The position numbers were made by a program, and so were the translations under genes. Below, piece after piece: positions 1-64,000 of a stretch of DNA of 64,000 bases. Every line of letters begins with the position of its first letter. Position 1 is the stretch's first letter. Origin of the DNA: Armatimonadota bacterium (GTDB lineage: Bacteria; Armatimonadota; UBA5829; DTJY01); contig JAGONM010000003.1 in NCBI GenBank assembly GCA_017993055.1, forward strand, positions 1 to 64,000. The letters are read 5' to 3'. Under the pieces are notes generated by a model, which was not told the origin of the DNA, did not search any database, and saw nothing but the letters and a program-made list of their open reading frames with translations.

Positions 1-1
1 C

Positions 2-574
2 GAAGCGCTGCAATGGCTCGTCGACCTGCGGTTCAAGCATCACGTCACCACGCGGCCCGGCGAACTGGCGGACATGGGCGGCTACGAGATGTTCATGACC
101 GGCAAGGTGGCGATGATGTTCGGCGGCCACTGGGACGTGCCGACGCTCTCGAAGGTGCGGCGCTTCCGGTGGGACGTCGCCCCGCTCCCGAAGGGGAAGT
201 TCTGGGCGAATAACGCCTACGGGTCGGCGCTCTGCATCCCGTCGAAGAGTCGGCACAAGGATGCGGCTTGGCGGTATATCAAGTTCCTTACGGACAAGCA
301 TGGCCAGGCCGTGATGGTCGGCGCGGACTTCTCGACGCCCGCCCGGAAGTCGGTGGCGAAGTCGAAGGAGTACCTCACCCCTCCTCCCGATGGGGAGATG
401 GTCTTCATCGGCGAGATCGAGCACGGGCACCGGCTCCCGTTCACTCCGAAGTATCTCGAGATGCAGAACGTGACAAACGAAGTGATGGACCTCATGTGGC
501 TCGGCAAGCGCTCTGTCGCTGATACGTGCAGGGAACTCGATCAGAGGATTGACAAGGTGCTGGAGCGGGACTGA
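2..574 (+). CDS. ABC transporter extracellular solute-binding protein, family 1 (C-terminal part)
   Basis: Only the last 190 residues are in the window; the reading frame is open from base 2 and the gene begins upstream. The segment around 'GKVAMMFGGHWDVPTL' and 'DVAPLPKG', followed by 'AYGSALCIPSKSRHKDAAWRYIKFL', is the C-terminal lobe typical of periplasmic sugar-binding proteins of ABC importers (SBP_bac_1 family). It would bind a sugar or oligosaccharide outside the membrane and deliver it to a permease pair that is not visible here. The substrate cannot be read from the sequence. It ends 106 bases before the next gene, which has its own promoter. Confidence 0.85.
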   Translation, partial: EALQWLVDLRFKHHVTTRPGELADMGGYEMFMTGKVAMMFGGHWDVPTLSKVRRFRWDVAPLPKGKFWANNAYGSALCIPSKSRHKDAAWRYIKFLTDKHGQAVMVGADFSTPARKSVAKSKEYLTPPPDGEMVFIGEIEHGHRLPFTPKYLEMQNVTNEVMDLMWLGKRSVADTCRELDQRIDKVLERD

Positions 575-599
575 GCTCTATCCGTCTGCCCGGAAGCGC

Positions 600-628
600 T
601 TGCCCGGATCTGCGACTGCTGGTACAAT
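600..628 (+). promoter_or_regulatory. Sigma-70-type promoter for the PHP phosphoesterase gene
   Basis: TTGCCC, a 17-base spacer and TACAAT, with TG one base before the -10 (extended -10). It lies in the short gap after the solute-binding protein gene and about 50 bases before the PHP gene start, so that gene is probably transcribed separately. Confidence 0.6.
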
Positions 629-680
629 AAGAGGGCAATCGAGAATCCCGCCTTGGCTCCTGAAGCGCGAGAGAGAACTC

Positions 681-1520
681 ATGGATACAGGTCGCGCCGA
701 TCTTCACATACACACCACTGCATCGGACGGCATGCTCACGCCCGAGGAGGCCGTCCGCGAGGCGGCGCGTCTCGGACTCAAGGCGATTGGTATCGCGGAT
801 CACGATACCGTTGATGGCGTCGAACCTGCTCTGGCGGCAGCCGAGGGCGCGGACATCGTAGTCGTCCCGGCAATCGAGATCAACACCGATGTGGAGCAAG
901 ACGAACTGCACATTCTCGGCTACTTCATAGACCCGCGTTCTGAGATTCTCCGGGGTCACACCGATCAACTGCGCAATGGGCGCTTTGCCCGCGGCGTGCG
1001 GATGGTCGAGAAGCTCAATGCGATCGGCGTGAATATCACTTTCGAACGAGTGCAGGAGATCGCCGGAGATGCCCCCATAGGTCGTCCGCACGTTGCCCGC
1101 GCGATCGTAGAGGCGGGTTACACTCGCGGGATGAGCGGTGCGTTCGGCAAATACCTCATACACGGCGCCCCGGGTCATGTCGCGCGCTATAAGCTCACTC
1201 CCGTCGAGGCTGTCGGCATCGTGTTGCAGGGAGGAGGTGCGCCCGTGCTTGCTCACCCCGGTCACGGAAAGGTGACGGAACGGATGCTTCCCTTGCTCAT
1301 CGAAGCCGGCCTCAAGGGGTTGGAGGTCTACCACACTGACCACACACCCCGGCAGACCAGATGGTACGCTCGTGTAGCCGAGAAATGCGGACTTATCGCC
1401 ACGGGAGGCTCTGATTCACACGGCCCGGGGATGGTGAAGGAGATACCGATAGGCCACGTCACGATCGGTATCTCCGCTGTTGACGCTCTGCGTGCGGCCG
1501 CCGGAGACAGCCGGTCCTGA
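681..1520 (+). CDS. PHP-domain phosphoesterase (nucleoside 3',5'-bisphosphate phosphatase / RNase AM-like)
   Basis: A 279-residue protein with the metal-binding PHP signature: H9-I-H11 near the start, D40-H41-D42, 'LAHPGH' in the middle and 'GSDSHG' near the end. This full-length single-domain form matches the YciV/TrpH group, which hydrolyses 3'-phosphorylated nucleotides and trims RNA 5' ends. The reading frame is open further upstream, but the ATG at 681 is chosen because it follows a GAGAGAA ribosome-binding site and a promoter at 600-628, and because the conserved domain begins directly after it. The exact substrate is inferred from the family only. Confidence 0.85.
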   Translation: MDTGRADLHIHTTASDGMLTPEEAVREAARLGLKAIGIADHDTVDGVEPALAAAEGADIVVVPAIEINTDVEQDELHILGYFIDPRSEILRGHTDQLRNGRFARGVRMVEKLNAIGVNITFERVQEIAGDAPIGRPHVARAIVEAGYTRGMSGAFGKYLIHGAPGHVARYKLTPVEAVGIVLQGGGAPVLAHPGHGKVTERMLPLLIEAGLKGLEVYHTDHTPRQTRWYARVAEKCGLIATGGSDSHGPGMVKEIPIGHVTIGISAVDALRAAAGDSRS

Positions 1521-1698
1521 TCCCCCCGTGCCTTGCAGAGAAGCCCGATTACGCCTGGTTCACGGACTGGCCTCAAATGATATCGTCTCTCAGGCTGTCT
1601 ATCCCTCCGGCGCGGTCGAGAGATTCGCGCACTTGAGGGCCGACCTCCCACTCATGGTGCGGGCTACTACTCAGCCGCACTCACATTCACCGATCCGG

Positions 1699-1728
1699 TT
1701 GCAGGACCGAAGCGTCCGATGCTATAAT
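1699..1728 (+). promoter_or_regulatory. Sigma-70-type promoter for gatCAB
   Basis: TTGCAG, an 18-base spacer and a perfect TATAAT, preceded by TGC (extended -10). It lies 35 bases before the gatC start. The rest of the 243-base gap (1521-1763) shows no gene or clear terminator. Confidence 0.75.
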
Positions 1729-1763
1729 CACCTGTATTTCACTCCGCGGGACGGTGCTGCAAA

Positions 1764-2054
1764 ATGAAGCTGAGCAAAGAAGAAGTCGAAAGAGTGGCGT
1801 GGCTTGCCAGGTTGGAACTCTCCGAGGAAGAAAGCGAACGGCTGACGGGACACCTGAACGGCATAATGGAGCACTTCGGAGAGTTGCAGCAGCTCGATAC
1901 CTCAGGCGTGGAGCCGACTTCGCACTCGATACCGATGAAGAACGTCTTTCGCGATGACATTGCCGGCCCGTCGTTTGCCCAGGAGGAAGCGGTGTCGAAC
2001 GCGCCGGATACCCGGGATTTCTATTTCGTAGTGCCACAGGTCGTGGATACGTAG
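1764..2054 (+). CDS. gatC: Aspartyl/glutamyl-tRNA amidotransferase subunit C
   Basis: A 96-residue protein starting 'MKLSKEEVERVAWLARLEL', the usual GatC opening, with the later 'VEPTSHSIPM' segment that wraps around GatA. GatC stabilises the GatA-GatB complex, which converts Glu-tRNA(Gln) and Asp-tRNA(Asn) to the amidated forms in the cytoplasm. It is first in a gatC-gatA-gatB operon under a strong promoter. Length and position are normal for the family. Confidence 0.95.
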   Translation: MKLSKEEVERVAWLARLELSEEESERLTGHLNGIMEHFGELQQLDTSGVEPTSHSIPMKNVFRDDIAGPSFAQEEAVSNAPDTRDFYFVVPQVVDT

Positions 2055-2066
2055 GCAAGGGGAGAT

Positions 2067-3524
2067 ATGGAACTCAGCAGTCTGACGGCACACGAAATTC
2101 ACGATATGATCGCATCCCGGGAGATCAGCGCCCGCGAAGTGGCTGAGGCCGTTTTAGAGCGTATCAACGCAGTCGAGAGCAAGGTGCGCGCCTATGTTAC
2201 TCAGACGCAGGAGATCGCACTCCGAGCCGCCGCGGATGTTGATGAGCGCCTGGCGCGCGGCGGGCATATCGGTCCCCTTGCCGGCATCCCTATTGCCGTC
2301 AAGGATAACATGTGCACTCGGGGCACGAAGACCACGTGCTCCTCGAAGATGCTCGAGAACTTCGTCCCTCCGTACGATGCCACGGTAGTTGAGAGACTGG
2401 CTGCGGCCGGCGCCGTCATGGTCGGCAAGACGAACCTCGATGAGTTCGCCATGGGGTCGTCCACTGAGAATTCGGCCTTCTTCGTTACGCACAATCCGTG
2501 GGACGTGTCGAAGGTTCCCGGAGGATCGAGCGGCGGCTCGGCGGCGGCGGTTGCGGCGGACGAATGCATCGTGGCGCTGGGATCGGACACCGGCGGCTCG
2601 ATACGCCAGCCGGCGTCGTTCTGCGGAGTGGTTGGCATGAAGCCGACCTACGGTCGCGTCTCGCGGTATGGGTTGGTCGCGTTTGCCTCGTCGCTGGACC
2701 AGATCGGCCCGCTCACCAAAGACGTTACCGACTGTGCGATTCTGCTTCAGGCGATTTCGGGCAAGGACCCACTCGATTCGACCTCCGTGGACATTCCCGT
2801 GCCGGACTACCTCGCCGGCCTTCGCAACGATGTGAGGGGCCTCAAGATCGGCGTCCCGAAGGAGTTCTTCGCCCAGGGCGTGCAGACCGAGATTGCGGAG
2901 ACGGTAATGAAGGCCGTCGACGTGCTGGTCGGGCTTGGCGCGGAGTGCAGGGAGCTCTCTATGCCCATCATGGAGTACACGCTCCCGACGTACTACATCA
3001 TCGCGCCTGCCGAGGCTAGCTCGAACCTCGCCCGGTTCGACGGCGTCCGATATGGACATCGAACCGCTCGCGCGACCGATACGTTCGCGATGCTCAGCAG
3101 GACTCGCGACGAGGGTTTCGGCCCCGAAGTCAAGCAGCGCATTATGATCGGCACATACGCGCTCAGCGCCGGTTACTACGATGCCTACTACCTGAAGGCG
3201 CAGCAGGTTCGGACGCTGGTGAGGACAGCGTACGACGAGGCGTTCACCGAGTTCGATGTGCTGATCAGCCCGACGTCGCCCGTACCCGCGTTCGGCATCG
3301 GGGAGCGCTCGGACGACCCTCTGGCGATGAAGCTTGCGGATGTCTGTACGATCCCGGTCAACATGGCCGGGATTCCCGCGATTTCTGTGAACTGCGGGTT
3401 TCAGCACGGTCTCCCTATCGGGATGCAGATCATGGGCAGGCCATTCGACGAGGAGACGATCCTGCGCGCGGCCTACACGTTTGAGCAGAATACGGATTAC
3501 CATCGGGAGAAGCCGAAGCTATGA
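2067..3524 (+). CDS. gatA: Aspartyl/glutamyl-tRNA amidotransferase subunit A (amidase)
   Basis: A 485-residue amidase-signature enzyme. It frees ammonia from glutamine and passes it to GatB. The catalytic Ser-cis-Ser-Lys triad can be placed at K79 ('IAVKDN'), S154 ('PGGSSGGS') and S178 ('DTGGSIR'), the same spacing as in characterised GatA proteins. The ATG follows a GGGGAG ribosome-binding site 12 bases after gatC. Its stop overlaps the gatB start (ATGA), so the two subunits are translationally coupled. Confidence 0.97.
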
Positions 3525-4969
3525 CAGCATACGAGCCCGTTATCGGGATGGAAGTGCACGCCGAGTTGCTCACCGAGAGCAAGATGTTCTGCAACTGCAG
3601 CGCGGAGTTCGGCGGCGAGCCGAACTCAAGGACTTGTCCCGTCTGCCTTGGCCTTCCGGGTGCGCTTCCCGTCGCCAACAGGAAGGCCGTTGAATACGTG
3701 GTGCGGACCGCCCTTGCCCTGAACTGCGAAATATCCAGGCACAGCATCTTCCACCGAAAGAACTACTTCTACCCGGACCTGCCGAAGAACTACCAGATTT
3801 CGCAGTATGGCGACACCCCGATCGGAGTCCGCGGTTGGCTTGACGTCACCGTTAACGGCGAGACCAGACGCATCCGCATCCGGCGGGTTCACCTGGAGGA
3901 AGACACCGGCAAGCTGATCCACGCGCCCGATAGCGACGAGAGCCTTGTGGACTTCAACCGCAGCACCGTCCCCCTAATGGAGATCGTGAGCGAGGCCGAT
4001 ATCCGCTCAGCCGAAGAGGCCAGGGAGTATCTGGTCAAGCTGCGCTCGATACTGACGTTCCTCGGCGTAAACGACGGCAAGATGGAGGAGGGGAGCCTCC
4101 GTTGTGAGCCGAACATCAGCATCCGGCCGGTGGGCGTAGAGGAGTTCGGCACTCGCACCGAGATGAAGAACCTGAACTCCTTCCGGGCCGTCTACCGGGG
4201 GACTGACTATGAGATCTCGCGTCAGGAGCAGGTGCTGCGCGAGGGTGGAGAGATCGTGCACGAAACCCTGCGCTGGGATGACGTGAACGGCGTGACGGCC
4301 ACCATGCGTAGCAAGGAGTTCGAGCAGGAGTATCGCTATTTCCCCGAGCCCGACCTGGTCCCGATGGAGTTCACCGACGACTACGTCCAGGAGCAGCGGA
4401 GGATGCTGCCCGAGCTTCCGGAGACGATGAAGCGCCGTTTCGTCGAGCAGTATGGCATCCCCGAGTACGACGCGGCAGAACTGACGAGCACCCGCGCTCT
4501 AGCTAAGTACTTTGAGGCGGCAGTCAAGGCGTTTCAGGAGCCGAAAGCCGTCAGCAACTGGATGATGGGAGATTATACGAAGGCGCTTAACTCGTCGGGA
4601 ATCGAGATCAGCGAGTCAAAGGTCAAGCCGGAGGACCTCGGCGCTCTGCTCAAGATGGTTTCCGACGGCACGATCAGCGGCAAGATCGCTAAGTCCGTCT
4701 TCGATGAGATGTTCGAGTCGGGCGCGTCTCCGGCGAAGATCGTCGAGAAAAGCGGGATGACCCAGATCAGCGGCGACGATGAGATCGTTCCCGTCGTTGA
4801 CAGGGTGCTCTCTGAGAACCCTGATGTCGTGCGGAAGATCACTGGTGGCGATGCCAAGGCGATGGGTTTCCTGGTCGGCCAGGTGATGAAGTACACTCAG
4901 GGCCGAGCGAATCCCGGCGCGGTGAACAAGATCCTCCGCGAGCGCTTGGCAGAGTCTATGAAGGGGTAG
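3521..4969 (+). CDS. gatB: Aspartyl/glutamyl-tRNA amidotransferase subunit B
   Basis: A 482-residue GatB. The N-terminal kinase-like domain begins '[13 protein letters not shown]' and carries the conserved '[23 protein letters not shown]' region; the family signature '[15 protein letters not shown]' follows near residue 150. The C-terminal YqeY-like tail, from about residue 335, contacts the tRNA elbow. GatB phosphorylates the misacylated tRNA and transfers ammonia from GatA. The complex implies that this organism makes Gln-tRNA and/or Asn-tRNA by the indirect route. Start overlaps gatA by four bases. Confidence 0.97.
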
Positions 4970-4977
4970 GACGCCTG

Positions 4978-6228
4978 ATGAGCGCAGAACGGCTGTGTGA
5001 TGTCCTCGTCGCGGGTGGAGGCCCTGGCGGGTTCGCCGCCGCGATCAGCGCCGCTAGGCATGGGGCGGATACCCTTCTCGTCGAGCGATACGGATTCCTC
5101 GGCGGGATGGCGACGATAGGCCTCGTGAACCCGTTCATGACCTACTGGGCGGGCGACCAGCAGATCATCGAGGGCGTTCTGCAGGAGTTGACCGAGCGGC
5201 TTAGCGCGCTTGGAGCATACGGCAAGGGTAGCCGCACCGCGTTCGACCCAGAGGCGTACAAGTACGTCTGCGATCAGATGGCGCAGCAGGCCGGAGTTCG
5301 CCTCCTATTCCACACAATACTGACCGATGCGGTGACCTCGGGCGCTGAGATCACCTCGGTCGAGATCGCCGGTAAGTCGGGCAAGTCGCGCGTCGAGGCC
5401 AAGGTATACATTGATGGCACCGGTGACGCCGACCTCGCATTCCTCGCCCGCGCGAAGTGCGAGATGGGGCGTCCACAGGACGGCCTCACTCAGCCGACCA
5501 CCCTCAACTTCCGCGTTTGCCAGGTGGATCAGGACCGCATCCCACCGAGGGACGAGTTCAATCGGCTCTATGACTTGGCGAAGGCCGAGGGGCGGCTCGA
5601 TTGCCCGCGCGAGAACGTCCTGATGTTTCTCACGACGCGCAGGGGCGAGATGCACTTCAACCAGACGCGCATCACCGGCATAGACGGCACGTCCGCCGAA
5701 GACCTGACTAGAGCCGAGATCGAGGGGCGAAGGCAGGCGTGGCAGTTTCTGGAGTTTCTGCGCAGAGACGCATCCGGTTTCGAGAACGCGGAGATCCTGG
5801 TTAGCGGCCCGCAGATCGGCATCCGGGAGAGCAGGCGCGTGATCGGCGATTACGTGCTCACCGAGGAGGACGTATTGGAGGCGCGCAAGTTCGACGATGT
5901 CATCGCTCGCGGCTCATACTCCATAGACATCCACAGCCCAACCGGAGCGGGAACGGTGATCAAACGCCTGAAGCCGGGCGAGTCGTACGACATCCCTTAC
6001 CGTTGCCTGACGCCGCTCGGACTCGACAACCTGCTGATCGCCGGACGACCGATCTCGGCCACGCACGAGGCGCATTCGTCGCTGCGGATCATGCCGATCT
6101 GCATGGCGATCGGCCAGGCAGCGGGCACAGCTGCGGCAATCTCCGTGAACCGGGGGATAGCTCCTCGGACTCTGGACATCGCGGCTCTTCAGGTCGCTCT
6201 GCGGTCTCAGAGGGCCAATCTAGGATAG
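4978..6228 (+). CDS. FAD-dependent oxidoreductase (PF12831-type)
   Basis: A 416-residue flavoprotein. The Rossmann dinucleotide fold opens at residues 6-35 ('DVLVAGGGPGGFAAAISAAR', then an acidic end 'LLVERYGFLGG'), and a second FAD contact, 'LDNLLIAGRPISATHEAHSSLRIMP', lies near residue 350. This is the FAD_oxidored family, related to fumarate-reductase-like flavoproteins, abundant in Armatimonadota and Planctomycetota; the substrates of most members are unknown. It starts eight bases after gatB with an AGGA ribosome-binding site, so it may be the last gene of that transcript. No signal peptide is seen. Confidence 0.85.
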   Translation: MSAERLCDVLVAGGGPGGFAAAISAARHGADTLLVERYGFLGGMATIGLVNPFMTYWAGDQQIIEGVLQELTERLSALGAYGKGSRTAFDPEAYKYVCDQMAQQAGVRLLFHTILTDAVTSGAEITSVEIAGKSGKSRVEAKVYIDGTGDADLAFLARAKCEMGRPQDGLTQPTTLNFRVCQVDQDRIPPRDEFNRLYDLAKAEGRLDCPRENVLMFLTTRRGEMHFNQTRITGIDGTSAEDLTRAEIEGRRQAWQFLEFLRRDASGFENAEILVSGPQIGIRESRRVIGDYVLTEEDVLEARKFDDVIARGSYSIDIHSPTGAGTVIKRLKPGESYDIPYRCLTPLGLDNLLIAGRPISATHEAHSSLRIMPICMAIGQAAGTAAAISVNRGIAPRTLDIAALQVALRSQRANLG

Positions 6229-6267
6229 ATCGGGTGTAGTCGCGGTCGCGGGTCAAGGAGACGCGAG

Positions 6268-6627
6268 ATGTATGAGTTGACCGTCGAGTCTCAGTTCGAT
6301 TCGGCGCACTGCCTGCGGGGCTACCAGGGGGCGTGCGAGAATCTGCACGGCCACACTTACAGGGTCATGGTATGCTATTCGGCATCGGAACTTGATGACA
6401 TCGGAGTGCTGGTTGACTTCCGGAAACTCAAGCACGAACTGGCCGAGGTCGTCGGCTATCTAGACCACCGGCACCTCAATGACCTCCCCGAGTTCCGCGA
6501 GGTGAACCCGACCGCTGAGAACATTGCCAAATACATCTTCTCGGAGATGCGCGAGCGGCTGGGCAGCGGAATCAGAAGGTCAACCGTGTGGGAGACTCCC
6601 ACATCTGCAGCTAGCTACTGGGAATGA
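6268..6627 (+). CDS. queD: 6-carboxytetrahydropterin synthase (QueD / PTPS family)
   Basis: A 119-residue enzyme of the pyruvoyl-tetrahydropterin synthase family. Zinc ligands are H14, H27 and H29; the catalytic cysteine is C23 in 'CENLHGH'; the substrate-binding glutamate is in 'WETPTSAASY' near the end. QueD makes 6-carboxytetrahydropterin from dihydroneopterin triphosphate, the first committed step of 7-deazaguanine (queuosine) synthesis. queE (9016) and queA (49887) in the same window support this role over biopterin synthesis. AAGGAGA ribosome-binding site. Its stop overlaps an ATG that could begin the next gene. Confidence 0.9.
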   Translation: MYELTVESQFDSAHCLRGYQGACENLHGHTYRVMVCYSASELDDIGVLVDFRKLKHELAEVVGYLDHRHLNDLPEFREVNPTAENIAKYIFSEMRERLGSGIRRSTVWETPTSAASYWE

Positions 6628-6641
6628 TTCCTGAGGCACGC

Positions 6642-8120
6642 ATGAACCTGGTAGAGGAACTCCTCTTCGGAGACAAGATCATACTGTTCGACGGTGCGAT
6701 GGGCACCATGCTGCACTCGTCGGGTGTATCGTTGGGCCAGTCGTTCGACGAAACGAACGTCACACGGCCTGCGATCGTCGCCTCGGTGCATCGGGCCTAT
6801 GTGGACGCCGGTGCGGATGTCATTGAGACGAACACATTTGGCGCCAATCGGGTGAAGCTTGGCAGTTACGGCCTCAGCGACCGTTGTGCGGAGATCAATG
6901 CCGCCGCTGCACGGATTGCGGGCGAATGTGCGGGCGACGGAGTGCTTGTTGCCGGCTCAGTCGGCCCGACCGGCAGACTGCTCTGTCCGCTCGGCCCTCT
7001 GGGTTTCGACGAGGCATTCGAAGCATTCCGGGAGCAGATACTCGCTCTCTGCGAAGGGGGTGTCCACCTCCTGATCATCGAGACGATGCAGGATCTCCGC
7101 GAGATGAAGGCGGCGATCCTGGCGGCGCGGAGCGTGTGCGACAAGCCGATCATCTGCCAGATGTCGTTCGCACAAGAGGGCCGCACCATCATGGGTACCG
7201 ACCCCGCGACCGCTGCCGTCGTGCTGGAGGCCTTCCGTCCCGCCCTGCTGGGCACGAACTGCGGGACCGGACCCCAGGATATGCTCGACACCGTCTCGGC
7301 TATGTCGTCTGTGGCCCGGATCGGGGTCAGCGCGCAGCCCAACGCCGGCCTCCCCGCGTTTCACGAAGGCCGTCTGATGTACCTCTCTACCCCCGAGTAC
7401 ATGGCTGGGTTCGGGCGACGGTTCATTGAGGCCGGAGCCGTCCTCATCGGCGGATGCTGTGGCACGACGCCGGAGCATACCAAGGCTCTGGCGGAAGCTC
7501 TTTCGGGTCTGAAAAGGCCTGCCGTTCTGATGGGCCGTTCGGTGCGGTTGGCAGGTCGTTCGCGGATGGTAGAGTTGGGCGGTCCGGCCCCGACTAATGT
7601 GATCCGAGTTGACTGCAGTTCGGAATCGGCGGAGAGCCTTATCGAACTTGCTCAGTCCGATGGCAATGCGGCGCTGTGCCTTGAGGGTCTTGACGAATCG
7701 TCGGCGGAGGGGATACTCCGATTGATCGAGGGCAGGGCGATGGTTCGCGTGGACGATGGGTTTCGGCTCCTGGGTGTTGTCGCCAGGCACGGTGCGGTTG
7801 CTCTTGCCGATGTTAGCGATGGGTCCCCCGAACAGAGGCTTGAGAGAGCTAGACAGACCCTCGACCAGGGCATCCGACACGGGCTCGGAGTCTCCGATGT
7901 GGTGATGCGGATAGGCGATTGCATCGGCTCCAACGGCGCGGCAAACGAGGATGCACTTCGTTCCATGCGCCTTATCAAGTCCGAGTTACGTCTCTCCTCG
8001 GCGATTGACGTCGGCGACGTCTCTCACAGAAATGACGCATCGCAGGTCTTCCTGCGAGAGGCCGATGCCGTGATCGGCGCACGGTTTTCTGGTGACGCGT
8101 CGCGGAACGGCGAGGAGTAG
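6642..8120 (+). CDS. Homocysteine S-methyltransferase domain protein with a degenerate pterin-binding-like tail (MetH-like)
   Basis: About 492 residues. The N-terminal 300 residues are a homocysteine-binding domain: 'FDGAMGTMLHSSG', 'DVIETNTFGAN', and zinc cysteines in 'GTNCGTGP' and 'GGCCGTTPEH'. The C-terminal 190 residues resemble the folate (pterin-binding) domain of MetH in outline ('LLGVVARHGAVALADVSDG', then 'LERARQTLDQGIRHGL') but lack its 'ERTNV.GS' opening and 'DSS' substrate residues. No B12-binding domain follows. ATG at 6642 is preferred because GAGG lies six bases upstream; an ATG at 6624 overlaps queD. It precedes metF, so a role in methionine synthesis is likely; the methyl donor is uncertain. 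Confidence 0.8.
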   Translation: MNLVEELLFGDKIILFDGAMGTMLHSSGVSLGQSFDETNVTRPAIVASVHRAYVDAGADVIETNTFGANRVKLGSYGLSDRCAEINAAAARIAGECAGDGVLVAGSVGPTGRLLCPLGPLGFDEAFEAFREQILALCEGGVHLLIIETMQDLREMKAAILAARSVCDKPIICQMSFAQEGRTIMGTDPATAAVVLEAFRPALLGTNCGTGPQDMLDTVSAMSSVARIGVSAQPNAGLPAFHEGRLMYLSTPEYMAGFGRRFIEAGAVLIGGCCGTTPEHTKALAEALSGLKRPAVLMGRSVRLAGRSRMVELGGPAPTNVIRVDCSSESAESLIELAQSDGNAALCLEGLDESSAEGILRLIEGRAMVRVDDGFRLLGVVARHGAVALADVSDGSPEQRLERARQTLDQGIRHGLGVSDVVMRIGDCIGSNGAANEDALRSMRLIKSELRLSSAIDVGDVSHRNDASQVFLREADAVIGARFSGDASRNGEE

Positions 8121-8125
8121 CTGAT

Positions 8126-8992
8126 ATGTCGCTGGCCTCCAAGCTTGGGAGGAAACTCGTCGTCACAGTCGAACTCGATCCGCCCAGAGGCATCAACGTC
8201 GACAAGGCGATTGAAGGCGCGTGCCTGCTGAAAGGCGTGGACGCCATCAACCTCGCCGACAGCCCGATGGCTCGCGTGCGGATGGGTCCGGTCGCACTCG
8301 CGCATCTGATTCGGGAGCGCGTGGGGCTGGAGACCGTCCTGCACATGACCTGCAGAGACCGCAATCTGCTCAGCCTCCAGTCAGACCTTATTGGCGCCTA
8401 TGCGCTTGGCGTGGAGAATGTCCTGGCTCTGACCGGCGATCCGCCGTCGCTCGGGGATTTTCCGAACGCGACTGCCGTCTTCGATGTTACCTCGGAAGGG
8501 CTGGTGCATCTGATCAAGCGTCTGAACTGTGGCACGGACCTTGCAGGGAACAGGCTGAATCAGTCGCCCGATTTTTGCATAGGAGTCGCCGTGAGTCCGG
8601 CCGCCGACGATCTCGAAAAGGAGATAGGCCGCCTCGCCGGCAAGGTTGCCGCCGGAGCACATTTCGCCGAGACCCAACCTATCTACAGCACTGAAGTCCT
8701 CCGCAGGTTCTTGAAGAAGGTCGCCCCGGTCGGAGTGCCCGTGCTTATCGGGGTTCTGCCACTCAGGAATCCGCGCCACTGCGAGTTTCTGCACAACGAG
8801 GTCCCCGGGATTACGATCCCGGACGAAATTCGTGCTCGGATGCAGGCTGCTGGCGAGGATAATGGGCGATCGGAGGGCATCAGGATTGCTCAAGAGTTCC
8901 TGTCCGAAGTCAAACAGGATATCCAGGGCGTGTACCTGATGCCGCCCTTCGCGGATTACGACATGGCGGCCGAAGTACTCCAGATGCTCTAG
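8126..8992 (+). CDS. metF: Methylenetetrahydrofolate reductase
   Basis: A 288-residue TIM-barrel flavoprotein. 'VTVELDPPRG' at the start, 'HMTCRDRNLLSLQSDLIGAYALG', the 'LTGDPPSLGD' loop and 'GAHFAETQPIYS' are family landmarks. It reduces 5,10-methylene-THF to 5-methyl-THF. The sequence resembles the C-terminal half of fused homocysteine methyltransferase/MTHFR proteins of the YitJ type; here the two halves are separate genes six bases apart, and the metF ribosome-binding site GAGGAG lies inside the upstream stop region. The pair probably works together in methionine regeneration. Confidence 0.92.
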   Translation: MSLASKLGRKLVVTVELDPPRGINVDKAIEGACLLKGVDAINLADSPMARVRMGPVALAHLIRERVGLETVLHMTCRDRNLLSLQSDLIGAYALGVENVLALTGDPPSLGDFPNATAVFDVTSEGLVHLIKRLNCGTDLAGNRLNQSPDFCIGVAVSPAADDLEKEIGRLAGKVAAGAHFAETQPIYSTEVLRRFLKKVAPVGVPVLIGVLPLRNPRHCEFLHNEVPGITIPDEIRARMQAAGEDNGRSEGIRIAQEFLSEVKQDIQGVYLMPPFADYDMAAEVLQML

Positions 8993-9015
8993 CGATCGCC
9001 CGCCCCGGCGAATCT

Positions 9016-9795
9016 ATGGTCGTGAGTGAACACACTAAACAGCCCCGTGCGCAGGCTGGCAGCTTGGTCGAGATCTTCTCCGGCATCCAGGGAGAAGGAC
9101 TCTACGTCGGGCGTCGGCAGATCTTCATCCGCCTTTGCGGCTGCAATCTCGACTGCGACTACTGCGACACGGACGCGTCGCGCCGAGTCCCGTCCGTCTG
9201 CCGGGTAGAACGGACGGCCGGCGCGCGCGACTTCGCGCAGTTCCCGAACCCGCTCGATTTAGATAGGGTTATCGAGTACGTCGCGTCGCTGAATGAGCCG
9301 CTGGGACTGCACCACGCCGCCGTCCTGACCGGCGGAGAGCCTCTGGACGACGTCGAGTGGGCAACCGCCATTGCTCGCGGTCTCAAGGAATCATCGGTAC
9401 CCGTGATGCTGGAAACAAATGGAACACTCACGGGCAACCTGACGACGATCCTGCCATTTGTGGACGTCATTAGCATGGATATCAAACTGCCGTCCGCATC
9501 AGGTCATAATCCGTGCGCCGCGCACGAGGAGTTCATCTCGGTTGCGGCGGCGCGGGATCTGTATGTGAAGGCGGTGGTCTGTTCGACGACGTCCGACGAG
9601 GAGATGTCTTCGGCCGCCTGCATGGTCGAGCGCGCCGGACGAGGCATACCGCTCGTTATCCAGCCGGTGACGAGGAAGGGCGGCGTGCGTCCACCGTCGG
9701 CGGAGCAGATGCTGGGGTGGCAGTCGCTGTGCGCGCGGCACCTTGATGATGTGCGGGTCATCCCACAGTGCCATAGGGTACTCGGCCAGTTGTAG
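9016..9795 (+). CDS. queE: 7-carboxy-7-deazaguanine synthase (radical SAM)
   Basis: A 259-residue radical SAM enzyme. 'EIFSGIQGEGLYVGRRQIFIRL' is the QueE opening, and C43, C47 and C50 in 'CNLDCDYC' bind the 4Fe-4S cluster that cleaves SAM. 'LTGGEPLD' is the SAM-binding GGE motif. It rearranges 6-carboxytetrahydropterin, the QueD product, to 7-carboxy-7-deazaguanine. It sits two genes downstream of queD on the same strand. The ATG has only a weak ribosome-binding site; a GTG at 9022 is a possible alternative. Confidence 0.93.
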   Translation: MVVSEHTKQPRAQAGSLVEIFSGIQGEGLYVGRRQIFIRLCGCNLDCDYCDTDASRRVPSVCRVERTAGARDFAQFPNPLDLDRVIEYVASLNEPLGLHHAAVLTGGEPLDDVEWATAIARGLKESSVPVMLETNGTLTGNLTTILPFVDVISMDIKLPSASGHNPCAAHEEFISVAAARDLYVKAVVCSTTSDEEMSSAACMVERAGRGIPLVIQPVTRKGGVRPPSAEQMLGWQSLCARHLDDVRVIPQCHRVLGQL

Positions 9796-9812
9796 AGCCT
9801 CGTTCCGGTGTT

Positions 9813-10616
9813 TCAGGGCGCGTCGGTAAGATTCGGTCTTCGCAGTCTCACCCTCACGAACAGAGGCATCGGCTCGTCGGGCGCTGGAAGGCTTGTTTCT
9901 TCCACCGATACTACCTCGAAATGTGCTTCTCGCGCCATCTGCACGAAAGCTGCTTCTCCGATGGAGGCGCCACCTGATGCCGTAGGGCTTACTTGAAGAA
10001 GGAGTCGTTCCAGTGACGGCAGCTTCTCTCGGAGATTCGACCAGGTCTCCCGCGGGATGTCTTTCCTGAAATCGTAGCCCCAGAACTCGCCGCCGAGCTT
10101 CAAGACGTGGTAGATCTCCTGCAGCACCTTGCGCGGCTCTATCCAGTGACCAAGGATGTTTACACTTACGACGAGATCGAAGAAACGCCCGGGGAACGGC
10201 ATCCGCATGGGATTACCGACGCCGAACTGAGGCTTTCGGCCGACGCCTTCCGAGAATGCGTTCGCCCGCGCGATCCTGATCATTTCTGGCGACGAGTCTA
10301 TGCCATGCGCGGCCAGAGTGGGTTCCATTCGAGCCAGGTCGATCGGGATGTAACCGAGTCCCGTGCCGAGATCGAGCACTCGCCCCCGTATTCCCGAGCC
10401 GACCATCTGCTCTGCCACCGCCGTGTAGAGTCGTCGAAATTCCCTGCCGGCGAGAAAAGGGTAGAGTCCGGTACCCGGGAATGGCACTCCCTCCACGCTC
10501 TGTGCGAGTCGGGATAACCGCTCGGTAAGTCGCGTTCGCTCTGCGAGGGCGCACAGCCCCACGCCGCATATCCCCGCGACTGCGAGTCCCTTGATTGTCT
10601 TACCCAGCATGCTCAT
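9813..10616 (-). CDS. Class I SAM-dependent methyltransferase with N-terminal membrane anchor
   Basis: A 267-residue protein from this start. A hydrophobic stretch near residues 8-24 ('IKGLAVAGICGVGLCAL') suggests a membrane anchor. The methyltransferase domain follows: motif I 'VLDLGTGLGYIPIDLAR', an acidic 'GIDSS' that binds the ribose, and 'FDLVVSVNILGHW'. The substrate is unknown; the family includes lipid and quinone methyltransferases. An ATG at 10718 with a good AGGAAGGA site would add 34 residues. I prefer 10616 (GAGGTGG site) because the extra codons have markedly lower third-position GC. It is convergent with queE and divergent from the serine hydrolase. Confidence 0.75.
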   Translation of the reverse strand: MSMLGKTIKGLAVAGICGVGLCALAERTRLTERLSRLAQSVEGVPFPGTGLYPFLAGREFRRLYTAVAEQMVGSGIRGRVLDLGTGLGYIPIDLARMEPTLAAHGIDSSPEMIRIARANAFSEGVGRKPQFGVGNPMRMPFPGRFFDLVVSVNILGHWIEPRKVLQEIYHVLKLGGEFWGYDFRKDIPRETWSNLREKLPSLERLLLQVSPTASGGASIGEAAFVQMAREAHFEVVSVEETSLPAPDEPMPLFVRVRLRRPNLTDAP

Positions 10617-10739
10617 AGTCCGAAGCCACCTCGTGCGGTAAGGACTCACGATACAGCGATGACTTGCGGCCGTACGTGAGTATCCGAGTACCTGCATGGT
10701 CATTCTTACCCGATTCATCAGCGCTATCCTTCCTAGCTG

Positions 10740-10768
10740 TTGACAAAACCGGGTGGCCTATCTAGAAT
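10740..10768 (+). promoter_or_regulatory. Strong sigma-70-type promoter for the serine hydrolase gene
   Basis: A perfect TTGACA, a 17-base spacer and TAGAAT. The predicted transcript start near 10775 rules out reading-frame starts further upstream and supports initiation at ATG 10834. Confidence 0.8.
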
Positions 10769-10833
10769 TTCGGCATCGGGTGGGGGATTCAGCAGTTCAA
10801 GCGATGACCTGCAGACCCCGGGGAGATTGTGTC

Positions 10834-11616
10834 ATGTCATTTGCCGACCGCATAGCCGATATCTGCCGAAACGTCTCCGGAGAGTTCGGAGTCTCGGCCC
10901 GCCACATCGTATCCGGTGACCAGGTGGTGCTCGACGAGCATAAGGTGTTTCCATCTGCCAGTGTTATCAAAGTGCCGCTGATGGTCGAAGTGATGTGCCA
11001 GAGGGACGAAGGCCGCCTGTCGCTGGATGAGACCTTCAGGCTGCGAGAGGTGGACCGGGTGTCGGGCTCGGGCGTACTTCACTCGCTGAGCGAGGGCCTG
11101 GCGCTGACACTGCGCGATCTTACCGTGCTGATGATCATCGTGAGCGACAACACGGCCACGAACCTGGTCATTGATCGGTTGGGGATGGACTCGGTCAACG
11201 AGCGGATGCGCGGGTTGGGGCTGAAGACGATTACCCTCGCGCGTAAGATGTACGATTGGGAGCAGCAGAAACTAGGCAGAGAGAACCTGATCACACCGCA
11301 TGATATGACGCTGCTTCTTGCGCGTATCGCGGAAGGGGCGGTTTCGAGTAGATCTACTAGTGAGGAGATGCTCGATATCATGGCAAGACAACAATACAGG
11401 GACAAGATTCCGCTCCTTCTGCCCGAGAACACGAAGGTCGCTAACAAGACAGGCTCGATACCGCGTGTGATGAACGATGCGGGAGTAGTCTTCGCGCCGA
11501 GTGGAGCTTACGCGATCTGCGTATGCGCGCGGGAGGTGGACGACATGCCTCGGGCAGAACGCGCCGTCGCCGAGATATCCAGGGCTGTCTACGATCACTT
11601 TGAGGGACTGTCCTGA
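10834..11616 (+). CDS. Serine hydrolase of the class A beta-lactamase family
   Basis: A 260-residue protein with the three penicillin-recognising motifs in order: S43-x-x-K46 ('SASVIK'), S104-D105-N106 and K205-T206-G207. The fold is that of class A beta-lactamases. The general-base glutamate is not certain; E143 in 'DWEQQ' is the best candidate. No signal peptide is visible, unusual for a true beta-lactamase, so a cytoplasmic or non-classically exported hydrolase of unknown substrate is possible. ATG 10834 follows GGGGAGA at good spacing and fits the mapped promoter. Confidence 0.85.
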   Translation: MSFADRIADICRNVSGEFGVSARHIVSGDQVVLDEHKVFPSASVIKVPLMVEVMCQRDEGRLSLDETFRLREVDRVSGSGVLHSLSEGLALTLRDLTVLMIIVSDNTATNLVIDRLGMDSVNERMRGLGLKTITLARKMYDWEQQKLGRENLITPHDMTLLLARIAEGAVSSRSTSEEMLDIMARQQYRDKIPLLLPENTKVANKTGSIPRVMNDAGVVFAPSGAYAICVCAREVDDMPRAERAVAEISRAVYDHFEGLS

Positions 11617-11664
11617 GTCTGCGGCGGCTGGCTTGGAGTGAGTTCGAGAGAGGGGTGCATCAGT

Positions 11665-11910
11665 ATGCAGAATGCTGAGGAGTCCGCGGCGACCCATTGG
11701 GAGGTGGACCGCCGGATTGCGGGCAGTGGGATCAGCCCGTACTGTGTGGTAGTTCTGCGCAACAGAAAGAGGTCGGATCAGTCGTTCGTCAAGGCCAGCA
11801 GTGCCGATCTCAGCTCGATGAATGCGATTGCCGATCAGATGCAGAAAGACCTCTACGCTCTGGGCAACAACGAGTTCGTGGAGAAGTACAACCTCAGTCT
11901 CGGCCAGTAG
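11665..11910 (+). CDS. Small hypothetical protein
   Basis: An 81-residue hydrophilic protein that I do not recognise. It has a GAGAGGGG ribosome-binding site nine bases before the ATG, lies 48 bases after the serine hydrolase gene on the same strand and is followed by a strong hairpin terminator, so it is probably the last gene of that transcript. The middle contains 'SPYCVVVLRNRKRSDQSF' and a Ser-rich segment; the end 'FVEKYNLSLGQ' looks helical. No signal peptide or membrane segment. A longer frame from 11638 exists but lacks a good start. Confidence 0.55.
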   Translation: MQNAEESAATHWEVDRRIAGSGISPYCVVVLRNRKRSDQSFVKASSADLSSMNAIADQMQKDLYALGNNEFVEKYNLSLGQ

Positions 11911-11970
11911 GCGTGGAGATCAAGAGCGGTTCGGAGACAGGGGGCATGCTCCGGACGGTCTTTGCAGACT

Positions 11971-12005
11971 GAGACGGGCGGCGGGAACTTCCCGCCGCCC
12001 GTCTC
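11971..12005. terminator. Strong hairpin between convergent transcripts
   Basis: A perfect 15-bp GC-rich stem (11971-11985 with 11991-12005) with loop AACTT. It separates the convergent small gene and lysC. There is no clear T run on either side, so it may act as a bidirectional barrier rather than a textbook intrinsic terminator. Confidence 0.65.
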
Positions 12006-12043
12006 ATTGTGTGTTGCGCGTGAAACCGCGGTCCGAGCCCGTC

Positions 12044-13282
12044 TCAGCAGACTCCGCCCTCGGGTTTCTCGAGTTCGAACGCCGAGTGTAGCGCCTGCAC
12101 TGCCTTCTGAACGTCGGCCTTGTCGATCAAGCAGGTGATTCGTATCTCGCTCGTGGTTATCGAGACGATATTGATGCCCTCTCGGGCGAGAGCGCCGAAC
12201 ATGTTGTCCGCGTAGCCCGGATGGCTGCGGATTCCTGTGCCGACGATCGACACCTTCGCCAGATCCACCGATGTGGTCATGTCCTTCGCCCCGATGTTCC
12301 GGACGACGGGTTCGAGGGCGGCCTCGGACTTCACCAGGTCTGCCAGGTTGACGGTAAACGACAGGTCCGTGACGCCCTCCAGGCTCACGTTCTGGACGAT
12401 GATATCCACGTTGACATTTGCCTCTGCGAGCGCGTGGAATATCTGATAAGAAATGCCGGGGCGATCCGGCACGGCCAGTATGGTAATCTTGGCGACATCG
12501 GTATCATGAGCAATGCCGCGAACGGGGTTTCTCGCCTCCATCAGGGTGTCCTCCTTTGTGATCACGGTCCCGGGCACTTCGCGTACGCTGTGTGCCACCA
12601 GGATATTGACTCCGTAGAGTTCTCCAAGCTCGACGGCGCGAGAGTGCATGACCCTGGCGCCCTGTCCCGCAAGTTCGAGCATCTCCTCGTAAGAGATGCA
12701 GTCCAGCTGGCGCGCGCTCAACACCACCCGGGGGTCGGCGGTGAACACACCGTCCACGTCGGTGTATATCTCGCACTTGTCCGCGTGGAGCGCAGCCGCG
12801 AGCGCAACTGCGGTCGTGTCCGATCCACCCCGGCCCAGCGTCGTGATGTCGGCCCACGTGGCATTGTCCGTAACACCCTGGAATCCGGCTACGACCACGA
12901 CCTTGCCGCCGCTCAGTTCCTGGCGTATCCGCTCCGGGTTGACCGAGAGAATCCGTGCCTTTCCCGGAGTCTTCTCCGTGATGATCCCGGCTTGTCCTCC
13001 GGTAAGCGATACCGCCGGGATTCCGAGTTCGTGGATCGCCATTGTCAGGAGCGCGCTGCTTGCCTGCTCTCCTGTCGCGAGTAACTTGTCCATTTCGCGC
13101 TCGTCAGGAATCTTGCTGATTGCCTTGGCCATCGCAATCAGTTCATCGGTCGTGTCTCCCATCGCCGACACAACTACGATAACCTGGCTGTCCTGGGCCG
13201 CCTTCCTGATCCGCTTTGCCACGTTGCAGATCTTCTCGGTGGTCGCCACCGAACTGCCGCCGTATTTCTGAACGGTTATCAC
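12044..13282 (-). CDS. lysC: Aspartate kinase
   Basis: A 412-residue aspartokinase that phosphorylates aspartate to open the lysine, threonine and methionine pathways. The catalytic domain begins '[13 protein letters not shown]' and contains '[18 protein letters not shown]' and '[15 protein letters not shown]'. Two ACT domains after about residue 265 ('[15 protein letters not shown]', '[13 protein letters not shown]') are the usual site of feedback inhibition. The start is GTG, with AAGGG upstream. A good promoter lies 90-120 bases upstream, leaving a leader of about 80 bases, too short for a lysine riboswitch. Monocistronic by context. Confidence 0.95.
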
Positions 13283-13371
13283 TAGCTCAACAACCCTTTC
13301 CGCACAGCTTGTCTCGGGTGCTTCATCCGACCCGCCGGAACCACTATCAGGTCCCCGCAGAATCTAACGAC

Positions 13372-13401
13372 AATATACCAGAATCGCAGGCCGCTTGGCA
13401 A
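13372..13401 (-). promoter_or_regulatory. Sigma-70-type promoter for lysC
   Basis: On the minus strand: TTGCCA at 13396-13401, an 18-base spacer and TATATT at 13372-13377, with TGG before the -10. The -35 continues as TTGCCAAGCG, identical over ten bases to the thrS promoter at 33428. Confidence 0.75.
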
Positions 13402-13423
13402 GAAGCCCTACTGTCTGATGTGC

Positions 13424-15844
13424 CTACTTGGAAGCATCCGACCTCTTCCCCCGACGCCCGAGAGCGATCCGGAAAACCTCGTCAACGCTCTCGACGAAAT
13501 CGAACGTCATCTGACTGCAGATTTGTTCCGGTACGTCCTCCTCGAGGTCCTTGCAGTTGTCCGCCGGCAGAATGACCTTCCTGACACCGGCCCTGTGCGC
13601 TCCTAGTACCTTCTCCTTGATCCCCCCGACTGCCAGCACCCGCCCCGTTAGCGTGATCTCTCCGGTCATGGCGAGGTCAGCCTTGACCTGCCTTCCCGTC
13701 ATCAGAGAGGCAAGCGCGGTTGCCATCGTTATGCCGGCGGACGGACCGTCTTTCGGAACCGCTCCCGCCGGAACGTGCAGATGGATGTCGCTCTCCGCGA
13801 ACTCCTTCACATTGATGCCGAGTTCAGCGGCGTGAGATCGCACGTACGAGAGGGCGGCCATTGCCGATTCCTTCATCACGTCTCCGAGCATTCCGGTAAG
13901 GATGAGTTCTTTTCCCCCGGGCATCTTCGTCGCCTCGATGAACATCACTTCCCCGCCAACGGGTGTCCACGCAAGGCCGGTCGCCACCCCGGGAACCTTC
14001 ACACGTTGGCGAATCTCTTCGTGCTGGTATCGAGGCGAACCCAGGTACTCCGCTACGGCGTCGCGCGTTACGCTGACCGGTTCGGTGCGCCCTTCCGCGA
14101 ACTGTCTGGTGACTTTCCGGCAGACTGCGGCGATCTCCCGTTCGAGGTTGCGGACGCCCGCCTCCCGTGTATATCCGCGTATCAGGCCTCGGATGGCCTC
14201 ATCCTGCCACACCATGTTCTCGTCCGTGAGGCCGTGCTCGCCCATCTGCTTCGGCAGCAGGTGGCGCTTTGCGATAACCAGTTTCTCCTCCTCGGTGTAG
14301 CCGGCGATCTCCAGTACCTCCATGCGGTCCTTCAGCGGCGGCAGTATCGGGTCAAGGAGGTTCGCGGTCGTGATAAACAGTACCTTCCGCAGATCGAAGG
14401 GCACCTCAAGATAGTGATCACGAAACTGGTCGTTCTGCTCCGGATCGAGTATTTCGAGCAGGGCTGCAGACGGGTCCCCGCGGAAATCCGCGCCGACCTT
14501 GTCAATCTCGTCCATCATGAACACCGGGTTGTTCGATTCCCCACGCTTCATGCCCTGGATGATCTGTCCCGGCAGCGCCCCTACGTAGGTCCGTCGATGG
14601 CCCCTCATCTCGGCTTCGTCTCGAATCCCGCCGAGGGACAGCCGCACGAACTTCCGGCCTAGTGCCCGCGCGATTGATATGCCGAGGGACGTTTTGCCGA
14701 CCCCGGGAGGGCCCACGAAGCACAGGATCGGCTGGCGAACCTCTCCGGTAGTCTTGAACTTCCGCACCGACAGGTATTCGAGAATGCGCTCTTTGACCTT
14801 GTCGAGACCGTAGTGATCCTCGTCCAGCACTTCCTTCACGTGCTTTATGTCGAGATTGTCAACCGTAGAAGTACTCCACGGAAGGCCGACCAGCCAATCT
14901 ATGTACGTTCGTGCGACGGAGTACTCCGGCATCGCCGCCGGCATGCGCTGAAGCCTATCCAGCTCGCGGTTCGCGGCCTTCTCTGCTTCCTCGGGCATTC
15001 CGGCGGCCTCGATCTGTTGCTTGAGTTCCTCCATCTCCACGGTGCGGTCGTCGCCCTCGCCGAGTTCCCTCTGGATCGCCTTGAGCTGCTCGCGCAGATA
15101 GTATTCGCGCTGACTTTTTGTCATCTCGGTCTGGATTTCCGACTGGATTCTGCTCCCTAGTTCCAGCACCTCCACCTCGCGCGAGAGGATAGTCGAGAGG
15201 CGGCGCAACCGCTCGCGAACGTCGGTTATCTCGAGCAATTCCTGCTTTTCGGTCAGCGGGATCGCAAGATTTGTGGCGATCGTATCAGTCAGGAGGGCGG
15301 GGCGGGTGATATTCTCAGGAAGCGCCTGAAGTTCGTCCGGCATGTTAGGTGACAACGCAACGATACGCTGGAAGAGACCGGCCGCGTTTCGCCGCAGAGC
15401 CTCTATCTCGGTGCTCTCCTCGGGTGTGAAGTCCTCCTTCTCCGGCAGTACCTCCACCCGAGCCTTGATGTACGGCTCGCCCTGGGTGCCTTCGACTATG
15501 CGAATCCGCTGTATTCCCTGCACTATCAGCCTGATGTGATCGGGAAGCCGCATCATCGTGTGGATGACGATGGCGATGCCGATCGGATACATGTCTTCGA
15601 CTACGGGCCGCTCAGTCGAGGAGTCTCTGAGCGTCGCGACTGCAATGACGCGATTGCCGGTGGTCACGGCCTCGTCCACGAGCTTGATGGAAGCCTCACG
15701 GCTGACGCTTAGTGGGCTGACCACCAGAGGGAAGAGAACCGTGTCCCTCAGCGGAAGGACGCTGAGCTCTTCAGGGATCGACTGCCCGGCATCTTCCTCC
15801 TGGTCTGTGGCCTGCTCGCGGTCCGTCGCGCTCAGTTCATTCAT
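13424..15844 (-). CDS. lon: ATP-dependent endopeptidase La (Lon)
   Basis: An 806-residue Lon protease, normal length. The N-terminal LON substrate domain ('LSVLPLRDTVLFPLVVSPLSV') is followed by a coiled-coil region, an AAA+ module with Walker A 'GPPGVGKTS' and Walker B 'VFMMDEIDK', and the protease domain with catalytic Ser in 'PKDGPSAGITMA' and Lys in 'GGIKEKVLGAHRAG'. Lon degrades damaged and regulatory proteins in the cytoplasm. ATG 15844 follows GAGGAG; it overlaps the hsp20 stop by eight bases, so the two are one heat-shock-like unit. A frame extension to 15886 is not needed. Confidence 0.97.
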   Translation of the reverse strand: MNELSATDREQATDQEEDAGQSIPEELSVLPLRDTVLFPLVVSPLSVSREASIKLVDEAVTTGNRVIAVATLRDSSTERPVVEDMYPIGIAIVIHTMMRLPDHIRLIVQGIQRIRIVEGTQGEPYIKARVEVLPEKEDFTPEESTEIEALRRNAAGLFQRIVALSPNMPDELQALPENITRPALLTDTIATNLAIPLTEKQELLEITDVRERLRRLSTILSREVEVLELGSRIQSEIQTEMTKSQREYYLREQLKAIQRELGEGDDRTVEMEELKQQIEAAGMPEEAEKAANRELDRLQRMPAAMPEYSVARTYIDWLVGLPWSTSTVDNLDIKHVKEVLDEDHYGLDKVKERILEYLSVRKFKTTGEVRQPILCFVGPPGVGKTSLGISIARALGRKFVRLSLGGIRDEAEMRGHRRTYVGALPGQIIQGMKRGESNNPVFMMDEIDKVGADFRGDPSAALLEILDPEQNDQFRDHYLEVPFDLRKVLFITTANLLDPILPPLKDRMEVLEIAGYTEEEKLVIAKRHLLPKQMGEHGLTDENMVWQDEAIRGLIRGYTREAGVRNLEREIAAVCRKVTRQFAEGRTEPVSVTRDAVAEYLGSPRYQHEEIRQRVKVPGVATGLAWTPVGGEVMFIEATKMPGGKELILTGMLGDVMKESAMAALSYVRSHAAELGINVKEFAESDIHLHVPAGAVPKDGPSAGITMATALASLMTGRQVKADLAMTGEITLTGRVLAVGGIKEKVLGAHRAGVRKVILPADNCKDLEEDVPEQICSQMTFDFVESVDEVFRIALGRRGKRSDASK

Positions 15845-16304
15845 CGCTTTGCTCCTCGATCGGTATGTACCGCGAGGCGGGGACATCGTCGCTCTTCGGC
15901 AGGGTGACGATCAGGAAGCCGTCGCGGTAAGTGGCGCCCAGCCGGTTGCGGTCAACGGAGATATCCGCCGGAAGAAGGACGTCGCGCTCGAATGATCCGA
16001 AGTAGACCTCGAGCCGATAGTATCGCAGTTTCGCCCGATCATCAACGTAACGTTCCGAACGCGTTCCGGTGACGCTCAAGGTGCGGTTGTCCGCCGATAG
16101 TGAAACGTTCAGGGATTCCTTGCGAACCCCGGCGACCTCTACGCGGACAACCAGATCCTCCGGTGTTTCATAGACGTCGGCCTTCGGCAGCCAGAACTCG
16201 CGCACGTCCGGAGGCAGCTCGAGCAGCCGCCTCATAGCTTCGGCCGAACTGCGCTGCATCTCGAACTCCATCTGCTTGATCAGGTCATCATATTCCTTGA
16301 ACAT
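15837..16304 (-). CDS. Small heat shock protein (Hsp20 / alpha-crystallin)
   Basis: A 155-residue ATP-independent chaperone. The alpha-crystallin domain spans about residues 39-145, from 'WLPKADVYETPEDLVVRVEVAGV' to 'GATYRDGFLIVTLPK', ending in the usual short tail. It binds unfolding proteins and holds them for refolding or for proteolysis by Lon, whose gene overlaps it by eight bases. The ATG follows AAGAGG. Upstream at 16337-16348 is a 12-base element, CAGGGTATACGG on the coding strand, also found upstream of sod. Confidence 0.93.
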   Translation of the reverse strand: MFKEYDDLIKQMEFEMQRSSAEAMRRLLELPPDVREFWLPKADVYETPEDLVVRVEVAGVRKESLNVSLSADNRTLSVTGTRSERYVDDRAKLRYYRLEVYFGSFERDVLLPADISVDRNRLGATYRDGFLIVTLPKSDDVPASRYIPIEEQSDE

Positions 16305-16385
16305 GTCAATGCCTCTTGCTGTAGTCGGAACTAACCCCGTATACCCTGTCGGTCAACATGCCGAAACTCGCCGCACATCAGGCGA

Positions 16386-18275
16386 CTACCTGAAGCTGAT
16401 CGTTAACTCGCCGATGCCGATCTCGGAGAGCCAGATGTGCGGCTGGCCGGGTCCGCCGGAGGTCGTCGCGCCGTATAGAGCGTGGAACTTGCCGCCGCCG
16501 AGGTGCTCCAGCTTGCCCGTTCCGTCGATCGTGGACATTCCGAGGAAGTAGACGTTCTTGTTGTCCTTTTCGTTCCCGGTGCCTGCCAGCTTGAGAGGGC
16601 CGTCGGCCGTACGAGCACCCTCCCAGATCAGCCCATCCCTCGACAACTGAAGGATCGGCACCGTACGGTCGCCGTCGCCGGTGAAGGTGATGCGTACAAA
16701 CACCCTTCCGCCGGGCGCTTCGTCGGCGTATCCGATCTGGTTGCCGATCTGCGACATGCCCGAGACCGGCTCGCGCTTCGACCAGTCGAATGTCGTCGGA
16801 TCACTCGCCCTCATGCGGACGTGTCCGGCCGGTGCGCCGTTGATGAAGTGGAAGGTGTAGAGCCACCAGGGCTTGCGGTCAGGGTCGTCGGGGACGTAGA
16901 TTACCTCGTGGTGATCCAGGTTGGTGACCGTCGGGTCGGCGATATTGATGACCACGCCTCGGTCGGTCTTGCGCGTCCAGGTGACGCCGTCCTTCGATGT
17001 CGAGAGCCCGATCCGGTCGCACTGCTTGACTGCGGTCTCGCCGGTGTCCGTCCTGCTACCTGGGTCGATCTCCACCTGCCAGAACATGTAGTACGTGCCG
17101 TCGATCTTCAGCACCTCGGGCTCGAGGTAGTTGTTCTCGTACCAGGCGTCGGGCTTGCCCTCCTCGAAGCCTTTGAGGAACACCGGGCCGTCGATCTTGC
17201 GGAACCATCGCTTGCCGTCGAGCGACCACGAGTACATAGTGTGATCGCCGTCCCATCCGGGCATCGAGTTGCCGCTCTCGTCGAGGGTGCGCCATCGCCC
17301 GCCGTGCCACATACGGTACTCAGAGCCCATCTTCGTGAGGTGGACCGAGTAGTCGTAGGCCGGCTCGCCGGTTGCGAACCTGACCGATAGCTTTCTGATA
17401 TCCGGCTGATACAGAGCGATGTCCGGCGTGCCGTCGTCGCTTACCTGTCCGGCGAGAGGGAGTGACTCGCTCTGCGTCGGCCAGTCGAAGGTCGCCTTGA
17501 GGTGCGTTGCCCGATAGTCCGTCGCCTGCTCTTCGTCCGACGTCGGGCCGAACACGCCGTTCCCGCGGCCGAACCAGAAGGTGAACGAATTGTCATCGTA
17601 GAGGGCAATGTCGCAGTAGTTGTCGCCGTTGAAGTCGGCGGCGAGGATGGCTCCGCTGATCTTACCCGGGTTCCAGGGTGATGTCTTCATCGTGCCGAAT
17701 CCGCCGCCTGACTGCCCGTAGGCGATGCTCAGGCACTTCTCCGCGCCCGGCTTGTAGGAGTAGATGTCGCCTAGACCGTCGCCGTCGAAGTCGCCTGCGG
17801 CTAGTTGGCCTCCGAATCCCTTGGCAGTGTAGAGGCTCGTCGGACCTGGACCCTTGGGAGTGCCCGCCGCGATGTAAACGTCTCGCTCCTTGACTAGCGC
17901 TAGTTCGGTAAGGCCATCCCCATCGAAATCGGCGGCCAGTAGAGTGCCTTCCGCGCCCAGATTCGCGCGTCCGGGGCGTGACATATCGAAGGTGCCGTCG
18001 CCATCGCCGAAAGCCCACGTGACTCTGCCGGTCTTCGGATCGTAGCCGACCAAGTCGGCCAGTCCGTCGGCATTCATGTCGGCGAGGAGTGCCTGCATGT
18101 CCTTCCAGGGGACCGACTGGGTAACCGGATTAGCGAATGTGCGCCCGTAGTTCGTGAAGTCGCGGTTGACCCCCGATTGGTAGCCGAAGAACCTGCTCTC
18201 CACCGAGGCGACCTCCGGCACATAACCGGCCGATGCGGAGGCGAGCAGGCAGACGATGGCAGTATACCTCAGCAT
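16386..18275 (-). CDS. Exported FG-GAP/VCBS-repeat protein with glycoside-hydrolase-like beta-propeller
   Basis: A 629-residue secreted protein with an N-terminal signal peptide ending near 'ASASAG'. Residues 60-270 hold several FG-GAP/VCBS-type calcium-binding repeats ('ADMNADGLADLVGYD', 'ADFDGDGLTELAL', 'GDFDGDGLGDIYSY', 'ADFNGDNYCDIALY'). The C-terminal 340 residues look like the five-bladed propeller of GH43/GH32-type enzymes ('NNYLEPEVLKIDGTYYMFW', 'IGLSTSKDGVTW', 'IADPTV'). Function is probably binding or hydrolysis of a polysaccharide outside the cell; the catalytic acids are not proven. It starts nine bases after the FAD oxidoreductase gene, so both share a transcript. Confidence 0.75.
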   Translation of the reverse strand: MLRYTAIVCLLASASAGYVPEVASVESRFFGYQSGVNRDFTNYGRTFANPVTQSVPWKDMQALLADMNADGLADLVGYDPKTGRVTWAFGDGDGTFDMSRPGRANLGAEGTLLAADFDGDGLTELALVKERDVYIAAGTPKGPGPTSLYTAKGFGGQLAAGDFDGDGLGDIYSYKPGAEKCLSIAYGQSGGGFGTMKTSPWNPGKISGAILAADFNGDNYCDIALYDDNSFTFWFGRGNGVFGPTSDEEQATDYRATHLKATFDWPTQSESLPLAGQVSDDGTPDIALYQPDIRKLSVRFATGEPAYDYSVHLTKMGSEYRMWHGGRWRTLDESGNSMPGWDGDHTMYSWSLDGKRWFRKIDGPVFLKGFEEGKPDAWYENNYLEPEVLKIDGTYYMFWQVEIDPGSRTDTGETAVKQCDRIGLSTSKDGVTWTRKTDRGVVINIADPTVTNLDHHEVIYVPDDPDRKPWWLYTFHFINGAPAGHVRMRASDPTTFDWSKREPVSGMSQIGNQIGYADEAPGGRVFVRITFTGDGDRTVPILQLSRDGLIWEGARTADGPLKLAGTGNEKDNKNVYFLGMSTIDGTGKLEHLGGGKFHALYGATTSGGPGQPHIWLSEIGIGELTISFR

Positions 18276-18284
18276 TACGTCCTC

Positions 18285-20012
18285 CTAGTCAATGTAGAAC
18301 GCGTAGAGCCGGACGTTTTCTGCGCCCCAGGTCGAATCGGCAGTGATCCGGACGCCGGTCGCCGGGGTGCCGATGCTCACCCGCACGAGGCGCTGGTGGT
18401 TGCCCCTGACCTTCTTCCAGAGCCGCCACCCGTCCGGCGTCTCGATCTCGACGCGGAAGTCCTTCACCATCTCCTCCGGCGGATGGGTAAGCTGGTTGTC
18501 CTTCTGGTGATAGCTCAACTGGACGATCTTGTTCAGCGCGCTGTCGAAGATGAACGTTGCGCTGGACACGATCTGCGCCCCCTGCCACGCGTACTCGACG
18601 CTGTCGCCGATCTTGCCGTCCCAGGCGTGCTGGTCCTCCTTGACAGGGCGGTTGATCCCGTCGCGGAGCGGCTCCGGATCGCCGGAGGAAGCGGTGAGTT
18701 TGGCCTTGCGTGTCAGTTCGGAGAACTCCTGCTTGACCCAGGGCAAGTACGCATCCTGGCGCAGGAGGGATTGCTGAATCTCGTGGATGTGCTTCTTCCC
18801 GACCTCGCGCGGCGTCAGGCCCTCCCTGATCGCCATCGCCGCCGCCGTCCCGACCGCCTGGCCCATTGAGGAACCGGTGCCCATCACGCGCGTCGAACTC
18901 ATTGCCGCATGGGAGGCGCTCGCGCATCGGCCGGCGAACATCAGGTTCTCGATGTTCTTCGAGTAGAGGCAGCGGTACGAGATGCCGTAGGGTGATGGGG
19001 CAGGGTGGAAGATCGTCGGCTTACCCTTCCAGCGGAACCCGCCGGGATGGTGGTCGTCCATGGTCCAGCCGCCATATGCCACGAGGTCGGGGAACCGCCC
19101 CTCGGCCTCGACGTCGTTCTGCGTCAGCACGTGATCGCCGATGTACCGGACGCTCTCCCGCTTGCCGGGCACGAACTGGATCCACTCGAGCGCCCAGTTG
19201 TCAGCGCCGTGATCGCCGTGATTCTTGAGGTGGTCCCACATGCCGTAGACGACCTTCAGCAGCTCGTCGCGGACCTCCTCGGAGTCATGGATGCTGTCTT
19301 CCTCGCCGCCGAGTTCGAGCCACCAGTAGCCCATTTCCAGCCACTTGTGCCCGCGGAACGGGATGTCCTCCTCGGTCGGGTAGTTGTGCGCCCACGAGGG
19401 CGGCTCGAACGGCTGGGGAGTGCCGGTATCCTTCGCCTGGAAGAGGATGGTCATGCCCATCGTCTTGTTGTCGGCGGCCTCCGGCTCGATCGACTCATTG
19501 TACTCGCTCCGCGCCTCGCGGCCGATGCGGTACTTCGCGCCGGTCAGGAATGCCAGAATGCCGTCGCCCGAGCAGTCGGCGAAGATCTTCGCTTCGATGG
19601 TGTGCCAGGTGTAGGTGGATAGCTGCCAGCCGGTGATCGACTTGATCCGGTCGCCGTCCATCTTGGCGTCACAGCAGGCGGTGTTGAGGAAGTAGGTAAG
19701 GTTCGGCTCAAGGAGGGCCTTCTCGTAGAGCACCGTGTCCCAGATCGAGAAGCTCCTCTGTGGGTTGCGCCGGAGGTTCTCCAGGCGGACCTCCTCCAGG
19801 ATGCCGGTCTCGCGCATGTTGGGGATCTGGTTGTGCCGGTCCGCGCCGCAGACGTGCACCCTGACCTCGCTCGATGCGTTCCCGCCGAACATCGGCCGGT
19901 TCTGCACGATGGCGACCTTTGCGCCCTCCCGGGCGGCGGCGACGGCGGCGCACAGCCCTGCCATCCCTCCGCCGACGACACAGAAATCGAACTTGTGCGA
20001 AAGCCTCTTCAT
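18285..20012 (-). CDS. FAD-dependent oxidoreductase with C-terminal discoidin-like domain
   Basis: A 575-residue flavoprotein of the PF12831 family. The FAD fold is at residues 9-40 ('FDFCVVGGGMAGLCAAVAAARE', 'NRPMFGGNASSEVRVH') with a second FAD contact 'IENLMFAGRCASASHAAMSSTRVMG'. The last 120 residues, ending 'VRITADSTWGAENVRLYAFYID', resemble a discoidin/F5-8C carbohydrate-binding domain. Such proteins are numerous in Armatimonadota and Planctomycetota, often near polysaccharide genes; the reaction is unknown. ATG 20012 is chosen for its AGGAGGT site seven bases upstream; the frame extends to 20078 without support. No signal peptide. Confidence 0.85.
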   Translation of the reverse strand: MKRLSHKFDFCVVGGGMAGLCAAVAAAREGAKVAIVQNRPMFGGNASSEVRVHVCGADRHNQIPNMRETGILEEVRLENLRRNPQRSFSIWDTVLYEKALLEPNLTYFLNTACCDAKMDGDRIKSITGWQLSTYTWHTIEAKIFADCSGDGILAFLTGAKYRIGREARSEYNESIEPEAADNKTMGMTILFQAKDTGTPQPFEPPSWAHNYPTEEDIPFRGHKWLEMGYWWLELGGEEDSIHDSEEVRDELLKVVYGMWDHLKNHGDHGADNWALEWIQFVPGKRESVRYIGDHVLTQNDVEAEGRFPDLVAYGGWTMDDHHPGGFRWKGKPTIFHPAPSPYGISYRCLYSKNIENLMFAGRCASASHAAMSSTRVMGTGSSMGQAVGTAAAMAIREGLTPREVGKKHIHEIQQSLLRQDAYLPWVKQEFSELTRKAKLTASSGDPEPLRDGINRPVKEDQHAWDGKIGDSVEYAWQGAQIVSSATFIFDSALNKIVQLSYHQKDNQLTHPPEEMVKDFRVEIETPDGWRLWKKVRGNHQRLVRVSIGTPATGVRITADSTWGAENVRLYAFYID

Positions 20013-20064
20013 GTCCCTGACCTCCTGCCTGCCTATGAGTATATCCTTCGGCCGGTCAGAGGTC

Positions 20065-20085
20065 AAGGCACGAGGCAAAAGGCGC
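20065..20085 (-). repeat. Three degenerate heptamers
   Basis: On the plus strand AAGGCAC, GAGGCAA and AAGGCGC follow each other without gaps, running into the sod terminator hairpin. Similar degenerate heptamer runs occur at the nuo operon junctions. Confidence 0.5.
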
Positions 20086-20109
20086 AGGCCGTCTCGAACG
20101 ACCTGCGCC
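20077..20109 (-). terminator. Intrinsic terminator of sod
   Basis: A 12-bp stem with one mismatch (20081-20092 with 20098-20109) and loop CTCGA, followed on the minus strand by TTTT. It lies 50 bases after the sod stop codon and separates sod from the FAD oxidoreductase operon. Confidence 0.75.
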
Positions 20110-20158
20110 CCATGTCAGTCTGCCTGCGCTCTCTTCAATCTAGAACGCTGGGTGCGTC

Positions 20159-20896
20159 TTACTTCCCCTTGATATGCGCGAACTTCTCCGCGACATAGTC
20201 CCAGTTGACCAGATTGTCCATGAACGCCTTGGTCCAGTCGGGACGCCTGTTCTGGTACTGCAGATAGTATGCGTGTTCCCACACATCGAGCACCATGATC
20301 GGCTTCACGCCCCACTGAGCGCGGTCCTCATGGTTTTCCGCGCCGAGTACCACGAATGAGTCGTCCTCCCACCTGTAGGCGAGGATGCCCCATCCTGAGC
20401 CCTGTATCGCGTTTGATGTAGCTACGAATAGCCCCCTGAACGCATCGTAGCTGCCGAAACTCTTCTCGATCGCCGATGCCACATCGCCGGTTGGTGCGCC
20501 GCCGCCGCCTGGCTTCATGCTGTTCCAGAAGACCGAGTGCAGGATGTGGCCCGACCCGTGGAACGCAAGGTCCTTGGCCAAGCCGTTCGCAGCGGCAAAA
20601 TCGCCCGACTTGAGCATCGCTCGGACTTTCTCCTCGGCGGCATTCAGGCCGGTCACGTACGCCGCATGATGCTTGTCATGGTGCAGGCGAAGTATCTGTT
20701 CGCTGAGATGCGGCTCCAATGCGTTGTAGTCATAGGGCAGCGGTGGCAGTTCGTGTGCCATGGTTGATGATCCTCCTTCGGGTGTATCGAGTGCGGCCCA
20801 TGAGGGATTCCCCATGGTTAGGCCGGCTATTCCAAGAGCGGCCAGAGAGAGAAACTCCCTCCGTTCGAGGGCGATCTTCTTGCTGTTGTCTCGCAT
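20159..20896 (-). CDS. Superoxide dismutase, Fe/Mn family, Tat-exported
   Basis: A 245-residue SOD that disproportionates superoxide. The N-terminus carries a twin-arginine signal ('ERREFLSLAALGIAGL', ending near 'NPSWAA'), so it acts outside the cytoplasmic membrane. The mature enzyme begins near 'HELPPLPYDYNALEPHLS'. Metal ligands are the His of 'LRLHHDKHHAAYV', the His of 'GSGHILHSVFW', and Asp and His of 'LDVWEHAYYLQY'. Iron or manganese preference cannot be told. The ATG at 20896 follows GGAAG; a TTG two codons upstream is less likely. Upstream is the GGGTATACGG element shared with hsp20. Confidence 0.92.
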   Translation of the reverse strand: MRDNSKKIALERREFLSLAALGIAGLTMGNPSWAALDTPEGGSSTMAHELPPLPYDYNALEPHLSEQILRLHHDKHHAAYVTGLNAAEEKVRAMLKSGDFAAANGLAKDLAFHGSGHILHSVFWNSMKPGGGGAPTGDVASAIEKSFGSYDAFRGLFVATSNAIQGSGWGILAYRWEDDSFVVLGAENHEDRAQWGVKPIMVLDVWEHAYYLQYQNRRPDWTKAFMDNLVNWDYVAEKFAHIKGK

Positions 20897-21001
20897 AGTC
20901 AACTTCCATGTCGGTGGTGTGACGTACCAGGACCCGCTCGTCCGTCCTACCCTTCCGTATACCCTGAAGCCGGAGTCGTCAAACCGTAGCGGGGTGCGAA
21001 G

Positions 21002-21889
21002 CTATGCTCGGGGGTGGGATTCGCGATAGATTTCCTTCAGTTTGTCGCGGGAGACATGGGTGTATATCTGTGTCGTGGCAATATCTGCGTGTCCGAGCAT
21101 CTCTTGGATCGAGCGCAAATCCGCGCCTCCCTGAAGTAGGTGCGTCGCGAAAGAGTGTCGTAGCGTGTGCGGCGTGATATTCTTCGAAATTCCAGCCGTC
21201 GCGGCGTACTTCTTGATGATCTTCCAGAAGCCGACTCTCGACATCTTGCGCCCTCGGTTAGTCAGAAAGAGATACTCCGAACTCCCGGAGCGTGCGTACA
21301 CCGGCCTCGACCGTGCGGTGTACTGCTCGATGCAGTGGATCGCGACGTGGCCGAGTGGGACTACGCGCTCCTTCGATCCCTTGCCGAAACACCTCAGGAA
21401 TCCGACTGACGCGTTCACGTCGCTCAGCCGGAGGTTGATCAACTCCGAAACGCGCAGACCTGAGGCATATAGTGTCTCGAGCATCGCCTTGTCCCGTAGC
21501 CCGGGATGAGTGCTCGCGTCAGGCTGGCTCAGGATGGCCGCGACCTCCTCGACCGTCAGGACGCCGGGAAGCCGCTTCGAGCCTTTCATGGACTCGAACT
21601 CGGAAGTGAAGTCTCGGTCGATGAGTCCCTCCCGGCAGGCGAACCCGGCGAACGTCCTGATGGCCGATAGCTTTCGGCCGATGCTGTTCGGCGACATCGC
21701 CGCCTCCCGCAGACCGTCCAAGAAGCCCTGTACAGTCGAATCGCTGACGTTCCCGAGGGAGGAGATTCCGTGTTCCTTCGCGTATGATGAAAACTGCGCC
21801 AGATCGCGTGAATACGCTTCCACGGTATTCGGCGACAACCCGCGTTCGATCGTCAGGTGATCCGTGAATGCCTGAATCGCGCTATCCAC
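21002..21889 (-). CDS. xerD: Tyrosine recombinase XerD
   Basis: A 295-residue site-specific recombinase of the XerC/XerD type. An N-terminal core-binding SAM-like domain (residues 1-95) is followed by the catalytic domain with R146, K170, H241, R244, H267 and the nucleophile Y276 ('TTQIYTH'). With a XerC partner it resolves chromosome dimers at dif. It starts at GTG 21889 after an AGGAG site and overlaps the end of the glycosyltransferase gene by eight bases. It lies in a core operon with no mobile-element features around it, which favours a housekeeping role over an integrase. Confidence 0.9.
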   Translation of the reverse strand: MDSAIQAFTDHLTIERGLSPNTVEAYSRDLAQFSSYAKEHGISSLGNVSDSTVQGFLDGLREAAMSPNSIGRKLSAIRTFAGFACREGLIDRDFTSEFESMKGSKRLPGVLTVEEVAAILSQPDASTHPGLRDKAMLETLYASGLRVSELINLRLSDVNASVGFLRCFGKGSKERVVPLGHVAIHCIEQYTARSRPVYARSGSSEYLFLTNRGRKMSRVGFWKIIKKYAATAGISKNITPHTLRHSFATHLLQGGADLRSIQEMLGHADIATTQIYTHVSRDKLKEIYRESHPRA

Positions 21890-23588
21890 TTGACTGCCCG
21901 CTCCTGCGGTAGATAAGAATCTCCGGGCTTGCGTAGGACATGTCGTGCGGCATCTCCCACTGAAGAGGGAAGGGCATGCCGAGAATGGCGGGCCTCCGAG
22001 AGAATCGCTTCTCCAACTCGTAGTCCTGCTTCAATATCTCGAAATACCGCTTGTAGTCCATATCGCCGACACGCCTTCGGTCCTCGTATTCGAACTCGGA
22101 TAGTATGGCGTAGTCGGGCGCTGTCTCGGCGAACAATCGGGCGTTCCATTCCTCTCGGCCGTCCACGACGAACACGTATTCGGCAGAATCTTCCGCCGCG
22201 GCCAGACGATCCTCCGCGTTGACCTGCCCGAAGTTCGGCAGGAGAGGAGGAGTGTAGAACCAGGGTGTGGTCGGAAGGGCGATCGAACTCCCCTCTGGCA
22301 CGTTGGCTCTGACCCACACCGCGGCCTCATCACGAGTGTCGGTCGAGGCAAACACGGTGGATAGAGCAGCCGTATATGCAGCCGTGTATAATAAGCAGGC
22401 AGCAGTGACAGTCGAGACGATCGCGGCGGTGATCCGTCGGGTTCGCGCGCACTCGATAACTATCCTCGCGCCGAGCAGCAGCACTATCGGCAGTATCGGC
22501 ATCGTGTATCTGGCGAATCGCACCTGGGCGATCCCGATCAGCGTGTAGTACGAGGCCAGGAAGGCTATGAGCATCAAGTCGCGCACCGCAGCTTGAGGCA
22601 TGGCGATCTGAAGTCGCCAGGGTGTCAGTATGCGGGCGACGACACTGAAAGGTCGTGCCTTGGTCAGGGCCAGGACCACTCCGGGTATCCCCGGGATGAG
22701 TAGGGCGGGCCCCAGTCCGGGAAGAAGCGAGTGCATCAGATGATAGGAGAACCCAGACCCCGTGCCGGCAAACAGCAGTCCGTGGCCGCTGCCTGCGTGG
22801 AGCGCTTCGAATCTGAAGTCACGGACGAACGCTTGCGTGTTGAGAACCGAGCCCGGGCATCCGATCAGGAATCCGGCCGCTGCCGCCGCGATGCCCCCGA
22901 GCCACTTCCGATGAAACGCCAGCAGCAGGGGTCTGCCGTTGATGGAAGCCAGGTGCGCGGCTCCGAGCGCGATCACCACCAGGCCGGCGTTATACTTCGT
23001 GGCCGCCGCGAAACCGGCGTGCAACCCAGCCAAGATGTAATTCCGCCAGCGATCGTCATCCGGAATCCGAGCGGCATACAGCAGGGAGAGTGCAACGAAG
23101 AAGGTCGCAGGCACGTCTACTGTCATGAACCTCGAGTGCATGACGTGAATCGGAGCGATCGCCATGAATGCCGCCGCCAGCAGTCCGACCAACCTGCCAT
23201 GCATCCGCCGTCCGAGCGCGTACATGAGATATACAGTCAGGATTCCGAGTGTGACGGTGACGACCCGGCCGCTCATGTACACCTTGGCGAACTCCCCGAT
23301 CGAGGAGAGAGGGTCGCCGCCTATGTTGATTGCGCCGAGCAACGTGGCCGTTGTGATCGCGAGGTTCGACAGGAAGACGTATAGCGAGCCGTAGTTGTAG
23401 AAGCCCGGGTCGAGATGCCCCGAGAGAAGGTCAACGGAGATGGCTGCGTTCAACAGGATCGTCTCGTCCGGATGGTACGAGAAGAAGTGCTGTTTGGTAG
23501 GCAGTCCCCAGTCTAGGCCCCAGATGCGGAATCCGGCAGCGGCCGTCAATATCGCCAAGACGAGAATCAGGGTACTAAGCTTCTTCAA
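21882..23588 (-). CDS. Membrane glycosyltransferase (PMT/ArnT-like, GT39/GT83 type)
   Basis: A 568-residue polytopic membrane protein with about ten to twelve hydrophobic segments. The first external loop carries 'SYHPDE', the acidic pair typical of polyprenyl-phosphate sugar transferases, and 'APIHVMHSRFMTVDVP' is another family landmark. It would transfer a sugar from a lipid carrier to a protein or lipid on the outer face of the inner membrane; acceptor unknown. The start is a TTG at 23588 inside the end of the DUF5317 gene (14-base overlap). Its stop overlaps xerD. Confidence 0.8.
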   Translation of the reverse strand: MKKLSTLILVLAILTAAAGFRIWGLDWGLPTKQHFFSYHPDETILLNAAISVDLLSGHLDPGFYNYGSLYVFLSNLAITTATLLGAINIGGDPLSSIGEFAKVYMSGRVVTVTLGILTVYLMYALGRRMHGRLVGLLAAAFMAIAPIHVMHSRFMTVDVPATFFVALSLLYAARIPDDDRWRNYILAGLHAGFAAATKYNAGLVVIALGAAHLASINGRPLLLAFHRKWLGGIAAAAAGFLIGCPGSVLNTQAFVRDFRFEALHAGSGHGLLFAGTGSGFSYHLMHSLLPGLGPALLIPGIPGVVLALTKARPFSVVARILTPWRLQIAMPQAAVRDLMLIAFLASYYTLIGIAQVRFARYTMPILPIVLLLGARIVIECARTRRITAAIVSTVTAACLLYTAAYTAALSTVFASTDTRDEAAVWVRANVPEGSSIALPTTPWFYTPPLLPNFGQVNAEDRLAAAEDSAEYVFVVDGREEWNARLFAETAPDYAILSEFEYEDRRRVGDMDYKRYFEILKQDYELEKRFSRRPAILGMPFPLQWEMPHDMSYASPEILIYRRSGQSSG

Positions 23589-24144
23589 TCGGCTTCGCTT
23601 CCCCGGTGGGAGGGCACATATATCTCTGGATCAGAAGGAATATTCCTACTGCCAGAATGATGTCGCCAACGCTGAGTACCGTAGTCAGTATGGGGATCGG
23701 CACGGGTATGATGTCGGTCAACGGCCGGAGTCTCGATCCGCCGTCCATCACGACATGCCTGACTCCCTTCATGCGCTCGAGGAACTCGAGCATCCCGGCG
23801 GTCTCGGCCGCCCACCGGCTGACGGGCATGACGCCCCCGTTGGCCGTGAGGGCGACGAAGTTCAGGAACGCTCCAAGGCCGAGCAGCTTCATCTCGCGTA
23901 TGTGCCGATTCCAGACGATCGCCAAGAGCAGAACCACGTATAGCAGGATATTCATCGCCCTGACTGCGGTTCGAATGAGAGCCTCATCAGCTGTGCGATA
24001 GGTCAGCACTGTGGCCACTACGAACAGGACGAGAGGTATCGCAAACACGTATGCGCCGCGAAACGGAATCCGCGCCAGGTTGGACAGACTGCCTTTCCGC
24101 AAAACCCCCACTATGACTCCGAGTATAGCCGCCTCGGTGTTCAT
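23575..24144 (-). CDS. DUF5317 integral membrane protein
   Basis: A 189-residue membrane protein with about five transmembrane segments and the family-like central stretch 'LGAFLNFVALTANGGVMPVS', followed by 'LADI'-type loop 'LRPLTDIIPVP'. The function of DUF5317 proteins is unknown. ATG 24144 overlaps the stop of the upstream HD-GYP-like gene (ATGA), and its own end overlaps the glycosyltransferase start, so three genes are translationally linked. The longer frame to 24387 has no supporting start. The tight coupling suggests a role with the HD-GYP proteins at the membrane. Confidence 0.75.
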   Translation of the reverse strand: MNTEAAILGVIVGVLRKGSLSNLARIPFRGAYVFAIPLVLFVVATVLTYRTADEALIRTAVRAMNILLYVVLLLAIVWNRHIREMKLLGLGAFLNFVALTANGGVMPVSRWAAETAGMLEFLERMKGVRHVVMDGGSRLRPLTDIIPVPIPILTTVLSVGDIILAVGIFLLIQRYMCPPTGEAKPIEEA

Positions 24145-24830
24145 GCGGCGCGCCTCTCTGTACGAATTCGCTTCTGGAGCATGCGGAGAAACGCCTCCAC
24201 TACGGCCGGATCGAACTGAGCCCCGGCTCCGGCCTTCAACTCCGCTACGGCGGCATCCTCGTCCATCTTCGCGTGATACGGACGTTCCGAAGTCATGGAA
24301 TCGAACGCGGTGGCCACTGCCAGAATCCGCGCTCCCAGAGGAATCTGCTCGCCCATCAGGCCGTCGGGATACCCGGAGCCGTCCCACTTCTCATGGTGGT
24401 GGCGAAGATAAGGCGCGATGTCCTTGAGGAAACGCACTTGTTCTACGATCTCCTGTCCGATGGCCGGATGAGCTTCGAGTTGTTCCATCTCCTCTCGGGT
24501 CAGCTTCCCGGGCTTGTTCAAAATGGCGTGCGGCACCCTGATGTTTCCCACATCCTCCAGGAATGCCGCGTATTCGATGTTCCGTATCAGCCTCTTCGGA
24601 AGGCGCATCTGTCTGGCGGTTGCGGTTGCATATTCGGCAACCCGCTCCCCATGCCCGGCAGCGCGCATGTCTTTGGTTTCGACGGCGCTCGCCAGCGTCA
24701 GCAGGCTACGACGATACGCGCGTCCCATTCGGCGGGGCAGATATACATAGGAGTACAGCACGGCCGCCACCGTGGCAGCGAGGGAAATGACGATGGCAGG
24801 CGATTTGAGCAGTTCGAGTACGTTGTCCAC
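24141..24830 (-). CDS. HD-GYP domain protein with degenerate catalytic site
   Basis: A 229-residue protein: one N-terminal membrane helix (about residues 9-30), then an HD-GYP fold. HD-GYP enzymes hydrolyse cyclic di-GMP with a two- or three-metal centre. Here the key motif reads 'FLEDVGNI' instead of 'LLHDIGKI', and the later 'VADAFDAM' aspartate is replaced in 'VATAFDSM', so two metal positions are lost. 'HHHEKWDGSGYPDGL' is kept. It may be a non-catalytic receptor or partner. GTG start after AAGGAG, eight bases downstream of the canonical HD-GYP gene. Confidence 0.85.
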   Translation of the reverse strand: MDNVLELLKSPAIVISLAATVAAVLYSYVYLPRRMGRAYRRSLLTLASAVETKDMRAAGHGERVAEYATATARQMRLPKRLIRNIEYAAFLEDVGNIRVPHAILNKPGKLTREEMEQLEAHPAIGQEIVEQVRFLKDIAPYLRHHHEKWDGSGYPDGLMGEQIPLGARILAVATAFDSMTSERPYHAKMDEDAAVAELKAGAGAQFDPAVVEAFLRMLQKRIRTERRAA

Positions 24831-24837
24831 CGAGGTT

Positions 24838-26172
24838 CTACTCCTTTGCGTCCATCACCGTCAGGAACGCCTTCACGACCCTGGGATCAAACTGCGTTCC
24901 TGCCCCCAGCCGCACCTGATCCAGAGCCTGATCGGTGGTCAGAGGCTGACGGTATACGCGGGTCGTGCTCTCGTCGGCCCCCGTCATGGCGTCGTACGCA
25001 TCAGCAGCAGCAATCACCGCTGCCTCTATAGGGATTCGATCAGCAGTGAGTCCGTCAGGGTATCCTCGACCGTCCGGGCGTTCGTGGTGGCCTCTGACCC
25101 ACGGAACGATGCAGTCCAGATACTTCATCTGGGTGAGGATCTCCGCACCGCGGGCAGGATGCTGCTTGATCATCGCCCAGTCATCCTCGTTCAGTGAGCC
25201 GGTCTTGTCCAGAACCGTCTCATCAACCCCGACTTTGCCGATGTCGTGTAGCAGCCCGGCGTCCTTGATGTACATCAGCGACTGAGTAGGAAGTTGCATC
25301 TGGCGGGCGATCCTCTCGGCCAGGTCGGCAACTCGTTCGAGATGCCCCTTGGTATACATGTGATGATGCTGGATATACGTGCCCAGAGCGGTCACAGTCT
25401 CGCGGTAGGTGGAGACATATCTCGCATGGAGGTTGAGTGCCTGCCGGGCAACGAGGAACGGAATGATCAGGAGCAGTATGCCGACTGCCCCGTAGTTAAC
25501 ATATAGAAGGACGAAGAATGCGGCAAAACATACGCTTACAAACAAGTCCGGAAGCGACCAGCGCAGGTTGCGATGTGCCGATACACGCCAGGGCTCCTTG
25601 TGGTAGAGACTCGTTCCCGTTGCACAGACGATCGCTGTCGTCAGGCTGTAGATCGCGGCCCACAGCAGCATGAACAGGATCAGCCTCAGGCTTATTGCGG
25701 CTTGGGCAGAGCCGATACGGAGAAATGGACCGCCGACGATCATATACACGAGCGACGCGATGGTTGCGGCCGCAATGTGGTTGGCGACATTGTAGATAAC
25801 GAGAGAGGTCAGCCATCCGAACGCCGGGCCCCACTGCGTGATGTACGAGGCTATCAGAATCGGCACGGCGCTTACGGCAATTGTGGCCGCCAGACCGTGG
25901 CTGAGAAACATTCCGAGCACGACCGGAACGGTTACAGTTACCCATATGCTGGAATCCGGGATCTTGGTGGGGAACAACTCGGTTACGAAAATAACCGCGA
26001 GGAAGAACAACCATTCCCACGAGAACACTCGCCCCTGGAGAAGTGAGAAACAGGCCGCTATGAAGATCGCGACCCCGATCGTGGAGACTGCCCGTGAGTA
26101 AAGACTAAAAGCCTTGGATGATCTACGCAATGGAGAATGCTCTTCGGCAATCATAGGCCGGGTCGGTGGCAC
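24838..26172 (-). CDS. Membrane HD-GYP phosphodiesterase
   Basis: A 444-residue protein. The first 220 residues form a membrane domain of about six hydrophobic segments without an obvious periplasmic sensor fold. The C-terminal HD-GYP domain is intact: 'HLERVADLAERIA', 'LLHDIGKVGVDETVLDK', 'HPARGAEIL', 'GHHERPDGRGYPDGL' and 'AAADAYDAMTG'. It probably degrades cyclic di-GMP in response to a membrane or external signal. The start is GTG 26172 or ATG 26154; neither has a clear ribosome-binding site, and a hairpin (26174-26195) sits right before the GTG. A short signal-peptide-like ORF lies just upstream. Confidence 0.85.
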   Translation of the reverse strand: MPPTRPMIAEEHSPLRRSSKAFSLYSRAVSTIGVAIFIAACFSLLQGRVFSWEWLFFLAVIFVTELFPTKIPDSSIWVTVTVPVVLGMFLSHGLAATIAVSAVPILIASYITQWGPAFGWLTSLVIYNVANHIAAATIASLVYMIVGGPFLRIGSAQAAISLRLILFMLLWAAIYSLTTAIVCATGTSLYHKEPWRVSAHRNLRWSLPDLFVSVCFAAFFVLLYVNYGAVGILLLIIPFLVARQALNLHARYVSTYRETVTALGTYIQHHHMYTKGHLERVADLAERIARQMQLPTQSLMYIKDAGLLHDIGKVGVDETVLDKTGSLNEDDWAMIKQHPARGAEILTQMKYLDCIVPWVRGHHERPDGRGYPDGLTADRIPIEAAVIAAADAYDAMTGADESTTRVYRQPLTTDQALDQVRLGAGTQFDPRVVKAFLTVMDAKE

Positions 26173-26173
26173 A

Positions 26174-26195
26174 CCTGACGGTGAAAACCGTCAGG
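26174..26195 (-). promoter_or_regulatory. Hairpin at the HD-GYP start codon
   Basis: A perfect 8-bp stem (CCTGACGG with CCGTCAGG) and a 6-base loop, ending one base before the possible GTG start of the HD-GYP gene on the minus strand. It is not followed by a T run, so control of translation or an RNA processing site is more likely than termination. Confidence 0.5.
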
Positions 26196-26197
26196 CT

Positions 26198-26233
26198 CCC
26201 GCCCCGGTCGCGCTAGCCGCCTATGGGGGCGGG
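26198..26233 (-). promoter_or_regulatory. Hairpin covering the stop codon of the short peptide gene
   Basis: CCCGCCCC (26198-26205) pairs with GGGGCGGG (26226-26233). The stem includes the proline codons that end the 28-residue peptide and encloses its stop codon, so ribosomes finishing the peptide would open this helix just ahead of the HD-GYP gene. Confidence 0.45.
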
Positions 26234-26307
26234 AAGAACTTCGGGAATGCGCCTGAACTGAGTATTAACGCAGTCAGGGCAAGCAGCACTTTGACTAAGG
26301 TCTTCAT
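26221..26307 (-). CDS. Short signal-peptide-like protein (28 residues)
   Basis: A 28-residue reading frame starting at ATG 26307 after an AAAGGGG site about 12 bases upstream. It has lysines at positions 2 and 6, a hydrophobic core at 7-16 (Leu/Ala/Val/Ile), a small-residue Ser-Ser-Gly-Ala stretch at 17-20 that looks like a signal peptidase site, and the tail FPKFFPPP. Cleavage after residue 20 would release that octapeptide. It lies between the orphan 26453 gene and the membrane HD-GYP gene on the same strand. I know no family for it. It could be an exported signalling peptide, a leader peptide, or chance. Confidence 0.45.
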   Translation of the reverse strand: MKTLVKVLLALTALILSSGAFPKFFPPP

Positions 26308-26314
26308 GGTAACT

Positions 26315-26451
26315 TCAACCCCTTTCGTTGTGGTGAGAGTAATGCTCGTCATCGCTAGAGACAAGCACTTTCACCGCTCCGCTCGGGTTGGTTGTCTGAC
26401 GGGTTGCGTTCTGCGACCCTAAGCTGCCACCGGTTCCCGGCCTAAATTGTA
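26315..26451 (-). other. Structured leader upstream of the short peptide gene
   Basis: On the minus strand a TACAAT -10 (26446-26451) without a good -35 is followed by about 130 bases with several short helices: GCCGG-GAA-CCGG, GGGTCGC-AGAAC-GCAACCC with one mismatch, and AGACAA pairing with TTGTCT. A GTG-started 19-codon frame (26315-26374) ends eight bases before the peptide ATG but has a poorly spaced ribosome-binding site. I could not match the pattern to cyclic di-GMP class I or other riboswitch consensus sequences known to me. Confidence 0.35.
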
Positions 26452-26452
26452 A

Positions 26453-27103
26453 TCATTCCTCCGCTGCCACACCGAGCCTTCGGTTGACAGCGTCCAGCGT
26501 AGCATTCACCACCGCTTTCCACAAATCCTGCTTGACAATGGCTGAGCCTGTTAGGTACTCCTCACCCCGGGGGGTGATCATGTTTACAAGCGCCAGCACT
26601 ATGTTCTTACCCAAAAGCGTGACTGACCAATCAAGGTCTTCCACAACAAGCGTTCCCTCTGTGCCGCGGCACTGCTCAAGTGCCTCGAGAGTCGCTGTCG
26701 CCACCAGGCGGTATTGACTCTGACTCGAGCTGTGGCCGACGGCGTTTCCGGTGTAGACGTCCCCGTTTCGGCTGAGTCTGACGGTTGCCTCGGCTCGGGT
26801 GCCGTTGAGGGATATTGCCACATCGGAGAACTTGAGGCGCGATTCGTTGAATCGGAACTGCCTGCCGCTCTGAGTCTGGGCGACGCTGACGACCTTGTGG
26901 TCCAGTTCCAAGCCGTACTGGGCCATCAGCGCCGACTCGACGTCGCGTACGATCTGTTTCGGCGCTCTGTCTCCGTCGGCCAGTACGTGCAGTTCCTCTA
27001 CCGAGCCGTCGCTAGCCGGCACCGCGCGAACCGATATGATGCCCTTGAGAGAGCCGATGATCGCTTCGATGTCCGCTGCAGATACTCGTACGGGTGCATC
27101 CAT
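26453..27103 (-). CDS. Hypothetical protein upstream of the HD-GYP cluster
   Basis: A 216-residue soluble protein. Residues 1-75 ('ADIEAIIGSLKGIISVRAV', 'EELHVLADGDRAPKQIVRDVESALMAQYG') look like a small alpha/beta fold, and the C-terminal half ('YRLVATATLEALEQC', 'SAIVKQDLWKAVVNATLDAVNRRL') forms a second alpha/beta segment. I do not recognise a named family. No signal peptide or membrane segment. The ATG follows a strong GGAGGGG site. It sits 23 bases after pheT and before the peptide gene, so it may be the end of the translation operon or the first gene of the HD-GYP cluster. Confidence 0.65.
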   Translation of the reverse strand: MDAPVRVSAADIEAIIGSLKGIISVRAVPASDGSVEELHVLADGDRAPKQIVRDVESALMAQYGLELDHKVVSVAQTQSGRQFRFNESRLKFSDVAISLNGTRAEATVRLSRNGDVYTGNAVGHSSSQSQYRLVATATLEALEQCRGTEGTLVVEDLDWSVTLLGKNIVLALVNMITPRGEEYLTGSAIVKQDLWKAVVNATLDAVNRRLGVAAEE

Positions 27104-27126
27104 TTCTACCCCTCCCGAGTCTCAAC

Positions 27127-29157
27127 CTAACGGAACGATGCAGCCAATTCCCCGGCAAGCACCTTCCTGATGCAATCCAGGCGTTCATCCACTTCTTCAT
27201 CGCGAAGAGTGCGTTCGTTCGAGCGAAACACGATGTTGAAGGCCAGACTCTTATGTCCGGCGGGCAGCGGCTGCCCCTGATAGAGATCAAACAAGGTCGC
27301 GCTCTCAAGCAATTCGCCGGCCTGCGCGATGATGATGTCGCTGACCTGCTTGTAGGTGACGTCGTCCGCGACGACGACCGCCAGATCCCGGGCGCTGGAT
27401 GGGTACCTGGAGACCGGCGCGTACTTTCTGCCGCTCGATATCAGGCCCATGATGGGTTCGGCATTTAGTTCGAATGCGCACACCCTGCCTGAAAGGTCGT
27501 ACTCGGCCGCTCTATCGGAGCTGATCTCGCCGATCACGCCCAGTTCGGTCCCGCCGGCCAGCACTACGGCCGATCTGTTCGGGTGGAATCCGGGCGCGGC
27601 CTTTGGGACATAGGCGATGTCATCAATGCCGATTCGTCCGAGCAGCGCTTCGAGAACTCCCTTGCACGCATGATAGTCCGCAACGAGGGAGCCCTTCTCC
27701 ACGTTCCACGGCTTCTCCCACATGCTGCCTGTGATCGCGGCCGCGATGCTTCGGCGCTCCACTACGGCGGAGTCGCCCTCGGGCTCGAAGACGTGACCCA
27801 CCTCGAACACCCCCAGATCCTTTGAGCCTCTGCCGGAATTGTAGGACAGGACGCGAAGCAGGTTCGGTATGAGATGGCATCTGAGACAGCATAGTTCGTC
27901 GCTGAGAGCATTCCTTACCGAAACCTGTCCGTCCCCCCCGGGTTCGGTGGGCACCATCGTGTTCGTGACGACCTCCTGCAGGCCGCAGGATATCAGCAGT
28001 TCCGTGACCCGTTTCTGAAACTTGCCCTGGGCGCTGTCCGATCCCTGCATCGTGCGGCCGGTCGGAAGAGTCTCAGGGATGTTCTCATATCCGTGGACTC
28101 TACCCACCTCCTCGATTAGGTCAACCTCCCGTGCGATGTCTGGACGGAAGGTCGGGACCGTGATACGGAAGTCGTCGGCCTTGCTGACCCCCATGCCGAG
28201 CCTGGAGAGGTACTCGAACATCAGGTTGTCCTCGATGTCCATGCCGAGCATCATCCGAGCCCGGTCCGGACGGAGGGTGAGTTCCGTCGGGCAGATCCGA
28301 TCCGGGTATGCGTCAATGACCCCCCGGGCGATCTCGCCGCCACCCGTCTCTTGGATGAGCGCCGATACCCTGTCCAGTGCCCTGATGGTCAGTTCAGGGT
28401 CCACGCCGCGCTCGAAACGATACGAGGCCTCCGTGGACATCCCGAGTTTGCGAGCGGTGCGCCTGATCGAGAGTCTGTTGAAGTGCGCGGACTCGAGGAG
28501 CAGATTCGTCGTGCGTTCGCTGACCTCCGAATCGAGGCCGCCCATCACTCCCGCAATGGCGACGGCATGTTTCGGGTCGGCGATCACCAGAACATCTTCG
28601 TCCAGGGTCCGCTCTTCACCGTCTATGGTAACGATCCGCTCGCCCGCCTTGGCCTGGCGCACGATGATTCTGTGATCTGCTAGCAAGTCGTAGTCGAATG
28701 CGTGGAGCGGCTGGCCGAGTTCGAGAAGCACGTAGTTCGTCGCGTCGACGACGTTGTTGATCGGCCGCATGCCCGCCGCGAGAAGTCTCCTCTGCATCCA
28801 CACTGGCGAATCGGTTATGGTGATGCCGGTCAGAATCCGCGCTGAGTACCTGGGGCAGCTAACTGGGCTCAGGATCTCAACCGAGGCCAGGCTCGATGCG
28901 CCAGTGTCGCTCTCGTCCAGCGAGGGGCAGGGCGCATTCAGTGGAAGGTCGAGAAGTGCCGATACCTCTCTCGCTACGCCGAGCACCGAGAGCAGGTCTG
29001 ATCGGTTTGGCGTGACGTAGGTGACTAAGACCGCGTCGCCGTCCGTTTCGCGAATCTCCTCCACTTCCAACCCCGCCATTGTGAGCCGATCAGCAAGCTC
29101 TTCAATATCAGAGTGGAAAGCAACGTATTCTCTTAACCATGAAACTGGTACCAGCAC
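27127..29157 (-). CDS. pheT: Phenylalanyl-tRNA synthetase beta chain (short form)
   Basis: A 676-residue PheT, about 120 residues shorter than the common form. After 'LTMAGLEVEEI' (near residue 35) the sequence passes almost directly to 'TPNRSDLLSVLGVAREV', so the EMAP/OB-fold tRNA-binding insert is missing. The B3/B4 domain with 'INNVVDATNYVLLELGQPLHAFDYD', the B5 and core domains, and the C-terminal ferredoxin-like anticodon domain ('SRYPSSARDLAVVVADDVTY') are present. It pairs with PheS to charge tRNA(Phe). GTG start after AAGGGA, 31 bases after pheS. Confidence 0.95.
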   Translation of the reverse strand: MLVPVSWLREYVAFHSDIEELADRLTMAGLEVEEIRETDGDAVLVTYVTPNRSDLLSVLGVAREVSALLDLPLNAPCPSLDESDTGASSLASVEILSPVSCPRYSARILTGITITDSPVWMQRRLLAAGMRPINNVVDATNYVLLELGQPLHAFDYDLLADHRIIVRQAKAGERIVTIDGEERTLDEDVLVIADPKHAVAIAGVMGGLDSEVSERTTNLLLESAHFNRLSIRRTARKLGMSTEASYRFERGVDPELTIRALDRVSALIQETGGGEIARGVIDAYPDRICPTELTLRPDRARMMLGMDIEDNLMFEYLSRLGMGVSKADDFRITVPTFRPDIAREVDLIEEVGRVHGYENIPETLPTGRTMQGSDSAQGKFQKRVTELLISCGLQEVVTNTMVPTEPGGDGQVSVRNALSDELCCLRCHLIPNLLRVLSYNSGRGSKDLGVFEVGHVFEPEGDSAVVERRSIAAAITGSMWEKPWNVEKGSLVADYHACKGVLEALLGRIGIDDIAYVPKAAPGFHPNRSAVVLAGGTELGVIGEISSDRAAEYDLSGRVCAFELNAEPIMGLISSGRKYAPVSRYPSSARDLAVVVADDVTYKQVSDIIIAQAGELLESATLFDLYQGQPLPAGHKSLAFNIVFRSNERTLRDEEVDERLDCIRKVLAGELAASFR

Positions 29158-29188
29158 GTCCGAGGTCCCTTCAAATGCGGCACGAAGG

Positions 29189-30238
29189 TCAGAACTGCTT
29201 CAAGAAACGCACGTCGTTCTCAAGAAAGAGACGCAAGTCGTCAATGGCATGCACGAGCATCGGCATCCTTTCGATGCCGAGGCCGAAGGCAAAGCCGGTG
29301 TATCTCTCAGAGTCGTACCCGAAGCGCTCCAGAATACTGGGGTGTATCATCCCAGCGCCTCCGAGCTCCAGCCATCCGCTGGACTTGCACAGGCTGCATC
29401 CTGCACCCTTGCACATCACGCAACTGATGGCGACTTCCGCTCCCGGCTCTACGAACGGGAAGAAGTCGGGTCTGAACCGCACGCGGGTGTCATCGCCGAA
29501 CATCTCACGGGCGAAGTGGGCTAGGGTGCCCTTCAAGTCGGCCATCGTGATGCCCTCATCGACGGTGAAACAGTCAACCTGCTGGAACGTATGCGAGTGC
29601 GTAGCGTCCACTGCTTCATACCGAAAACAGCGGCCGACCGTCGCGATTCTCAGCGGCGGTTGGCGAGTCTCGAAGACCCGGCCCTGAAGTGCCGTGGTCT
29701 GCGTCCTGAGCAGAAGGTCGTCCGTTATGTAGAACGACATCTGTTCGTCCATAGCGGGGTGGTCTTCGGGGTAGTTGAGTGAGTCGAAGTTGTATCGGTA
29801 CTGCTCCAGTTCCGGACTCTCAAGCACCTCATAGCCAAGCCCGATGAATATCTCCTTGACTCGTTCGATTGTGGTTGTGAGGAGGTGGCGTCTGCCGACT
29901 CTGAACATCCGTCCCGGCAGTGTGACATCGAGCGACTCCTGCGCGAGACGACGGCCCTCTTCGTCTGCTCGGATGGACTCGCCTTTCGCGGCCAGCCTTC
30001 CCTCCAGGTGGGTGCGAAGCTCGTTGGTCCTTCTGCCGAACTCAGGTCTCTGTTCGGCGGGAACCTCTCCTACCGAGCGCAACAACTCGGTCACCAAGCC
30101 CTTGCGCCCGAGATACTTGACCTGGACGTCATTCACGTCCGCGGACGTCGCGACCGCATCTATGGCTCGCTCCGCTTCGATCCGCAGAGAAGTCAGTTTC
30201 TCTTGTAGTGATACTGCCTCGTGCGTCATCCCAGGCAT
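29189..30238 (-). CDS. pheS: Phenylalanyl-tRNA synthetase alpha chain
   Basis: A 349-residue class II synthetase subunit that holds the active site. An N-terminal coiled coil (to about residue 95, 'VKYLGRKGLVTELLRSVGEVP') is followed by motif 2 'GRCFRYEAVDATHSHTFQQVD' and motif 3 'AFGLGIERMPML'. A Cys-rich 'SCVMCKGAGCSLCKSSGW' loop is the usual insertion in many PheS proteins. It is the fifth gene of thrS-infC-rpmI-rplT-pheS-pheT. ATG 30238 is the outer start; an ATG three codons later is also possible. Confidence 0.96.
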   Translation of the reverse strand: MPGMTHEAVSLQEKLTSLRIEAERAIDAVATSADVNDVQVKYLGRKGLVTELLRSVGEVPAEQRPEFGRRTNELRTHLEGRLAAKGESIRADEEGRRLAQESLDVTLPGRMFRVGRRHLLTTTIERVKEIFIGLGYEVLESPELEQYRYNFDSLNYPEDHPAMDEQMSFYITDDLLLRTQTTALQGRVFETRQPPLRIATVGRCFRYEAVDATHSHTFQQVDCFTVDEGITMADLKGTLAHFAREMFGDDTRVRFRPDFFPFVEPGAEVAISCVMCKGAGCSLCKSSGWLELGGAGMIHPSILERFGYDSERYTGFAFGLGIERMPMLVHAIDDLRLFLENDVRFLKQF

Positions 30239-30282
30239 GCTAGTCGTGTCTTCCGTCCAAGAGTTGGCGCCGGTTTCCGTGA

Positions 30283-30639
30283 TCAGGCTGCCGGCTGCTG
30301 AACCTTCTGCACCAGGTCGGCGAAACCTGCACGGTCGTTCACCGCCATGTCCGCGAGCACCTTGCGGTCAATCTCAATCCCGGCCTTCGTCAGGCCCTCG
30401 ATGAACCGGCTGTACGTGATGCCCTCCTGCCGCGCAGCCGCGTTAATGCGAGCGATCCACAGGCGGCGAAACTCCCGCTTGCGGTTCCGTCGGTCCCTGT
30501 ATGCATACTGAAGCGCGTGCGCTACTGCTTCATTTGCCGTCTTGAACAGATGACTTCTGTTTCCCCAAGATCCCTTGGCACGGTCAATGACCTTCTTATG
30601 CCTCTTATGGGTCATAATCCCACGCTTGACTCGTGGCAT
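30283..30639 (-). CDS. rplT: 50S ribosomal protein L20
   Basis: A 118-residue L20 of normal length, beginning '[18 protein letters not shown]' with the long basic N-terminal helix and ending in the globular 23S-binding domain. L20 is needed early in large-subunit assembly and in several bacteria represses its own operon by binding the mRNA. It is 82 bases downstream of rpmI, and the structured region before rpmI is a candidate target. Confidence 0.97.
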
Positions 30640-30721
30640 CCGACTGTCTCCTTTCGAAAACGCCTCTCGAACACGCTTAGGCCCGAAGGACTTGCCCGCG
30701 TTGAGCGGCGCGAAAAGCTCC

Positions 30722-30925
30722 TCAGGCGCTGGTCCCGGGCATCATACGGCGCACTCTGCGGCGGTCGCCGGTCGGTATCGTGGTCTCCAGACCCAGACTC
30801 CGCCTGCGGGCAGCGCACTTCTTCATCATAAGATGACCCTTCCCGGAACTCCGGTGCATGAGCTTCCCGGTGCCGGTAAGGGTAAACCGCTTCGCTGCGG
30901 CCTTCTTCGTCTTCATCTTGGGCAT
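30722..30925 (-). CDS. rpmI: 50S ribosomal protein L35
   Basis: A 67-residue, very basic L35 beginning '[21 protein letters not shown]', normal length. The ATG follows AAGGA at good spacing. The 106-base gap from infC contains three hairpins with an alternative pairing (30949-31021). Conserved neighbour of infC and rplT. Confidence 0.96.
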
Positions 30926-30948
30926 TCGACGTTCCTTTCAAGAAACAC

Positions 30949-31021
30949 CTTGCCACGAGGCTGCCTCGTGCTTGCCCGTGGCAAGATAACTATTCTCGGC
31001 TGTAGTCCCCATCAGGGGAAC
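30949..31021 (-). promoter_or_regulatory. Hairpin leader before rpmI with two alternative folds
   Basis: Hairpin 1: 30954-30960 with 30964-30970, CACGAGG/CCTCGTG, 3-base loop. Hairpin 2: 30971-30976 with 30980-30985, CTTGCC/GGCAAG, 3-base loop. Alternative: CTTGCCACG at 30949-30957 pairs perfectly with CGTGGCAAG at 30977-30985, which breaks both. A third hairpin (GTCCCC/GGGGA-C, 31005-31021) lies further upstream. The position between infC and rpmI is where L20 binds and represses in E. coli, so an L20-responsive switch is the likely role. Confidence 0.55.
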
Positions 31022-31031
31022 AGAGACTCCG

Positions 31032-31547
31032 TCAACTCTTGGGGCTTAGGATCATCGTCATCGCGCGGCCCTCGATTGCGGGCGGCTTCTCGACGCTGGC
31101 AATCTCCGCTGTTGCTTCCACGATGCGGTCCATCGCCCTGCGGGCGATCTCCGGGTGTGTGATCTCCCTGCTCTTGAACTGTATGGTGACTTTCACCTTG
31201 TCCCCGTCACCAAGGAAGTTCAGAGCATGCTTCATCTTGAACTGGAAATCGTGTTCATCGGTCCCGGGCCTCATCTTCACTGTCTTCATCTCGGAGACGT
31301 GATGTTTCTTGCGGGCGTCCCGGTCGCGCTTTCCCTGCTCGTACTTGTGCTTGCCGTAGTCCATGATCTTGCACACGGGAGGAACGGCGGTCGGGGAGAC
31401 TTCGATAAGGTCTAGACCCCTCTCCCTGGCAAGTGCTAACGCCTCGCGGACCGGTAGGACGCCGAGCTGTTCCCCCTCGTCATCCACCAGCCGGCACTCG
31501 CGTACGCGGATGCGCTCATTCACCCTGAGATCTCTGTTTATATGCAC
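31032..31547 (-). CDS. infC: Translation initiation factor IF-3
   Basis: A 171-residue IF-3 (169 if the second start is used). The N-domain 'INRDLRVNERIRVRECRLVDDEGEQLGV' and C-domain from about residue 85 ('EMKTVKMRPGTDEHDFQFK') are both complete. IF-3 keeps 30S subunits free and checks start codons. The frame gives GTG at 31547, but GAGGTGA sits directly against it; the codon at the spacing used by other genes here is ATA at 31541. Rare infC start codons are known from other bacteria and allow IF-3 to repress itself. It has its own promoter at 31636-31664. Confidence 0.95.
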   Translation of the reverse strand: MHINRDLRVNERIRVRECRLVDDEGEQLGVLPVREALALARERGLDLIEVSPTAVPPVCKIMDYGKHKYEQGKRDRDARKKHHVSEMKTVKMRPGTDEHDFQFKMKHALNFLGDGDKVKVTIQFKSREITHPEIARRAMDRIVEATAEIASVEKPPAIEGRAMTMILSPKS

Positions 31548-31635
31548 TCACCTCGCACAAGATTGACCGCAGGCAATACGTCGCGTGGAGAATGCCGCGC
31601 GCCCTGAGGTCCGATGCTTCCCAAATCTGACCGAC

Positions 31636-31664
31636 AGTATATCAGAAGGTCATCAGTCTGTCAA
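31636..31664 (-). promoter_or_regulatory. Strong sigma-70-type promoter for infC-rpmI-rplT-pheST
   Basis: On the minus strand a perfect TTGACA (31659-31664) overlaps the last codons of thrS; a 17-base spacer leads to TATACT (31636-31641). Transcription would start near 31629 and leave a leader of about 80 bases before infC. Confidence 0.85.
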
Positions 31665-33362
31665 CTCTTTACGGATGAGTTCCATGAACTCCTCCGTTCG
31701 CATGGAGCCGAGGTCGCCTTTCTCTCTCTGCCTCACGGAGACGCTGCTCGATTCCTGTTCCCTATCGCCGACTACCAGCATGAACGGAACCTTCTGCATT
31801 TGGGCCTCGCGGATCTTGAAGCCCGTCTTCTCGTTCCGCTCATCAACGTCCGCCCTCATTCCCATCTCGCAAAGTTTCGATGCCAACCCGTGAGCGTATT
31901 CGTGATGCCGGTCCGCGATCGGGAGGATCACCGCCTGAGTCGGTGCGAGCCACAGAGGGAACGCCCCCGCGTACTCCTCGATGATGATTCCCATGAACCG
32001 CTCCATCGATCCGAGCGCCGCGCGGTGGATCATGACCGGACGATGCGCCTTCCCGTCGTCTCCGATGTACTCGCACTCGAACCGCTCGGGCATCGAGAAG
32101 TCGAGCTGGATCGTGCCGAGCTGCCACGAGCGCTTCATCGAGTCCGTTATGTGGAAGTCAATCTTCGGGCCGTAGAACGCGCCGTCGCCTGGATTGAGCT
32201 GGTACTCGATCCCCATCTTCTTGAGCGCCTCGTGGAGCGCCTTCTCTGCGGTCTCCCACATCTCGTCCGTGCCGATTGACTTCTCGGGCCGTGTGCTCAG
32301 TTCGATCCGGTACTCCGTGAATCCAAACTTGGCGTAGATCGTCTGGATCAGGTCCATAATCTTGATGATCTCGTCCTGAACCTGATCCGGCGTGCAGAAG
32401 ACGTGCGCGTCGTCCTGGGTAAACGAGCGGACGCGGAACAGCCCGTGCAGGACGCCCGATTTCTCGTGCCGGTGGACGTGCCCCAGCTCGGCGAACTTCA
32501 TCGGCAGGTCGCGGTACGAGCGCAGGTCGTTCTTGTAGATCAGTATCAGGCCCGGGCAGTTCATCGGCTTGACGGCGTACTTCTGCTCGTCGATGTCGAC
32601 GAAGTACATGTTCTCGCGGTAGGTGTCCCAGTGGCCGCTCTGATGCCAGAGCGCCTCGCTGAGGATCATCGGCGTGCGGACCTCACAGTAGCCGCGCTCG
32701 CGATGCATTCTCTGCCAGTACCCGAGCAGCTCATTGAAGACGATCATACCCTTCGGATGCCAGAACGGGAATCCCGGACCTTCGTCGTGGAAACTGAATA
32801 GATCGAGTTCGCGCCCGATCTTCCGGTGGTCGCGCTTCCGAGCCTCTTCGAGCCTGGCGAGATGCTCCTCGAGTTCGTCCTTCGTGGGGAACGCCGTGCC
32901 GTAGATGCGCTGGAGCATCGGGTTCTTCTCGCTGCCGCGCCAGTACGCGCCGGCGACGCTCAGCAGCTTGAACGCCTTGACCTTGCTGGTGTAGTTGACG
33001 TGCGGACCCCGGCAGAGGTCCGTGAAATCGCCCTCCTGGTAGACAGTGATGGTTTCGTCCTCGATCTCGCGGATCAGTTCGAGCTTGTACGGCTGATCGG
33101 CGAAGATCTTCTTGGCCTCTTCCCTGGTCACCTCGCGCCGGACCAGCGGGAGGTTCGCCTTGACGATCTCCTTCATCCGGGCCTCGATCTTCTCCAGGTC
33201 CTCGGGCGCGAAACCTACCGGCAGGTCGAAGTCGTAATAGAAGCCGTCCTCGATCGCCGGACCGATTCCGAGCTTGACCCCCGGGTAGAGGTCGGTCACT
33301 GCCTGCGCCATCACGTGCGAGGCGCTGTGTCTGAGCGTCATGATATCGGCATCTTCCACCAC
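31653..33362 (-). CDS. thrS: Threonyl-tRNA synthetase (without TGS domain)
   Basis: A 569-residue ThrRS that lacks the N-terminal TGS domain and starts almost at the editing domain: 'LRHSASHVMAQAV' and 'CRGPHVNY' are the editing-site motifs. The class II core has 'GFPFWHPKGMIVFNEL', 'MNCPGLILIYK' with the zinc cysteine, motif 2 near 'FRVRSFTQDDAHVFC' and motif 3 'HRAALGSMERFMGI'; the anticodon domain ends the protein. GTG 33362 is chosen: it follows AAGGAG and lies just inside the promoter at 33399-33428. The frame-opening TTG at 33428 would fall in the -35 box. Confidence 0.95.
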   Translation of the reverse strand: MVEDADIMTLRHSASHVMAQAVTDLYPGVKLGIGPAIEDGFYYDFDLPVGFAPEDLEKIEARMKEIVKANLPLVRREVTREEAKKIFADQPYKLELIREIEDETITVYQEGDFTDLCRGPHVNYTSKVKAFKLLSVAGAYWRGSEKNPMLQRIYGTAFPTKDELEEHLARLEEARKRDHRKIGRELDLFSFHDEGPGFPFWHPKGMIVFNELLGYWQRMHRERGYCEVRTPMILSEALWHQSGHWDTYRENMYFVDIDEQKYAVKPMNCPGLILIYKNDLRSYRDLPMKFAELGHVHRHEKSGVLHGLFRVRSFTQDDAHVFCTPDQVQDEIIKIMDLIQTIYAKFGFTEYRIELSTRPEKSIGTDEMWETAEKALHEALKKMGIEYQLNPGDGAFYGPKIDFHITDSMKRSWQLGTIQLDFSMPERFECEYIGDDGKAHRPVMIHRAALGSMERFMGIIIEEYAGAFPLWLAPTQAVILPIADRHHEYAHGLASKLCEMGMRADVDERNEKTGFKIREAQMQKVPFMLVVGDREQESSSVSVRQREKGDLGSMRTEEFMELIRKELTD

Positions 33363-33398
33363 GGTCGTCTCCTTCGTTGCTTCATGAACCAACGCCCT

Positions 33399-33428
33399 AT
33401 GATACCTGATTCCCGCGGCGCTTGGCAA
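33399..33428 (-). promoter_or_regulatory. Sigma-70-type promoter for thrS
   Basis: On the minus strand TTGCCA (33423-33428), an 18-base spacer and TATCAT (33399-33404). The first ten bases, TTGCCAAGCG, are identical to the lysC promoter. The short leader of about 30 bases leaves no room for a T-box. Confidence 0.7.
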
Positions 33429-33538
33429 ACCCTACCGAAGTTCGCTGGGAGTGCGGATTGACCCCGACGAAGGCTTTCCTGCCTTCTGCGTCGTATCTGT
33501 TCACTGAGACCGACTCCCGTTACACAGGTGATGACTCC

Positions 33539-34588
33539 ATGACCAGGTTGTTCCGATTCCTCGCCGCGCCTCTGGCGATAGTGCTTCTTGCGGTCGGATG
33601 CTCCAAACCGCCTCCACAGCAGAGCGCAGAAACGACCGGCAAGATCAGGGCCGCCGTTGTGACCGACACGGGCGGGATCGGCGACCGCTCGTTCAACGCC
33701 ATGGCCTGGTCGGGCGTTCAGCGTGCCGGCAAGGAACTCGGCATCGGCGCAAAGTTCCTCGAGTCGAAGGAGCAGGCCGACTACGCGATCAACCTCAGCC
33801 GCTGTGCGCAGCAGGGCTACGACGTCGTATTTGCGGTCGGCTTCCTAATGGAAGACGCGCTGGCCAAGGTTGCGCCGAAGTACCCGAATACGAAGTTTGT
33901 CATCATCGACGGCAGCGCTCCCAAAGCCGCCAATACCGCCTCTCTGAAGTTCCGGGAGGAGGAGGGCTGCTTCCTCGCCGGCGCGCTCGCGGGTATCGTT
34001 TCGAAGAGCGGCAAGATCGGCTTCGTCGGCGGTATGGAAGTCCCGCTGATCAAACGGTTCGAGTCGGGCTACAAGGCCGGGGCCCAGACCGTCCGCCCGG
34101 ATGGGGTGGTGCTGGTCGCGTATACCGGCAAGTGGGACGACCCGGCGAAAGGCAAGGAACTCGCGCTCGCGCAGTTCAGCCAGGGCGCGGACATCATCTT
34201 CCACGCGTCCGGCTCGTGCGGGCTCGGGGTAATCGAGGCGGCGAAACAGAAAGGCAAGGGCTTCTATGCGATCGGCGTGGATGCCGACCAGGACTATATC
34301 GCGCCCGGGCGGGTCCTCACCAGCATGATGAAGCGCGTCGATAACGCTGTCTACGCCATCTGCAAGGACGCCGCGAAGGGCAAGTTCGTCTCCGGCGATC
34401 ACAGCTTCGGCTTGAAAGACGGCGGTGTCGGACTCAGCCCGATGAAGTACACGAGGCAGTACGTCTCTGACGGCGGGATGAAGCAGGTTGAACTACTGAA
34501 ACGGCTTGTGATCGAAGGGAAGGTCAGACCCCCGAAGACGCCGGACGAGCTGCGAACCTTCAAACCGGCCGGGCTGGTGATGGACTAA
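33539..34588 (+). CDS. BMP family lipoprotein (nucleoside/basic membrane protein-type binding protein)
   Basis: A 349-residue exported lipoprotein with signal peptide and lipobox 'LLAVGC' (Cys near residue 21), then the BMP fold: 'AAVVTDTGGIGDRSFNAMAWSG', 'YDVVFAVGFLMEDAL', 'GFVGGMEVPLIKRFESGYKAGA' and 'GVDADQDYIAPG'. Family members (BmpA, PnrA) bind purine nucleosides for ABC import; other ligands are possible. ATG 33539 follows AGGTGAT; the upstream frame is not coding-like. No permease or ATPase genes are adjacent, so partners must be encoded elsewhere. Confidence 0.88.
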   Translation: MTRLFRFLAAPLAIVLLAVGCSKPPPQQSAETTGKIRAAVVTDTGGIGDRSFNAMAWSGVQRAGKELGIGAKFLESKEQADYAINLSRCAQQGYDVVFAVGFLMEDALAKVAPKYPNTKFVIIDGSAPKAANTASLKFREEEGCFLAGALAGIVSKSGKIGFVGGMEVPLIKRFESGYKAGAQTVRPDGVVLVAYTGKWDDPAKGKELALAQFSQGADIIFHASGSCGLGVIEAAKQKGKGFYAIGVDADQDYIAPGRVLTSMMKRVDNAVYAICKDAAKGKFVSGDHSFGLKDGGVGLSPMKYTRQYVSDGGMKQVELLKRLVIEGKVRPPKTPDELRTFKPAGLVMD

Positions 34589-34624
34589 TCGGGGTCTGAC
34601 CTGTCCGACGAAAGAGATCGAACA

Positions 34625-35725
34625 ATGAAACGCATCACTCTCGCCACACTGATGGCCCTGACATGCGTCGCGCCCGTCCTGGCCGTCGGTAAGTCGCCGG
34701 GGAAGGTCGGCGCATACGTGTTTCTTGCCCGCACGCACTCGCCGGATGCCCAAAGCCTGCGGGCGCTCGTCAACGAGGCCGCCGATGCGGGGATTCAGTT
34801 CCTCATGCCGTACGCGCGCACGACCGAGGGGTACGCGTTCTACGACAGCAGGATTATGCCGCAGATTCCCAGGCCCTACGATGCGCTTGAGGTCGTCATC
34901 GAGGCCGCCCACGCTCGAGGTATGGAGGTTCACCCCTGGTTCGTAGTCACGGCCGACGGCTACAACGAGATGTCCCCGATCCTGCAGCAGCACCCGGACT
35001 GGTGCATGGTCGACGTCAACGGCAAGCGGGTAGGGTGGATCGATCCGTCGTCCCCCGAGGCCCGACAGCACGTGGTCTCGGTCCTCAAGGAGATCGCTGC
35101 CAACTACGACATAGACGGCATCAACCTCGACTACCTGCGCTACGCGACTCCCGGCAGGTACTGCTTCTGCGAGCGGTGCACGAATGCCTTCGAGCAGCGG
35201 TTTCACCTCGATGCCAAGGCCGCGAACAGCGCCGAGCCGGGATCGCGCGACTGGGCGAAGTGGCGCCTCTTCAGGTTCCGTCAGACGAACCAGTTCATGC
35301 GCGAACTCCGTGCTGGTCTGAGAGAGGTCAAACCCGAGGCCACGATGAGTGCGTACGTCTGGGGAGCGCAGACCTACGGCAAGGGCTACAATATCTGCCA
35401 GGACTGGAAGACCTGGATGGACGAGGGACAGCTCGACTGGGTCAATCCGATGGGCTACTACGACATTCCGCGCGAGTACCTCGCGGCGGCGCGGTGGAAC
35501 CGCGAACTGGCGGCCGACATCCCGATGCACGTGACGCTGACCCGGTACTTCAGGCGCGACCCGCAGAAGTCGCTGGAGACCGCGAAGACCCAGATCCGGG
35601 ACGCGATGAAACTCGGGGCCGACGGCGTCGTCCTCTTCCACGTGGAGGGGTTCCGCCCGATGCTGAAGGACCTCTCTCCGCTACTCCACGATGTGGCATC
35701 CGGCAAGCTCGACCGCAGGCCGTGA
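34625..35725 (+). CDS. Secreted glycosidase-like protein, GHL10/UPF0748 family
   Basis: A 366-residue protein with a signal peptide (cleavage near 'APVLA'). The body is a TIM-barrel of the glycosyl-hydrolase-like 10 family: 'ADAGIQFLMPYART', 'HARGMEVHPWFVV', 'WIDPSSPEARQHVVSVLKEI' and the signature 'DIDGINLDYLRY' near residue 160 with candidate catalytic Asp. Members are thought to act on polysaccharide or cell-wall glycans; activity is mostly unproven. It is 36 bases after the BMP lipoprotein on the same strand and abuts the selB stop codon on the other strand. Confidence 0.82.
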   Translation: MKRITLATLMALTCVAPVLAVGKSPGKVGAYVFLARTHSPDAQSLRALVNEAADAGIQFLMPYARTTEGYAFYDSRIMPQIPRPYDALEVVIEAAHARGMEVHPWFVVTADGYNEMSPILQQHPDWCMVDVNGKRVGWIDPSSPEARQHVVSVLKEIAANYDIDGINLDYLRYATPGRYCFCERCTNAFEQRFHLDAKAANSAEPGSRDWAKWRLFRFRQTNQFMRELRAGLREVKPEATMSAYVWGAQTYGKGYNICQDWKTWMDEGQLDWVNPMGYYDIPREYLAAARWNRELAADIPMHVTLTRYFRRDPQKSLETAKTQIRDAMKLGADGVVLFHVEGFRPMLKDLSPLLHDVASGKLDRRP

Positions 35726-37621
35726 TTATCGCCCTCCGGCCACGCGTTCGTCGCCGACGCGGCGGGTGATGCGCTTCGAGTCGAAGTACTCCAAGAGCGG
35801 GACGGCGTACTTGCGGCTCGTGCCGGTGAGGTCGCGGAACTCGCTGACGGTGAGCTTCCCCTTCTCCTCGAGGAACCTGCGGACGGTCGATTCGGCCGCC
35901 GTCACCGTCGAAGCATGCAGGTACATTCCCTCGGCGATCTTCACGACCTCGCCCCGGTAGACGAGCATCTCCAGGATCTCCTTCGCCTCAGCCTGAGGGA
36001 GGCCGGTTGCGCGGAGGAACTCGTCGGCGTCCGGGACGTTCAGCCCAGCGTCAAGGAGAGTGCGCCCGAGGGAGTCTGCGGCCGACTGCTGTTTGGCCGT
36101 CAGTACCGGCTCGAAGTCCGGTAGCCGAACGGAGGTGTCGGATGTTGCGATGATTCCCCCCGACTCCAGCTGCGTGAGTACGGCGCTGAACGTGCGGTTG
36201 TCCATCCCCCTGGCGGTTGCGCCTCGGAGTTCCTCTCTTGACATGCCCGGCCGGAGCGGATGCCTGGCGTGGAAATCACTGAGCGTCGCCTTCATTCTCG
36301 ACGAATACTGCGACAGGACCGACGCGTGGATCAGCTTCCCGCCGTTGAGTGTCACGGCTCTCCCAGCGCGCCGGAGCGATTCGAGTAGGGCCTCGGGGTT
36401 CGGTATCTCGGCCTTCTTCAGCAGTTCCGGAGGCGCGATCCCCGCGACCGCCTGCTTTAGCATCTGTTCCAGAAGCTCCTCGGGCGTGCCCCTGGAGGCG
36501 GTATCCAGGGAACTGATCGTGCCCGCATCGAACCGCTTGTGCTTTCGCGCGGCCGCATCGACCACCACTCCGCCGCCGATTGTCACCATCGGGGAGTACG
36601 AGCGGATGACGAACCGGTCGCCTCTGGATACCGCCGTTGGGGTCTCGGCCCTGAACTGAGCGTAGGCGGCGTCGCCGGACTTCAACTCGTCGCGGTCGAG
36701 GAGTGTCAGTCGCCCGAGGATCTCCGCCGTCCCCGCGTGGAATCTGACACGGGCACGGTTCTTCAGAGGGTGGGGTGTCTTGCCAAGCAGGGAGATCCTT
36801 ACGTCGAGTACCGCCGACGCCTTGAGCGTGCCCGGGGTCGCGACGACGTCACCCCGGGCGAGGTCGGCGACCTCAATGCCGGCGAGGTTCACGGCGACTC
36901 TGGTCCCCGCCTCGGCCTGGTCCACCTTCTGCCCATGGACCTGTATCTGCCTCGCCCTCGATTCGAGCCCGGGCGGCAGCACCTCGACGGGGTCGCCGAC
37001 GCGGATCGTGCCGGACGCGAGGGTACCGGTGATCACGGTGCCGAAGCCGGTTAGGGTGAACACGCGGTCGATCGGGATGCGGAACGCACCCGAGGAGTCT
37101 CGCCTCTCGACGGCATCGCATGCGGTCTGAAGCGCATCGAGCAGTTCCGGCATGCCCATTCCGGTCGTGCCCGATACAGGGAGTATCGGCGCGTCCGCGA
37201 GGAATGTGTCAGCCAGTCCCGCGCGGATGTCGTCTGCGACGACGGCGAGCCACTCCTCTTCGACCAGATCGGCCTTGGTGAGCGCGATCACTCCGCGCTT
37301 CACCTCGAGGAGTTGCAGGATCTCCAGGTGCTCGGTCGTCTGGGGCATGACTGACTCATCGGCGGCGATCACCATCAGCGCAACGTCTACGCCTCCGGCT
37401 CCCGCGAGCATGTTCTTGAGGAAGCGCTCGTGGCCCGGGACGTCGACGATCCCGACCCGCTGCCCGTTGGGGAGCGTCAGGCTGGCGAACCCGAGGTCGA
37501 TCGTCATCCCGCGCTCCTGCTCTTCGCGCAGGCGATCGGTATTGATGCCGGTCAGGGCGTGGATGAGCGTCGTCTTTCCGTGATCTACGTGGCCCGCCGT
37601 GCCGACTATTATGTTCTTCAT
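35726..37621 (-). CDS. selB: Selenocysteine-specific translation elongation factor
   Basis: A 631-residue SelB. G1 motif 'GHVDHGKT' at residues 10-17, 'DVPGHE' (G3) and 'TKAD' (G4) define an EF-Tu-like GTPase; domains II-III follow, and the C-terminal half has winged-helix repeats that bind the SECIS hairpin, ending 'GTSRKYAVPLLEYFDSKRITRRVGDERV'. It delivers Sec-tRNA to UGA codons. selA, selD and the Sec tRNA are not in the window, and I saw no obvious selenoprotein here. It converges with the GHL10 gene with no gap. Confidence 0.95.
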   Translation of the reverse strand: MKNIIVGTAGHVDHGKTTLIHALTGINTDRLREEQERGMTIDLGFASLTLPNGQRVGIVDVPGHERFLKNMLAGAGGVDVALMVIAADESVMPQTTEHLEILQLLEVKRGVIALTKADLVEEEWLAVVADDIRAGLADTFLADAPILPVSGTTGMGMPELLDALQTACDAVERRDSSGAFRIPIDRVFTLTGFGTVITGTLASGTIRVGDPVEVLPPGLESRARQIQVHGQKVDQAEAGTRVAVNLAGIEVADLARGDVVATPGTLKASAVLDVRISLLGKTPHPLKNRARVRFHAGTAEILGRLTLLDRDELKSGDAAYAQFRAETPTAVSRGDRFVIRSYSPMVTIGGGVVVDAAARKHKRFDAGTISSLDTASRGTPEELLEQMLKQAVAGIAPPELLKKAEIPNPEALLESLRRAGRAVTLNGGKLIHASVLSQYSSRMKATLSDFHARHPLRPGMSREELRGATARGMDNRTFSAVLTQLESGGIIATSDTSVRLPDFEPVLTAKQQSAADSLGRTLLDAGLNVPDADEFLRATGLPQAEAKEILEMLVYRGEVVKIAEGMYLHASTVTAAESTVRRFLEEKGKLTVSEFRDLTGTSRKYAVPLLEYFDSKRITRRVGDERVAGGR

Positions 37622-37680
37622 GTTACCGCCTGACTCGTCTGACAGCTCGGACCCGTCTGGTCGCCACTACTTGCCCGCGT

Positions 37681-37710
37681 GGACAATCCCTTTCGCATTT
37701 CGGTATAATG
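37681..37710 (+). promoter_or_regulatory. Sigma-70-type promoter for the folK operon
   Basis: TGGACA, an 18-base spacer and a perfect TATAAT, about 70 bases before the folK start. It probably serves folK and the overlapping genes downstream as far as panC. Confidence 0.7.
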
Positions 37711-37781
37711 TCCATAGGCATCCCCGGATTTCGCTGACACTATACCATCTGCGGGCGTGTCAGTCGAGAGGAACTGACCAG

Positions 37782-38294
37782 TTGGCTGTCGTCTACCTAG
37801 GTCTCGGATCGAATCTTGATGACCCTAAGGCGAACCTCTGCGAGGTTGTCGAGAAGCTATCCGCTCGTCCCGACGTTAGAGTCATACGGCTCTCGTCGCT
37901 ATATCTCACGACTCCCATCGGGTTTGCGGATCAGCCGGATTTCCTCAACGCGGTAGCTGTAATCGAGACCGATCTGTCGCCGGCCGATATGCATGCGTAT
38001 GCCAGGGATGTCGAAGATCAGATGGGCCGCACCCGAAATTTTCTGTGGGGTCCGAGAGTCATAGATGTTGACCTGCTCCTCTGGGACTCTGAGGAGATAT
38101 GCACCCCGGATCTAACGATTCCGCACCCGCGGACGCTGGAACGTGCCTTCGTCCTGCAGCCGCTCTCGGAGGTTGCGCCGGACTTGGTGCTGCCAGATGG
38201 ACGAAGGGTTCAGGATGTGCTCGACCAACTCGGCGACCAGGGCGTGGTGAGACTGCCGGAGACCGACCAGTGGCAATGTACCGATATGAGGTGA
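37782..38294 (+). CDS. folK: 6-hydroxymethyl-7,8-dihydropterin pyrophosphokinase
   Basis: A 170-residue HPPK, normal length, with 'YLGLGSN' at the start, 'YLTTPIGFADQPDFLNAV', the metal-binding 'RVIDVDLLLW' and 'IPHPRTLERAFVLQPL'. It transfers pyrophosphate from ATP to the pterin in folate synthesis. The start is TTG 37782, where the conserved domain begins and GAGAGG lies ten bases upstream; the frame is open to 37599 but that part contains the promoter. It overlaps the GspF-like gene by 19 bases. Confidence 0.93.
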   Translation: MAVVYLGLGSNLDDPKANLCEVVEKLSARPDVRVIRLSSLYLTTPIGFADQPDFLNAVAVIETDLSPADMHAYARDVEDQMGRTRNFLWGPRVIDVDLLLWDSEEICTPDLTIPHPRTLERAFVLQPLSEVAPDLVLPDGRRVQDVLDQLGDQGVVRLPETDQWQCTDMR

Positions 38295-39526
38295 TTGACC
38301 GGGCCGGCAAGGTGCTGTCCGGGGTGATGAACGCATCGTCGGAGGAAGACGTGCGTCGGAATCTTTCTGCGAAGGGCTATGCCATTCGCTTGGTGATCGG
38401 TCCGCCCGCTCCCGCAATCCCTGTTCCCTGCGCGCCCAGGGCGTCGGCCCCGATGGCGAAGTTCCCTCAAAGCGCCGCGTCAGCCCCCCCGGCGGAAATC
38501 GCATCATTTCTGCGCCAAGCCCAGTCGTTTCTTCACTCGGGCGTCGGCCTCTACGATGCGATGATCCGCATGCGCGACCAGACGCGCAGTCCTGCCATGC
38601 GCCGGCTGCTTGACGCGATGGGGTGCCGAGTCCAGGCCGGCATACCGCTGAGTCAGGCGATGGGTGAGTTACCTCGGGCCTTCCCGGCCCATGTTGCCGG
38701 TGTGACCGCGGCGGGCGAGCTCGGTGGCTTTCTCCCTGCCGTGCTCGGCGAGATTGCCCTCGACTACGAGATCGAGCAGAAGTCCTCCTCGCGCTGGGTC
38801 AAGTGGACTCGAGATCTGCTGTGGATCAACTGCATCGGAGTGCTCTTCTTGGTGCCGGCGATGCCGAACCTTCCGGTGATTGCGACCGAGGGGTTCTCCG
38901 GCTATCTGCGGGCCTACGTCTCCGACGTGATGAAGTACGTCGTACCGCCTGTTGTCATAGGGCTGGTCGCGTGGGCGGCGCTGCGATCGTTCCTGCGACG
39001 AGCCGAGTCGCGCCCACTTGCGGACTCAGCGGTTCTGCGAGTCCCGTGGTTCGGACGTGCGAGCCGCGATCGGTCGCTGGCGAACTTCACGCGGATGCTC
39101 TGGAGGCTGCAGGCGGCTGGGATACTCCCGATCCAGGCGTGGGAAGCCGCTTCGAAGGCGGCGAACAACACGGTAATCGCGGCAAATCTGAGTCGCCGTG
39201 TGGCCGCTCTACGTTCGGGGGCGAAGTTGAGCGAGGCGATGTCCGAGTCCGGACTGTTCCGCGACGACGACATACGGCTGCTGGGCGCCGGTGAGGTCTC
39301 CGGGCACACAACCGATATCCTCGGCAGGATCGCGGCGCACTATGGGCACGCCGCGATGCGGTCCGCGGGCCGAGTGCAGGGACTGGGTTTGCACATAGCG
39401 GTGCTGGCGAATATCCTCGCGCTGATGGCGATCGTGCTTAGCAACATCCAGTACGTATTGAACTCGATCTCAATGGTGGAACGCGAGTTCGAGCCGATGA
39501 TATGGCTGTTTTTTCCTATAAAGTGA
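38276..39526 (+). CDS. Type II secretion/type IV pilus inner-membrane protein, GspF/PilC-like (first copy)
   Basis: A 416-residue membrane protein. It opens 'MYRYEVIDRAGKVLSGVMNASSEEDVRRNLSAKGY', the PilC/GspF N-terminus, and has two GspF domains (about residues 75-195 and 275-395, the second with 'LANFTRMLWRLQAAGILPIQAWEAA') plus three hydrophobic segments. Such proteins form the inner-membrane platform of pilus or secretion machines. ATG 38276 overlaps folK. The next gene is a second copy overlapping by 25 bases; no ATPase or pilin gene is near. Confidence 0.82.
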   Translation: MYRYEVIDRAGKVLSGVMNASSEEDVRRNLSAKGYAIRLVIGPPAPAIPVPCAPRASAPMAKFPQSAASAPPAEIASFLRQAQSFLHSGVGLYDAMIRMRDQTRSPAMRRLLDAMGCRVQAGIPLSQAMGELPRAFPAHVAGVTAAGELGGFLPAVLGEIALDYEIEQKSSSRWVKWTRDLLWINCIGVLFLVPAMPNLPVIATEGFSGYLRAYVSDVMKYVVPPVVIGLVAWAALRSFLRRAESRPLADSAVLRVPWFGRASRDRSLANFTRMLWRLQAAGILPIQAWEAASKAANNTVIAANLSRRVAALRSGAKLSEAMSESGLFRDDDIRLLGAGEVSGHTTDILGRIAAHYGHAAMRSAGRVQGLGLHIAVLANILALMAIVLSNIQYVLNSISMVEREFEPMIWLFFPIK

Positions 39527-40686
39527 AGGATGGGTCGGGCCACACTCTTACGGGGCGTCTTGAGGCCGGCAATCGGCGCGAGGCGGTGGCTTCGCTCCAG
39601 GGTATGGGTTACTGGGTGCTCGATGCGCGCGAGATCGGGGACCGTTGCCGCGGGTCGAGCAGTCCGCTCGCTCTTCTCACGCGGTGGTTCAGTACGCCGA
39701 TATTCGGAGGCGCGCCGGTCAAGGCTCTTTCCGTATACTACCGCCAACTTGCAACGATGGTGGCTGCGGGGATGAGTCTCGCGCAAGTCCTTGACTCCCT
39801 CGGACGCAAGGCGCCGACCGGGCGTCTCAGCGCGGTGTCCCGAGAGGCGGCTCGACATGTCCAGGGCGGGGGCCAACTGAGCGATGCTTTCGCCCGGCAC
39901 CCGTCGCTCTTTCCGGATATACACATCAGCCTGCTGAAAGCAGGTGAGGCGGGCGGCTCGATGGACCTGATGCTGAACCGGATTGCCGATTACCTGGAGA
40001 GGGAGCACGCCCTTCGTCAGCGGCTCCGCATGGCGACTCTGTATCCGAAGATGCTGCTGCTGGCGTTCATATTCATCCCGTCGGCCCCGAAGCTCGTGCT
40101 CTCAGGTTCAAAGGAGTATCTGGAGACCACTCTCCCGCAACTGATCGGCATCCTGCTCTGGATCGGAGTGATCTGGGTTGCCTACAGACTGCTATACCAG
40201 GTAGCCGCATTTCGATGGGCGGCCGATATGCTGAAACTCGTAGTTCCTGGAGTCGGCGCGCTCGTGAGGATGCTTGCGCTGTCGAAGTTCTACCGGGCGC
40301 TTGGCAGCCTCTACGGCGCTGGGACCAGCCCGTATCAGGCGATCGTGCGCTCGGCTGACGCCTGCGGAAATCTCTATCTCGCGAGAAGGCTTCGCGAGGC
40401 GGCTCCGGCCGTTCAGAACGGTGGCGCGTTCACCGATGCGATGCGGCATGCCGGAGTGATGCCGCCGCTGGCCCTGGATATGCTCGCGACCGGCGAGGCA
40501 ACCGGCAGCATTCCCGAAATGATGGACAAGGTCGCGGAGTTCGCTGAGAGCGAGTCCGAAGTCGGGATTCACAGGTTGACGATGATTCTCGGTGTGCTGT
40601 TGATACTCGCCGCCGGGGTCTACATAGGCATCCAGGTTGTCGGCTTCTACATACACCAGTATGCTGGAGCGCTCGAACTGACTTAG
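39502..40686 (+). CDS. Type II secretion/type IV pilus inner-membrane protein, GspF/PilC-like (second copy)
   Basis: A 394-residue protein with the same architecture as the previous gene: 'FSYKVKDGSGHTLTGRLEAGNRREAVASLQGMGY', a first GspF domain with 'YYRQLATMVAAGMSLAQVL', a second with 'KFYRALGSLYGAGTSPYQAI', and three hydrophobic stretches, the last at the C-terminus ('MILGVLLILAAGVYIGIQVV'). It starts inside the end of the first copy (25-base overlap). The two may form a heteromeric platform; this is inference. Confidence 0.85.
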   Translation: MAVFSYKVKDGSGHTLTGRLEAGNRREAVASLQGMGYWVLDAREIGDRCRGSSSPLALLTRWFSTPIFGGAPVKALSVYYRQLATMVAAGMSLAQVLDSLGRKAPTGRLSAVSREAARHVQGGGQLSDAFARHPSLFPDIHISLLKAGEAGGSMDLMLNRIADYLEREHALRQRLRMATLYPKMLLLAFIFIPSAPKLVLSGSKEYLETTLPQLIGILLWIGVIWVAYRLLYQVAAFRWAADMLKLVVPGVGALVRMLALSKFYRALGSLYGAGTSPYQAIVRSADACGNLYLARRLREAAPAVQNGGAFTDAMRHAGVMPPLALDMLATGEATGSIPEMMDKVAEFAESESEVGIHRLTMILGVLLILAAGVYIGIQVVGFYIHQYAGALELT

Positions 40687-40710
40687 ATATCAGGCTCCGG
40701 GTTTTTCGCC

Positions 40711-41865
40711 ATGGCTCTGAAGAAGACGTACTACGAGATACTGGGCGTACCGCGTGCGGCCTCTCAGGAGGTCATCAAGAAGCGGTATCGGCAGTTGGTG
40801 CGCAAGCACCATCCCGATGTCGCCGAGGACAAGCGCGCCGCTGCGGGTGCCTTCCTGGAGATCACTGAGGCCTATCAGGTACTCACGAACGCGGACCGGC
40901 GCGTCATATACGATGCCGAACTGGATCGGAACATCACGGAAGTCGCTCCCCGTCCGGCGCGGCCGCATGCGTCAGGCGCCAAGGCATCCCAGTCTGTGCG
41001 TACCCGCGCATCTGGAACCCGGCCGCGCAGTGGTCGGGGTGCCGACACGGCCAGGGTGCAGCGGCTGATCAAGCAGGCCGAATCCTCCTACAGCCGCGGT
41101 CAGCTATGGGCGGCGCTTGACGCAGCCAAGTCGGCGGCCTCGATGGATCCCAGAAACGCTCCGGCGCATGTGATTATGGGTGACGTCTATAGGATGCAGG
41201 GACGCGTTGACGAGGCCGTGTCGATGTACACCCTCGCGCTCCAGTTCGATCCGAGGAACGCCGATGCGATGGATAAGCTGGACAAGGCGATGCGTCGTAG
41301 CCGAAAGGCGCAGTCACCTGCCGCTTCCGAAGACCGCAAGCAGGTGCTCAAGACCGGGGTCGGCCTCGTCGTCGGGTCGCTCGGCACGCTCGTGCTCTTC
41401 ATGCTATACTTCTCTCCGGGCGAACCGATACCGTGGCTGAAGGATCATCTGCCCGTCGTCGGAGCCTGGACGGGGATGTTGGTCACGGCCCTGCTCGGCA
41501 TGGGTGCCTTGATCGGATTCACATTGAGCATGACGGAGAGCCTGAGGTCGCTCGACGACGAACTCGTCTTCCAGACGATCTCCGCGGGCAAGAGACTGAC
41601 CTACCCGGTCGGTCTCCTGCTCATCCTGTTCAGTCTGTTCAATTTCTATGCGGCGGTGGTGATTTACGTGCTCGGGGGTATCATCCAGGACGCGATGTCG
41701 TCCTCGGTGATGAAGTCTTTCGTGGCGACAGCTCTCGTCGTAGTAGTCGTCGCCGTGTTCTTCCCTGTGGGGGCCAGGCAGGTTCTCATCTGGGGCGGTA
41801 ACCTGGTATTCCCGGCCATGCTGCTCGGCTGGGCGCTGGGCGATATGGTAAAGCCATGGGGGTAG
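40711..41865 (+). CDS. J-domain protein with TPR region and polytopic membrane C-terminus
   Basis: A 384-residue protein. Residues 5-70 are a J-domain ('YYEILGVPRAASQEVIKKRYRQLVRKHHPDV', HPD at 34-36), which stimulates DnaK. A charged linker (residues 75-110) leads to a TPR-like pair at about 115-195 ('QAESSYSRGQLWAALDAAKSAA', 'AHVIMGDVYRMQGRVDEAVSMY'). The last 170 residues contain about five transmembrane segments. The glycine/phenylalanine and zinc-finger regions of true DnaJ are missing, so this is a membrane-bound co-chaperone of unknown client. It follows the GspF pair on the same transcript. Confidence 0.85.
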   Translation: MALKKTYYEILGVPRAASQEVIKKRYRQLVRKHHPDVAEDKRAAAGAFLEITEAYQVLTNADRRVIYDAELDRNITEVAPRPARPHASGAKASQSVRTRASGTRPRSGRGADTARVQRLIKQAESSYSRGQLWAALDAAKSAASMDPRNAPAHVIMGDVYRMQGRVDEAVSMYTLALQFDPRNADAMDKLDKAMRRSRKAQSPAASEDRKQVLKTGVGLVVGSLGTLVLFMLYFSPGEPIPWLKDHLPVVGAWTGMLVTALLGMGALIGFTLSMTESLRSLDDELVFQTISAGKRLTYPVGLLLILFSLFNFYAAVVIYVLGGIIQDAMSSSVMKSFVATALVVVVVAVFFPVGARQVLIWGGNLVFPAMLLGWALGDMVKPWG

Positions 41866-41867
41866 TG

Positions 41868-42674
41868 ATGAACGGCAAGAAGGTCACAACAAGAAGCATC
41901 GTTGAGAAGAAGGGCAGGGGAGAGAAGATCACCGCCCTCACTGCCTACGACTTCCCTACTGCCAGATTGCTCGATCAGGCAGGAGTGGATGTCGTCCTTG
42001 TCGGCGATTCTCTGGGCGAGGTCGTCCTGGGCATGGAGAGCACCCTGCCGGTCACCCTCGACATGATGATACACCATGCGACTGCCGTCAGTCGGGGGGT
42101 CGAGCGCGCGCTCGTCGTAGGCGACATGCCGTTCATGACCTATCAGATCAGCCCCGAAGAGGCGCTTCGCAACGCCGGACTCTACATGCAGGAGGCGGGC
42201 ATCCACGCAGTCAAGCTGGAGGGCGGCCGCACGGTGTCGGATGCGGTGAGGCTCATCGTGGACGCCGGCATCCCGGTGATGGGACATCTCGGATATACCC
42301 CGCAGTCAAAGTACAAGTTCGGCGGCCCGCGAATACAGGGCCGGACGCAGGCGGAGGCGGAGCGGATACTGAGCGATGCGCGGGAACTGGAGGCGGCCGG
42401 CGTGTTTGCCATCGTCCTCGAGGTGATTCCGCAGGACCTGGCGCGGGAAGTGACTGCAGCGGTGTCTGTGCCGACGATCGGGATTGGTGCGGGGCCGTAT
42501 TGCGACGGCCAGGTGCTGGTAGTGAACGATGTGATCGGCCTCACGCTGAACGGCACTCCCAGACACGCCAAGCGATATGCCGATCTCGGCTTGGCGATGA
42601 CGGCCGCTTTCACGGAGTATGTGAGAGAGGTCACGCAAGGCGTTTTCCCCGGTGAGCAAAAGGAGCCTCTGTGA
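41868..42674 (+). CDS. panB: 3-methyl-2-oxobutanoate hydroxymethyltransferase
   Basis: A 268-residue PanB that makes ketopantoate from ketoisovalerate and methylene-THF. Landmarks are 'ITALTAYDFPTARLLDQAGVDVVLVGDSLG', 'GDMPFMTYQ', 'VKLEGG' and 'GHLGYTPQS'. ATG 41868 is preferred because GGGGGT lies just upstream; an ATG at 41856 would overlap the J-domain gene. It overlaps panC by four bases (GTGA), so the two pantothenate enzymes are coupled. panD is not seen here. Confidence 0.95.
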   Translation: MNGKKVTTRSIVEKKGRGEKITALTAYDFPTARLLDQAGVDVVLVGDSLGEVVLGMESTLPVTLDMMIHHATAVSRGVERALVVGDMPFMTYQISPEEALRNAGLYMQEAGIHAVKLEGGRTVSDAVRLIVDAGIPVMGHLGYTPQSKYKFGGPRIQGRTQAEAERILSDARELEAAGVFAIVLEVIPQDLAREVTAAVSVPTIGIGAGPYCDGQVLVVNDVIGLTLNGTPRHAKRYADLGLAMTAAFTEYVREVTQGVFPGEQKEPL

Positions 42675-43552
42675 AGATCGTCCAGCGGATCGCCGATGTT
42701 CGCGATCAAGTGAGAATGGCCGGAGTCGGCGGTAGCACGGTCGGCTTCGTGCCGACGATGGGCTACTTCCACGACGGGCATCTGGCCCTCATGCGCAAGG
42801 CTCGCGAGGAAAACGGACTGGTCGTCGTGAGTCTCTTCGTGAACCCGACCCAGTTCGGACCCGATGAAGATCTGTCATCCTATCCGCGCAACTTGGATCG
42901 CGACGCGGCTATGGCTGAGGGTGTGGGCGTTGATCTGCTGTTCGTCCCTTCGGTGGAGGAGATGTACCCGGATGGCTGCTGCACTCATGTCGAGGTCGAG
43001 GGTCTTTCGAGAGGGCTGTGCGGTGCTTCGCGCCCGGGGCACTTCAGGGGCGTAACTACCATCGTCGCGAAGCTCCTGAACATCGTCCAACCGGCTCGGG
43101 CCTACTTCGGAATGAAGGACTATCAGCAGCTCAAGGTTGTCGAGCGCATGGCCCGGGACCTCGATGTGCCCGTGGAGATCGTGGCGGTTCCGACGGTCCG
43201 CGATCCTGACGGGCTCGCAATGTCCTCTCGCAACTCGTACTTGAGTGTGGAGGAACGCCGAGCTGCGCTCGTAGTGCCGAAGTCGCTCGACTACGCGGAG
43301 GATCTCATTGGAGGCGGAGTCCGAGACACGGCCGGCTTGCGGGACAGGATACGGGATTTTGTCGTACGGGAGCCGCTGGCGCGGATTGACTACGTGGAGG
43401 TCGTGGATTCGGAGAGCTTGGAGCCGCTTGATCGTGTCGAGGGGACGGCAGTCGTCGCGGTGGCTGTGCGGATTGGCAGGACGAGGTTGATTGACAATCG
43501 GATAGTGGGGTTGGAGGGGCGCACCGATGGCGTGCGCCCCTCTGAGTCCTAG
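42671..43552 (+). CDS. panC: Pantothenate synthetase
   Basis: A 293-residue ATP-dependent ligase joining pantoate and beta-alanine. The HIGH-like motif is 'H34-D-G-H37' in 'GYFHDGHLALMRKAR'; 'VNPTQFGPDEDLSSYPR', 'FGMKDYQQLKVVERM' and the KMSKS-like 'SSRNSYLS' follow. The start is GTG after AGGAG. The last codons coincide with an 11-bp hairpin, and the stop codon overlaps, on the opposite strand, the stop of the beta-barrel-like gene (shared CTAG). Confidence 0.95.
   Translation: MKIVQRIADVRDQVRMAGVGGSTVGFVPTMGYFHDGHLALMRKAREENGLVVVSLFVNPTQFGPDEDLSSYPRNLDRDAAMAEGVGVDLLFVPSVEEMYPDGCCTHVEVEGLSRGLCGASRPGHFRGVTTIVAKLLNIVQPARAYFGMKDYQQLKVVERMARDLDVPVEIVAVPTVRDPDGLAMSSRNSYLSVEERRAALVVPKSLDYAEDLIGGGVRDTAGLRDRIRDFVVREPLARIDYVEVVDSESLEPLDRVEGTAVVAVAVRIGRTRLIDNRIVGLEGRTDGVRPSES
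43514..43542. terminator. Hairpin inside the 3' end of panC
   Basis: GAGGGGCGCAC (43514-43524) pairs perfectly with 43532-43542 around a 7-base loop. It ends eight bases before the panC stop codon, between two convergent genes, without a T run. A bidirectional transcription barrier is likely. Confidence 0.5.
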
Positions 43553-44211
43553 AAACCCTTGGCGAAACTGACTCCCAGCGCCAGATCGTCACCGTCCAGA
43601 ATCGCGCCGTGTACCTTAAGTTCGTCCGTGATCAGGAGACGAGCGCCGAAGTTGAAGTCCGTGCTGTCGTACTCAGCCATGAGCACCAGCCGCTCGCCAA
43701 GCACTGCGGAGAGGCCTCCGAAAATGCCGTCGATCATGCCTCCGCCCGCGCCGATGTGAACTCGGGGCGCGGTGATCTCTCCGTGCTTCGTCGTGTTCTT
43801 CCAGCTGATGGCTTTGCTCATAACGACATACGCGGTGGTATCTATCTCCCCGGTCAGGTCAATAATTCCAGTTGCGACGGCAGGGTGTGCCTGAGTCTCC
43901 GCCCGGAACGCATGCTTCGCGTTGAGTATGGTTTCACCGACCCCGCCGTCCGGTCTGATCCTGGCGAATCCGACCTCCGTTCCATCGCTCACCCCCAGGT
44001 TCAGAGCGTAGACATTTGAATCGGGACCGGATTCGAGATCTACCACGAACATGGCTGCTGAATACTGTCCCTTTTCCAGCGAATCAGTTGTCGGAATGGT
44101 TACGAGTCCGCTGTACCCCAGCAGTGATGGTGCCGCAGCGGCAGCTGAACTGGAGACTAGGATCGCTACGATGGCGCTGATACTGAGCGCAACACTCACC
44201 TGCTTCTTCAT
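43549..44211 (-). CDS. Exported beta-barrel-like protein (YjbH-type fragment)
   Basis: A 220-residue protein with a clear signal peptide ('MKKQVSVALSISAIVAIL', cleavage near 'AAAAA'). The mature start 'LLGYSGLVTIPTTDSLEKGQYSAAM' matches the opening of YjbH-like outer-membrane proteins, and alternating polar/apolar strands continue to a C-terminal Phe ('LALGVSFAKGF'), as in outer-membrane barrels. It is much shorter than YjbH itself (about 700 residues), so a small barrel is likely. Role unknown, perhaps export of polysaccharide. Strong promoter and AAAGGGG site upstream. Confidence 0.65.
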   Translation of the reverse strand: MKKQVSVALSISAIVAILVSSSAAAAAPSLLGYSGLVTIPTTDSLEKGQYSAAMFVVDLESGPDSNVYALNLGVSDGTEVGFARIRPDGGVGETILNAKHAFRAETQAHPAVATGIIDLTGEIDTTAYVVMSKAISWKNTTKHGEITAPRVHIGAGGGMIDGIFGGLSAVLGERLVLMAEYDSTDFNFGARLLITDELKVHGAILDGDDLALGVSFAKGF

Positions 44212-44288
44212 GATGCTTTGTTCCCCTTTCCTTAGGGCGCTTGTTGATTTACCAACCGCCGGGGGGCAGATGGTAGGTATTCCAGGCT

Positions 44289-44317
44289 ATTGTACCCGTT
44301 TATGCCCCGACTTTCAA
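44289..44317 (-). promoter_or_regulatory. Sigma-70-type promoter for the beta-barrel-like gene
   Basis: On the minus strand TTGAAA (44312-44317), a 17-base spacer and TACAAT (44289-44294). The leader to the ATG is about 70 bases. It lies just after the Gfo/Idh/MocA gene stop, so the two genes are transcribed separately. Confidence 0.7.
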
Positions 44318-44334
44318 ACCCCGACCTTGGGTTC

Positions 44335-45339
44335 CTATTCGAACGGCACCGGCTCTGTCTTCCCGCTGATCGCCGACTTCTCGGCGGTTTCGAAGACCGC
44401 TATGATGCGCCGCGAGGACTCTGGCGTTACCTCGAGAGGTGCTCCGTCCAGCAGGTGAGCGGCAAGGTTTACGTAGTACAGAGGCCATGTTCCCTCCTGA
44501 TACTTCACATCGCCTTCAACGCGCACCCCGTCTACGTCGGTGATGACCTTGAAACTCCCGCCCCAGTGATCTATGATCGCCCCTCTTGTGCCCAGGATTC
44601 TGAACCTCGGCTCTCCCGCGTACGCGATGGAAGAGATCGTCAGATCGGCGGTGGCTCCGCTCTTGAAACGGATGATCGCTCGGCCCTGGTCCTCATTGGT
44701 GACCTCGTGCCAGACCCGTTTGTGGAAGAATCCAGTCACGCTCTCCATCGCCTCCGGGATGAAGTTCAGGATCCAGTCCACGAAATGGGCGCCCCAGTCA
44801 TACATGCATCCGCCGGAGATCGCCTTGTCTGACCGCCACCAGTCACGGGGCTTGCTGTAGCCGCCCATGAAGGCCTCCAACTCGAAGACCTCGCCGATCG
44901 TGCCCCTATCGAGCACTTCCTTGATCGCCTTGAAGTCGCCGTCATGCCTGCGGTTGTGGAAGGTGGTGAGCGTGACCTTGTTCCTGCGAGCAGCCTCGAT
45001 CATCGCGGTTGCCTCGGCGACGGAGAGGCACATCGGCTTCTCGACTACGACGTGCCTTCCGGCCTCGAGCGCGGCGACCGCAAGCTCGGCATGTGTGTTG
45101 TGTGGAGTGATGACCGCAATCAACTCCGCATCGCTTCGGTCGAGAAGGTCGTCAATGTGCAGATACGTCTCGATGCCGGGGTAGTCCTCGGCTGCGGCGT
45201 CCATGCGGGGAGGGTCAATATCGCAGGCAGCGATCGTTTCAATCCGCCCTGTGTCGTTCATCCACTTGGCATGGGACTTGCCCATGTTGAACGAGGCCCC
45301 GTATCCGAGCACGGCGGCCTTGATCTTCCTTTCGCTCAT
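44335..45339 (-). CDS. Gfo/Idh/MocA family NAD(P)-dependent oxidoreductase
   Basis: A 334-residue dehydrogenase. The N-terminal Rossmann fold starts 'KAAVLGYGASFNMGKSHAKW' and is followed by 'AACDID', the catalytic-lysine motif 'VEKPMCLSVAEA' near residue 100, and the C-terminal domain with 'GGCMYDWGAHFVDWI'. Members oxidise or reduce sugars, inositols or similar hydroxy compounds; the substrate cannot be predicted. No signal peptide, so cytoplasmic. The ATG follows AGGAG. Confidence 0.9.
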   Translation of the reverse strand: MSERKIKAAVLGYGASFNMGKSHAKWMNDTGRIETIAACDIDPPRMDAAAEDYPGIETYLHIDDLLDRSDAELIAVITPHNTHAELAVAALEAGRHVVVEKPMCLSVAEATAMIEAARRNKVTLTTFHNRRHDGDFKAIKEVLDRGTIGEVFELEAFMGGYSKPRDWWRSDKAISGGCMYDWGAHFVDWILNFIPEAMESVTGFFHKRVWHEVTNEDQGRAIIRFKSGATADLTISSIAYAGEPRFRILGTRGAIIDHWGGSFKVITDVDGVRVEGDVKYQEGTWPLYYVNLAAHLLDGAPLEVTPESSRRIIAVFETAEKSAISGKTEPVPFE

Positions 45340-45481
45340 TGAGATCAGCTCCTGTAAGGTTGATGCGCCGCAATCGAGCGCGCTGACGTCATATTACGCG
45401 CTGAGCGGAGCAATCCTCCCGCGGCATGGGGATCGAATGCTGAGGGGCACAATGAGGGCCGAGTCAGACACACTTGCTTCT

Positions 45482-45991
45482 CTAGGCGGCTTTGGACTCG
45501 GACGTCTTGGCCGCCGAGTCATGGACGCGGCGCAATGCCTCGACCACAGCAGGAGAATACGTGGTCCCCGCGTCATGGCACATGACACGCAGCGCATCGT
45601 CGTCGGAGATCGGTTTGCGGTACCTCTGAGATGACGTCAGGCGATCGTAGGCATCGGCAACGGCGATGATCTCACACGCCTCGTCTGCGTGGGTCATCGT
45701 TCTGCGCGTATCCGTCTCGAGGCGTCGGTTGGTCTCAGCAAACCGGTGCAGGCACTCTGCGACCGAAGGGCTCAGTGCGGCCTCCGGGACGTGCGAGCGA
45801 TCCAGGTGATGCAGGAGCGCCGCCAGCTTCAAGTCCGCAATCGCCTGCGGTTCCCATCCGAGTTCGCGAGCAACTAGGGCGCAAGTGCGTTCGACCCGCC
45901 TGCAATGATGCCACTCGTCCGGGTTGCGGTCGGATATCCCTGCGACGAGGGATTTCCATGCTATGTCGATCATGACTTCGTTGTCCTTCAT
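45482..45991 (-). CDS. Degenerate HD/HD-GYP-like protein
   Basis: A 169-residue soluble protein related to the HD-GYP core. It keeps 'HHCRRVERTCALVARELG' and the end 'IIAVADAYDRLTSSQRYRK', but the signature 'LLHDIGK' reads 'LLHHLDR' and the 'HP..G' and 'HHE..DG.GYP' segments are missing. Metal-dependent cyclic di-GMP hydrolysis is therefore unlikely; a binding or regulatory role is possible. ATG 45991 follows GAGG; the frame extends to 46159 but that part overlaps the hisG promoter. Confidence 0.7.
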   Translation of the reverse strand: MKDNEVMIDIAWKSLVAGISDRNPDEWHHCRRVERTCALVARELGWEPQAIADLKLAALLHHLDRSHVPEAALSPSVAECLHRFAETNRRLETDTRRTMTHADEACEIIAVADAYDRLTSSQRYRKPISDDDALRVMCHDAGTTYSPAVVEALRRVHDSAAKTSESKAA

Positions 45992-46111
45992 TCTGCCGCC
46001 TCTGCTCTGAGGGAGTCTGTCAACTGGATTATCGGAGAAGCTAGGTACTATCACTAGGTTGCGACATGCGGAGGGGTGATAGCGTGCTGTACAGCTTTGA
46101 ATCTCGAAACC

Positions 46112-46140
46112 TTGACCGCGATTGCGATTGTCGCTATACT
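46112..46140 (+). promoter_or_regulatory. Sigma-70-type promoter for hisG
   Basis: TTGACC, a 17-base spacer and TATACT. The predicted transcript start near 46147 excludes upstream starts and supports hisG translation from TTG 46189. Confidence 0.75.
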
Positions 46141-46188
46141 CTGTATGCGTACCAGACAATCACCGCAGTAGCCGTCGAGGTGACGTTC

Positions 46189-47058
46189 TTGAAACTGAAG
46201 ATCGGACTTCCTAAGGGAAGCCTCCAGGAATCAACATTCGCGATGTTCAGGAAAGCCGGCTGGGACTTCCGGGTAGGCAACCGCTCGTACATGCCGATAT
46301 GCGATGACGAGGAGATCGAGGCGGTTCTGGCAAGGCCACAAGAGATTCCGAAATACGTGCAGGATGGCGTACTCGACGCCGGGCTGACCGGCAAGGACTG
46401 GATTGTTGACAACGACGCCGATGTGATCGAGGTGGTTGACCTGTCCTACAATAAGACCACTACCAGGCCCCTGCGCGTTGTTCTTGCCGTCCATGAGTGT
46501 TCGGAGATGGAGAGCGTCCGAGACCTCGAAGGCAGGCGCATCTCGACGGAGTACGTGAACCTCACGAAACGCTGGCTTGCTGAGAACGGCGTCTCTGCTC
46601 AGGTCGAGTTTTCCTGGGGCGCCTGTGAGATGAAGGTCCCGGAACTTGCCGACGCCATCGTCGTCAACACCGAAACAGGCAACTCCCTGCGCGCCAACAG
46701 CCTCCGGATAATGGATACACTTCTGGAATCCACGGCTAGGCTGATTGCGAACAGGGATTCCTGGGAAGATGGTTGGAAGCGCGGCAAGCTCGAACAGATT
46801 TCGATGCTTCTGACCGGCGCGCTGAATGCCGAGCGACTGGTCGGCCTCAAGATGAACGTGCGCAAGGCCGACATGGACAAGGTCACAGCCATCCTGCCCG
46901 CGCTGAACAGGCCTACGCTCTCGCCTCTTGCTGATGAAACCTGGGTGGCGGTTGAAACCGTCATAAACGAGAAGACGGTGCGCGACATGATTCCGCAGCT
47001 GCGCCATGCCGGTGCGGAAGGCATCGTGGAGTATCCGCTCAACAAGGTGATATACTGA
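46189..47058 (+). CDS. hisG: ATP phosphoribosyltransferase, long form
   Basis: A 289-residue HisG that couples ATP and PRPP in the first step of histidine synthesis. '[23 protein letters not shown]' opens the catalytic domain; '[10 protein letters not shown]' and '[16 protein letters not shown]' are PRPP-site segments. The C-terminal 75 residues form the ACT-like regulatory domain of the long, histidine-inhibited type, so HisZ is not needed. The start is TTG 46189 with GAGGTGA at good spacing; GTG 46180 has no site. No other his genes are adjacent. Confidence 0.94.
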
Positions 47059-47109
47059 GATGTGGGCCCCGATGGGCGGGCACGCCTGCCTGCCCGGAGA
47101 TGACCGACT

Positions 47110-48333
47110 ATGAGATGCAGCAAGTGTGGCACAGCGAACGACTCTGCGAACAAGTTCTGCAAAGAGTGTGGGCAGAAGTTGTCCGATCCCGGCGTGGCAA
47201 AGGAGCTCACGCCGGATGAGCACCTCAAGGTAGGCGAGTTCGTCTATCTCGCGTACAGGGAGAGCGACGCGGGGCACGTTGAGAACGCGATTGCCGCCTG
47301 TCAGGGCGCGCTCGCGATCAACGAAGATAACCCCGCGATCCACGCCCTTCTCGGGTCTCTCTACGCGCGCATGGGTGACCTCGCGCGGGCGATCTACGAG
47401 TACGAGCGGGTCGTCGCCCTGAATCCCGGCAGCCTAGAGGACAGGCGCAAGCTCGAGCAGCTTCGCGTGCAGTTGCTGATGCCGGCGCCCATAGTGAAGC
47501 CTCCCCGTCCGGCGATTCGCCTCGCCGATCTCAAGTGGTTCAAGCAGCACAGGGACAAACTGCCGTGGGTGGCCGCAGCCCTCGCCTTTCTGATAGTGGT
47601 CGCCATCGGAAGCGCCGCCATCAGAGGAAGTCGAACAAGGGACGCCTCGCCTCGCGATACCCAGGCCCAGAACGGCGCGCCGGATAACCGCATCCCCGGC
47701 CAACCGCTTCCATACGGGCCGGGTGCGTATACCCCCCCGGCTGGACAGGCCGCCGAGCCGCCGACTGCGGGCCGTGGGCAGACGGACCGGCAGGCAGTTA
47801 CCGCCCCGGCCGTTCCGACGACTCGTCCGGGGATTCCGTCCGTGCCGCTCCCCGGCACGAATACGCGACCGAACTCGCCCGTGAGGCAGCCGAGTGCGCC
47901 GACCCAGGAGAGACCGGCAATCACACCCATCATCCGCCCGAGCGGCGGCGGGACGGGTACTTCTACATCCACGACTAACGCCGCTCGGCCGCGTACCCCG
48001 GTCATACGTCCTGCACCCGATTCAGTCGCTGCTCAGCCGTCGGTGAGTCCGGAGGAGCGCGGAAGGCAGCTTCACCGCGAAGGCAAATATGATGAGGCGA
48101 TAAGCTCATACAGGGAGGCGCTTAACCAGACAAGCGATGCCGGCCGGGTGTATCAGCAGATCGCCATGTCCTACCAGCGTAAAGGCGACCACACGTTGGC
48201 GATAGACAGCTACAATCGCGCGATCAGGTCCTTCCGCGACCAGTTGAACACCGGTCGGGACAAGGCGGAGGTGGAGCGGAATATACGTGCCTGCGAAGCG
48301 GGCATCGAGGTCAGCCGCAGCGCCTCGCGTTAG
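47110..48333 (+). CDS. Zinc-ribbon, TPR and single-membrane-helix protein
   Basis: A 407-residue protein. Residues 1-25 form a zinc ribbon with two CxxC knuckles ('CSKCGTANDSANKFCKECG'). A TPR unit follows (about 40-105), then one membrane helix near residue 160 ('VAAALAFLIVVAIGSAAI'), a Pro/Thr-rich linker of about 130 residues, and a final TPR pair. The ribbon is cytoplasmic and the linker and last TPRs would be external. Function unknown; a scaffold is likely. CGGAGATGA precedes the ATG. A weak hairpin lies between it and hisG (47077-47096). Confidence 0.75.
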   Translation: MRCSKCGTANDSANKFCKECGQKLSDPGVAKELTPDEHLKVGEFVYLAYRESDAGHVENAIAACQGALAINEDNPAIHALLGSLYARMGDLARAIYEYERVVALNPGSLEDRRKLEQLRVQLLMPAPIVKPPRPAIRLADLKWFKQHRDKLPWVAAALAFLIVVAIGSAAIRGSRTRDASPRDTQAQNGAPDNRIPGQPLPYGPGAYTPPAGQAAEPPTAGRGQTDRQAVTAPAVPTTRPGIPSVPLPGTNTRPNSPVRQPSAPTQERPAITPIIRPSGGGTGTSTSTTNAARPRTPVIRPAPDSVAAQPSVSPEERGRQLHREGKYDEAISSYREALNQTSDAGRVYQQIAMSYQRKGDHTLAIDSYNRAIRSFRDQLNTGRDKAEVERNIRACEAGIEVSRSASR

Positions 48334-48341
48334 GCGGGTAA

Positions 48342-49874
48342 ATGACGAACATACGACCAACTCTTTCCATGCTTATCCCGGCTCTGCTATCTCTGTTCTG
48401 CTTGACAGAGGTTCTCGCGCAGAGCCAGTCGCCGCCTGTGGTGCTCATTGTGCCTGGCGTTGTGGGCGACTCTGCGACGGCGGACTCGGACGTACTGGAC
48501 TCTGTCAGATTGCATCTCGCGGCAGCGAAGAAGTACAGAGTGATCGCGTTCGATCGGGAGAATCCGACGATCGCTCGGTTCATCATGGAGCGCGGCCTCG
48601 CGAGCGAACTCTACAAGAAGATGGCCGATCCGGCGGTCGTTCGCGACCTGGCTGGGATCGTAGGCGCCACTCACGTTCTCGCCGTTCACGGCGAAGTCAG
48701 TTCGGATACGGTTAGGGTCGGCCTTCGATTGACGCGGCTTGGAGGCAGAGGTGAGTGGTCTTCCTCGGCAGAGAGCGACATCGCGCAAGTGGGCGGCCCT
48801 CAGGCTCAGATGAACCGCCGAAACGCGATCAGCACTGCGGCAAGCTCCGCGGTTTCCCAGATTGACCTTGCCGCATTCCCGAACGCTCAACCGGGTGTCG
48901 AATCGCCGATCGCTGTCTCGCCTACGGTGATCCCGACCGTTGAGGCCTCGCTGGAGCAATCGGCTCCGAGGGACATTTCCGCCGAGTACGCGGCTTGCCT
49001 CAGCGCCGCCGACTCGTATATCGGGAAAGGGGACTTGCCGAACGCGATCCAGGAACTCAGGCAGGCGGTTAACCTGCAGCCCAAGACGGTCGCTGTGAGG
49101 GTCAAGCTCGCGGATGCCTATTCCGCGATTGGGATGCCCGAACTGGCCCTGGACGAGTTGCGGCGGGCGCTTCTCTTCGATGCCGACGATCCTGCCGTAT
49201 ACCGTGAACTCGCCGATTTCTACCTGGAGAGCGGCGCTCTTACCGAGGCAGCGGGCCAGTTGCGAGAGGTCATCAGGCTGAATCCTGACGACACTACCGC
49301 GCGCGTCAGCCTGGGCAATGTCTACTGGAACCTAAACAGGCTCGATGACGCCGCCGATGCCTTCAATCAGGCTGCAAGACTCGATCCTGCCAACCCTGTT
49401 CCGCACGAACGGCTCTACAAGCTCTACTGGGCTCGCAAGCAGTACGAGCTTGCCATTGAGCATCTGTCCGCCGGCCGGGCCGGCGGCGCCGAACTCGATG
49501 CTTCGTCGCGGTACAGGATCGCGGCGGAGGTCGTCCGCGGGCAGTTGACAGGTATCCTGGCGAAGCTTAAGACGAACTGGCAGGATTATCAGTCGAGCCG
49601 GCTCTCCCGCGAGAACTACTATCTCGACTGCAGCGACCTGAGCGTGCAGGTGGACGAGTTCACCAGATACTTGTCCACGCTGACCGTGCCGGACGGTCTC
49701 AGGGCCGCTCAGGCGCACGGAATGCTGTGCGCGAGCCTCCTGTCTCAGTCCATCAGCATGTTGACATCGTTTCTGGAAACCGACAAGCGCGAGTACGCGG
49801 ATCAGTCGCAACTATTCCGGGAGGAAGCGGCTGCCGAGCTTCAGGCCTTTGGTAAGGCCATCACCCAGCGATGA
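48342..49874 (+). CDS. Exported TPR protein
   Basis: A 510-residue protein with an N-terminal signal peptide ('SMLIPALLSLFCLTEVLAQ'). Residues 30-165 look like an alpha/beta domain of the kind seen in envelope proteins that sense or bind other proteins ('VVRDLAGIVGATHVLAVHGEVS'). Residues 215-380 are TPR repeats with the usual pattern ('AYSAIGMPELALDELRRALLF', 'LGNVYWNLNRLDDAADAFNQAARL'). The end is helical. It begins eight bases after the zinc-ribbon/TPR gene; the two probably act together at the cell envelope. Confidence 0.75.
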   Translation: MTNIRPTLSMLIPALLSLFCLTEVLAQSQSPPVVLIVPGVVGDSATADSDVLDSVRLHLAAAKKYRVIAFDRENPTIARFIMERGLASELYKKMADPAVVRDLAGIVGATHVLAVHGEVSSDTVRVGLRLTRLGGRGEWSSSAESDIAQVGGPQAQMNRRNAISTAASSAVSQIDLAAFPNAQPGVESPIAVSPTVIPTVEASLEQSAPRDISAEYAACLSAADSYIGKGDLPNAIQELRQAVNLQPKTVAVRVKLADAYSAIGMPELALDELRRALLFDADDPAVYRELADFYLESGALTEAAGQLREVIRLNPDDTTARVSLGNVYWNLNRLDDAADAFNQAARLDPANPVPHERLYKLYWARKQYELAIEHLSAGRAGGAELDASSRYRIAAEVVRGQLTGILAKLKTNWQDYQSSRLSRENYYLDCSDLSVQVDEFTRYLSTLTVPDGLRAAQAHGMLCASLLSQSISMLTSFLETDKREYADQSQLFREEAAAELQAFGKAITQR

Positions 49875-49886
49875 GCGAAGGGCCGG

Positions 49887-50900
49887 ATGTCCACGAGACT
49901 CAGCGACTACAGCTACTGCCTGCCCCGGGAGTTCATTGCGCAGGAGCCTTTGGCGGAGCGAGACAAATCCAGGCTCCTGGTTCTGGATCGGTGCACCGGG
50001 GACATCGAGCATAGAAGCTTTCTTGATCTGCCGGAGTATCTGGTGTCGGGCGATACGCTGGTCATGAACGACACGCAGGTCACTGCGCGACGGCTCTTTG
50101 GCGTCAAACCCACCGGCGGCAAGATCGAGGCGCTGCTGATGAGGCACCTCGGTGGTGGTCGGTGGGAGGCGATGGTCAAGCCGGGGCGCCGTGTCGCGGT
50201 GGGATCGAGAATCTGTTTCGACGGAGGCCTTGATGCGCAGGTTGTCGAACGTACCGAGGATGGCGGGAGAGTCCTGGACTTCGAATCTCCTGAAGTCGCG
50301 GAGATAGTGGGGCGGATAGGAGAAGTCCCGCTTCCGCCGTACATACTGAGTACTCTGAGCGATCCGTCGAGATATCAGACTGTTTACGCCGAATCTCCCG
50401 GCTCGGCGGCCGCTCCGACCGCGGGATTGCATTTCACGCCGAAGTTGCTGCATCGGTTGCGGGATCACGGCGTGCGTACGGCAAGCGTGACTCTGCAGGT
50501 GGGCATAGCCACTTTCCGTCCCGTCCGGGTCGAGGACATAGCCGAGCATGTGATGCATCGGGAGCGAGTATCGCTCTCGGCTGATGCGGCGGAGGTGATC
50601 AACTCGGCGGAAGGGCGAGTCATCGCCGTTGGCACGACCACCGCGCGGGTGCTGGAGAGCGCGGCTGTCGGTTACGGGAAGGTTGCGGCGATGGACGGAG
50701 AGACCGGGCTGTATATTACTCCTGGATACCGGTTTCAGATACTGGATGCTCTCATAACGAACTTTCACATGCCGAAGTCCACGCTCCTGATTCTGGTCTC
50801 CGCCTTTGCGGGGCGAGGTAGAGTACTGCACGCCTACGAGGAGGCCAAGCGTCGGGGATATCGCTTTCTCAGCTTCGGCGATGCAATGCTAATAGTCTGA
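49887..50900 (+). CDS. queA: S-adenosylmethionine:tRNA ribosyltransferase-isomerase
   Basis: A 337-residue QueA. It adds the ribosyl part of SAM to preQ1 in tRNA, giving epoxyqueuosine. 'YCLPREFIAQEPLAERDKSRLLVLDR', 'LVMNDTQVTARRLFG', 'TAGLHFTPKLL' and the C-terminal 'NFHMPKSTLLILVSAFAG' are highly conserved. With queD and queE in the same window, the cell makes queuosine de novo. It starts 12 bases after the TPR gene. queC, queF and tgt are not seen here. Confidence 0.96.
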   Translation: MSTRLSDYSYCLPREFIAQEPLAERDKSRLLVLDRCTGDIEHRSFLDLPEYLVSGDTLVMNDTQVTARRLFGVKPTGGKIEALLMRHLGGGRWEAMVKPGRRVAVGSRICFDGGLDAQVVERTEDGGRVLDFESPEVAEIVGRIGEVPLPPYILSTLSDPSRYQTVYAESPGSAAAPTAGLHFTPKLLHRLRDHGVRTASVTLQVGIATFRPVRVEDIAEHVMHRERVSLSADAAEVINSAEGRVIAVGTTTARVLESAAVGYGKVAAMDGETGLYITPGYRFQILDALITNFHMPKSTLLILVSAFAGRGRVLHAYEEAKRRGYRFLSFGDAMLIV

Positions 50901-50933
50901 TGGGAGGCTCCATCACACCGGAGGGTGTATCTC

Positions 50934-51557
50934 ATGCGTAGTTTACAGGATTGGACACGCTATCTCGAAGAGCAGGAGCAAGAAATCGAGACGCCGGCAA
51001 GGACTGCCGAGCGAAGGGTCGAGGAGAGGCCCGAGCCTCCTGCCCCGGTGCGGCAGGCTGAGACCGCGTCGGCCGTAATCGCTGCCCCGGAAGTCGAGGA
51101 CGATGTTCCGGCCTTCCTGAGGGTCGAGAGTGAGCCGGTGATTCTCGAGCCTGAGAAGACTGCTCGGCCTGCCGAACTAACTGCTCCCACTCCTGTGCCG
51201 GCGGCCCGTCCTAGATCCGTGGCAGTGGCGTCGGCTCCGAACGCGGCGGCCGGTAGGGCGGCGCGCATCAGGAAGCGTCTGCCGACCAACTTGGATGCGG
51301 AGAGCGTCGGCCGGCGCGAGGTAGCCGAACGGTCGTACAAGACCTTCAAAGAGTCCCGCGAGGAGTTGATCGAGCGGCTCGTAGACCCCGTGCTCAGCCT
51401 GGAGGAGGTCGCGCGCGTGCTCAACGTCTGCCCGACAACCGTTCGGCGATACACGAACAGCGGGGCTCTTGCACACCACCGCACGGCGGGGAACCAGCGG
51501 CGGTTCAGGCTCTCCGACGTGCTGGCTTTTCTCGAGCGGCAGTCGGGCGGCGAGTAA
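50934..51557 (+). CDS. DNA-binding protein with BldC/MerR-like helix-turn-helix and disordered N-terminus
   Basis: A 207-residue protein. The first 140 residues are Pro/Ala/Glu-rich and probably disordered, after a short conserved-looking start 'MRSLQDWTRYLEEQEQE'. The C-terminal 55 residues are a winged helix of the BldC/excisionase type: 'LSLEEVARVLNVCPTTVRRY', then 'HHRTAGNQRRFRLSDVLAFL'. It probably binds DNA, perhaps in cooperative arrays like BldC; targets unknown. ATG 50934 follows GGAGGG. No phage or plasmid genes are near, which argues against an excisionase. Confidence 0.75.
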   Translation: MRSLQDWTRYLEEQEQEIETPARTAERRVEERPEPPAPVRQAETASAVIAAPEVEDDVPAFLRVESEPVILEPEKTARPAELTAPTPVPAARPRSVAVASAPNAAAGRAARIRKRLPTNLDAESVGRREVAERSYKTFKESREELIERLVDPVLSLEEVARVLNVCPTTVRRYTNSGALAHHRTAGNQRRFRLSDVLAFLERQSGGE

Positions 51558-51573
51558 CAATGAGATTCCCCTC

Positions 51574-51912
51574 ATGCGCGTGACGGTTCGGCCCGGCGGA
51601 GAGGTGCTCGCGGAGGATGTCGAGATCGCCCGCAGCCTTTCATCGCGGTTGTGGGGGCTGATAGGGAAGCCGCGGGGAAGCGTTCTGGTCCTGCCGCGAT
51701 GCCGTCAGGTGCACACTTTCTTCATGCGTTACCCCGTTGACCTTGTGTGCGCTGACTCCGAGTGGCGGGTAGTGCGAGTTCGGTGTGGCCTTGAGCCTTG
51801 GCGTATCGGGCCGTATTGTCGGGAGGCTGCCTTCACCATTGAACTGCCGGCTGGCTCGGCGTCGTCGGTCAGCGTCGGCGACATGCTTGCGTTGGATGCC
51901 GATGGGAGCTGA
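51574..51912 (+). CDS. DUF192 protein
   Basis: A 112-residue protein of the DUF192 family: 'SSRLWGLIGKPRGSVLVLPRCRQVHTFFMRYPVDLVCADSEWRVV' corresponds to the conserved 'RlrGLMgr...fpf....fwMkNt.ipLDivFld' core. The function is unknown; archaeal and bacterial structures show a small beta barrel. It has no signal peptide, while many relatives do. It follows the regulator gene by 16 bases; the ribosome-binding site is weak, so coupling is likely. Confidence 0.8.
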   Translation: MRVTVRPGGEVLAEDVEIARSLSSRLWGLIGKPRGSVLVLPRCRQVHTFFMRYPVDLVCADSEWRVVRVRCGLEPWRIGPYCREAAFTIELPAGSASSVSVGDMLALDADGS

Positions 51913-51975
51913 TCCGGAACGGTATCAGGTCGCCGTTACGTTCTTCCGACTGCCGCAAACCTCCGGGGAGTGACG

Positions 51976-53130
51976 TTGCGAATAGCAATCTTCAGCGAGA
52001 GTTTCGAGCCCGTTCTGAACGGCGTTACGACGTCAATCCAGACCCTGCGCGATGCGCTGCGCGATCATGGACACGAAGTTCTCGTCTTCGCTCCCGGGTT
52101 TCGCGGCTACCGCGACGACGATCCTGAAGTGTTTCGTTTTCCGTCCTTCAGGCCGCCGACTGCCCGCGACTACCCTCTGGCGCTCCCGTGGAAGCGCGGG
52201 CTCATCTCGCTCGTTCGCGAGTTGAAGCCGGACATCATACACACGCAGACTCCTTTCATGCTCGGCTGGACGGGTCTCAGGATCGGTCGCCGGCTGGGGA
52301 TACCGGTCGTGTCCACGAACCACACGCAATACGCCGAGTATACACACTACTTCCCATTCGCGCCGGTCTCTTGGAGCAGGGCCGCTGTCATAGCGATGCT
52401 GAGACGCTACTACAACGCCTGCGATCTGGTGGTTACCCCCTCTCAGGCGAACAAGGACATCTTGATCTCGTACGGTGTTCGTCCTGACATTCGCGTAATC
52501 CCCACCGCCAACTCGCTTGACATTCCCCGGACTCCTGGGGTGCGTGAGGAAGTCCGTCGCGAATGGGGGGTTCCCGCGGACGCCATTGTGCTTCTGTTTG
52601 TCGGTCGCCTTGCGAGGGAAAAGAACATGACGCTCCTGCTGGATGGGCTCTCTCGTCTCTCTGCAGAGCACGATGACCTTCGTCTCGTCGTGGTAGGTGG
52701 CGGACCATACGAAGAGCACCTGGCTCGGGAGATCGAGAATCGCGATCTCTCAGACCGGGTCGTGATGACGGGGTCAGTACCGAGGGAGATGGTTGGGCGG
52801 GTCTACTGCGGTGGCGACCTGTTTGTCTTTCCCTCGACTACAGATACTCAGGGGCTCGTGCTTGTCGAGGCCCTGGCGGCCGGGCTTCCCTGCATCGCGG
52901 TCAATGCGGGAGGGAGCCCCGAAATGCTTAGAGACGGAGACGACGGCTTCTTGTGTGACAACGATGCCGCGGATTTCGCCGCCAAAGTTGAAGCCCTGGC
53001 AAACAGTGACGACCTTCGGCGAACATTCTCCGACCGTGCGATTGAGAACTCCCGCCGCTTCGGTTCTCAGGAAATGGTCCGACTGATGCTGGCCGCGTAC
53101 GATGCAGCCCTGTCGTTGCGTTCCCTCTAG
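51976..53130 (+). CDS. Glycosyltransferase family 4
   Basis: A 384-residue GT-B enzyme. The acceptor domain starts 'RIAIFSESFEPVLNGVTTSIQTLRDALRDHGHEV', typical of the group containing diacylglycerol glucosyltransferases. The donor domain has 'LFVGRLAREKNMTLLLDGL', and the nucleotide-sugar loop 'PSTTDTQGLVLVEALAAGLPCIAVNAGGSPEML'. It could glycosylate a membrane lipid or envelope glycan; the acceptor is unknown. TTG 51976 with GGGGAG upstream is chosen; GTG 51970 touches that site. Confidence 0.85.
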   Translation: MRIAIFSESFEPVLNGVTTSIQTLRDALRDHGHEVLVFAPGFRGYRDDDPEVFRFPSFRPPTARDYPLALPWKRGLISLVRELKPDIIHTQTPFMLGWTGLRIGRRLGIPVVSTNHTQYAEYTHYFPFAPVSWSRAAVIAMLRRYYNACDLVVTPSQANKDILISYGVRPDIRVIPTANSLDIPRTPGVREEVRREWGVPADAIVLLFVGRLAREKNMTLLLDGLSRLSAEHDDLRLVVVGGGPYEEHLAREIENRDLSDRVVMTGSVPREMVGRVYCGGDLFVFPSTTDTQGLVLVEALAAGLPCIAVNAGGSPEMLRDGDDGFLCDNDAADFAAKVEALANSDDLRRTFSDRAIENSRRFGSQEMVRLMLAAYDAALSLRSL

Positions 53131-53298
53131 TGCAGGCAGTCCCCGAATACCCGTTCTCAATGCATAGAAGTTTGCGGAACTGGGTATACATTCAATAAGC
53201 ATCATAAGTCAGCCCTAATAGTGAGAGCCCACGTTCTACTTGCGCTTACTATACAGGCGGTTGCTGGTGCAGAGACTCGTTTCAGAGGAGGTTGTGGA

Positions 53299-54213
53299 AT
53301 GTCTGGAAGGTCAATGATTTGCGTGCTGCTGTCCGTCTTCATGCTGGTCGCTATTGCATGGGCGGCCGACGAACAGATCGTCTACAACGGCGACTTCGTC
53401 AGTCTCGGTTCAACGACCAGAATCTGCGCTTCGGCCCTCGAGGGAGACAACGGTAGTCTCGTCGGTTCACCGAATGTTGGTCTGTGGTTGCAGGCGTGGG
53501 ACATGTCGGGGAACACGAGGTTCATCGGGCCGGGCGGTACAATCTACACCAACTCGCTCGGAAAGGCCTGTTCTCTCAAGACCCTGCTCACCGGGCTATA
53601 CACCGTGCAGGCCTTCGGTGCAACCGGTGCATTCGATGGACTCGCTTCCATGCCTGCGGTGATAGCGAGCCTGACACCCAATAGTTGCAGCGTGGCTTCC
53701 GCGACTGCGGGGATAGCCTCCGTGCAGTCGCCGAATGGCCCGCGCGAGGTAGCCGTCGGCGACCTCTTGCAGGCCCCGAGACAGGCGCTGACCGTGGCCG
53801 CTCTGCCTGGCGGTCGAAGCCTGGCACAACTGCAGAACCTGAGGCCGAATCTGGTGCAGTTTCTGCTGCTTGACCCGGACAACCCCGCCGGCCCCACGAG
53901 AATCTGGTCCGGCCTATCTCAGTTTCAGATGTTCGTGTTTATGAGCTCGCCGCCGCAGGCCAACTCATATTCGGAATACCGTGGATTCTGCGACGTGCAG
54001 ATCGGGGGTCTGACATATCGAGGCATAATGAAGGCCCTGCTGAGGATCAACAACGGCTGGTTCCGGTACAACGCCGTACCGATCACGACTCTGCTCACGG
54101 ACGGTGGGGGGACCTTGGAAATCCATGTGACCACTCTGTCCGGCAAACCCGTGTATGATGCTGCCGGAAGCTTCCGAGGCTCCACGGGCATGTACTTCGC
54201 GCCGTTCTTCTAG
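53299..54213 (+). CDS. Exported hypothetical protein
   Basis: A 304-residue protein with a signal peptide (hydrophobic run ending 'IAWAAD'). The mature part is rich in Gly, Ser, Asn and beta-prone segments, with paired cysteines ('TRICASALEG', 'KACSLKTL', 'NSCSV', 'GFCDVQIGG'). I do not recognise a family. It could be a cell-surface protein. A strong GGAGGT site precedes the ATG. The 168-base gap upstream contains GGGTATAC at 53182-53189, also present before hsp20 and sod. Confidence 0.6.
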   Translation: MSGRSMICVLLSVFMLVAIAWAADEQIVYNGDFVSLGSTTRICASALEGDNGSLVGSPNVGLWLQAWDMSGNTRFIGPGGTIYTNSLGKACSLKTLLTGLYTVQAFGATGAFDGLASMPAVIASLTPNSCSVASATAGIASVQSPNGPREVAVGDLLQAPRQALTVAALPGGRSLAQLQNLRPNLVQFLLLDPDNPAGPTRIWSGLSQFQMFVFMSSPPQANSYSEYRGFCDVQIGGLTYRGIMKALLRINNGWFRYNAVPITTLLTDGGGTLEIHVTTLSGKPVYDAAGSFRGSTGMYFAPFF

Positions 54214-54280
54214 GCCCCAAGGTCCGGGCGGGCGTCCGGTTCAGCAGGCGAATGTGCGAGGTCAACGCGTCTGGACGGTG

Positions 54281-54312
54281 GGGGATTCTATCTCTTCCGG
54301 GAGAGAATCCCC
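54281..54312. terminator. Hairpin at the end of the polyprenyl synthase gene
   Basis: GGGGATTCT pairs with AGAATCCCC, then one mismatch and four more pairs (one a G-T wobble), around a TTCC loop. It overlaps the last codons of the minus-strand gene that ends at 54288 and separates it from the convergent exported protein. No T run on either strand. Confidence 0.5.
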
Positions 54313-55301
54313 TCCGCCACAAGCCTCAGGGAATCGCGGTATGGCGATGGCGGTAAGGGGAGAATGCCGTCAAGGGCAATGGCGATGTACTCCGATGCGG
54401 CCTCACGAGTCGCCTCGATTGCGCCGGTCTCTTCGACCATGCGGCGCACGAAGTCCACATCCTCTTGGGTGGCTTCACCCGACGCCAGGATGCCCTCGAT
54501 CCGCGTGCGGCTGTCCGGCTCTGCGCGATCCATCGCCAGTATCACCGGTAGGGTAACCTTCCCCTCGCGGATGTCGCCGCCGACCGGTTTGCCGATGAGT
54601 GCCGGATCGCCGATGAGATCGAGCAGGTCGTCGGTGATCTGGAAGGCCAGCCCGATGTTCAGCCCGTATTCCCCCAGCGAGTCCTCGACCCCCCGCGGAG
54701 CGCGCGAGCAGATCGCGCCGGTTCGGCAGCATGTGGACATGAACGCGGCGGTCTTGCCCGCGATGATGGTAATGTACTCCTTCGCGAGGCCCTCTACGTC
54801 TCCGCAGAGCTCGATCTGCCGAATCTCGCCCTCGGACATCGCTACCGTGGCGCGTGAGAGGGCCTCCATGACGGCAATGTCGCCGTCGGCTGCCAGCAGG
54901 GAGAACGCCCGCGCGAGCATATAGTCGCCCGTCAAGACCGACACCTGATTGCCCCAGAAGCGGTTCGCCGTGATCCGCCCACGCCGTGACTCTGCGTCGT
55001 CTATCACATCGTCGTGCAGCAGGGTCGCCATGTGGATCAACTCGGCGACAGCTGCCACGCGGATGAGATGCGAGTCATCGCAATCGTACAAGCAGGCTCT
55101 CCCCGATAGGAGTACGAGGCTGGGGCGCAGGCGCTTGCCGCCGGCATCAAGGATGTGGCCCGTTACGTCGCGGACCATCTTCACGCCCGAGTCCAGCTCG
55201 GATGAGATGGTCTCGTCAACCTGAGAAAGCTCACTCGCGATTGGTGCAAGGTAGTCGGGCACCGGGGGGTTCTGGATTCTGTCTTGAGTGGTCAAACTCA
55301 T
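54288..55301 (-). CDS. Polyprenyl diphosphate synthase
   Basis: A 337-residue trans-prenyltransferase. The first Asp-rich motif is 'LLHDDVIDDAESRRG', the second 'QITDDLLDLIGD'; both bind magnesium and diphosphate. Small residues before the first motif fit a long product, and linkage to menG suggests the menaquinone side chain (HepT/IspB type). ATG 55301 overlaps the menG stop (ATGA), so the two are coupled at the end of the nuo operon. Confidence 0.9.
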   Translation of the reverse strand: MSLTTQDRIQNPPVPDYLAPIASELSQVDETISSELDSGVKMVRDVTGHILDAGGKRLRPSLVLLSGRACLYDCDDSHLIRVAAVAELIHMATLLHDDVIDDAESRRGRITANRFWGNQVSVLTGDYMLARAFSLLAADGDIAVMEALSRATVAMSEGEIRQIELCGDVEGLAKEYITIIAGKTAAFMSTCCRTGAICSRAPRGVEDSLGEYGLNIGLAFQITDDLLDLIGDPALIGKPVGGDIREGKVTLPVILAMDRAEPDSRTRIEGILASGEATQEDVDFVRRMVEETGAIEATREAASEYIAIALDGILPLPPSPYRDSLRLVAEGILSRKR

Positions 55302-56014
55302 CTCTTTGTTCCTGCGTGTACTGCGACTGCGCCGCCGGTCAGGTCATAGACCCTCACGTCGGTCAATCCCACTTTCACCATGAGGCTCTTCAGTTCCTCT
55401 CTTGAGAGAAAGGATGCGACCGATGCGGGAAGATAATCATACGGCCCGCGCTTCCGGTTGACCGCCCAGCCGATCAGCGGAAGAAGGCGATTCGAGTACA
55501 GGCCGTGTGCGATTCTGAATAGCGAACCTCTTGGTGTGGCCAGTTCCAGAATCACCACTCGACCGCCCGGAACGACGATGCGCGTCATCTCTGCGAGTGC
55601 GGCCTCGATGCTCTCAACGTTGCGAATTGCAAAGCCGGCCACGGCGGCCTGATACGAGTCTGAGTGCAGTGGGAGTTTCTCGGCATTGCCCTCGAGGAGC
55701 GTAGTGTTCGTGATTCCAATCCGGCTGATCTTGCGAGCGGCCAGGTCCAGCATCGGGCCGCAGAAGTCAAGGCCGACCACGCATCCCCGCTCACCGACTG
55801 TTCGCGCGAGTTCGATCGCGAGGTCGCCGGTCCCTGTGCCCACGTCGAGCGCCGAATCGCCGGGACTCAACTCGCACTTCGCGACTGCGAACCTCCGCCA
55901 GTAACGGTGCAGGTTAAAGCTGAGAACTGAGTTCAGAAGGTCGTATCGGGGGGCGATTGACGCGAACATATCGCGGATCTGCTTGTCTCGAGTTCCGCGT
56001 TTCGAGTTTCGCAT
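55298..56014 (-). CDS. ubiE: Demethylmenaquinone methyltransferase (MenG/UbiE)
   Basis: A 238-residue SAM methyltransferase. 'MFASIAPRYDLLNSVLSFNLHRYWRR' is the UbiE/MenG start, 'ALDVGTGTGDLAIELAR' is SAM motif I, and 'YDYLPASVASFLSREEL' is near the end. It methylates demethylmenaquinone, or the ubiquinone precursor in other bacteria. Position behind complex I genes and before a prenyl synthase favours menaquinone. Its first 12 codons are made of degenerate heptamers and look like a recent extension. It starts three bases after nuoN. Confidence 0.92.
   Translation of the reverse strand: MRNSKRGTRDKQIRDMFASIAPRYDLLNSVLSFNLHRYWRRFAVAKCELSPGDSALDVGTGTGDLAIELARTVGERGCVVGLDFCGPMLDLAARKISRIGITNTTLLEGNAEKLPLHSDSYQAAVAGFAIRNVESIEAALAEMTRIVVPGGRVVILELATPRGSLFRIAHGLYSNRLLPLIGWAVNRKRGPYDYLPASVASFLSREELKSLMVKVGLTDVRVYDLTGGAVAVHAGTKR
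55980..56014 (-). repeat. Five degenerate heptamers forming the start of menG/ubiE
   Basis: Reading the minus strand from the start codon: ATGCGAA, ACTCGAA, ACGCGGA, ACTCGAG, ACAAGCA. The run is contiguous and supplies the start codon and first residues of the protein. Confidence 0.55.
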
Positions 56015-56017
56015 CTG

Positions 56018-57508
56018 CTACATTCCAGTCAGGGTGCTTGCCGAGAGTTGCGCGATCCTGATGAACGGCTCCGGGTAGAACAGCACGATGAACGTCACTG
56101 CCGTGGTCAGTGCGATCACGAAGCCGACCGGGATCGAGGAGACAATGGGGGAGTTGTCTTCGGACCTGATGAAGAACATCATGCGGACTACGTTGAAGTA
56201 GTAGTAGACGGCAACAATGGTGTTGACGCCCGCGATCACCGCGAGCCACAGAAGGGCCGTGTCGTTTGCCTGGAGCGCGGCCATGAAAAGGTACAGTTTC
56301 CCGATGAACCCTGCGGTCGGCGGGATTCCTGCCAGCGACAGCATGAAGACCGCCATGCAGGCCGCGGCGATCGGTGCGCGCTTGATGAGCCCGGCGTAGT
56401 CGCTGATCCGGTCCCCGATCCTCGCGGAGAGGATCGTCACGACCGCGAACGCGCCGAGATTCATGAACAGGTAGACAAGGAGGTAGAGCAGTACTGACGT
56501 GAGCGCCAGGGATGCCCCTCGGCCCATTGCCGCGATGCCGAGCAGAATGTATCCGGCCTGCGCGATGCTCGAGTACGCGAGCATCCTCTTGATATTCGTC
56601 TGCGGGATGGCGATGAGGTTGCCGACGGTCATCGTTACGGCGCAGAGCAGGATGATCACCGGCGTCCAGTCCACGATGTCCTGAGCGAACCCCGATGTCA
56701 AGACTCGGACGAGGACGGCGAACCCGGCCGCTTTCGATCCGACGGAAAGGAACGCCGTGATCGGCGTCGGCGAGCCCTCGTACGCATCCGGAGCCCACTG
56801 ATGGAACGGCGCCATCGCAATCTTGAAACCGAAGCCCACGAGCGCGAAGACCATTGCCAGGTAGAGCAAGGGGTACGGGATCAGCCCGGACCGGAACGCG
56901 GTCGCAATCTCGGCAAGGTTCGTCTCGCCGGTCAGTCCGTAGAGGATCGTCATGCCGTACAGCATCACCGCCGCCGCGACCGAGCCGAAAATGAAGTACT
57001 TCATCGCCGCCTCGGACGATCTCGAGTCGCGCTTGAGATACCCAACCAGGATGTACGATGTGATGCTCAGGAACTCCAGCGAGAGGTAGATCATTATGAG
57101 GTCGTTTGACGCGGCCAGGAGGTTAATCGCAAGGGTTGCGAAGACGAGGAGCGCGTAGAACTCCCCGCGGTGGAAATCAACCTTTCGGAAGTAGTCAACC
57201 GCCAGCAGGGCGACGATGATCGTCGAGACGATCGCGATCATCTTGAAGAAGATGGCAAGGCCGTCTACGGCGAGAAGCCCGTTGAAGACAAGTGTTTGAC
57301 AGCAGGCGCACGTGTACAGCCCCGTGAACATCATGACCGAAGGCACGAGTGCGGCGAGAAGCGTGGCTACGCATACGACCTCCGGAGAGAGCAGACCGAT
57401 TCGGCGATCTCCGGACCGCTCCTTCGAGAACAGGCCCGCCGCCAGGGTCAGTATCGCGCCTGCGGTGAGTATCAGTTCCGGGGATATGCTGTATAGACTG
57501 AAGTCCAC
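56018..57508 (-). CDS. nuoN: NADH-quinone oxidoreductase subunit N
   Basis: A 496-residue antiporter-like membrane subunit of complex I with about 14 transmembrane segments. The proton channel Glu/Lys residues lie in segments such as 'YLSLEFLSITSYILVGYLKRD' and 'GFGFKIAMAPFHQWAPDAYEGSP'. It moves protons as electrons pass to the quinone. GTG start after GGAGG, two bases after nuoM. Last nuo gene here. Confidence 0.96.
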   Translation of the reverse strand: MDFSLYSISPELILTAGAILTLAAGLFSKERSGDRRIGLLSPEVVCVATLLAALVPSVMMFTGLYTCACCQTLVFNGLLAVDGLAIFFKMIAIVSTIIVALLAVDYFRKVDFHRGEFYALLVFATLAINLLAASNDLIMIYLSLEFLSITSYILVGYLKRDSRSSEAAMKYFIFGSVAAAVMLYGMTILYGLTGETNLAEIATAFRSGLIPYPLLYLAMVFALVGFGFKIAMAPFHQWAPDAYEGSPTPITAFLSVGSKAAGFAVLVRVLTSGFAQDIVDWTPVIILLCAVTMTVGNLIAIPQTNIKRMLAYSSIAQAGYILLGIAAMGRGASLALTSVLLYLLVYLFMNLGAFAVVTILSARIGDRISDYAGLIKRAPIAAACMAVFMLSLAGIPPTAGFIGKLYLFMAALQANDTALLWLAVIAGVNTIVAVYYYFNVVRMMFFIRSEDNSPIVSSIPVGFVIALTTAVTFIVLFYPEPFIRIAQLSASTLTGM

Positions 57509-57510
57509 GG

Positions 57511-59022
57511 TCAGCCTCCGACCATGCGCGAAACGAGTTGGACTATCTCGATCACCGAGCCGTTGAACACTCCGACGAGCAGCGATGGCATGATGCCGAC
57601 GAGGATAGTCAACGCGACCAGAGGGGCGAGACTGATCACCTCCCGAGCGTCGGCGTCAGGCACGTCAGCCCACTTCGGGTTGAGCGGGCCGAGCAGCACG
57701 CGCTGGAGCATCCAGAGCAGGTACGCCGCGTTCACGATTATCCCGATGACTCCGAGCGCTGCGATCACCGTGTAGATCGGAATCGCGCCCCGGAAGATGA
57801 AGAACTCCGACACGAAGCCCGCCAGTCCCGGCAGCCCGAGCGACGCGAACGCCATGAACGAGAGCAGCCCGGCATAGACAGGGATTCTCGCTCCGAGTCC
57901 GCCGAACTGATCGAGATCGCGGTTGTGCGTCCGCTCGTAGATCACGCCGACGAGAAGGAACAAAGCACCCGTGATCAGACCGTGGCTAAACATCTGGAGC
58001 ATCGCGCCGTTCAGGGCGATCGCCTTGTCATTCGGGCTGCCGACGATCGCTGCCGCCGCCGCGATGCCGAGCATCACGTAGCCCATGTGGTTGACGGAAG
58101 AGTACGCGATCAGCTTCTTCATGTCCTTCTGCGCCATCGCGACAAGGGCGCCGTAGATGATGCTGATGAGCGCGAGAATCGCGATCCATATCGAGAAGTG
58201 TCGGGCCGGCTCGGGGAGCATCGGCAGGGCGATGCGGAGGAATCCGTACCCGCCGAGCTTCAGCAGGATGCCTGCCAGGATGACGCTGCCGGCGGTCGGT
58301 GCCTCGACGTGCGCGTCGGGAAGCCAGGTGTGGAACGGCCACGATGGAACCTTGATGGCGAACGCCAGAAAAAACGCGATAAACGCCAGCGATCCAAGCA
58401 TCGGCTTGCCCGCGAATGGCATCTGCGTGATCGCCTCAGGAATGCTGAATGTGTGCGGGCTCGTGAAGAGATATACGCCGACGATCGCCAGCAGCATCGC
58501 CACGCTTCCGACCAGGGTGTACAGGAAGAACTTGATCGCCGCGTACTCCCTCCTCGGTCCGCCCCAAACGCCGATCAGGAAGTACATCGGCACCAGGCTG
58601 ACCTCCCAGAAGATGTAGAACAGGAAGAAGTCCAGCGCGACGAAGACTCCGAGCATCCCGGTCTCGAGCGCCAGGAAGAGCGCGAAGTACTCCTTCGTCC
58701 GCTCGTTGATGATCCACGAGTAGATGATCGAGAGCGTCGTGAGCAGGGCCGTCAGAAAGATAAACGGCACGCTGATGCCGTCGACGCCGAGGAAGTAGTG
58801 AACGTCGAGCGACTCGATCCACTGCAGTCTCTGGACGAACTGCATGCCGGGCAGAGCGGGATCGTACCGCATCCACAGGAGGACAGACAGCGCGAGCGAC
58901 GGCAGGCTGAAGACCAGCGCCGTCCACTTGATTGCCGATGCCTTAGTCCGAGGGACGAAGAGGATCGCGATCGCGCCAGCTAGTGGTATGAAGGTTATCA
59001 GTGTCAGAATCCACTCGTTCAT
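57511..59022 (-). CDS. nuoM: NADH-quinone oxidoreductase subunit M
   Basis: A 503-residue antiporter-like complex I subunit with about 14 transmembrane segments. 'FYIFWEVSLVPMYFLIGVWGG' and 'AFAIKVPSWPFHTWLPDAHVEAPTAGSVILAGILLKLGGYG' are its hallmark stretches, containing conserved Glu and Lys proton-channel residues. The order nuoL-nuoM-nuoN is standard. The 52-base gap from nuoL contains degenerate heptamers. Confidence 0.97.
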   Translation of the reverse strand: MNEWILTLITFIPLAGAIAILFVPRTKASAIKWTALVFSLPSLALSVLLWMRYDPALPGMQFVQRLQWIESLDVHYFLGVDGISVPFIFLTALLTTLSIIYSWIINERTKEYFALFLALETGMLGVFVALDFFLFYIFWEVSLVPMYFLIGVWGGPRREYAAIKFFLYTLVGSVAMLLAIVGVYLFTSPHTFSIPEAITQMPFAGKPMLGSLAFIAFFLAFAIKVPSWPFHTWLPDAHVEAPTAGSVILAGILLKLGGYGFLRIALPMLPEPARHFSIWIAILALISIIYGALVAMAQKDMKKLIAYSSVNHMGYVMLGIAAAAAIVGSPNDKAIALNGAMLQMFSHGLITGALFLLVGVIYERTHNRDLDQFGGLGARIPVYAGLLSFMAFASLGLPGLAGFVSEFFIFRGAIPIYTVIAALGVIGIIVNAAYLLWMLQRVLLGPLNPKWADVPDADAREVISLAPLVALTILVGIMPSLLVGVFNGSVIEIVQLVSRMVGG

Positions 59023-59066
59023 GAGTCATCAATCCTCGGATCAGTTTTCAGTCATTAGCCGTCATT
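59023..59066 (-). repeat. Degenerate heptamers between nuoL and nuoM
   Basis: On the minus strand the gap reads as heptamers of a loose CTGA-type pattern (for example CTAATGA, CTGAAAA, CTGATCC), ending in GATGACT next to the nuoM start codon. The match between units is weaker than at the menG and tyrS junctions. Confidence 0.4.
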
Positions 59067-59074
59067 CGAACGGT

Positions 59075-61060
59075 CTATCTGTAGAGATACAGGAACACCA
59101 CCAATATGCCGAAGAGCCCTACTATGGACACCATCACGTATCCCTGCGCCACGCCGGTCTGACCGTACCGTAGTACTCGGCCGCTCAGTTTGGTCGCTCC
59201 GCCGATCACGTTCACCAGGCCGTCTACGATGTACTTGTCAATCCAGGCATGGGCGATCGAGACGCCGAGCGTCAGGTATCCGATGCCGTTGACCAGACCA
59301 TCGACGATCCTCTGGTCGAACAGAGCGAGCATTCTCGTCACCCGGAAAAGCGGTACTACCAGGATCGCCCAGTAGATCTCATCAAAGTAGTACTTGTTCG
59401 CCAGCAGGGTGTGCGCCCAGCCGAGCCTCTGCCGGAATACGCCGGATGGGACCACCTTCTTCACGAACACCAGCCATCCCAGCAAGATGCCAGCGAACGC
59501 CGATCCGGTCGCCATCGCCATGACCGGCAAGTTGATGCTCTCTGCCTCGGCCTCACCGAAATGGATGAAGTGATGGAAGAGGTTATTCCACGGCGCCCCG
59601 ATCCATCCGGCGGCTATCGAAAGGAACGCCAGCACGATCAGCGGCACAGTCATCACGTGCGGGCTCTCGTGGGCATGGACCTCGTGACTACGCGGCTCGC
59701 CCCAGAAGGTCAGGGCCATCAACCGCGTCATGTAGAATGCGGTCAAAAACGCGGCGGTAAGTCCGGCGGCGAAAAGCCATGTGTTTGTATGAAATGCCCC
59801 GAGCAGGATCTCGTCCTTGCTGAAGAATCCCGCGAATCCGGGAATGCCCGCGAGCGCGCAGGTGGCGACTAGGAAGGTCCAGTACGTTTTCGGCATCTTC
59901 TTCGCCAAACCGCCCATCTCGCGCATGTCCTGCGTGCCGGTGCCGTGTATCACGCTGCCCGATCCGAGGAAGAGGTTCGCCTTGAAGAACGCGTGGGTCA
60001 TCAGGTGGAAGAGGCCCGCCGTGTAGCCGATCGGTCCGAGGCCGAGAGCCATCATCATGTATCCGAGCTGGCTGATCGTCGAATAGGCGAGCACGCGCTT
60101 GATGTCGTTGATGACCGTCGCAATCGTCGCCGCCATCAGCGCCGTGATCGCTCCTATGATCGCAACGACCATCAGCGAGATCGAAGGCTCCTGGTATGCG
60201 AACACCGGATACGTCCGCCCTACGAGGTAGACGCCCGCCGCAACCATCGTCGCCGCGTGGATCAGCGCGCTGACCGGTGTCGGGCCCTCCATCGCGTCGG
60301 GAAGCCAGACGTGGAGTGGGAACTGGGCGGACTTGCCCACCGCGCCGGCAAAGAGCAGCAGTCCGGCAAGTGGCAGGATCGGGATCGAGAGCGTGCCGAT
60401 AGACAGCGTCGCGTTCAGAATGTTCGGTATCTGCGCGAACACCTCGTGAAAATTGATGCTCCCGGTCCGACTGTAGAGCAGAATGATCCCCAGGAAGAGA
60501 CCGACATCGCCCACTCGGGTGACGATGAACGCCTTCTTCGCCGCGCGCATGGCGGCCGGTCGCTCGAACCAGAATCCGATTAGCAGATACGATGTCAGGC
60601 CGACGAGTTCCCAGCAGACGAAGAACAGCAGCAGGTTGTCTGCGATCACCAGGCCGAGCATCGCCGCGCTGAAGAGCGACAGGTACGCGAAGAAGCGGGG
60701 ATATCGCTCGTCGCCGTGCATGTAGCCGATCGAGTATATCTGCACCAGCATCGCCACGAGGGAGACCACGACTAGCATCATGGCGGTGAGCTGATCGACC
60801 ATGAAGCCCATGCGCACCGGCAGGTCCCCGAGCGTGACCCAGAGCGCGCTCCGTTCGAACGGCTCGAACTCATGGCCGCCGAACGCGTGCGTGACCGTCC
60901 ACCAGCCGACAAGCTTCGACAGGACGAACGAGGCCGCGATCGCCCCGATGGCGATGTAGGCGCCTCTCCCCGGGCCCCGCCTGCCGGTGAGCAGGATCAG
61001 CCCGAATGCCGCGAGCGGCAGGATCGGTATGAGCCAGGTCAGGTTAGCGATGCTTTCCAT
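59075..61060 (-). CDS. nuoL: NADH-quinone oxidoreductase subunit L
   Basis: A 661-residue antiporter-like subunit with about 16 transmembrane segments and the long lateral helix at the C-terminus that ties the membrane arm together. 'LLFFVCWELVGLTSYLLIGFW', 'GKSAQFPLHVWLPDAMEGPTPVSALIHAATMV' and 'TISQLGYMM' are typical. Length is normal or slightly long. It starts three bases after nuoK. Confidence 0.97.
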   Translation of the reverse strand: MESIANLTWLIPILPLAAFGLILLTGRRGPGRGAYIAIGAIAASFVLSKLVGWWTVTHAFGGHEFEPFERSALWVTLGDLPVRMGFMVDQLTAMMLVVVSLVAMLVQIYSIGYMHGDERYPRFFAYLSLFSAAMLGLVIADNLLLFFVCWELVGLTSYLLIGFWFERPAAMRAAKKAFIVTRVGDVGLFLGIILLYSRTGSINFHEVFAQIPNILNATLSIGTLSIPILPLAGLLLFAGAVGKSAQFPLHVWLPDAMEGPTPVSALIHAATMVAAGVYLVGRTYPVFAYQEPSISLMVVAIIGAITALMAATIATVINDIKRVLAYSTISQLGYMMMALGLGPIGYTAGLFHLMTHAFFKANLFLGSGSVIHGTGTQDMREMGGLAKKMPKTYWTFLVATCALAGIPGFAGFFSKDEILLGAFHTNTWLFAAGLTAAFLTAFYMTRLMALTFWGEPRSHEVHAHESPHVMTVPLIVLAFLSIAAGWIGAPWNNLFHHFIHFGEAEAESINLPVMAMATGSAFAGILLGWLVFVKKVVPSGVFRQRLGWAHTLLANKYYFDEIYWAILVVPLFRVTRMLALFDQRIVDGLVNGIGYLTLGVSIAHAWIDKYIVDGLVNVIGGATKLSGRVLRYGQTGVAQGYVMVSIVGLFGILVVFLYLYR

Positions 61061-61063
61061 GGC

Positions 61064-61372
61064 CTACCACTTCATCGTGTTGACCTCGTCCACGTTGATA
61101 TGGGACGAGTTTCGGTAGATCGAGATGACGATCGCGAGGCCGACGGCGGCTTCTGCGGCGGCGACCGTGATGACGAAGATCGTGAACACGTGTCCGGTCA
61201 GTACCTGCGGCTGGAGGAACCGCCCGAACGCCACCAGGTTGATGTTAGACGCGTTGAGCATCAGTTCGACGCCCATCAGGATGCTGATCGCGTTCCTTCT
61301 GCTCAGGACGCCGTAGAGCCCGATACAGAACAGGACCGCGCTCAGGCCGAGATACCACTCAAGCGGGATCAT
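61064..61372 (-). CDS. nuoK: NADH-quinone oxidoreductase subunit K
   Basis: A 102-residue subunit with three transmembrane helices. '[23 protein letters not shown]' contains the conserved Glu of the proton path, and '[20 protein letters not shown]' the second. It overlaps nuoJ by 14 bases, as is common for these small genes. Confidence 0.96.
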
Positions 61373-61874
61373 CGGGCTTGTCCTCCTTCGCCAGGACTAT
61401 CGCCCCGACGATTGCCACCAGCAGCACGATGGATGCGAGCTCGAACGGCAGCAGGTATCTCGTCAGAAGCTCGACGCCGATGGTCGCGGTAGTCGGCGCC
61501 TTGCCTGGCATATTCCCCACGCCCCACGGGTGAAGCACGACCAGCCTGACGAGCACGATAAGCACCCAGGCCGAGACCGCCGCCGCCCATATCCAGTTCC
61601 CAAGCGTCTGCCTCAGATCGGTCGTCATCACCCGGTGAGTCAGCATCAGCGCAAACATCATCAGGATGACGATAGCTCCGACATAGATCAGCACCTGCGC
61701 GACCGCGATGAAGTCGGCGGCCAGGAATAGGTATATCCCCGCGATACCGAGGAATGCGAGCGCCAGGAACAGCAGCGAGTGAAAGATGTTGCGCAGGGTC
61801 ACGACCGCGAGCGCCGAGCCGATGACGATCAGCGCCATTACGCCGAAACCGACTTGTTCGATGATCGGGGGCAT
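61359..61874 (-). CDS. nuoJ: NADH-quinone oxidoreductase subunit J
   Basis: A 171-residue membrane subunit with five transmembrane helices. '[45 protein letters not shown]' is the conserved core with the pi-bulge region that links quinone reduction to pumping. Its start codon directly follows the nuoI stop with no gap. Confidence 0.95.
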
Positions 61875-62384
61875 CTATTCGCCCTCCTTCGCCGCTGCGA
61901 CCGGTTCTTCATCGGGCGTTTCGGGGAACGAACCGCCGAGTTCGTTCAGCCTCTTACGGTCGTAGACTGTCTCCTCGCGCGAGAATGTGGCCAGTTCGTA
62001 GCCGTCGCTCATGACGATGGCCTGAGTCGGGCAGGCCTCGACACACAGTTGGCAGAACATGCACTGGCCGATCTTCGCGGTCCATCCGTCAACGACGCGC
62101 TTCTTGTCTTCGCCCTGATGCGTCGGGACGTCAATCACCTGGGTCGGGCAGACCTTCACACACGCTTGGCAGCCGATGCACTTGTCCTCCCCCGTCTTCG
62201 GGTCAACCGGCAGGGTGATCAGGCCGCGGTAGCCCTGGGGAAGATCCCACTTGACCTCGGGATACTGAAGCGTAACCTTCCGCCGGAAGAGGTTGATGAA
62301 CGTGACGATATGGCCGGCCACGATGCTGTAGATCGTGTACCAGGCCTCACCAACGTATTCAACCAGCTTCTTTCTCTTGCTCAT
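61875..62384 (-). CDS. nuoI: NADH-quinone oxidoreductase subunit I
   Basis: A 169-residue ferredoxin-like subunit that carries clusters N6a and N6b. The two 4Fe-4S motifs are 'CIGCQACVKVCP' and 'CMFCQLCVEACP', each with the fourth cysteine followed by Pro. It passes electrons from the peripheral arm towards the quinone. The start codon lies inside a repeat of TACGA-type hexamers. Confidence 0.96.
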   Translation of the reverse strand: MSKRKKLVEYVGEAWYTIYSIVAGHIVTFINLFRRKVTLQYPEVKWDLPQGYRGLITLPVDPKTGEDKCIGCQACVKVCPTQVIDVPTHQGEDKKRVVDGWTAKIGQCMFCQLCVEACPTQAIVMSDGYELATFSREETVYDRKRLNELGGSFPETPDEEPVAAAKEGE

Positions 62385-62465
62385 ACTCGTACTCTTAGTC
62401 GTAATCGTACTCGGCTCTCCGCTCGTACCTGGGAGTACGATTGGGATTCGGGTACGAGTACGGAA
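62378..62465. repeat. Degenerate hexamer and inverted-repeat spacer between nuoH and nuoI
   Basis: The minus strand reads GTACGA, TTACGA, CTAAGA, GTACGA, GTATGA directly into the nuoI start. Further copies of TCGTACTC and its complement GAGTACGA lie at 62423-62460 in opposite orientations, so the spacer can also fold back on itself. No gene is seen in it. Confidence 0.55.
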
Positions 62466-63515
62466 CTACGAAAGCAGGACAACCGCGCCGGTCCAGACTA
62501 TGTTCAGCAGCGCGATCGGGATGAGTACTTTCCATCCGAAGCTCATCATCTGATCAACCCGGACTCTGGGCAGGGTTGATCGAATCCACATCAGAACAAA
62601 GACGAGAATCACGGCCTTCGCGAAGAACCACACTATCGGCGGGATGAATCCCAGCGCCGGATGAATCGGCAGCCATCCGCCGAGGAACAGCGTCGTCCCG
62701 ATGGCCGCTATCGTGAAGGTACTGGCGAACTCGGCCAGGAAGAAGAACGCGAACTTCATGCCGCTGTATTCGGCGTTGAACCCTGCGACTAACTCCGATT
62801 CCGCTTCCATGATATCGAATGGCACGAGGTTCGCTTCGGCTAGTGATGCTGTCATGTACACCGCGAATCCCACGATCTGTGTCACCAGGAACCACTTCGG
62901 GAAGATGCCGAAGAACGTGCCCGACTGCGCGCCGATGATCCCCTGCATGCTCAGCGTTCCCGCGAGCATCACCGGCGGCACCATCGCCAACACTAGAGGA
63001 ACCTCGTAACTCACAGCCTGTGCCGCCGCACGATAGGCTCCAAGTAGCGACCACTTGTTGTTCGACGCCCATCCGGCCATGATAATCCCGAGGATAGGGA
63101 TCGTCGTCACCGCCGCAATGTAGAGGATGCCGATGTTCAAGTCCTGTGCGATCCATCCGCCGCCCTTGCCGAACGGGATCACGATGTATACCATATAGGC
63201 CGGGACGAAGACCACTATCGGCGCGATTACGAAGACCCACTTGTCCACGTTCGCCGGTATGATATCCTGCTTGGTGAGCAGTTTGAGGGCGTCGGCGATC
63301 GTCTGCGCGAGGCCATAGGGCCCGACGCGGTTCGGGCCGATACGAGACTGTATCCATCCCATGATCTTCCGAAGGCCGTAGATGAGGTACAGAACGGTGA
63401 ATAGGATGAAGGCGAGAATGACGAGAGACGCGACGAACATCACAGCCAATGGCACGAGGCTCTGCGGTATGTGAAGCCGTGCAAAGACGCTCTCGATGAT
63501 GCTTGTCAGGGTCAT
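62466..63515 (-). CDS. nuoH: NADH-quinone oxidoreductase subunit H
   Basis: A 349-residue subunit with about eight transmembrane helices that forms the quinone chamber. 'GWIQSRIGPNRVGPYGLAQTIADALKLLTKQDI' is the classic first loop, and 'SLAEANLVPFDIMEAESELVAGFNAEYSGMKFAFFFLAEF' carries the acidic residues near the quinone site. ATG 63515 is two bases after the tyrS stop; the frame upstream is tyrS in another phase. nuoA-G are absent, so the peripheral arm is encoded elsewhere. Confidence 0.97.
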   Translation of the reverse strand: MTLTSIIESVFARLHIPQSLVPLAVMFVASLVILAFILFTVLYLIYGLRKIMGWIQSRIGPNRVGPYGLAQTIADALKLLTKQDIIPANVDKWVFVIAPIVVFVPAYMVYIVIPFGKGGGWIAQDLNIGILYIAAVTTIPILGIIMAGWASNNKWSLLGAYRAAAQAVSYEVPLVLAMVPPVMLAGTLSMQGIIGAQSGTFFGIFPKWFLVTQIVGFAVYMTASLAEANLVPFDIMEAESELVAGFNAEYSGMKFAFFFLAEFASTFTIAAIGTTLFLGGWLPIHPALGFIPPIVWFFAKAVILVFVLMWIRSTLPRVRVDQMMSFGWKVLIPIALLNIVWTGAVVLLS

Positions 63516-63516
63516 G

Positions 63517-63540
63517 CTCAACCCCCAACTCCCAACTTTC
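63517..63540 (-). repeat. Degenerate heptamers at the tyrS-nuoH junction
   Basis: The minus strand reads AAGTTGG, GAGTTGG, GGGTTGA, with the GTT core every seven bases. The run supplies the last residues of TyrS ('GKLGVGG' and stop) and abuts the nuoH start. Confidence 0.5.
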
Positions 63541-64000
63541 CAAACTTCAGCTTGCCGACCTTCAGAATACGGCCGTCCCGGACCTCGATCTCCGCGGCCG
63601 GATCGCCGATCTTCTCGCCGTCGAGAGTCACCGCGCCCTGCTGGACGAGTCGCCTCGCCTCGCTGTTCGTCGGCGCGAACCCTGCGACGATCAGCAGCTT
63701 GACGATCCAAACCTTGCCGTCCTTGATAGCGTCCTGCGGCACTTCGATCTCCGGGATGTCCGTCGGGACCTCCCGCTCGCTGAAGACGCGCTCGAACTCC
63801 GCCTGCGCCTGGGATGCCGCATCCGAGTCGTGGTAGATCGTCACGATCTCCCTGCCAAGCCGCTTCTTCACGTCCATCGGATGGAGCGTCCCCGCCCTGA
63901 GTCCCTCTTCGATCGCCTTGATCTCCTCCATCGGCACGTCCGTCACCAGCGTGAAGTACTCGATCATCACCGAGTCCGGGATGGACATGAGCTTCCCGAA
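63518..64000 (-). CDS. tyrS: Tyrosyl-tRNA synthetase (C-terminal part)
   Basis: The last 160 residues; the gene continues beyond the window. 'FGKLMSIPDSVMIEYFTLVTDVPMEEI' follows the KMSKS loop in TyrS, then a helical anticodon-recognition region, and residues from 'KVWIVKLLIVAGFAPTNSEARRLVQQGAVTLDGEKI' form the S4 RNA-binding domain. This TyrZ-like form charges tRNA(Tyr). Two bases separate it from nuoH, so a core synthetase and complex I share a transcript. The final residues are encoded by heptamer repeats. Confidence 0.95.
   Translation of the reverse strand, partial: FGKLMSIPDSVMIEYFTLVTDVPMEEIKAIEEGLRAGTLHPMDVKKRLGREIVTIYHDSDAASQAQAEFERVFSEREVPTDIPEIEVPQDAIKDGKVWIVKLLIVAGFAPTNSEARRLVQQGAVTLDGEKIGDPAAEIEVRDGRILKVGKLKFGKLGVGG

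Follow-up and report, generated by a model that had tools for sequence, protein, structure and literature searches.

The window analysed here comprises the first 64,000 nucleotides of contig JAGONM010000003.1 of an Armatimonadota bacterium (assembly GCA_017993055.1). Its minus strand carries an orphan gene, a 28-codon ORF, two HD-GYP genes and a DUF5317 gene (Table 1), and all five ORFs named in the initial annotation were recovered there, including the DUF5317 call, which Pfam bore out. The DUF5317 and second HD-GYP genes share a 4-nt overlap. The next gene downstream encodes a glycosyltransferase whose position is conserved within the class, as seen from synteny.

Table 1 Coordinates of the genes and RNA features at the locus.
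Feature	Position	Strand	Basis or remark
Orphan gene, 216 aa	26453..27103	-	No Pfam match; conserved partner of the RNA/peptide
Structured RNA element around the peptide ORF, P1 5' strand to P1 3' strand	26154..26444	-	
Closing stem P1, 5' strand (TAGGCCGGG)	26436..26444	-	Perfect complement of 26154-26162
Closing stem P1, 3' strand (CCCGGCCTA)	26154..26162	-	
P2a/P2b/P3 hairpin domain, GAGCGGAG internal loop, AGCGAT apical loop	26305..26391	-	Covariance models
Shine-Dalgarno sequence of the peptide ORF, GAAAGGGG	26319..26326	-	G run predicted paired in P2a
Micropeptide ORF, 28 codons: MKTLVKVLLALTALILSSGAFPKFFPPP	26221..26307	-	Profile, dN/dS
Membrane HD-GYP protein (HD-GYP 1), intact catalytic motifs	24838..26172	-	PF13487, E 5e-30
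Second HD-GYP protein, degenerate	24141..24830	-	PF13487, E 1.6e-42
DUF5317 membrane protein, 189 aa	23575..24144	-	Pfam PF17248, E 6.7e-33
Glycosyltransferase, PMT_2/PMT families	21882..23588	-	PF13231, E 1e-17

Hydropathy analysis of HD-GYP 1 revealed 6-8 hydrophobic segments followed by an intact HD-GYP domain, in which the HD, HHE and GYP residues are present by comparison with solved enzymes (motifs LLHDIGK and HHERPDGRGYP). Because homology begins at residue 9-14, the GTG start at 26172 is doubtful, and the true start is probably the ATG at 26154 or the TTG at 26130. The second HD-GYP protein has one N-terminal hydrophobic segment, and the HD metal ligand of an active phosphodiesterase was not found in it: the metal-binding His of HD is replaced by Glu and GK by GN (FLEDVGN). 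The initial annotation was right to place a membrane HD-GYP protein beside a second one lacking metal ligands. The HD histidine is also lost (A, R or Q) in the orthologues of most other families, family f22 excepted, and the second domain is, judged from its sequence, a conserved pseudo-domain in most families.

Homologues of the orphan protein occur in 62 of 291 Armatimonadota and also in other phyla. The protein, for which AlphaFold2 gave a model of pLDDT 88, comprises an N-terminal alpha-beta-beta-alpha-beta domain and two beta-beta-beta-alpha units. The best Foldseek match was the LeuA regulatory domain (E 4e-6, probability 1.00, TM-score 0.38 over the query), and double-stranded RNA-binding domains came next, more weakly than the LeuA-type matches. 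The predicted fold thus resembles dsRNA-binding folds as well as the regulatory domain of LeuA.

The micropeptide family and its conservation

The ATG of the 28-codon ORF has AAAGGGG 11 nt upstream, and AAAGGGG or AAGGAGG-type sites lie 5' of the start in the family members, whose products are 24-46 residues long. In the profile search of the whole genome, the window peptide was the sole match (E 1.4e-10; 41.6 bits against the family profile). Among 51,137 candidate frames, all matches of at least 23 bits fell at one position, and true members scored 23-54 bits versus at most 10.3 bits for noise. With a profile built on Armatimonadota only, 27 of the 30 held-out peptides of other phyla scored above every negative. 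In addition, four second loci outside the training set reached 27-31 bits with the family profile, and a whole-genome peptide search yielded one blind match, whose position at the same locus was confirmed afterwards. The dN/dS ratios of the short ORF in six clades were 0.17, 0.04, 0.18, 0.15, 0.11 and 0.23, with 0.17 for the family of the window peptide itself; neither Pfam nor NCBIfam contained a match to the peptide family. Sequence comparison thus confirms the 28-residue peptide ORF as a real conserved gene under purifying selection and a translated-type sequence. Either the absence of a conserved ORF or frame-breaking mutations in relatives had been set in advance as grounds for abandoning it; both were looked for and neither was seen, the orthologous loci having instead a conserved ORF with dN/dS of 0.04-0.23. 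A chance ORF in an intergenic spacer, which nothing but the small size would recommend, has a negligible likelihood: the conservation of the ORF across at least three phyla, the separation of profile scores and the dN/dS ratios refute it.

The micropeptide begins with basic residues followed by a 13-residue stretch with a mean hydropathy of 2.7, and 16 residues lie between its two lysines, which is short for a membrane span. In the aligned family members, G19 and A20 are nearly invariant, making the earlier description of a signal-like core with a cleavage-like site a fair one, and positions 18 and 20 (-3 and -1) hold small residues in 26 of 28. Together with the basic start and the hydrophobic core, these residues are compatible with signal peptidase I, and export plus cleavage to FPKFFPPP is possible: a 20-residue signal would be cleaved after G-A to leave a peptide of 4-24 residues that informs the membrane HD-GYP of outside conditions or cell density. 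The tail also fits such an exported signal: in Desulfosporosinus it retains an aromatic pattern and differs between species over a fixed core. However, two lineages have Tyr or Gln at the -3 position and another two have Ile or Leu there, the conserved G19 sits at -2 instead of -3, the gene block contains no processing or transport gene, and one locus (L166) carries a 14-residue version, MLEFLIGLFWKWEW. The FPKFFPPP tail is limited to the lineage of the window, and Bacillota tails have 4-6 residues only (SYRI, TFKW); a 20-residue signal that leaves four residues would be unusual in Bacillota, which also counts against an exported signal. We therefore regard such a signal as rather unlikely.

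An AgrD-type cyclic peptide was rejected, as it has no NCBIfam or Pfam match here and the neighbours are HD_5, DUF5317 and PMT genes with no AgrB. No conserved arrest motif was found near the C-terminus of the peptide: the proline run occurs in part of the Armatimonadota only and is absent from the Bacillota members and the f22 group. PPP arrest was consequently dismissed as a general mechanism.

The RNA enclosing the ORF

Complementary strands of 8-31 bp, which have diverged yet re-paired, lie on both sides of the ORF. The stem that they form, P1, closes 0-94 nt (median 31) past the ORF stop codon and before the HD-GYP gene. P1 covaries across families: when its partners were swapped, the own partner was the best in 19 of 27 groups, with a mean of 33.9 versus 20.0 for swapped partners. 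The P1 of the window, at 9 bp among the shorter ones, was not its top-ranked pairing in this test; the last A of its 3' strand is the first base of the candidate ATG of HD-GYP 1.

Upstream of the ORF lies a covarying hairpin with AGCGRA loops, the base of which is predicted to pair the Shine-Dalgarno sequence of the ORF; in the window, the P2a/P2b/P3 domain overlaps the ORF start codon. Folding predicted a paired Shine-Dalgarno sequence in 43 of 51 cases, and AGCGR repeats are 9-fold enriched (3.9 per 120 nt versus 0.4 expected). The covariation score of the hairpin domain was 0.596, compared with 0.18 for shuffled and at most 0.12 for slid controls, and two-sided changes were present in 20 of 21 pairs. 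Covariance model R1, trained with the window left out, retrieved the window hairpin at E 8.4e-5, and model R2 did so at 47.2 bits. Moreover, a covariance model seeded from one family detected the RNA in further phyla at the same locus, with roughly one match per genome. Diverse members aligned with MAFFT gave no RNAalifold structure because the stems were misaligned. The comparative data show that the RNA fold is kept by compensatory changes, and pairing of the ORF's own Shine-Dalgarno sequence is predicted by folding. The existence of a structured RNA/peptide element is near certain.

Searching Rfam 15 with the window region, down to E 5, gave nothing but a sub-threshold sR7 match inside the orphan gene, and 12 related loci gave nothing but an unrelated cspA element; a literature search retrieved no paper on the RNA/peptide unit. 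A c-di-GMP riboswitch or another known Rfam family was discarded for want of a match, and ANTAR-type hexaloops were dropped for the AGCGRA loops because the closing pairs were inconsistent. Since a T run follows in only 7 of 68 P1 stems, P1 is rarely an intrinsic terminator. No minus-strand terminator was found in the window region, and neither an intrinsic terminator nor an own promoter was enriched at P1.

The location of P1 between the ORF and HD-GYP, a median of 31 nt after the stop codon, would suit a leader-peptide switch, in which translation of the ORF and not its product controls HD-GYP; finishing ribosomes would keep P1 open, and a stall at FFPPP or WPPP could hold them. The predicted pairing of the Shine-Dalgarno sequence agrees with such a switch, as do the IWPPP-type tails, which resemble the WPPP arrest sequences described for E. 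coli (PMC11669330). On the other hand, selection covers the whole peptide including its hydrophobic core, a proline run is missing from the Bacillota members and from the f22 group, and the T run after P1 is as rare as stated, so that control by translation alone appears unlikely. The wording of the initial annotation, "an exported peptide, or its translation", accommodates both surviving models.

Dependence on neighbouring genes across phyla

Members of the short ORF family come from Armatimonadota, from Bacillota and from a single Chloroflexota genome, always with the orphan gene on one side and a gene for a membrane HD-GYP (or DUF5317) on the other. Counted by the peptide profile alone at loci with at least 2 kb downstream, the peptide is present at 43 of 46 Armatimonadota loci with HD-GYP/DUF5317, plus L198 and L201. 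Outside Armatimonadota it is present at 26 of 30 loci with these genes and 0 of 32 without. No short ORF was found at the 34 loci with the orphan only or the five with HD-GYP only. At L198 and L201, the partner gene was overlooked by the search. When the exceptions were read by eye, L104 proved to fall under an assembly N gap and L164, L166, L191, L204 and L205 to have diverged versions; the only true absence is L136, where the HD-GYP protein has no membrane domain at its start. Neither HD-GYP nor DUF5317 is strictly required, because in L201 (one genome) the orphan, the RNA and the peptide are kept beside DUF5317 although no HD-GYP adjoins them, and the f8 and f32 genomes have HD-GYP without a DUF5317 match. 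As a separate case, L265 has a peptide-like ORF (18 bits, no RNA features) ahead of a lone DUF5317.

Across these genomes, the RNA and peptide are shown by sequence comparison to occur only where the orphan adjoins a membrane HD-GYP or DUF5317. The tie between a conserved short gene and HD-GYP/DUF5317 drawn in the initial annotation thus stands, while the enclosing RNA, the dependence on the orphan and the spread over several phyla had escaped it. This distribution also bears on whether cleavage at the long P1 duplex, by RNase III for instance, releases the RNA to serve as a small RNA or mini-mRNA or as an AGCGRA sponge for the orphan protein, with HD-GYP merely co-transcribed. P1 is a perfect duplex of up to 31 bp that encloses the ORF and hairpins, AGCGR is enriched as given above, and where there is no orphan there is no RNA, all of which would fit excision. 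However, the 34 loci with the orphan but without HD-GYP/DUF5317 lack the RNA and peptide, and the enzyme side therefore matters too, which leaves excision as an improbable explanation.

Proposed working and comparison with known systems

The best explanation, to which we assign a probability of roughly 45%, is an RNA-gated membrane micropeptide that is a partner of the membrane HD-GYP/DUF5317. The control unit would consist, in order, of the orphan, the structured RNA with the micropeptide ORF, the membrane HD-GYP, here a pseudo-HD-GYP, and DUF5317. Peptide synthesis would be set by a factor, perhaps the orphan protein, that recognises the AGCGRA loops repeated in the RNA. The hydrophobic peptide would insert in the membrane with its N-terminus inside, and the aromatic/proline tail would reach the outer face or beyond. 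There it may partner the membrane domain of HD-GYP and/or DUF5317 and tune cyclic-dinucleotide breakdown, with the pseudo-HD-GYP as a putative non-catalytic partner or regulatory subunit. We infer the link between peptide and HD-GYP from gene order and co-occurrence, and recognition of AGCGRA by the orphan protein is a guess. In a doubtful, more elaborate form of this proposal, the locus would represent a new class of signalling unit: the orphan would read the micropeptide RNA, enclosed along its whole length by a helix, at AGCGRA repeats that bind protein, and so control a tiny membrane peptide acting as a direct switch of a membrane c-di-GMP phosphodiesterase; this would couple an intracellular, possibly leucine-like ligand of the orphan to the second messenger in several phyla.

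Genes of 24 residues are usually dropped by annotation. To the orphan and DUF5317 genes, which have no known function, the present analysis adds a family of peptides and a structured RNA that match nothing in Pfam, NCBIfam or Rfam, and it offers a first concrete handle on the possible control of an entire class of membrane-bound HD-GYP enzymes. A peptide acting on the enzyme would feed directly into cyclic-dinucleotide breakdown; should translation alone matter, the unit would be a leader-peptide switch using a helix closed around the ORF. Conservation as deep as that across Armatimonadota, Bacillota and Chloroflexota implies a role that is both ancient and important, and the data suggest that an enzyme of cyclic-nucleotide signalling has a control unit of peptide and RNA that had gone unrecognised. 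The culturable Desulfosporosinus, Carboxydothermus and Niameybacter carry the unit, making it testable at the bench.

Among solved structures, those most closely related to both HD-GYP domains are V-cGAP3, a tandem HD-GYP protein (PDB 5z7c), and PmGH (4mcw); in contrast to these, the two domains here lie on separate membrane proteins, the second without the HD histidine. The regulatory domain of LeuA (isopropylmalate synthase) has a fold like that of the C-terminal half of the orphan, a partial match, but the orphan has no catalytic domain and its N-terminal domain differs.

Regarding the RNA, we know of no family with both an ORF-closing helix and AGCGRA repeats. Intergenic RNAs that include a short ORF are found likewise among the uORF/sORF-bearing motifs of Stav 2019 (PMC6429828) and Narunsky 2024 (PMC11109978), the main texts of which do not mention HD-GYP. 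The c-di-GMP riboswitches GEMM-I/II are also RNAs upstream of c-di-GMP-related genes, but they differ in fold and motifs from the present RNA, which has no Rfam match. As in SecM, CliM and WPPP, a short ORF precedes a membrane-related gene within structured mRNA, and the Armatimonadota peptides have a proline-rich end; unlike in those systems, the Bacillota members lack a proline run, selection acts on the whole length of the micropeptide, and its precursor is not long enough to emerge from the ribosome tunnel.

As for the peptide, the SHP/Rgg and Phr-type pheromones of Bacillota have precursors of about 20-45 residues with a basic start, a hydrophobic core and a short active tail, and their genes adjoin those of their receptors. 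The micropeptide shares this precursor architecture and the adjacency to a putative receptor. It differs in that its neighbour is a membrane HD-GYP enzyme instead of an Rgg/RNPP receptor, its ORF is enclosed in structured RNA and its core is conserved across phyla. MgrB and SafA are small membrane-protein regulators acting on histidine kinases. Although the micropeptide has no sequence relation to them in Pfam/NCBIfam and its putative target is a c-di-GMP phosphodiesterase, it is, like them, a tiny hydrophobic protein that could tune a membrane sensor.

Mini-peptide gene between the orphan and the membrane HD-GYP

The mini-peptide ORF proposed in the initial annotation is a gene that recurs in relatives, is recognized by a profile and evolves under purifying selection. 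In nearly all related genomes, a similar same-strand ORF with a good ribosome-binding site lies between the orphan and HD-GYP 1. A peptide profile scored the family at 23-54 bits against 51,137 other frames, with divergent copies at the same position forming the next tier (15-16 bits) and noise from 10.3 bits downward. An Armatimonadota-only profile placed 27 out of 30 peptides from other phyla above the best negative, and the reverse profile, trained on other phyla, recovered 60 out of 98 Armatimonadota peptides. The dN/dS check indicated purifying selection in six clades (0.17, 0.04, 0.18, 0.15, 0.11 and 0.23). When 291 Armatimonadota genomes were searched, the best peptide match was this locus in nearly all block-bearing genomes. 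One match, in a genome missed earlier (G223), proved to have an orphan remnant on one side, an HD-GYP pair on the other and a GAGCGAAGCGG motif upstream, a successful blind prediction of the peptide. The copy at L206 of genome G016 (MSRLYNCMLVLAPLPSNADATWGIWPPR) keeps both ends with an altered core, as if by two compensating frameshifts, reflecting either decay or sequencing error.

Positions and sequences of features in the window and at related loci
Feature	Locus or group	Position	Strand	Sequence
Orphan (216 aa)	window	26453-27103	minus	
RNA element	window	26154-26444		
P1, 5′ strand	window	26436-26444	minus	TAGGCCGGG
P1, 3′ strand	window	26154-26162	minus	CCCGGCCTA
Short ORF (28 codons)	window	26221-26307	minus	
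HD-GYP 1 (membrane)	window	24838-26172	minus	
HD-GYP 2	window	24141-24830	minus	
DUF5317	window	23575-24144	minus	
PMT-type glycosyltransferase	window	21882-23588		
Peptide	window's family			MKTLVKVLLALASLVLTSGAFGRFWPPP
Peptide	family f8			MKYWLTMLLLLVVWATTYGAKLEIYPPPKPPPPPSATY
Peptide	family f22			MGKWTSVLLALLSMVLAGGARLAWP
Peptide	Desulfosporosinus			MSKLFKAITVLVTLVLAGGATWRI
Peptide	Symbiobacterium			MARLVRAILALLALVLASGAFLQWG
Peptide	Niameybacter			MKNTFAKLLPVAFALLALAIAAGAELTYIF
Region with 14-residue peptide form	L166	6773-7000		MLEFLIGLFWKWEW
Region with peptide-like ORF	L265	7141-7413		MRLIYILLALLALALAGGAPDGMGGSD
P1 strands	Desulfosporosinus			TTGGCCGACT/AGTCGGCCAA
P1 strands	Formimonas			AAAAGGGCCGACAAATA/TATTTGTCGGCCCTTTT
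P1 strands	family f32			CAAGGCAAGC/GCTTGCCTTG
P1, 31-bp duplex	L056	around 8340-8720		

Gene block and dependence on the membrane partner

The five genes described initially are all present on one strand. Across the window's class in Armatimonadota, the order pheT, orphan, short ORF, HD-GYP 1, HD-GYP 2, DUF5317 and PMT-type glycosyltransferase is syntenic, as is most of this block in one further family of Armatimonadota. HD-GYP 1 is a membrane HD-GYP with intact motifs and 6-8 hydrophobic segments, and the DUF5317 assignment is certain (PF17248). HD-GYP 2 had been called broken, and FLEDVGN indeed replaces HDxGK, but the degeneracy extends to most orthologues. In most of the other families their HD motif has A, R or Q in place of His (f22 retains it), so, by sequence comparison, the break is not recent and HD-GYP 2 is a conserved pseudo-domain. 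This pseudo-enzyme is paired with an active enzyme and has an N-terminal hydrophobic segment of its own. In most members of the class the gene after DUF5317 is the glycosyltransferase, which also adjoins DUF5317 in several genomes where the latter lies away from the HD-GYP pair; an output in glycan or cell-surface synthesis is possible.

Linkage was counted at loci where the sequence runs on for 2 kb or more past the orphan, with the peptide called by profile. Outside Armatimonadota, the peptide was found at 26 of 30 loci with HD-GYP/DUF5317 and at 0 of 32 without; in Armatimonadota, it was found at 43 of 46 loci with these partners and at two of the four where the partner search was negative, namely L198, where Ns break up the HD-GYP, and L201, where DUF5317 immediately follows the peptide. 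The seven exceptions and L119 were inspected singly. An assembly gap cuts the peptide after an intact start at L104 and L119; the peptide is present under the profile cut at L164 (Aquidulcis, Chloroflexota) and L191; L204 (MMTNMINAITTAVNGCGRFAFFPPGD) and L205 carry a diverged conserved form; and L166 has a 14-residue form, perhaps the minimal functional one, inside the same RNA architecture. Only L136, whose HD-GYP starts without a membrane domain, truly has no peptide. Four Bacillota genomes have a first orphan copy without a partner and a second one beside HD-GYP and DUF5317, and at the second the peptide is present (27-31 bits). HD-GYP genes without the orphan had no peptide (0/5; L045, L052, L057, L262 and L268), nor did lone DUF5317 genes, apart from one doubtful case, L265. 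The peptide-like ORF of L265 lies directly 5′ of its lone DUF5317, and neither the RNA element nor an orphan is close by. Because the peptide is missing where either the orphan or the membrane partner is missing, the unit needs both. The short ORFs anticipated upstream of HD-GYP/DUF5317 in relatives were found and are conserved, but with the orphan present.

RNA element and orphan protein

In the class, the stretches 3′ of the orphan stop and 3′ of the peptide stop are complementary to each other (closing stem P1). A systematic scan found P1, mostly 8-31 bp and of quite different sequences, in nearly all genomes, the window being among the weaker cases. In a swap test, own-partner pairing averaged 33.9 versus 20.0 for partners exchanged between families, and the own partner ranked top in 19 of 27 groups. 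The P1 of L056 is far longer than that of its relatives, with short tandem repeats (GGTTAGA) after its 3′ strand.

Between the P1 5′ strand and the ORF lies a domain of P2a, an internal loop GAGCGRAG, P2b and P3, the last capped by an AGCGRA apical loop. In the ORF's Shine-Dalgarno sequence, the G run is predicted to pair within P2a, and the 5-mer is predicted to be paired in 43 of 51 cases. Upstream of the ORF, AGCGR has a frequency of 3.9 per 120 nt versus 0.4 expected. In Desulfosporosinus (L106-L130), AGCGRA occurs up to four times there, and the Shine-Dalgarno-pairing hairpin is rebuilt from other sequence. A first covariance model, built from seven genomes of one family with the window left out, matched the window (E 8.4e-5) as well as loci of Bacillota, L102 among them (E 9e-6); across 643 kb, every match at E 1 or below was at the expected place. 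Of the 47 matches to a second model, about 45 were at the locus; across the matches, 88.2% of cells pair and 20 of 21 pairs have two-sided changes. Covariation was 0.596 versus 0.18 after shuffling and no more than 0.12 after sliding, a figure biased towards structure by the alignment being fitted to the model. We argue from the effect size and the independent P1 swap test that the conserved fold is real nonetheless. In whole genomes, the RNA occurs essentially once, at the orphan/HD-GYP locus, and it matches no Rfam family.

The orphan was modelled with AlphaFold2 (84-sequence alignment, pLDDT 88) with two beta-beta-beta-alpha units after an alpha-beta-beta-alpha-beta domain. Among solved structures, the LeuA regulatory domain matched best (E 4e-6), ahead of dsRNA-binding domains from Dicer-type proteins, MLE and TRBP. 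The modelled orphan could sense a small molecule or bind RNA, and we infer that it may recognise the RNA, which always lies next to the gene for this fold. Several genomes (L077-L084) have a second gene, about 430-510 codons long, that shares the orphan's C-terminal half at 32-35% identity.

Proposed mode of action and comparison with known systems

We favour an RNA-gated peptide working with HD-GYP/DUF5317 at the membrane: the RNA would gate peptide synthesis, and the peptide would act in or at the membrane with these proteins. A role for the product is suggested by selection along the full length of the peptide, by its aromatic tail and nearly invariant Gly-Ala, and by conservation of the hydrophobic core. 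These features count against a pure leader peptide, an alternative that is still alive and agrees with the position of P1 between the ORF and HD-GYP; moreover, no stall motif is conserved and terminators are scarce, with a T run after P1 in just 7 of 68. Promoters are not enriched before P1. The initial model of an exported, cleaved peptide reporting to the membrane HD-GYP is possible, but the -3 residue is not small in several lineages and Bacillota tails have just four residues.

Searches of databases and literature found no family or paper matching the peptide, the RNA or the module. The favoured unit would be of the kind in which an RNA-gated small peptide lies beside a membrane sensor; should the chain of orphan, RNA, peptide and enzyme be real, it would be categorically new.
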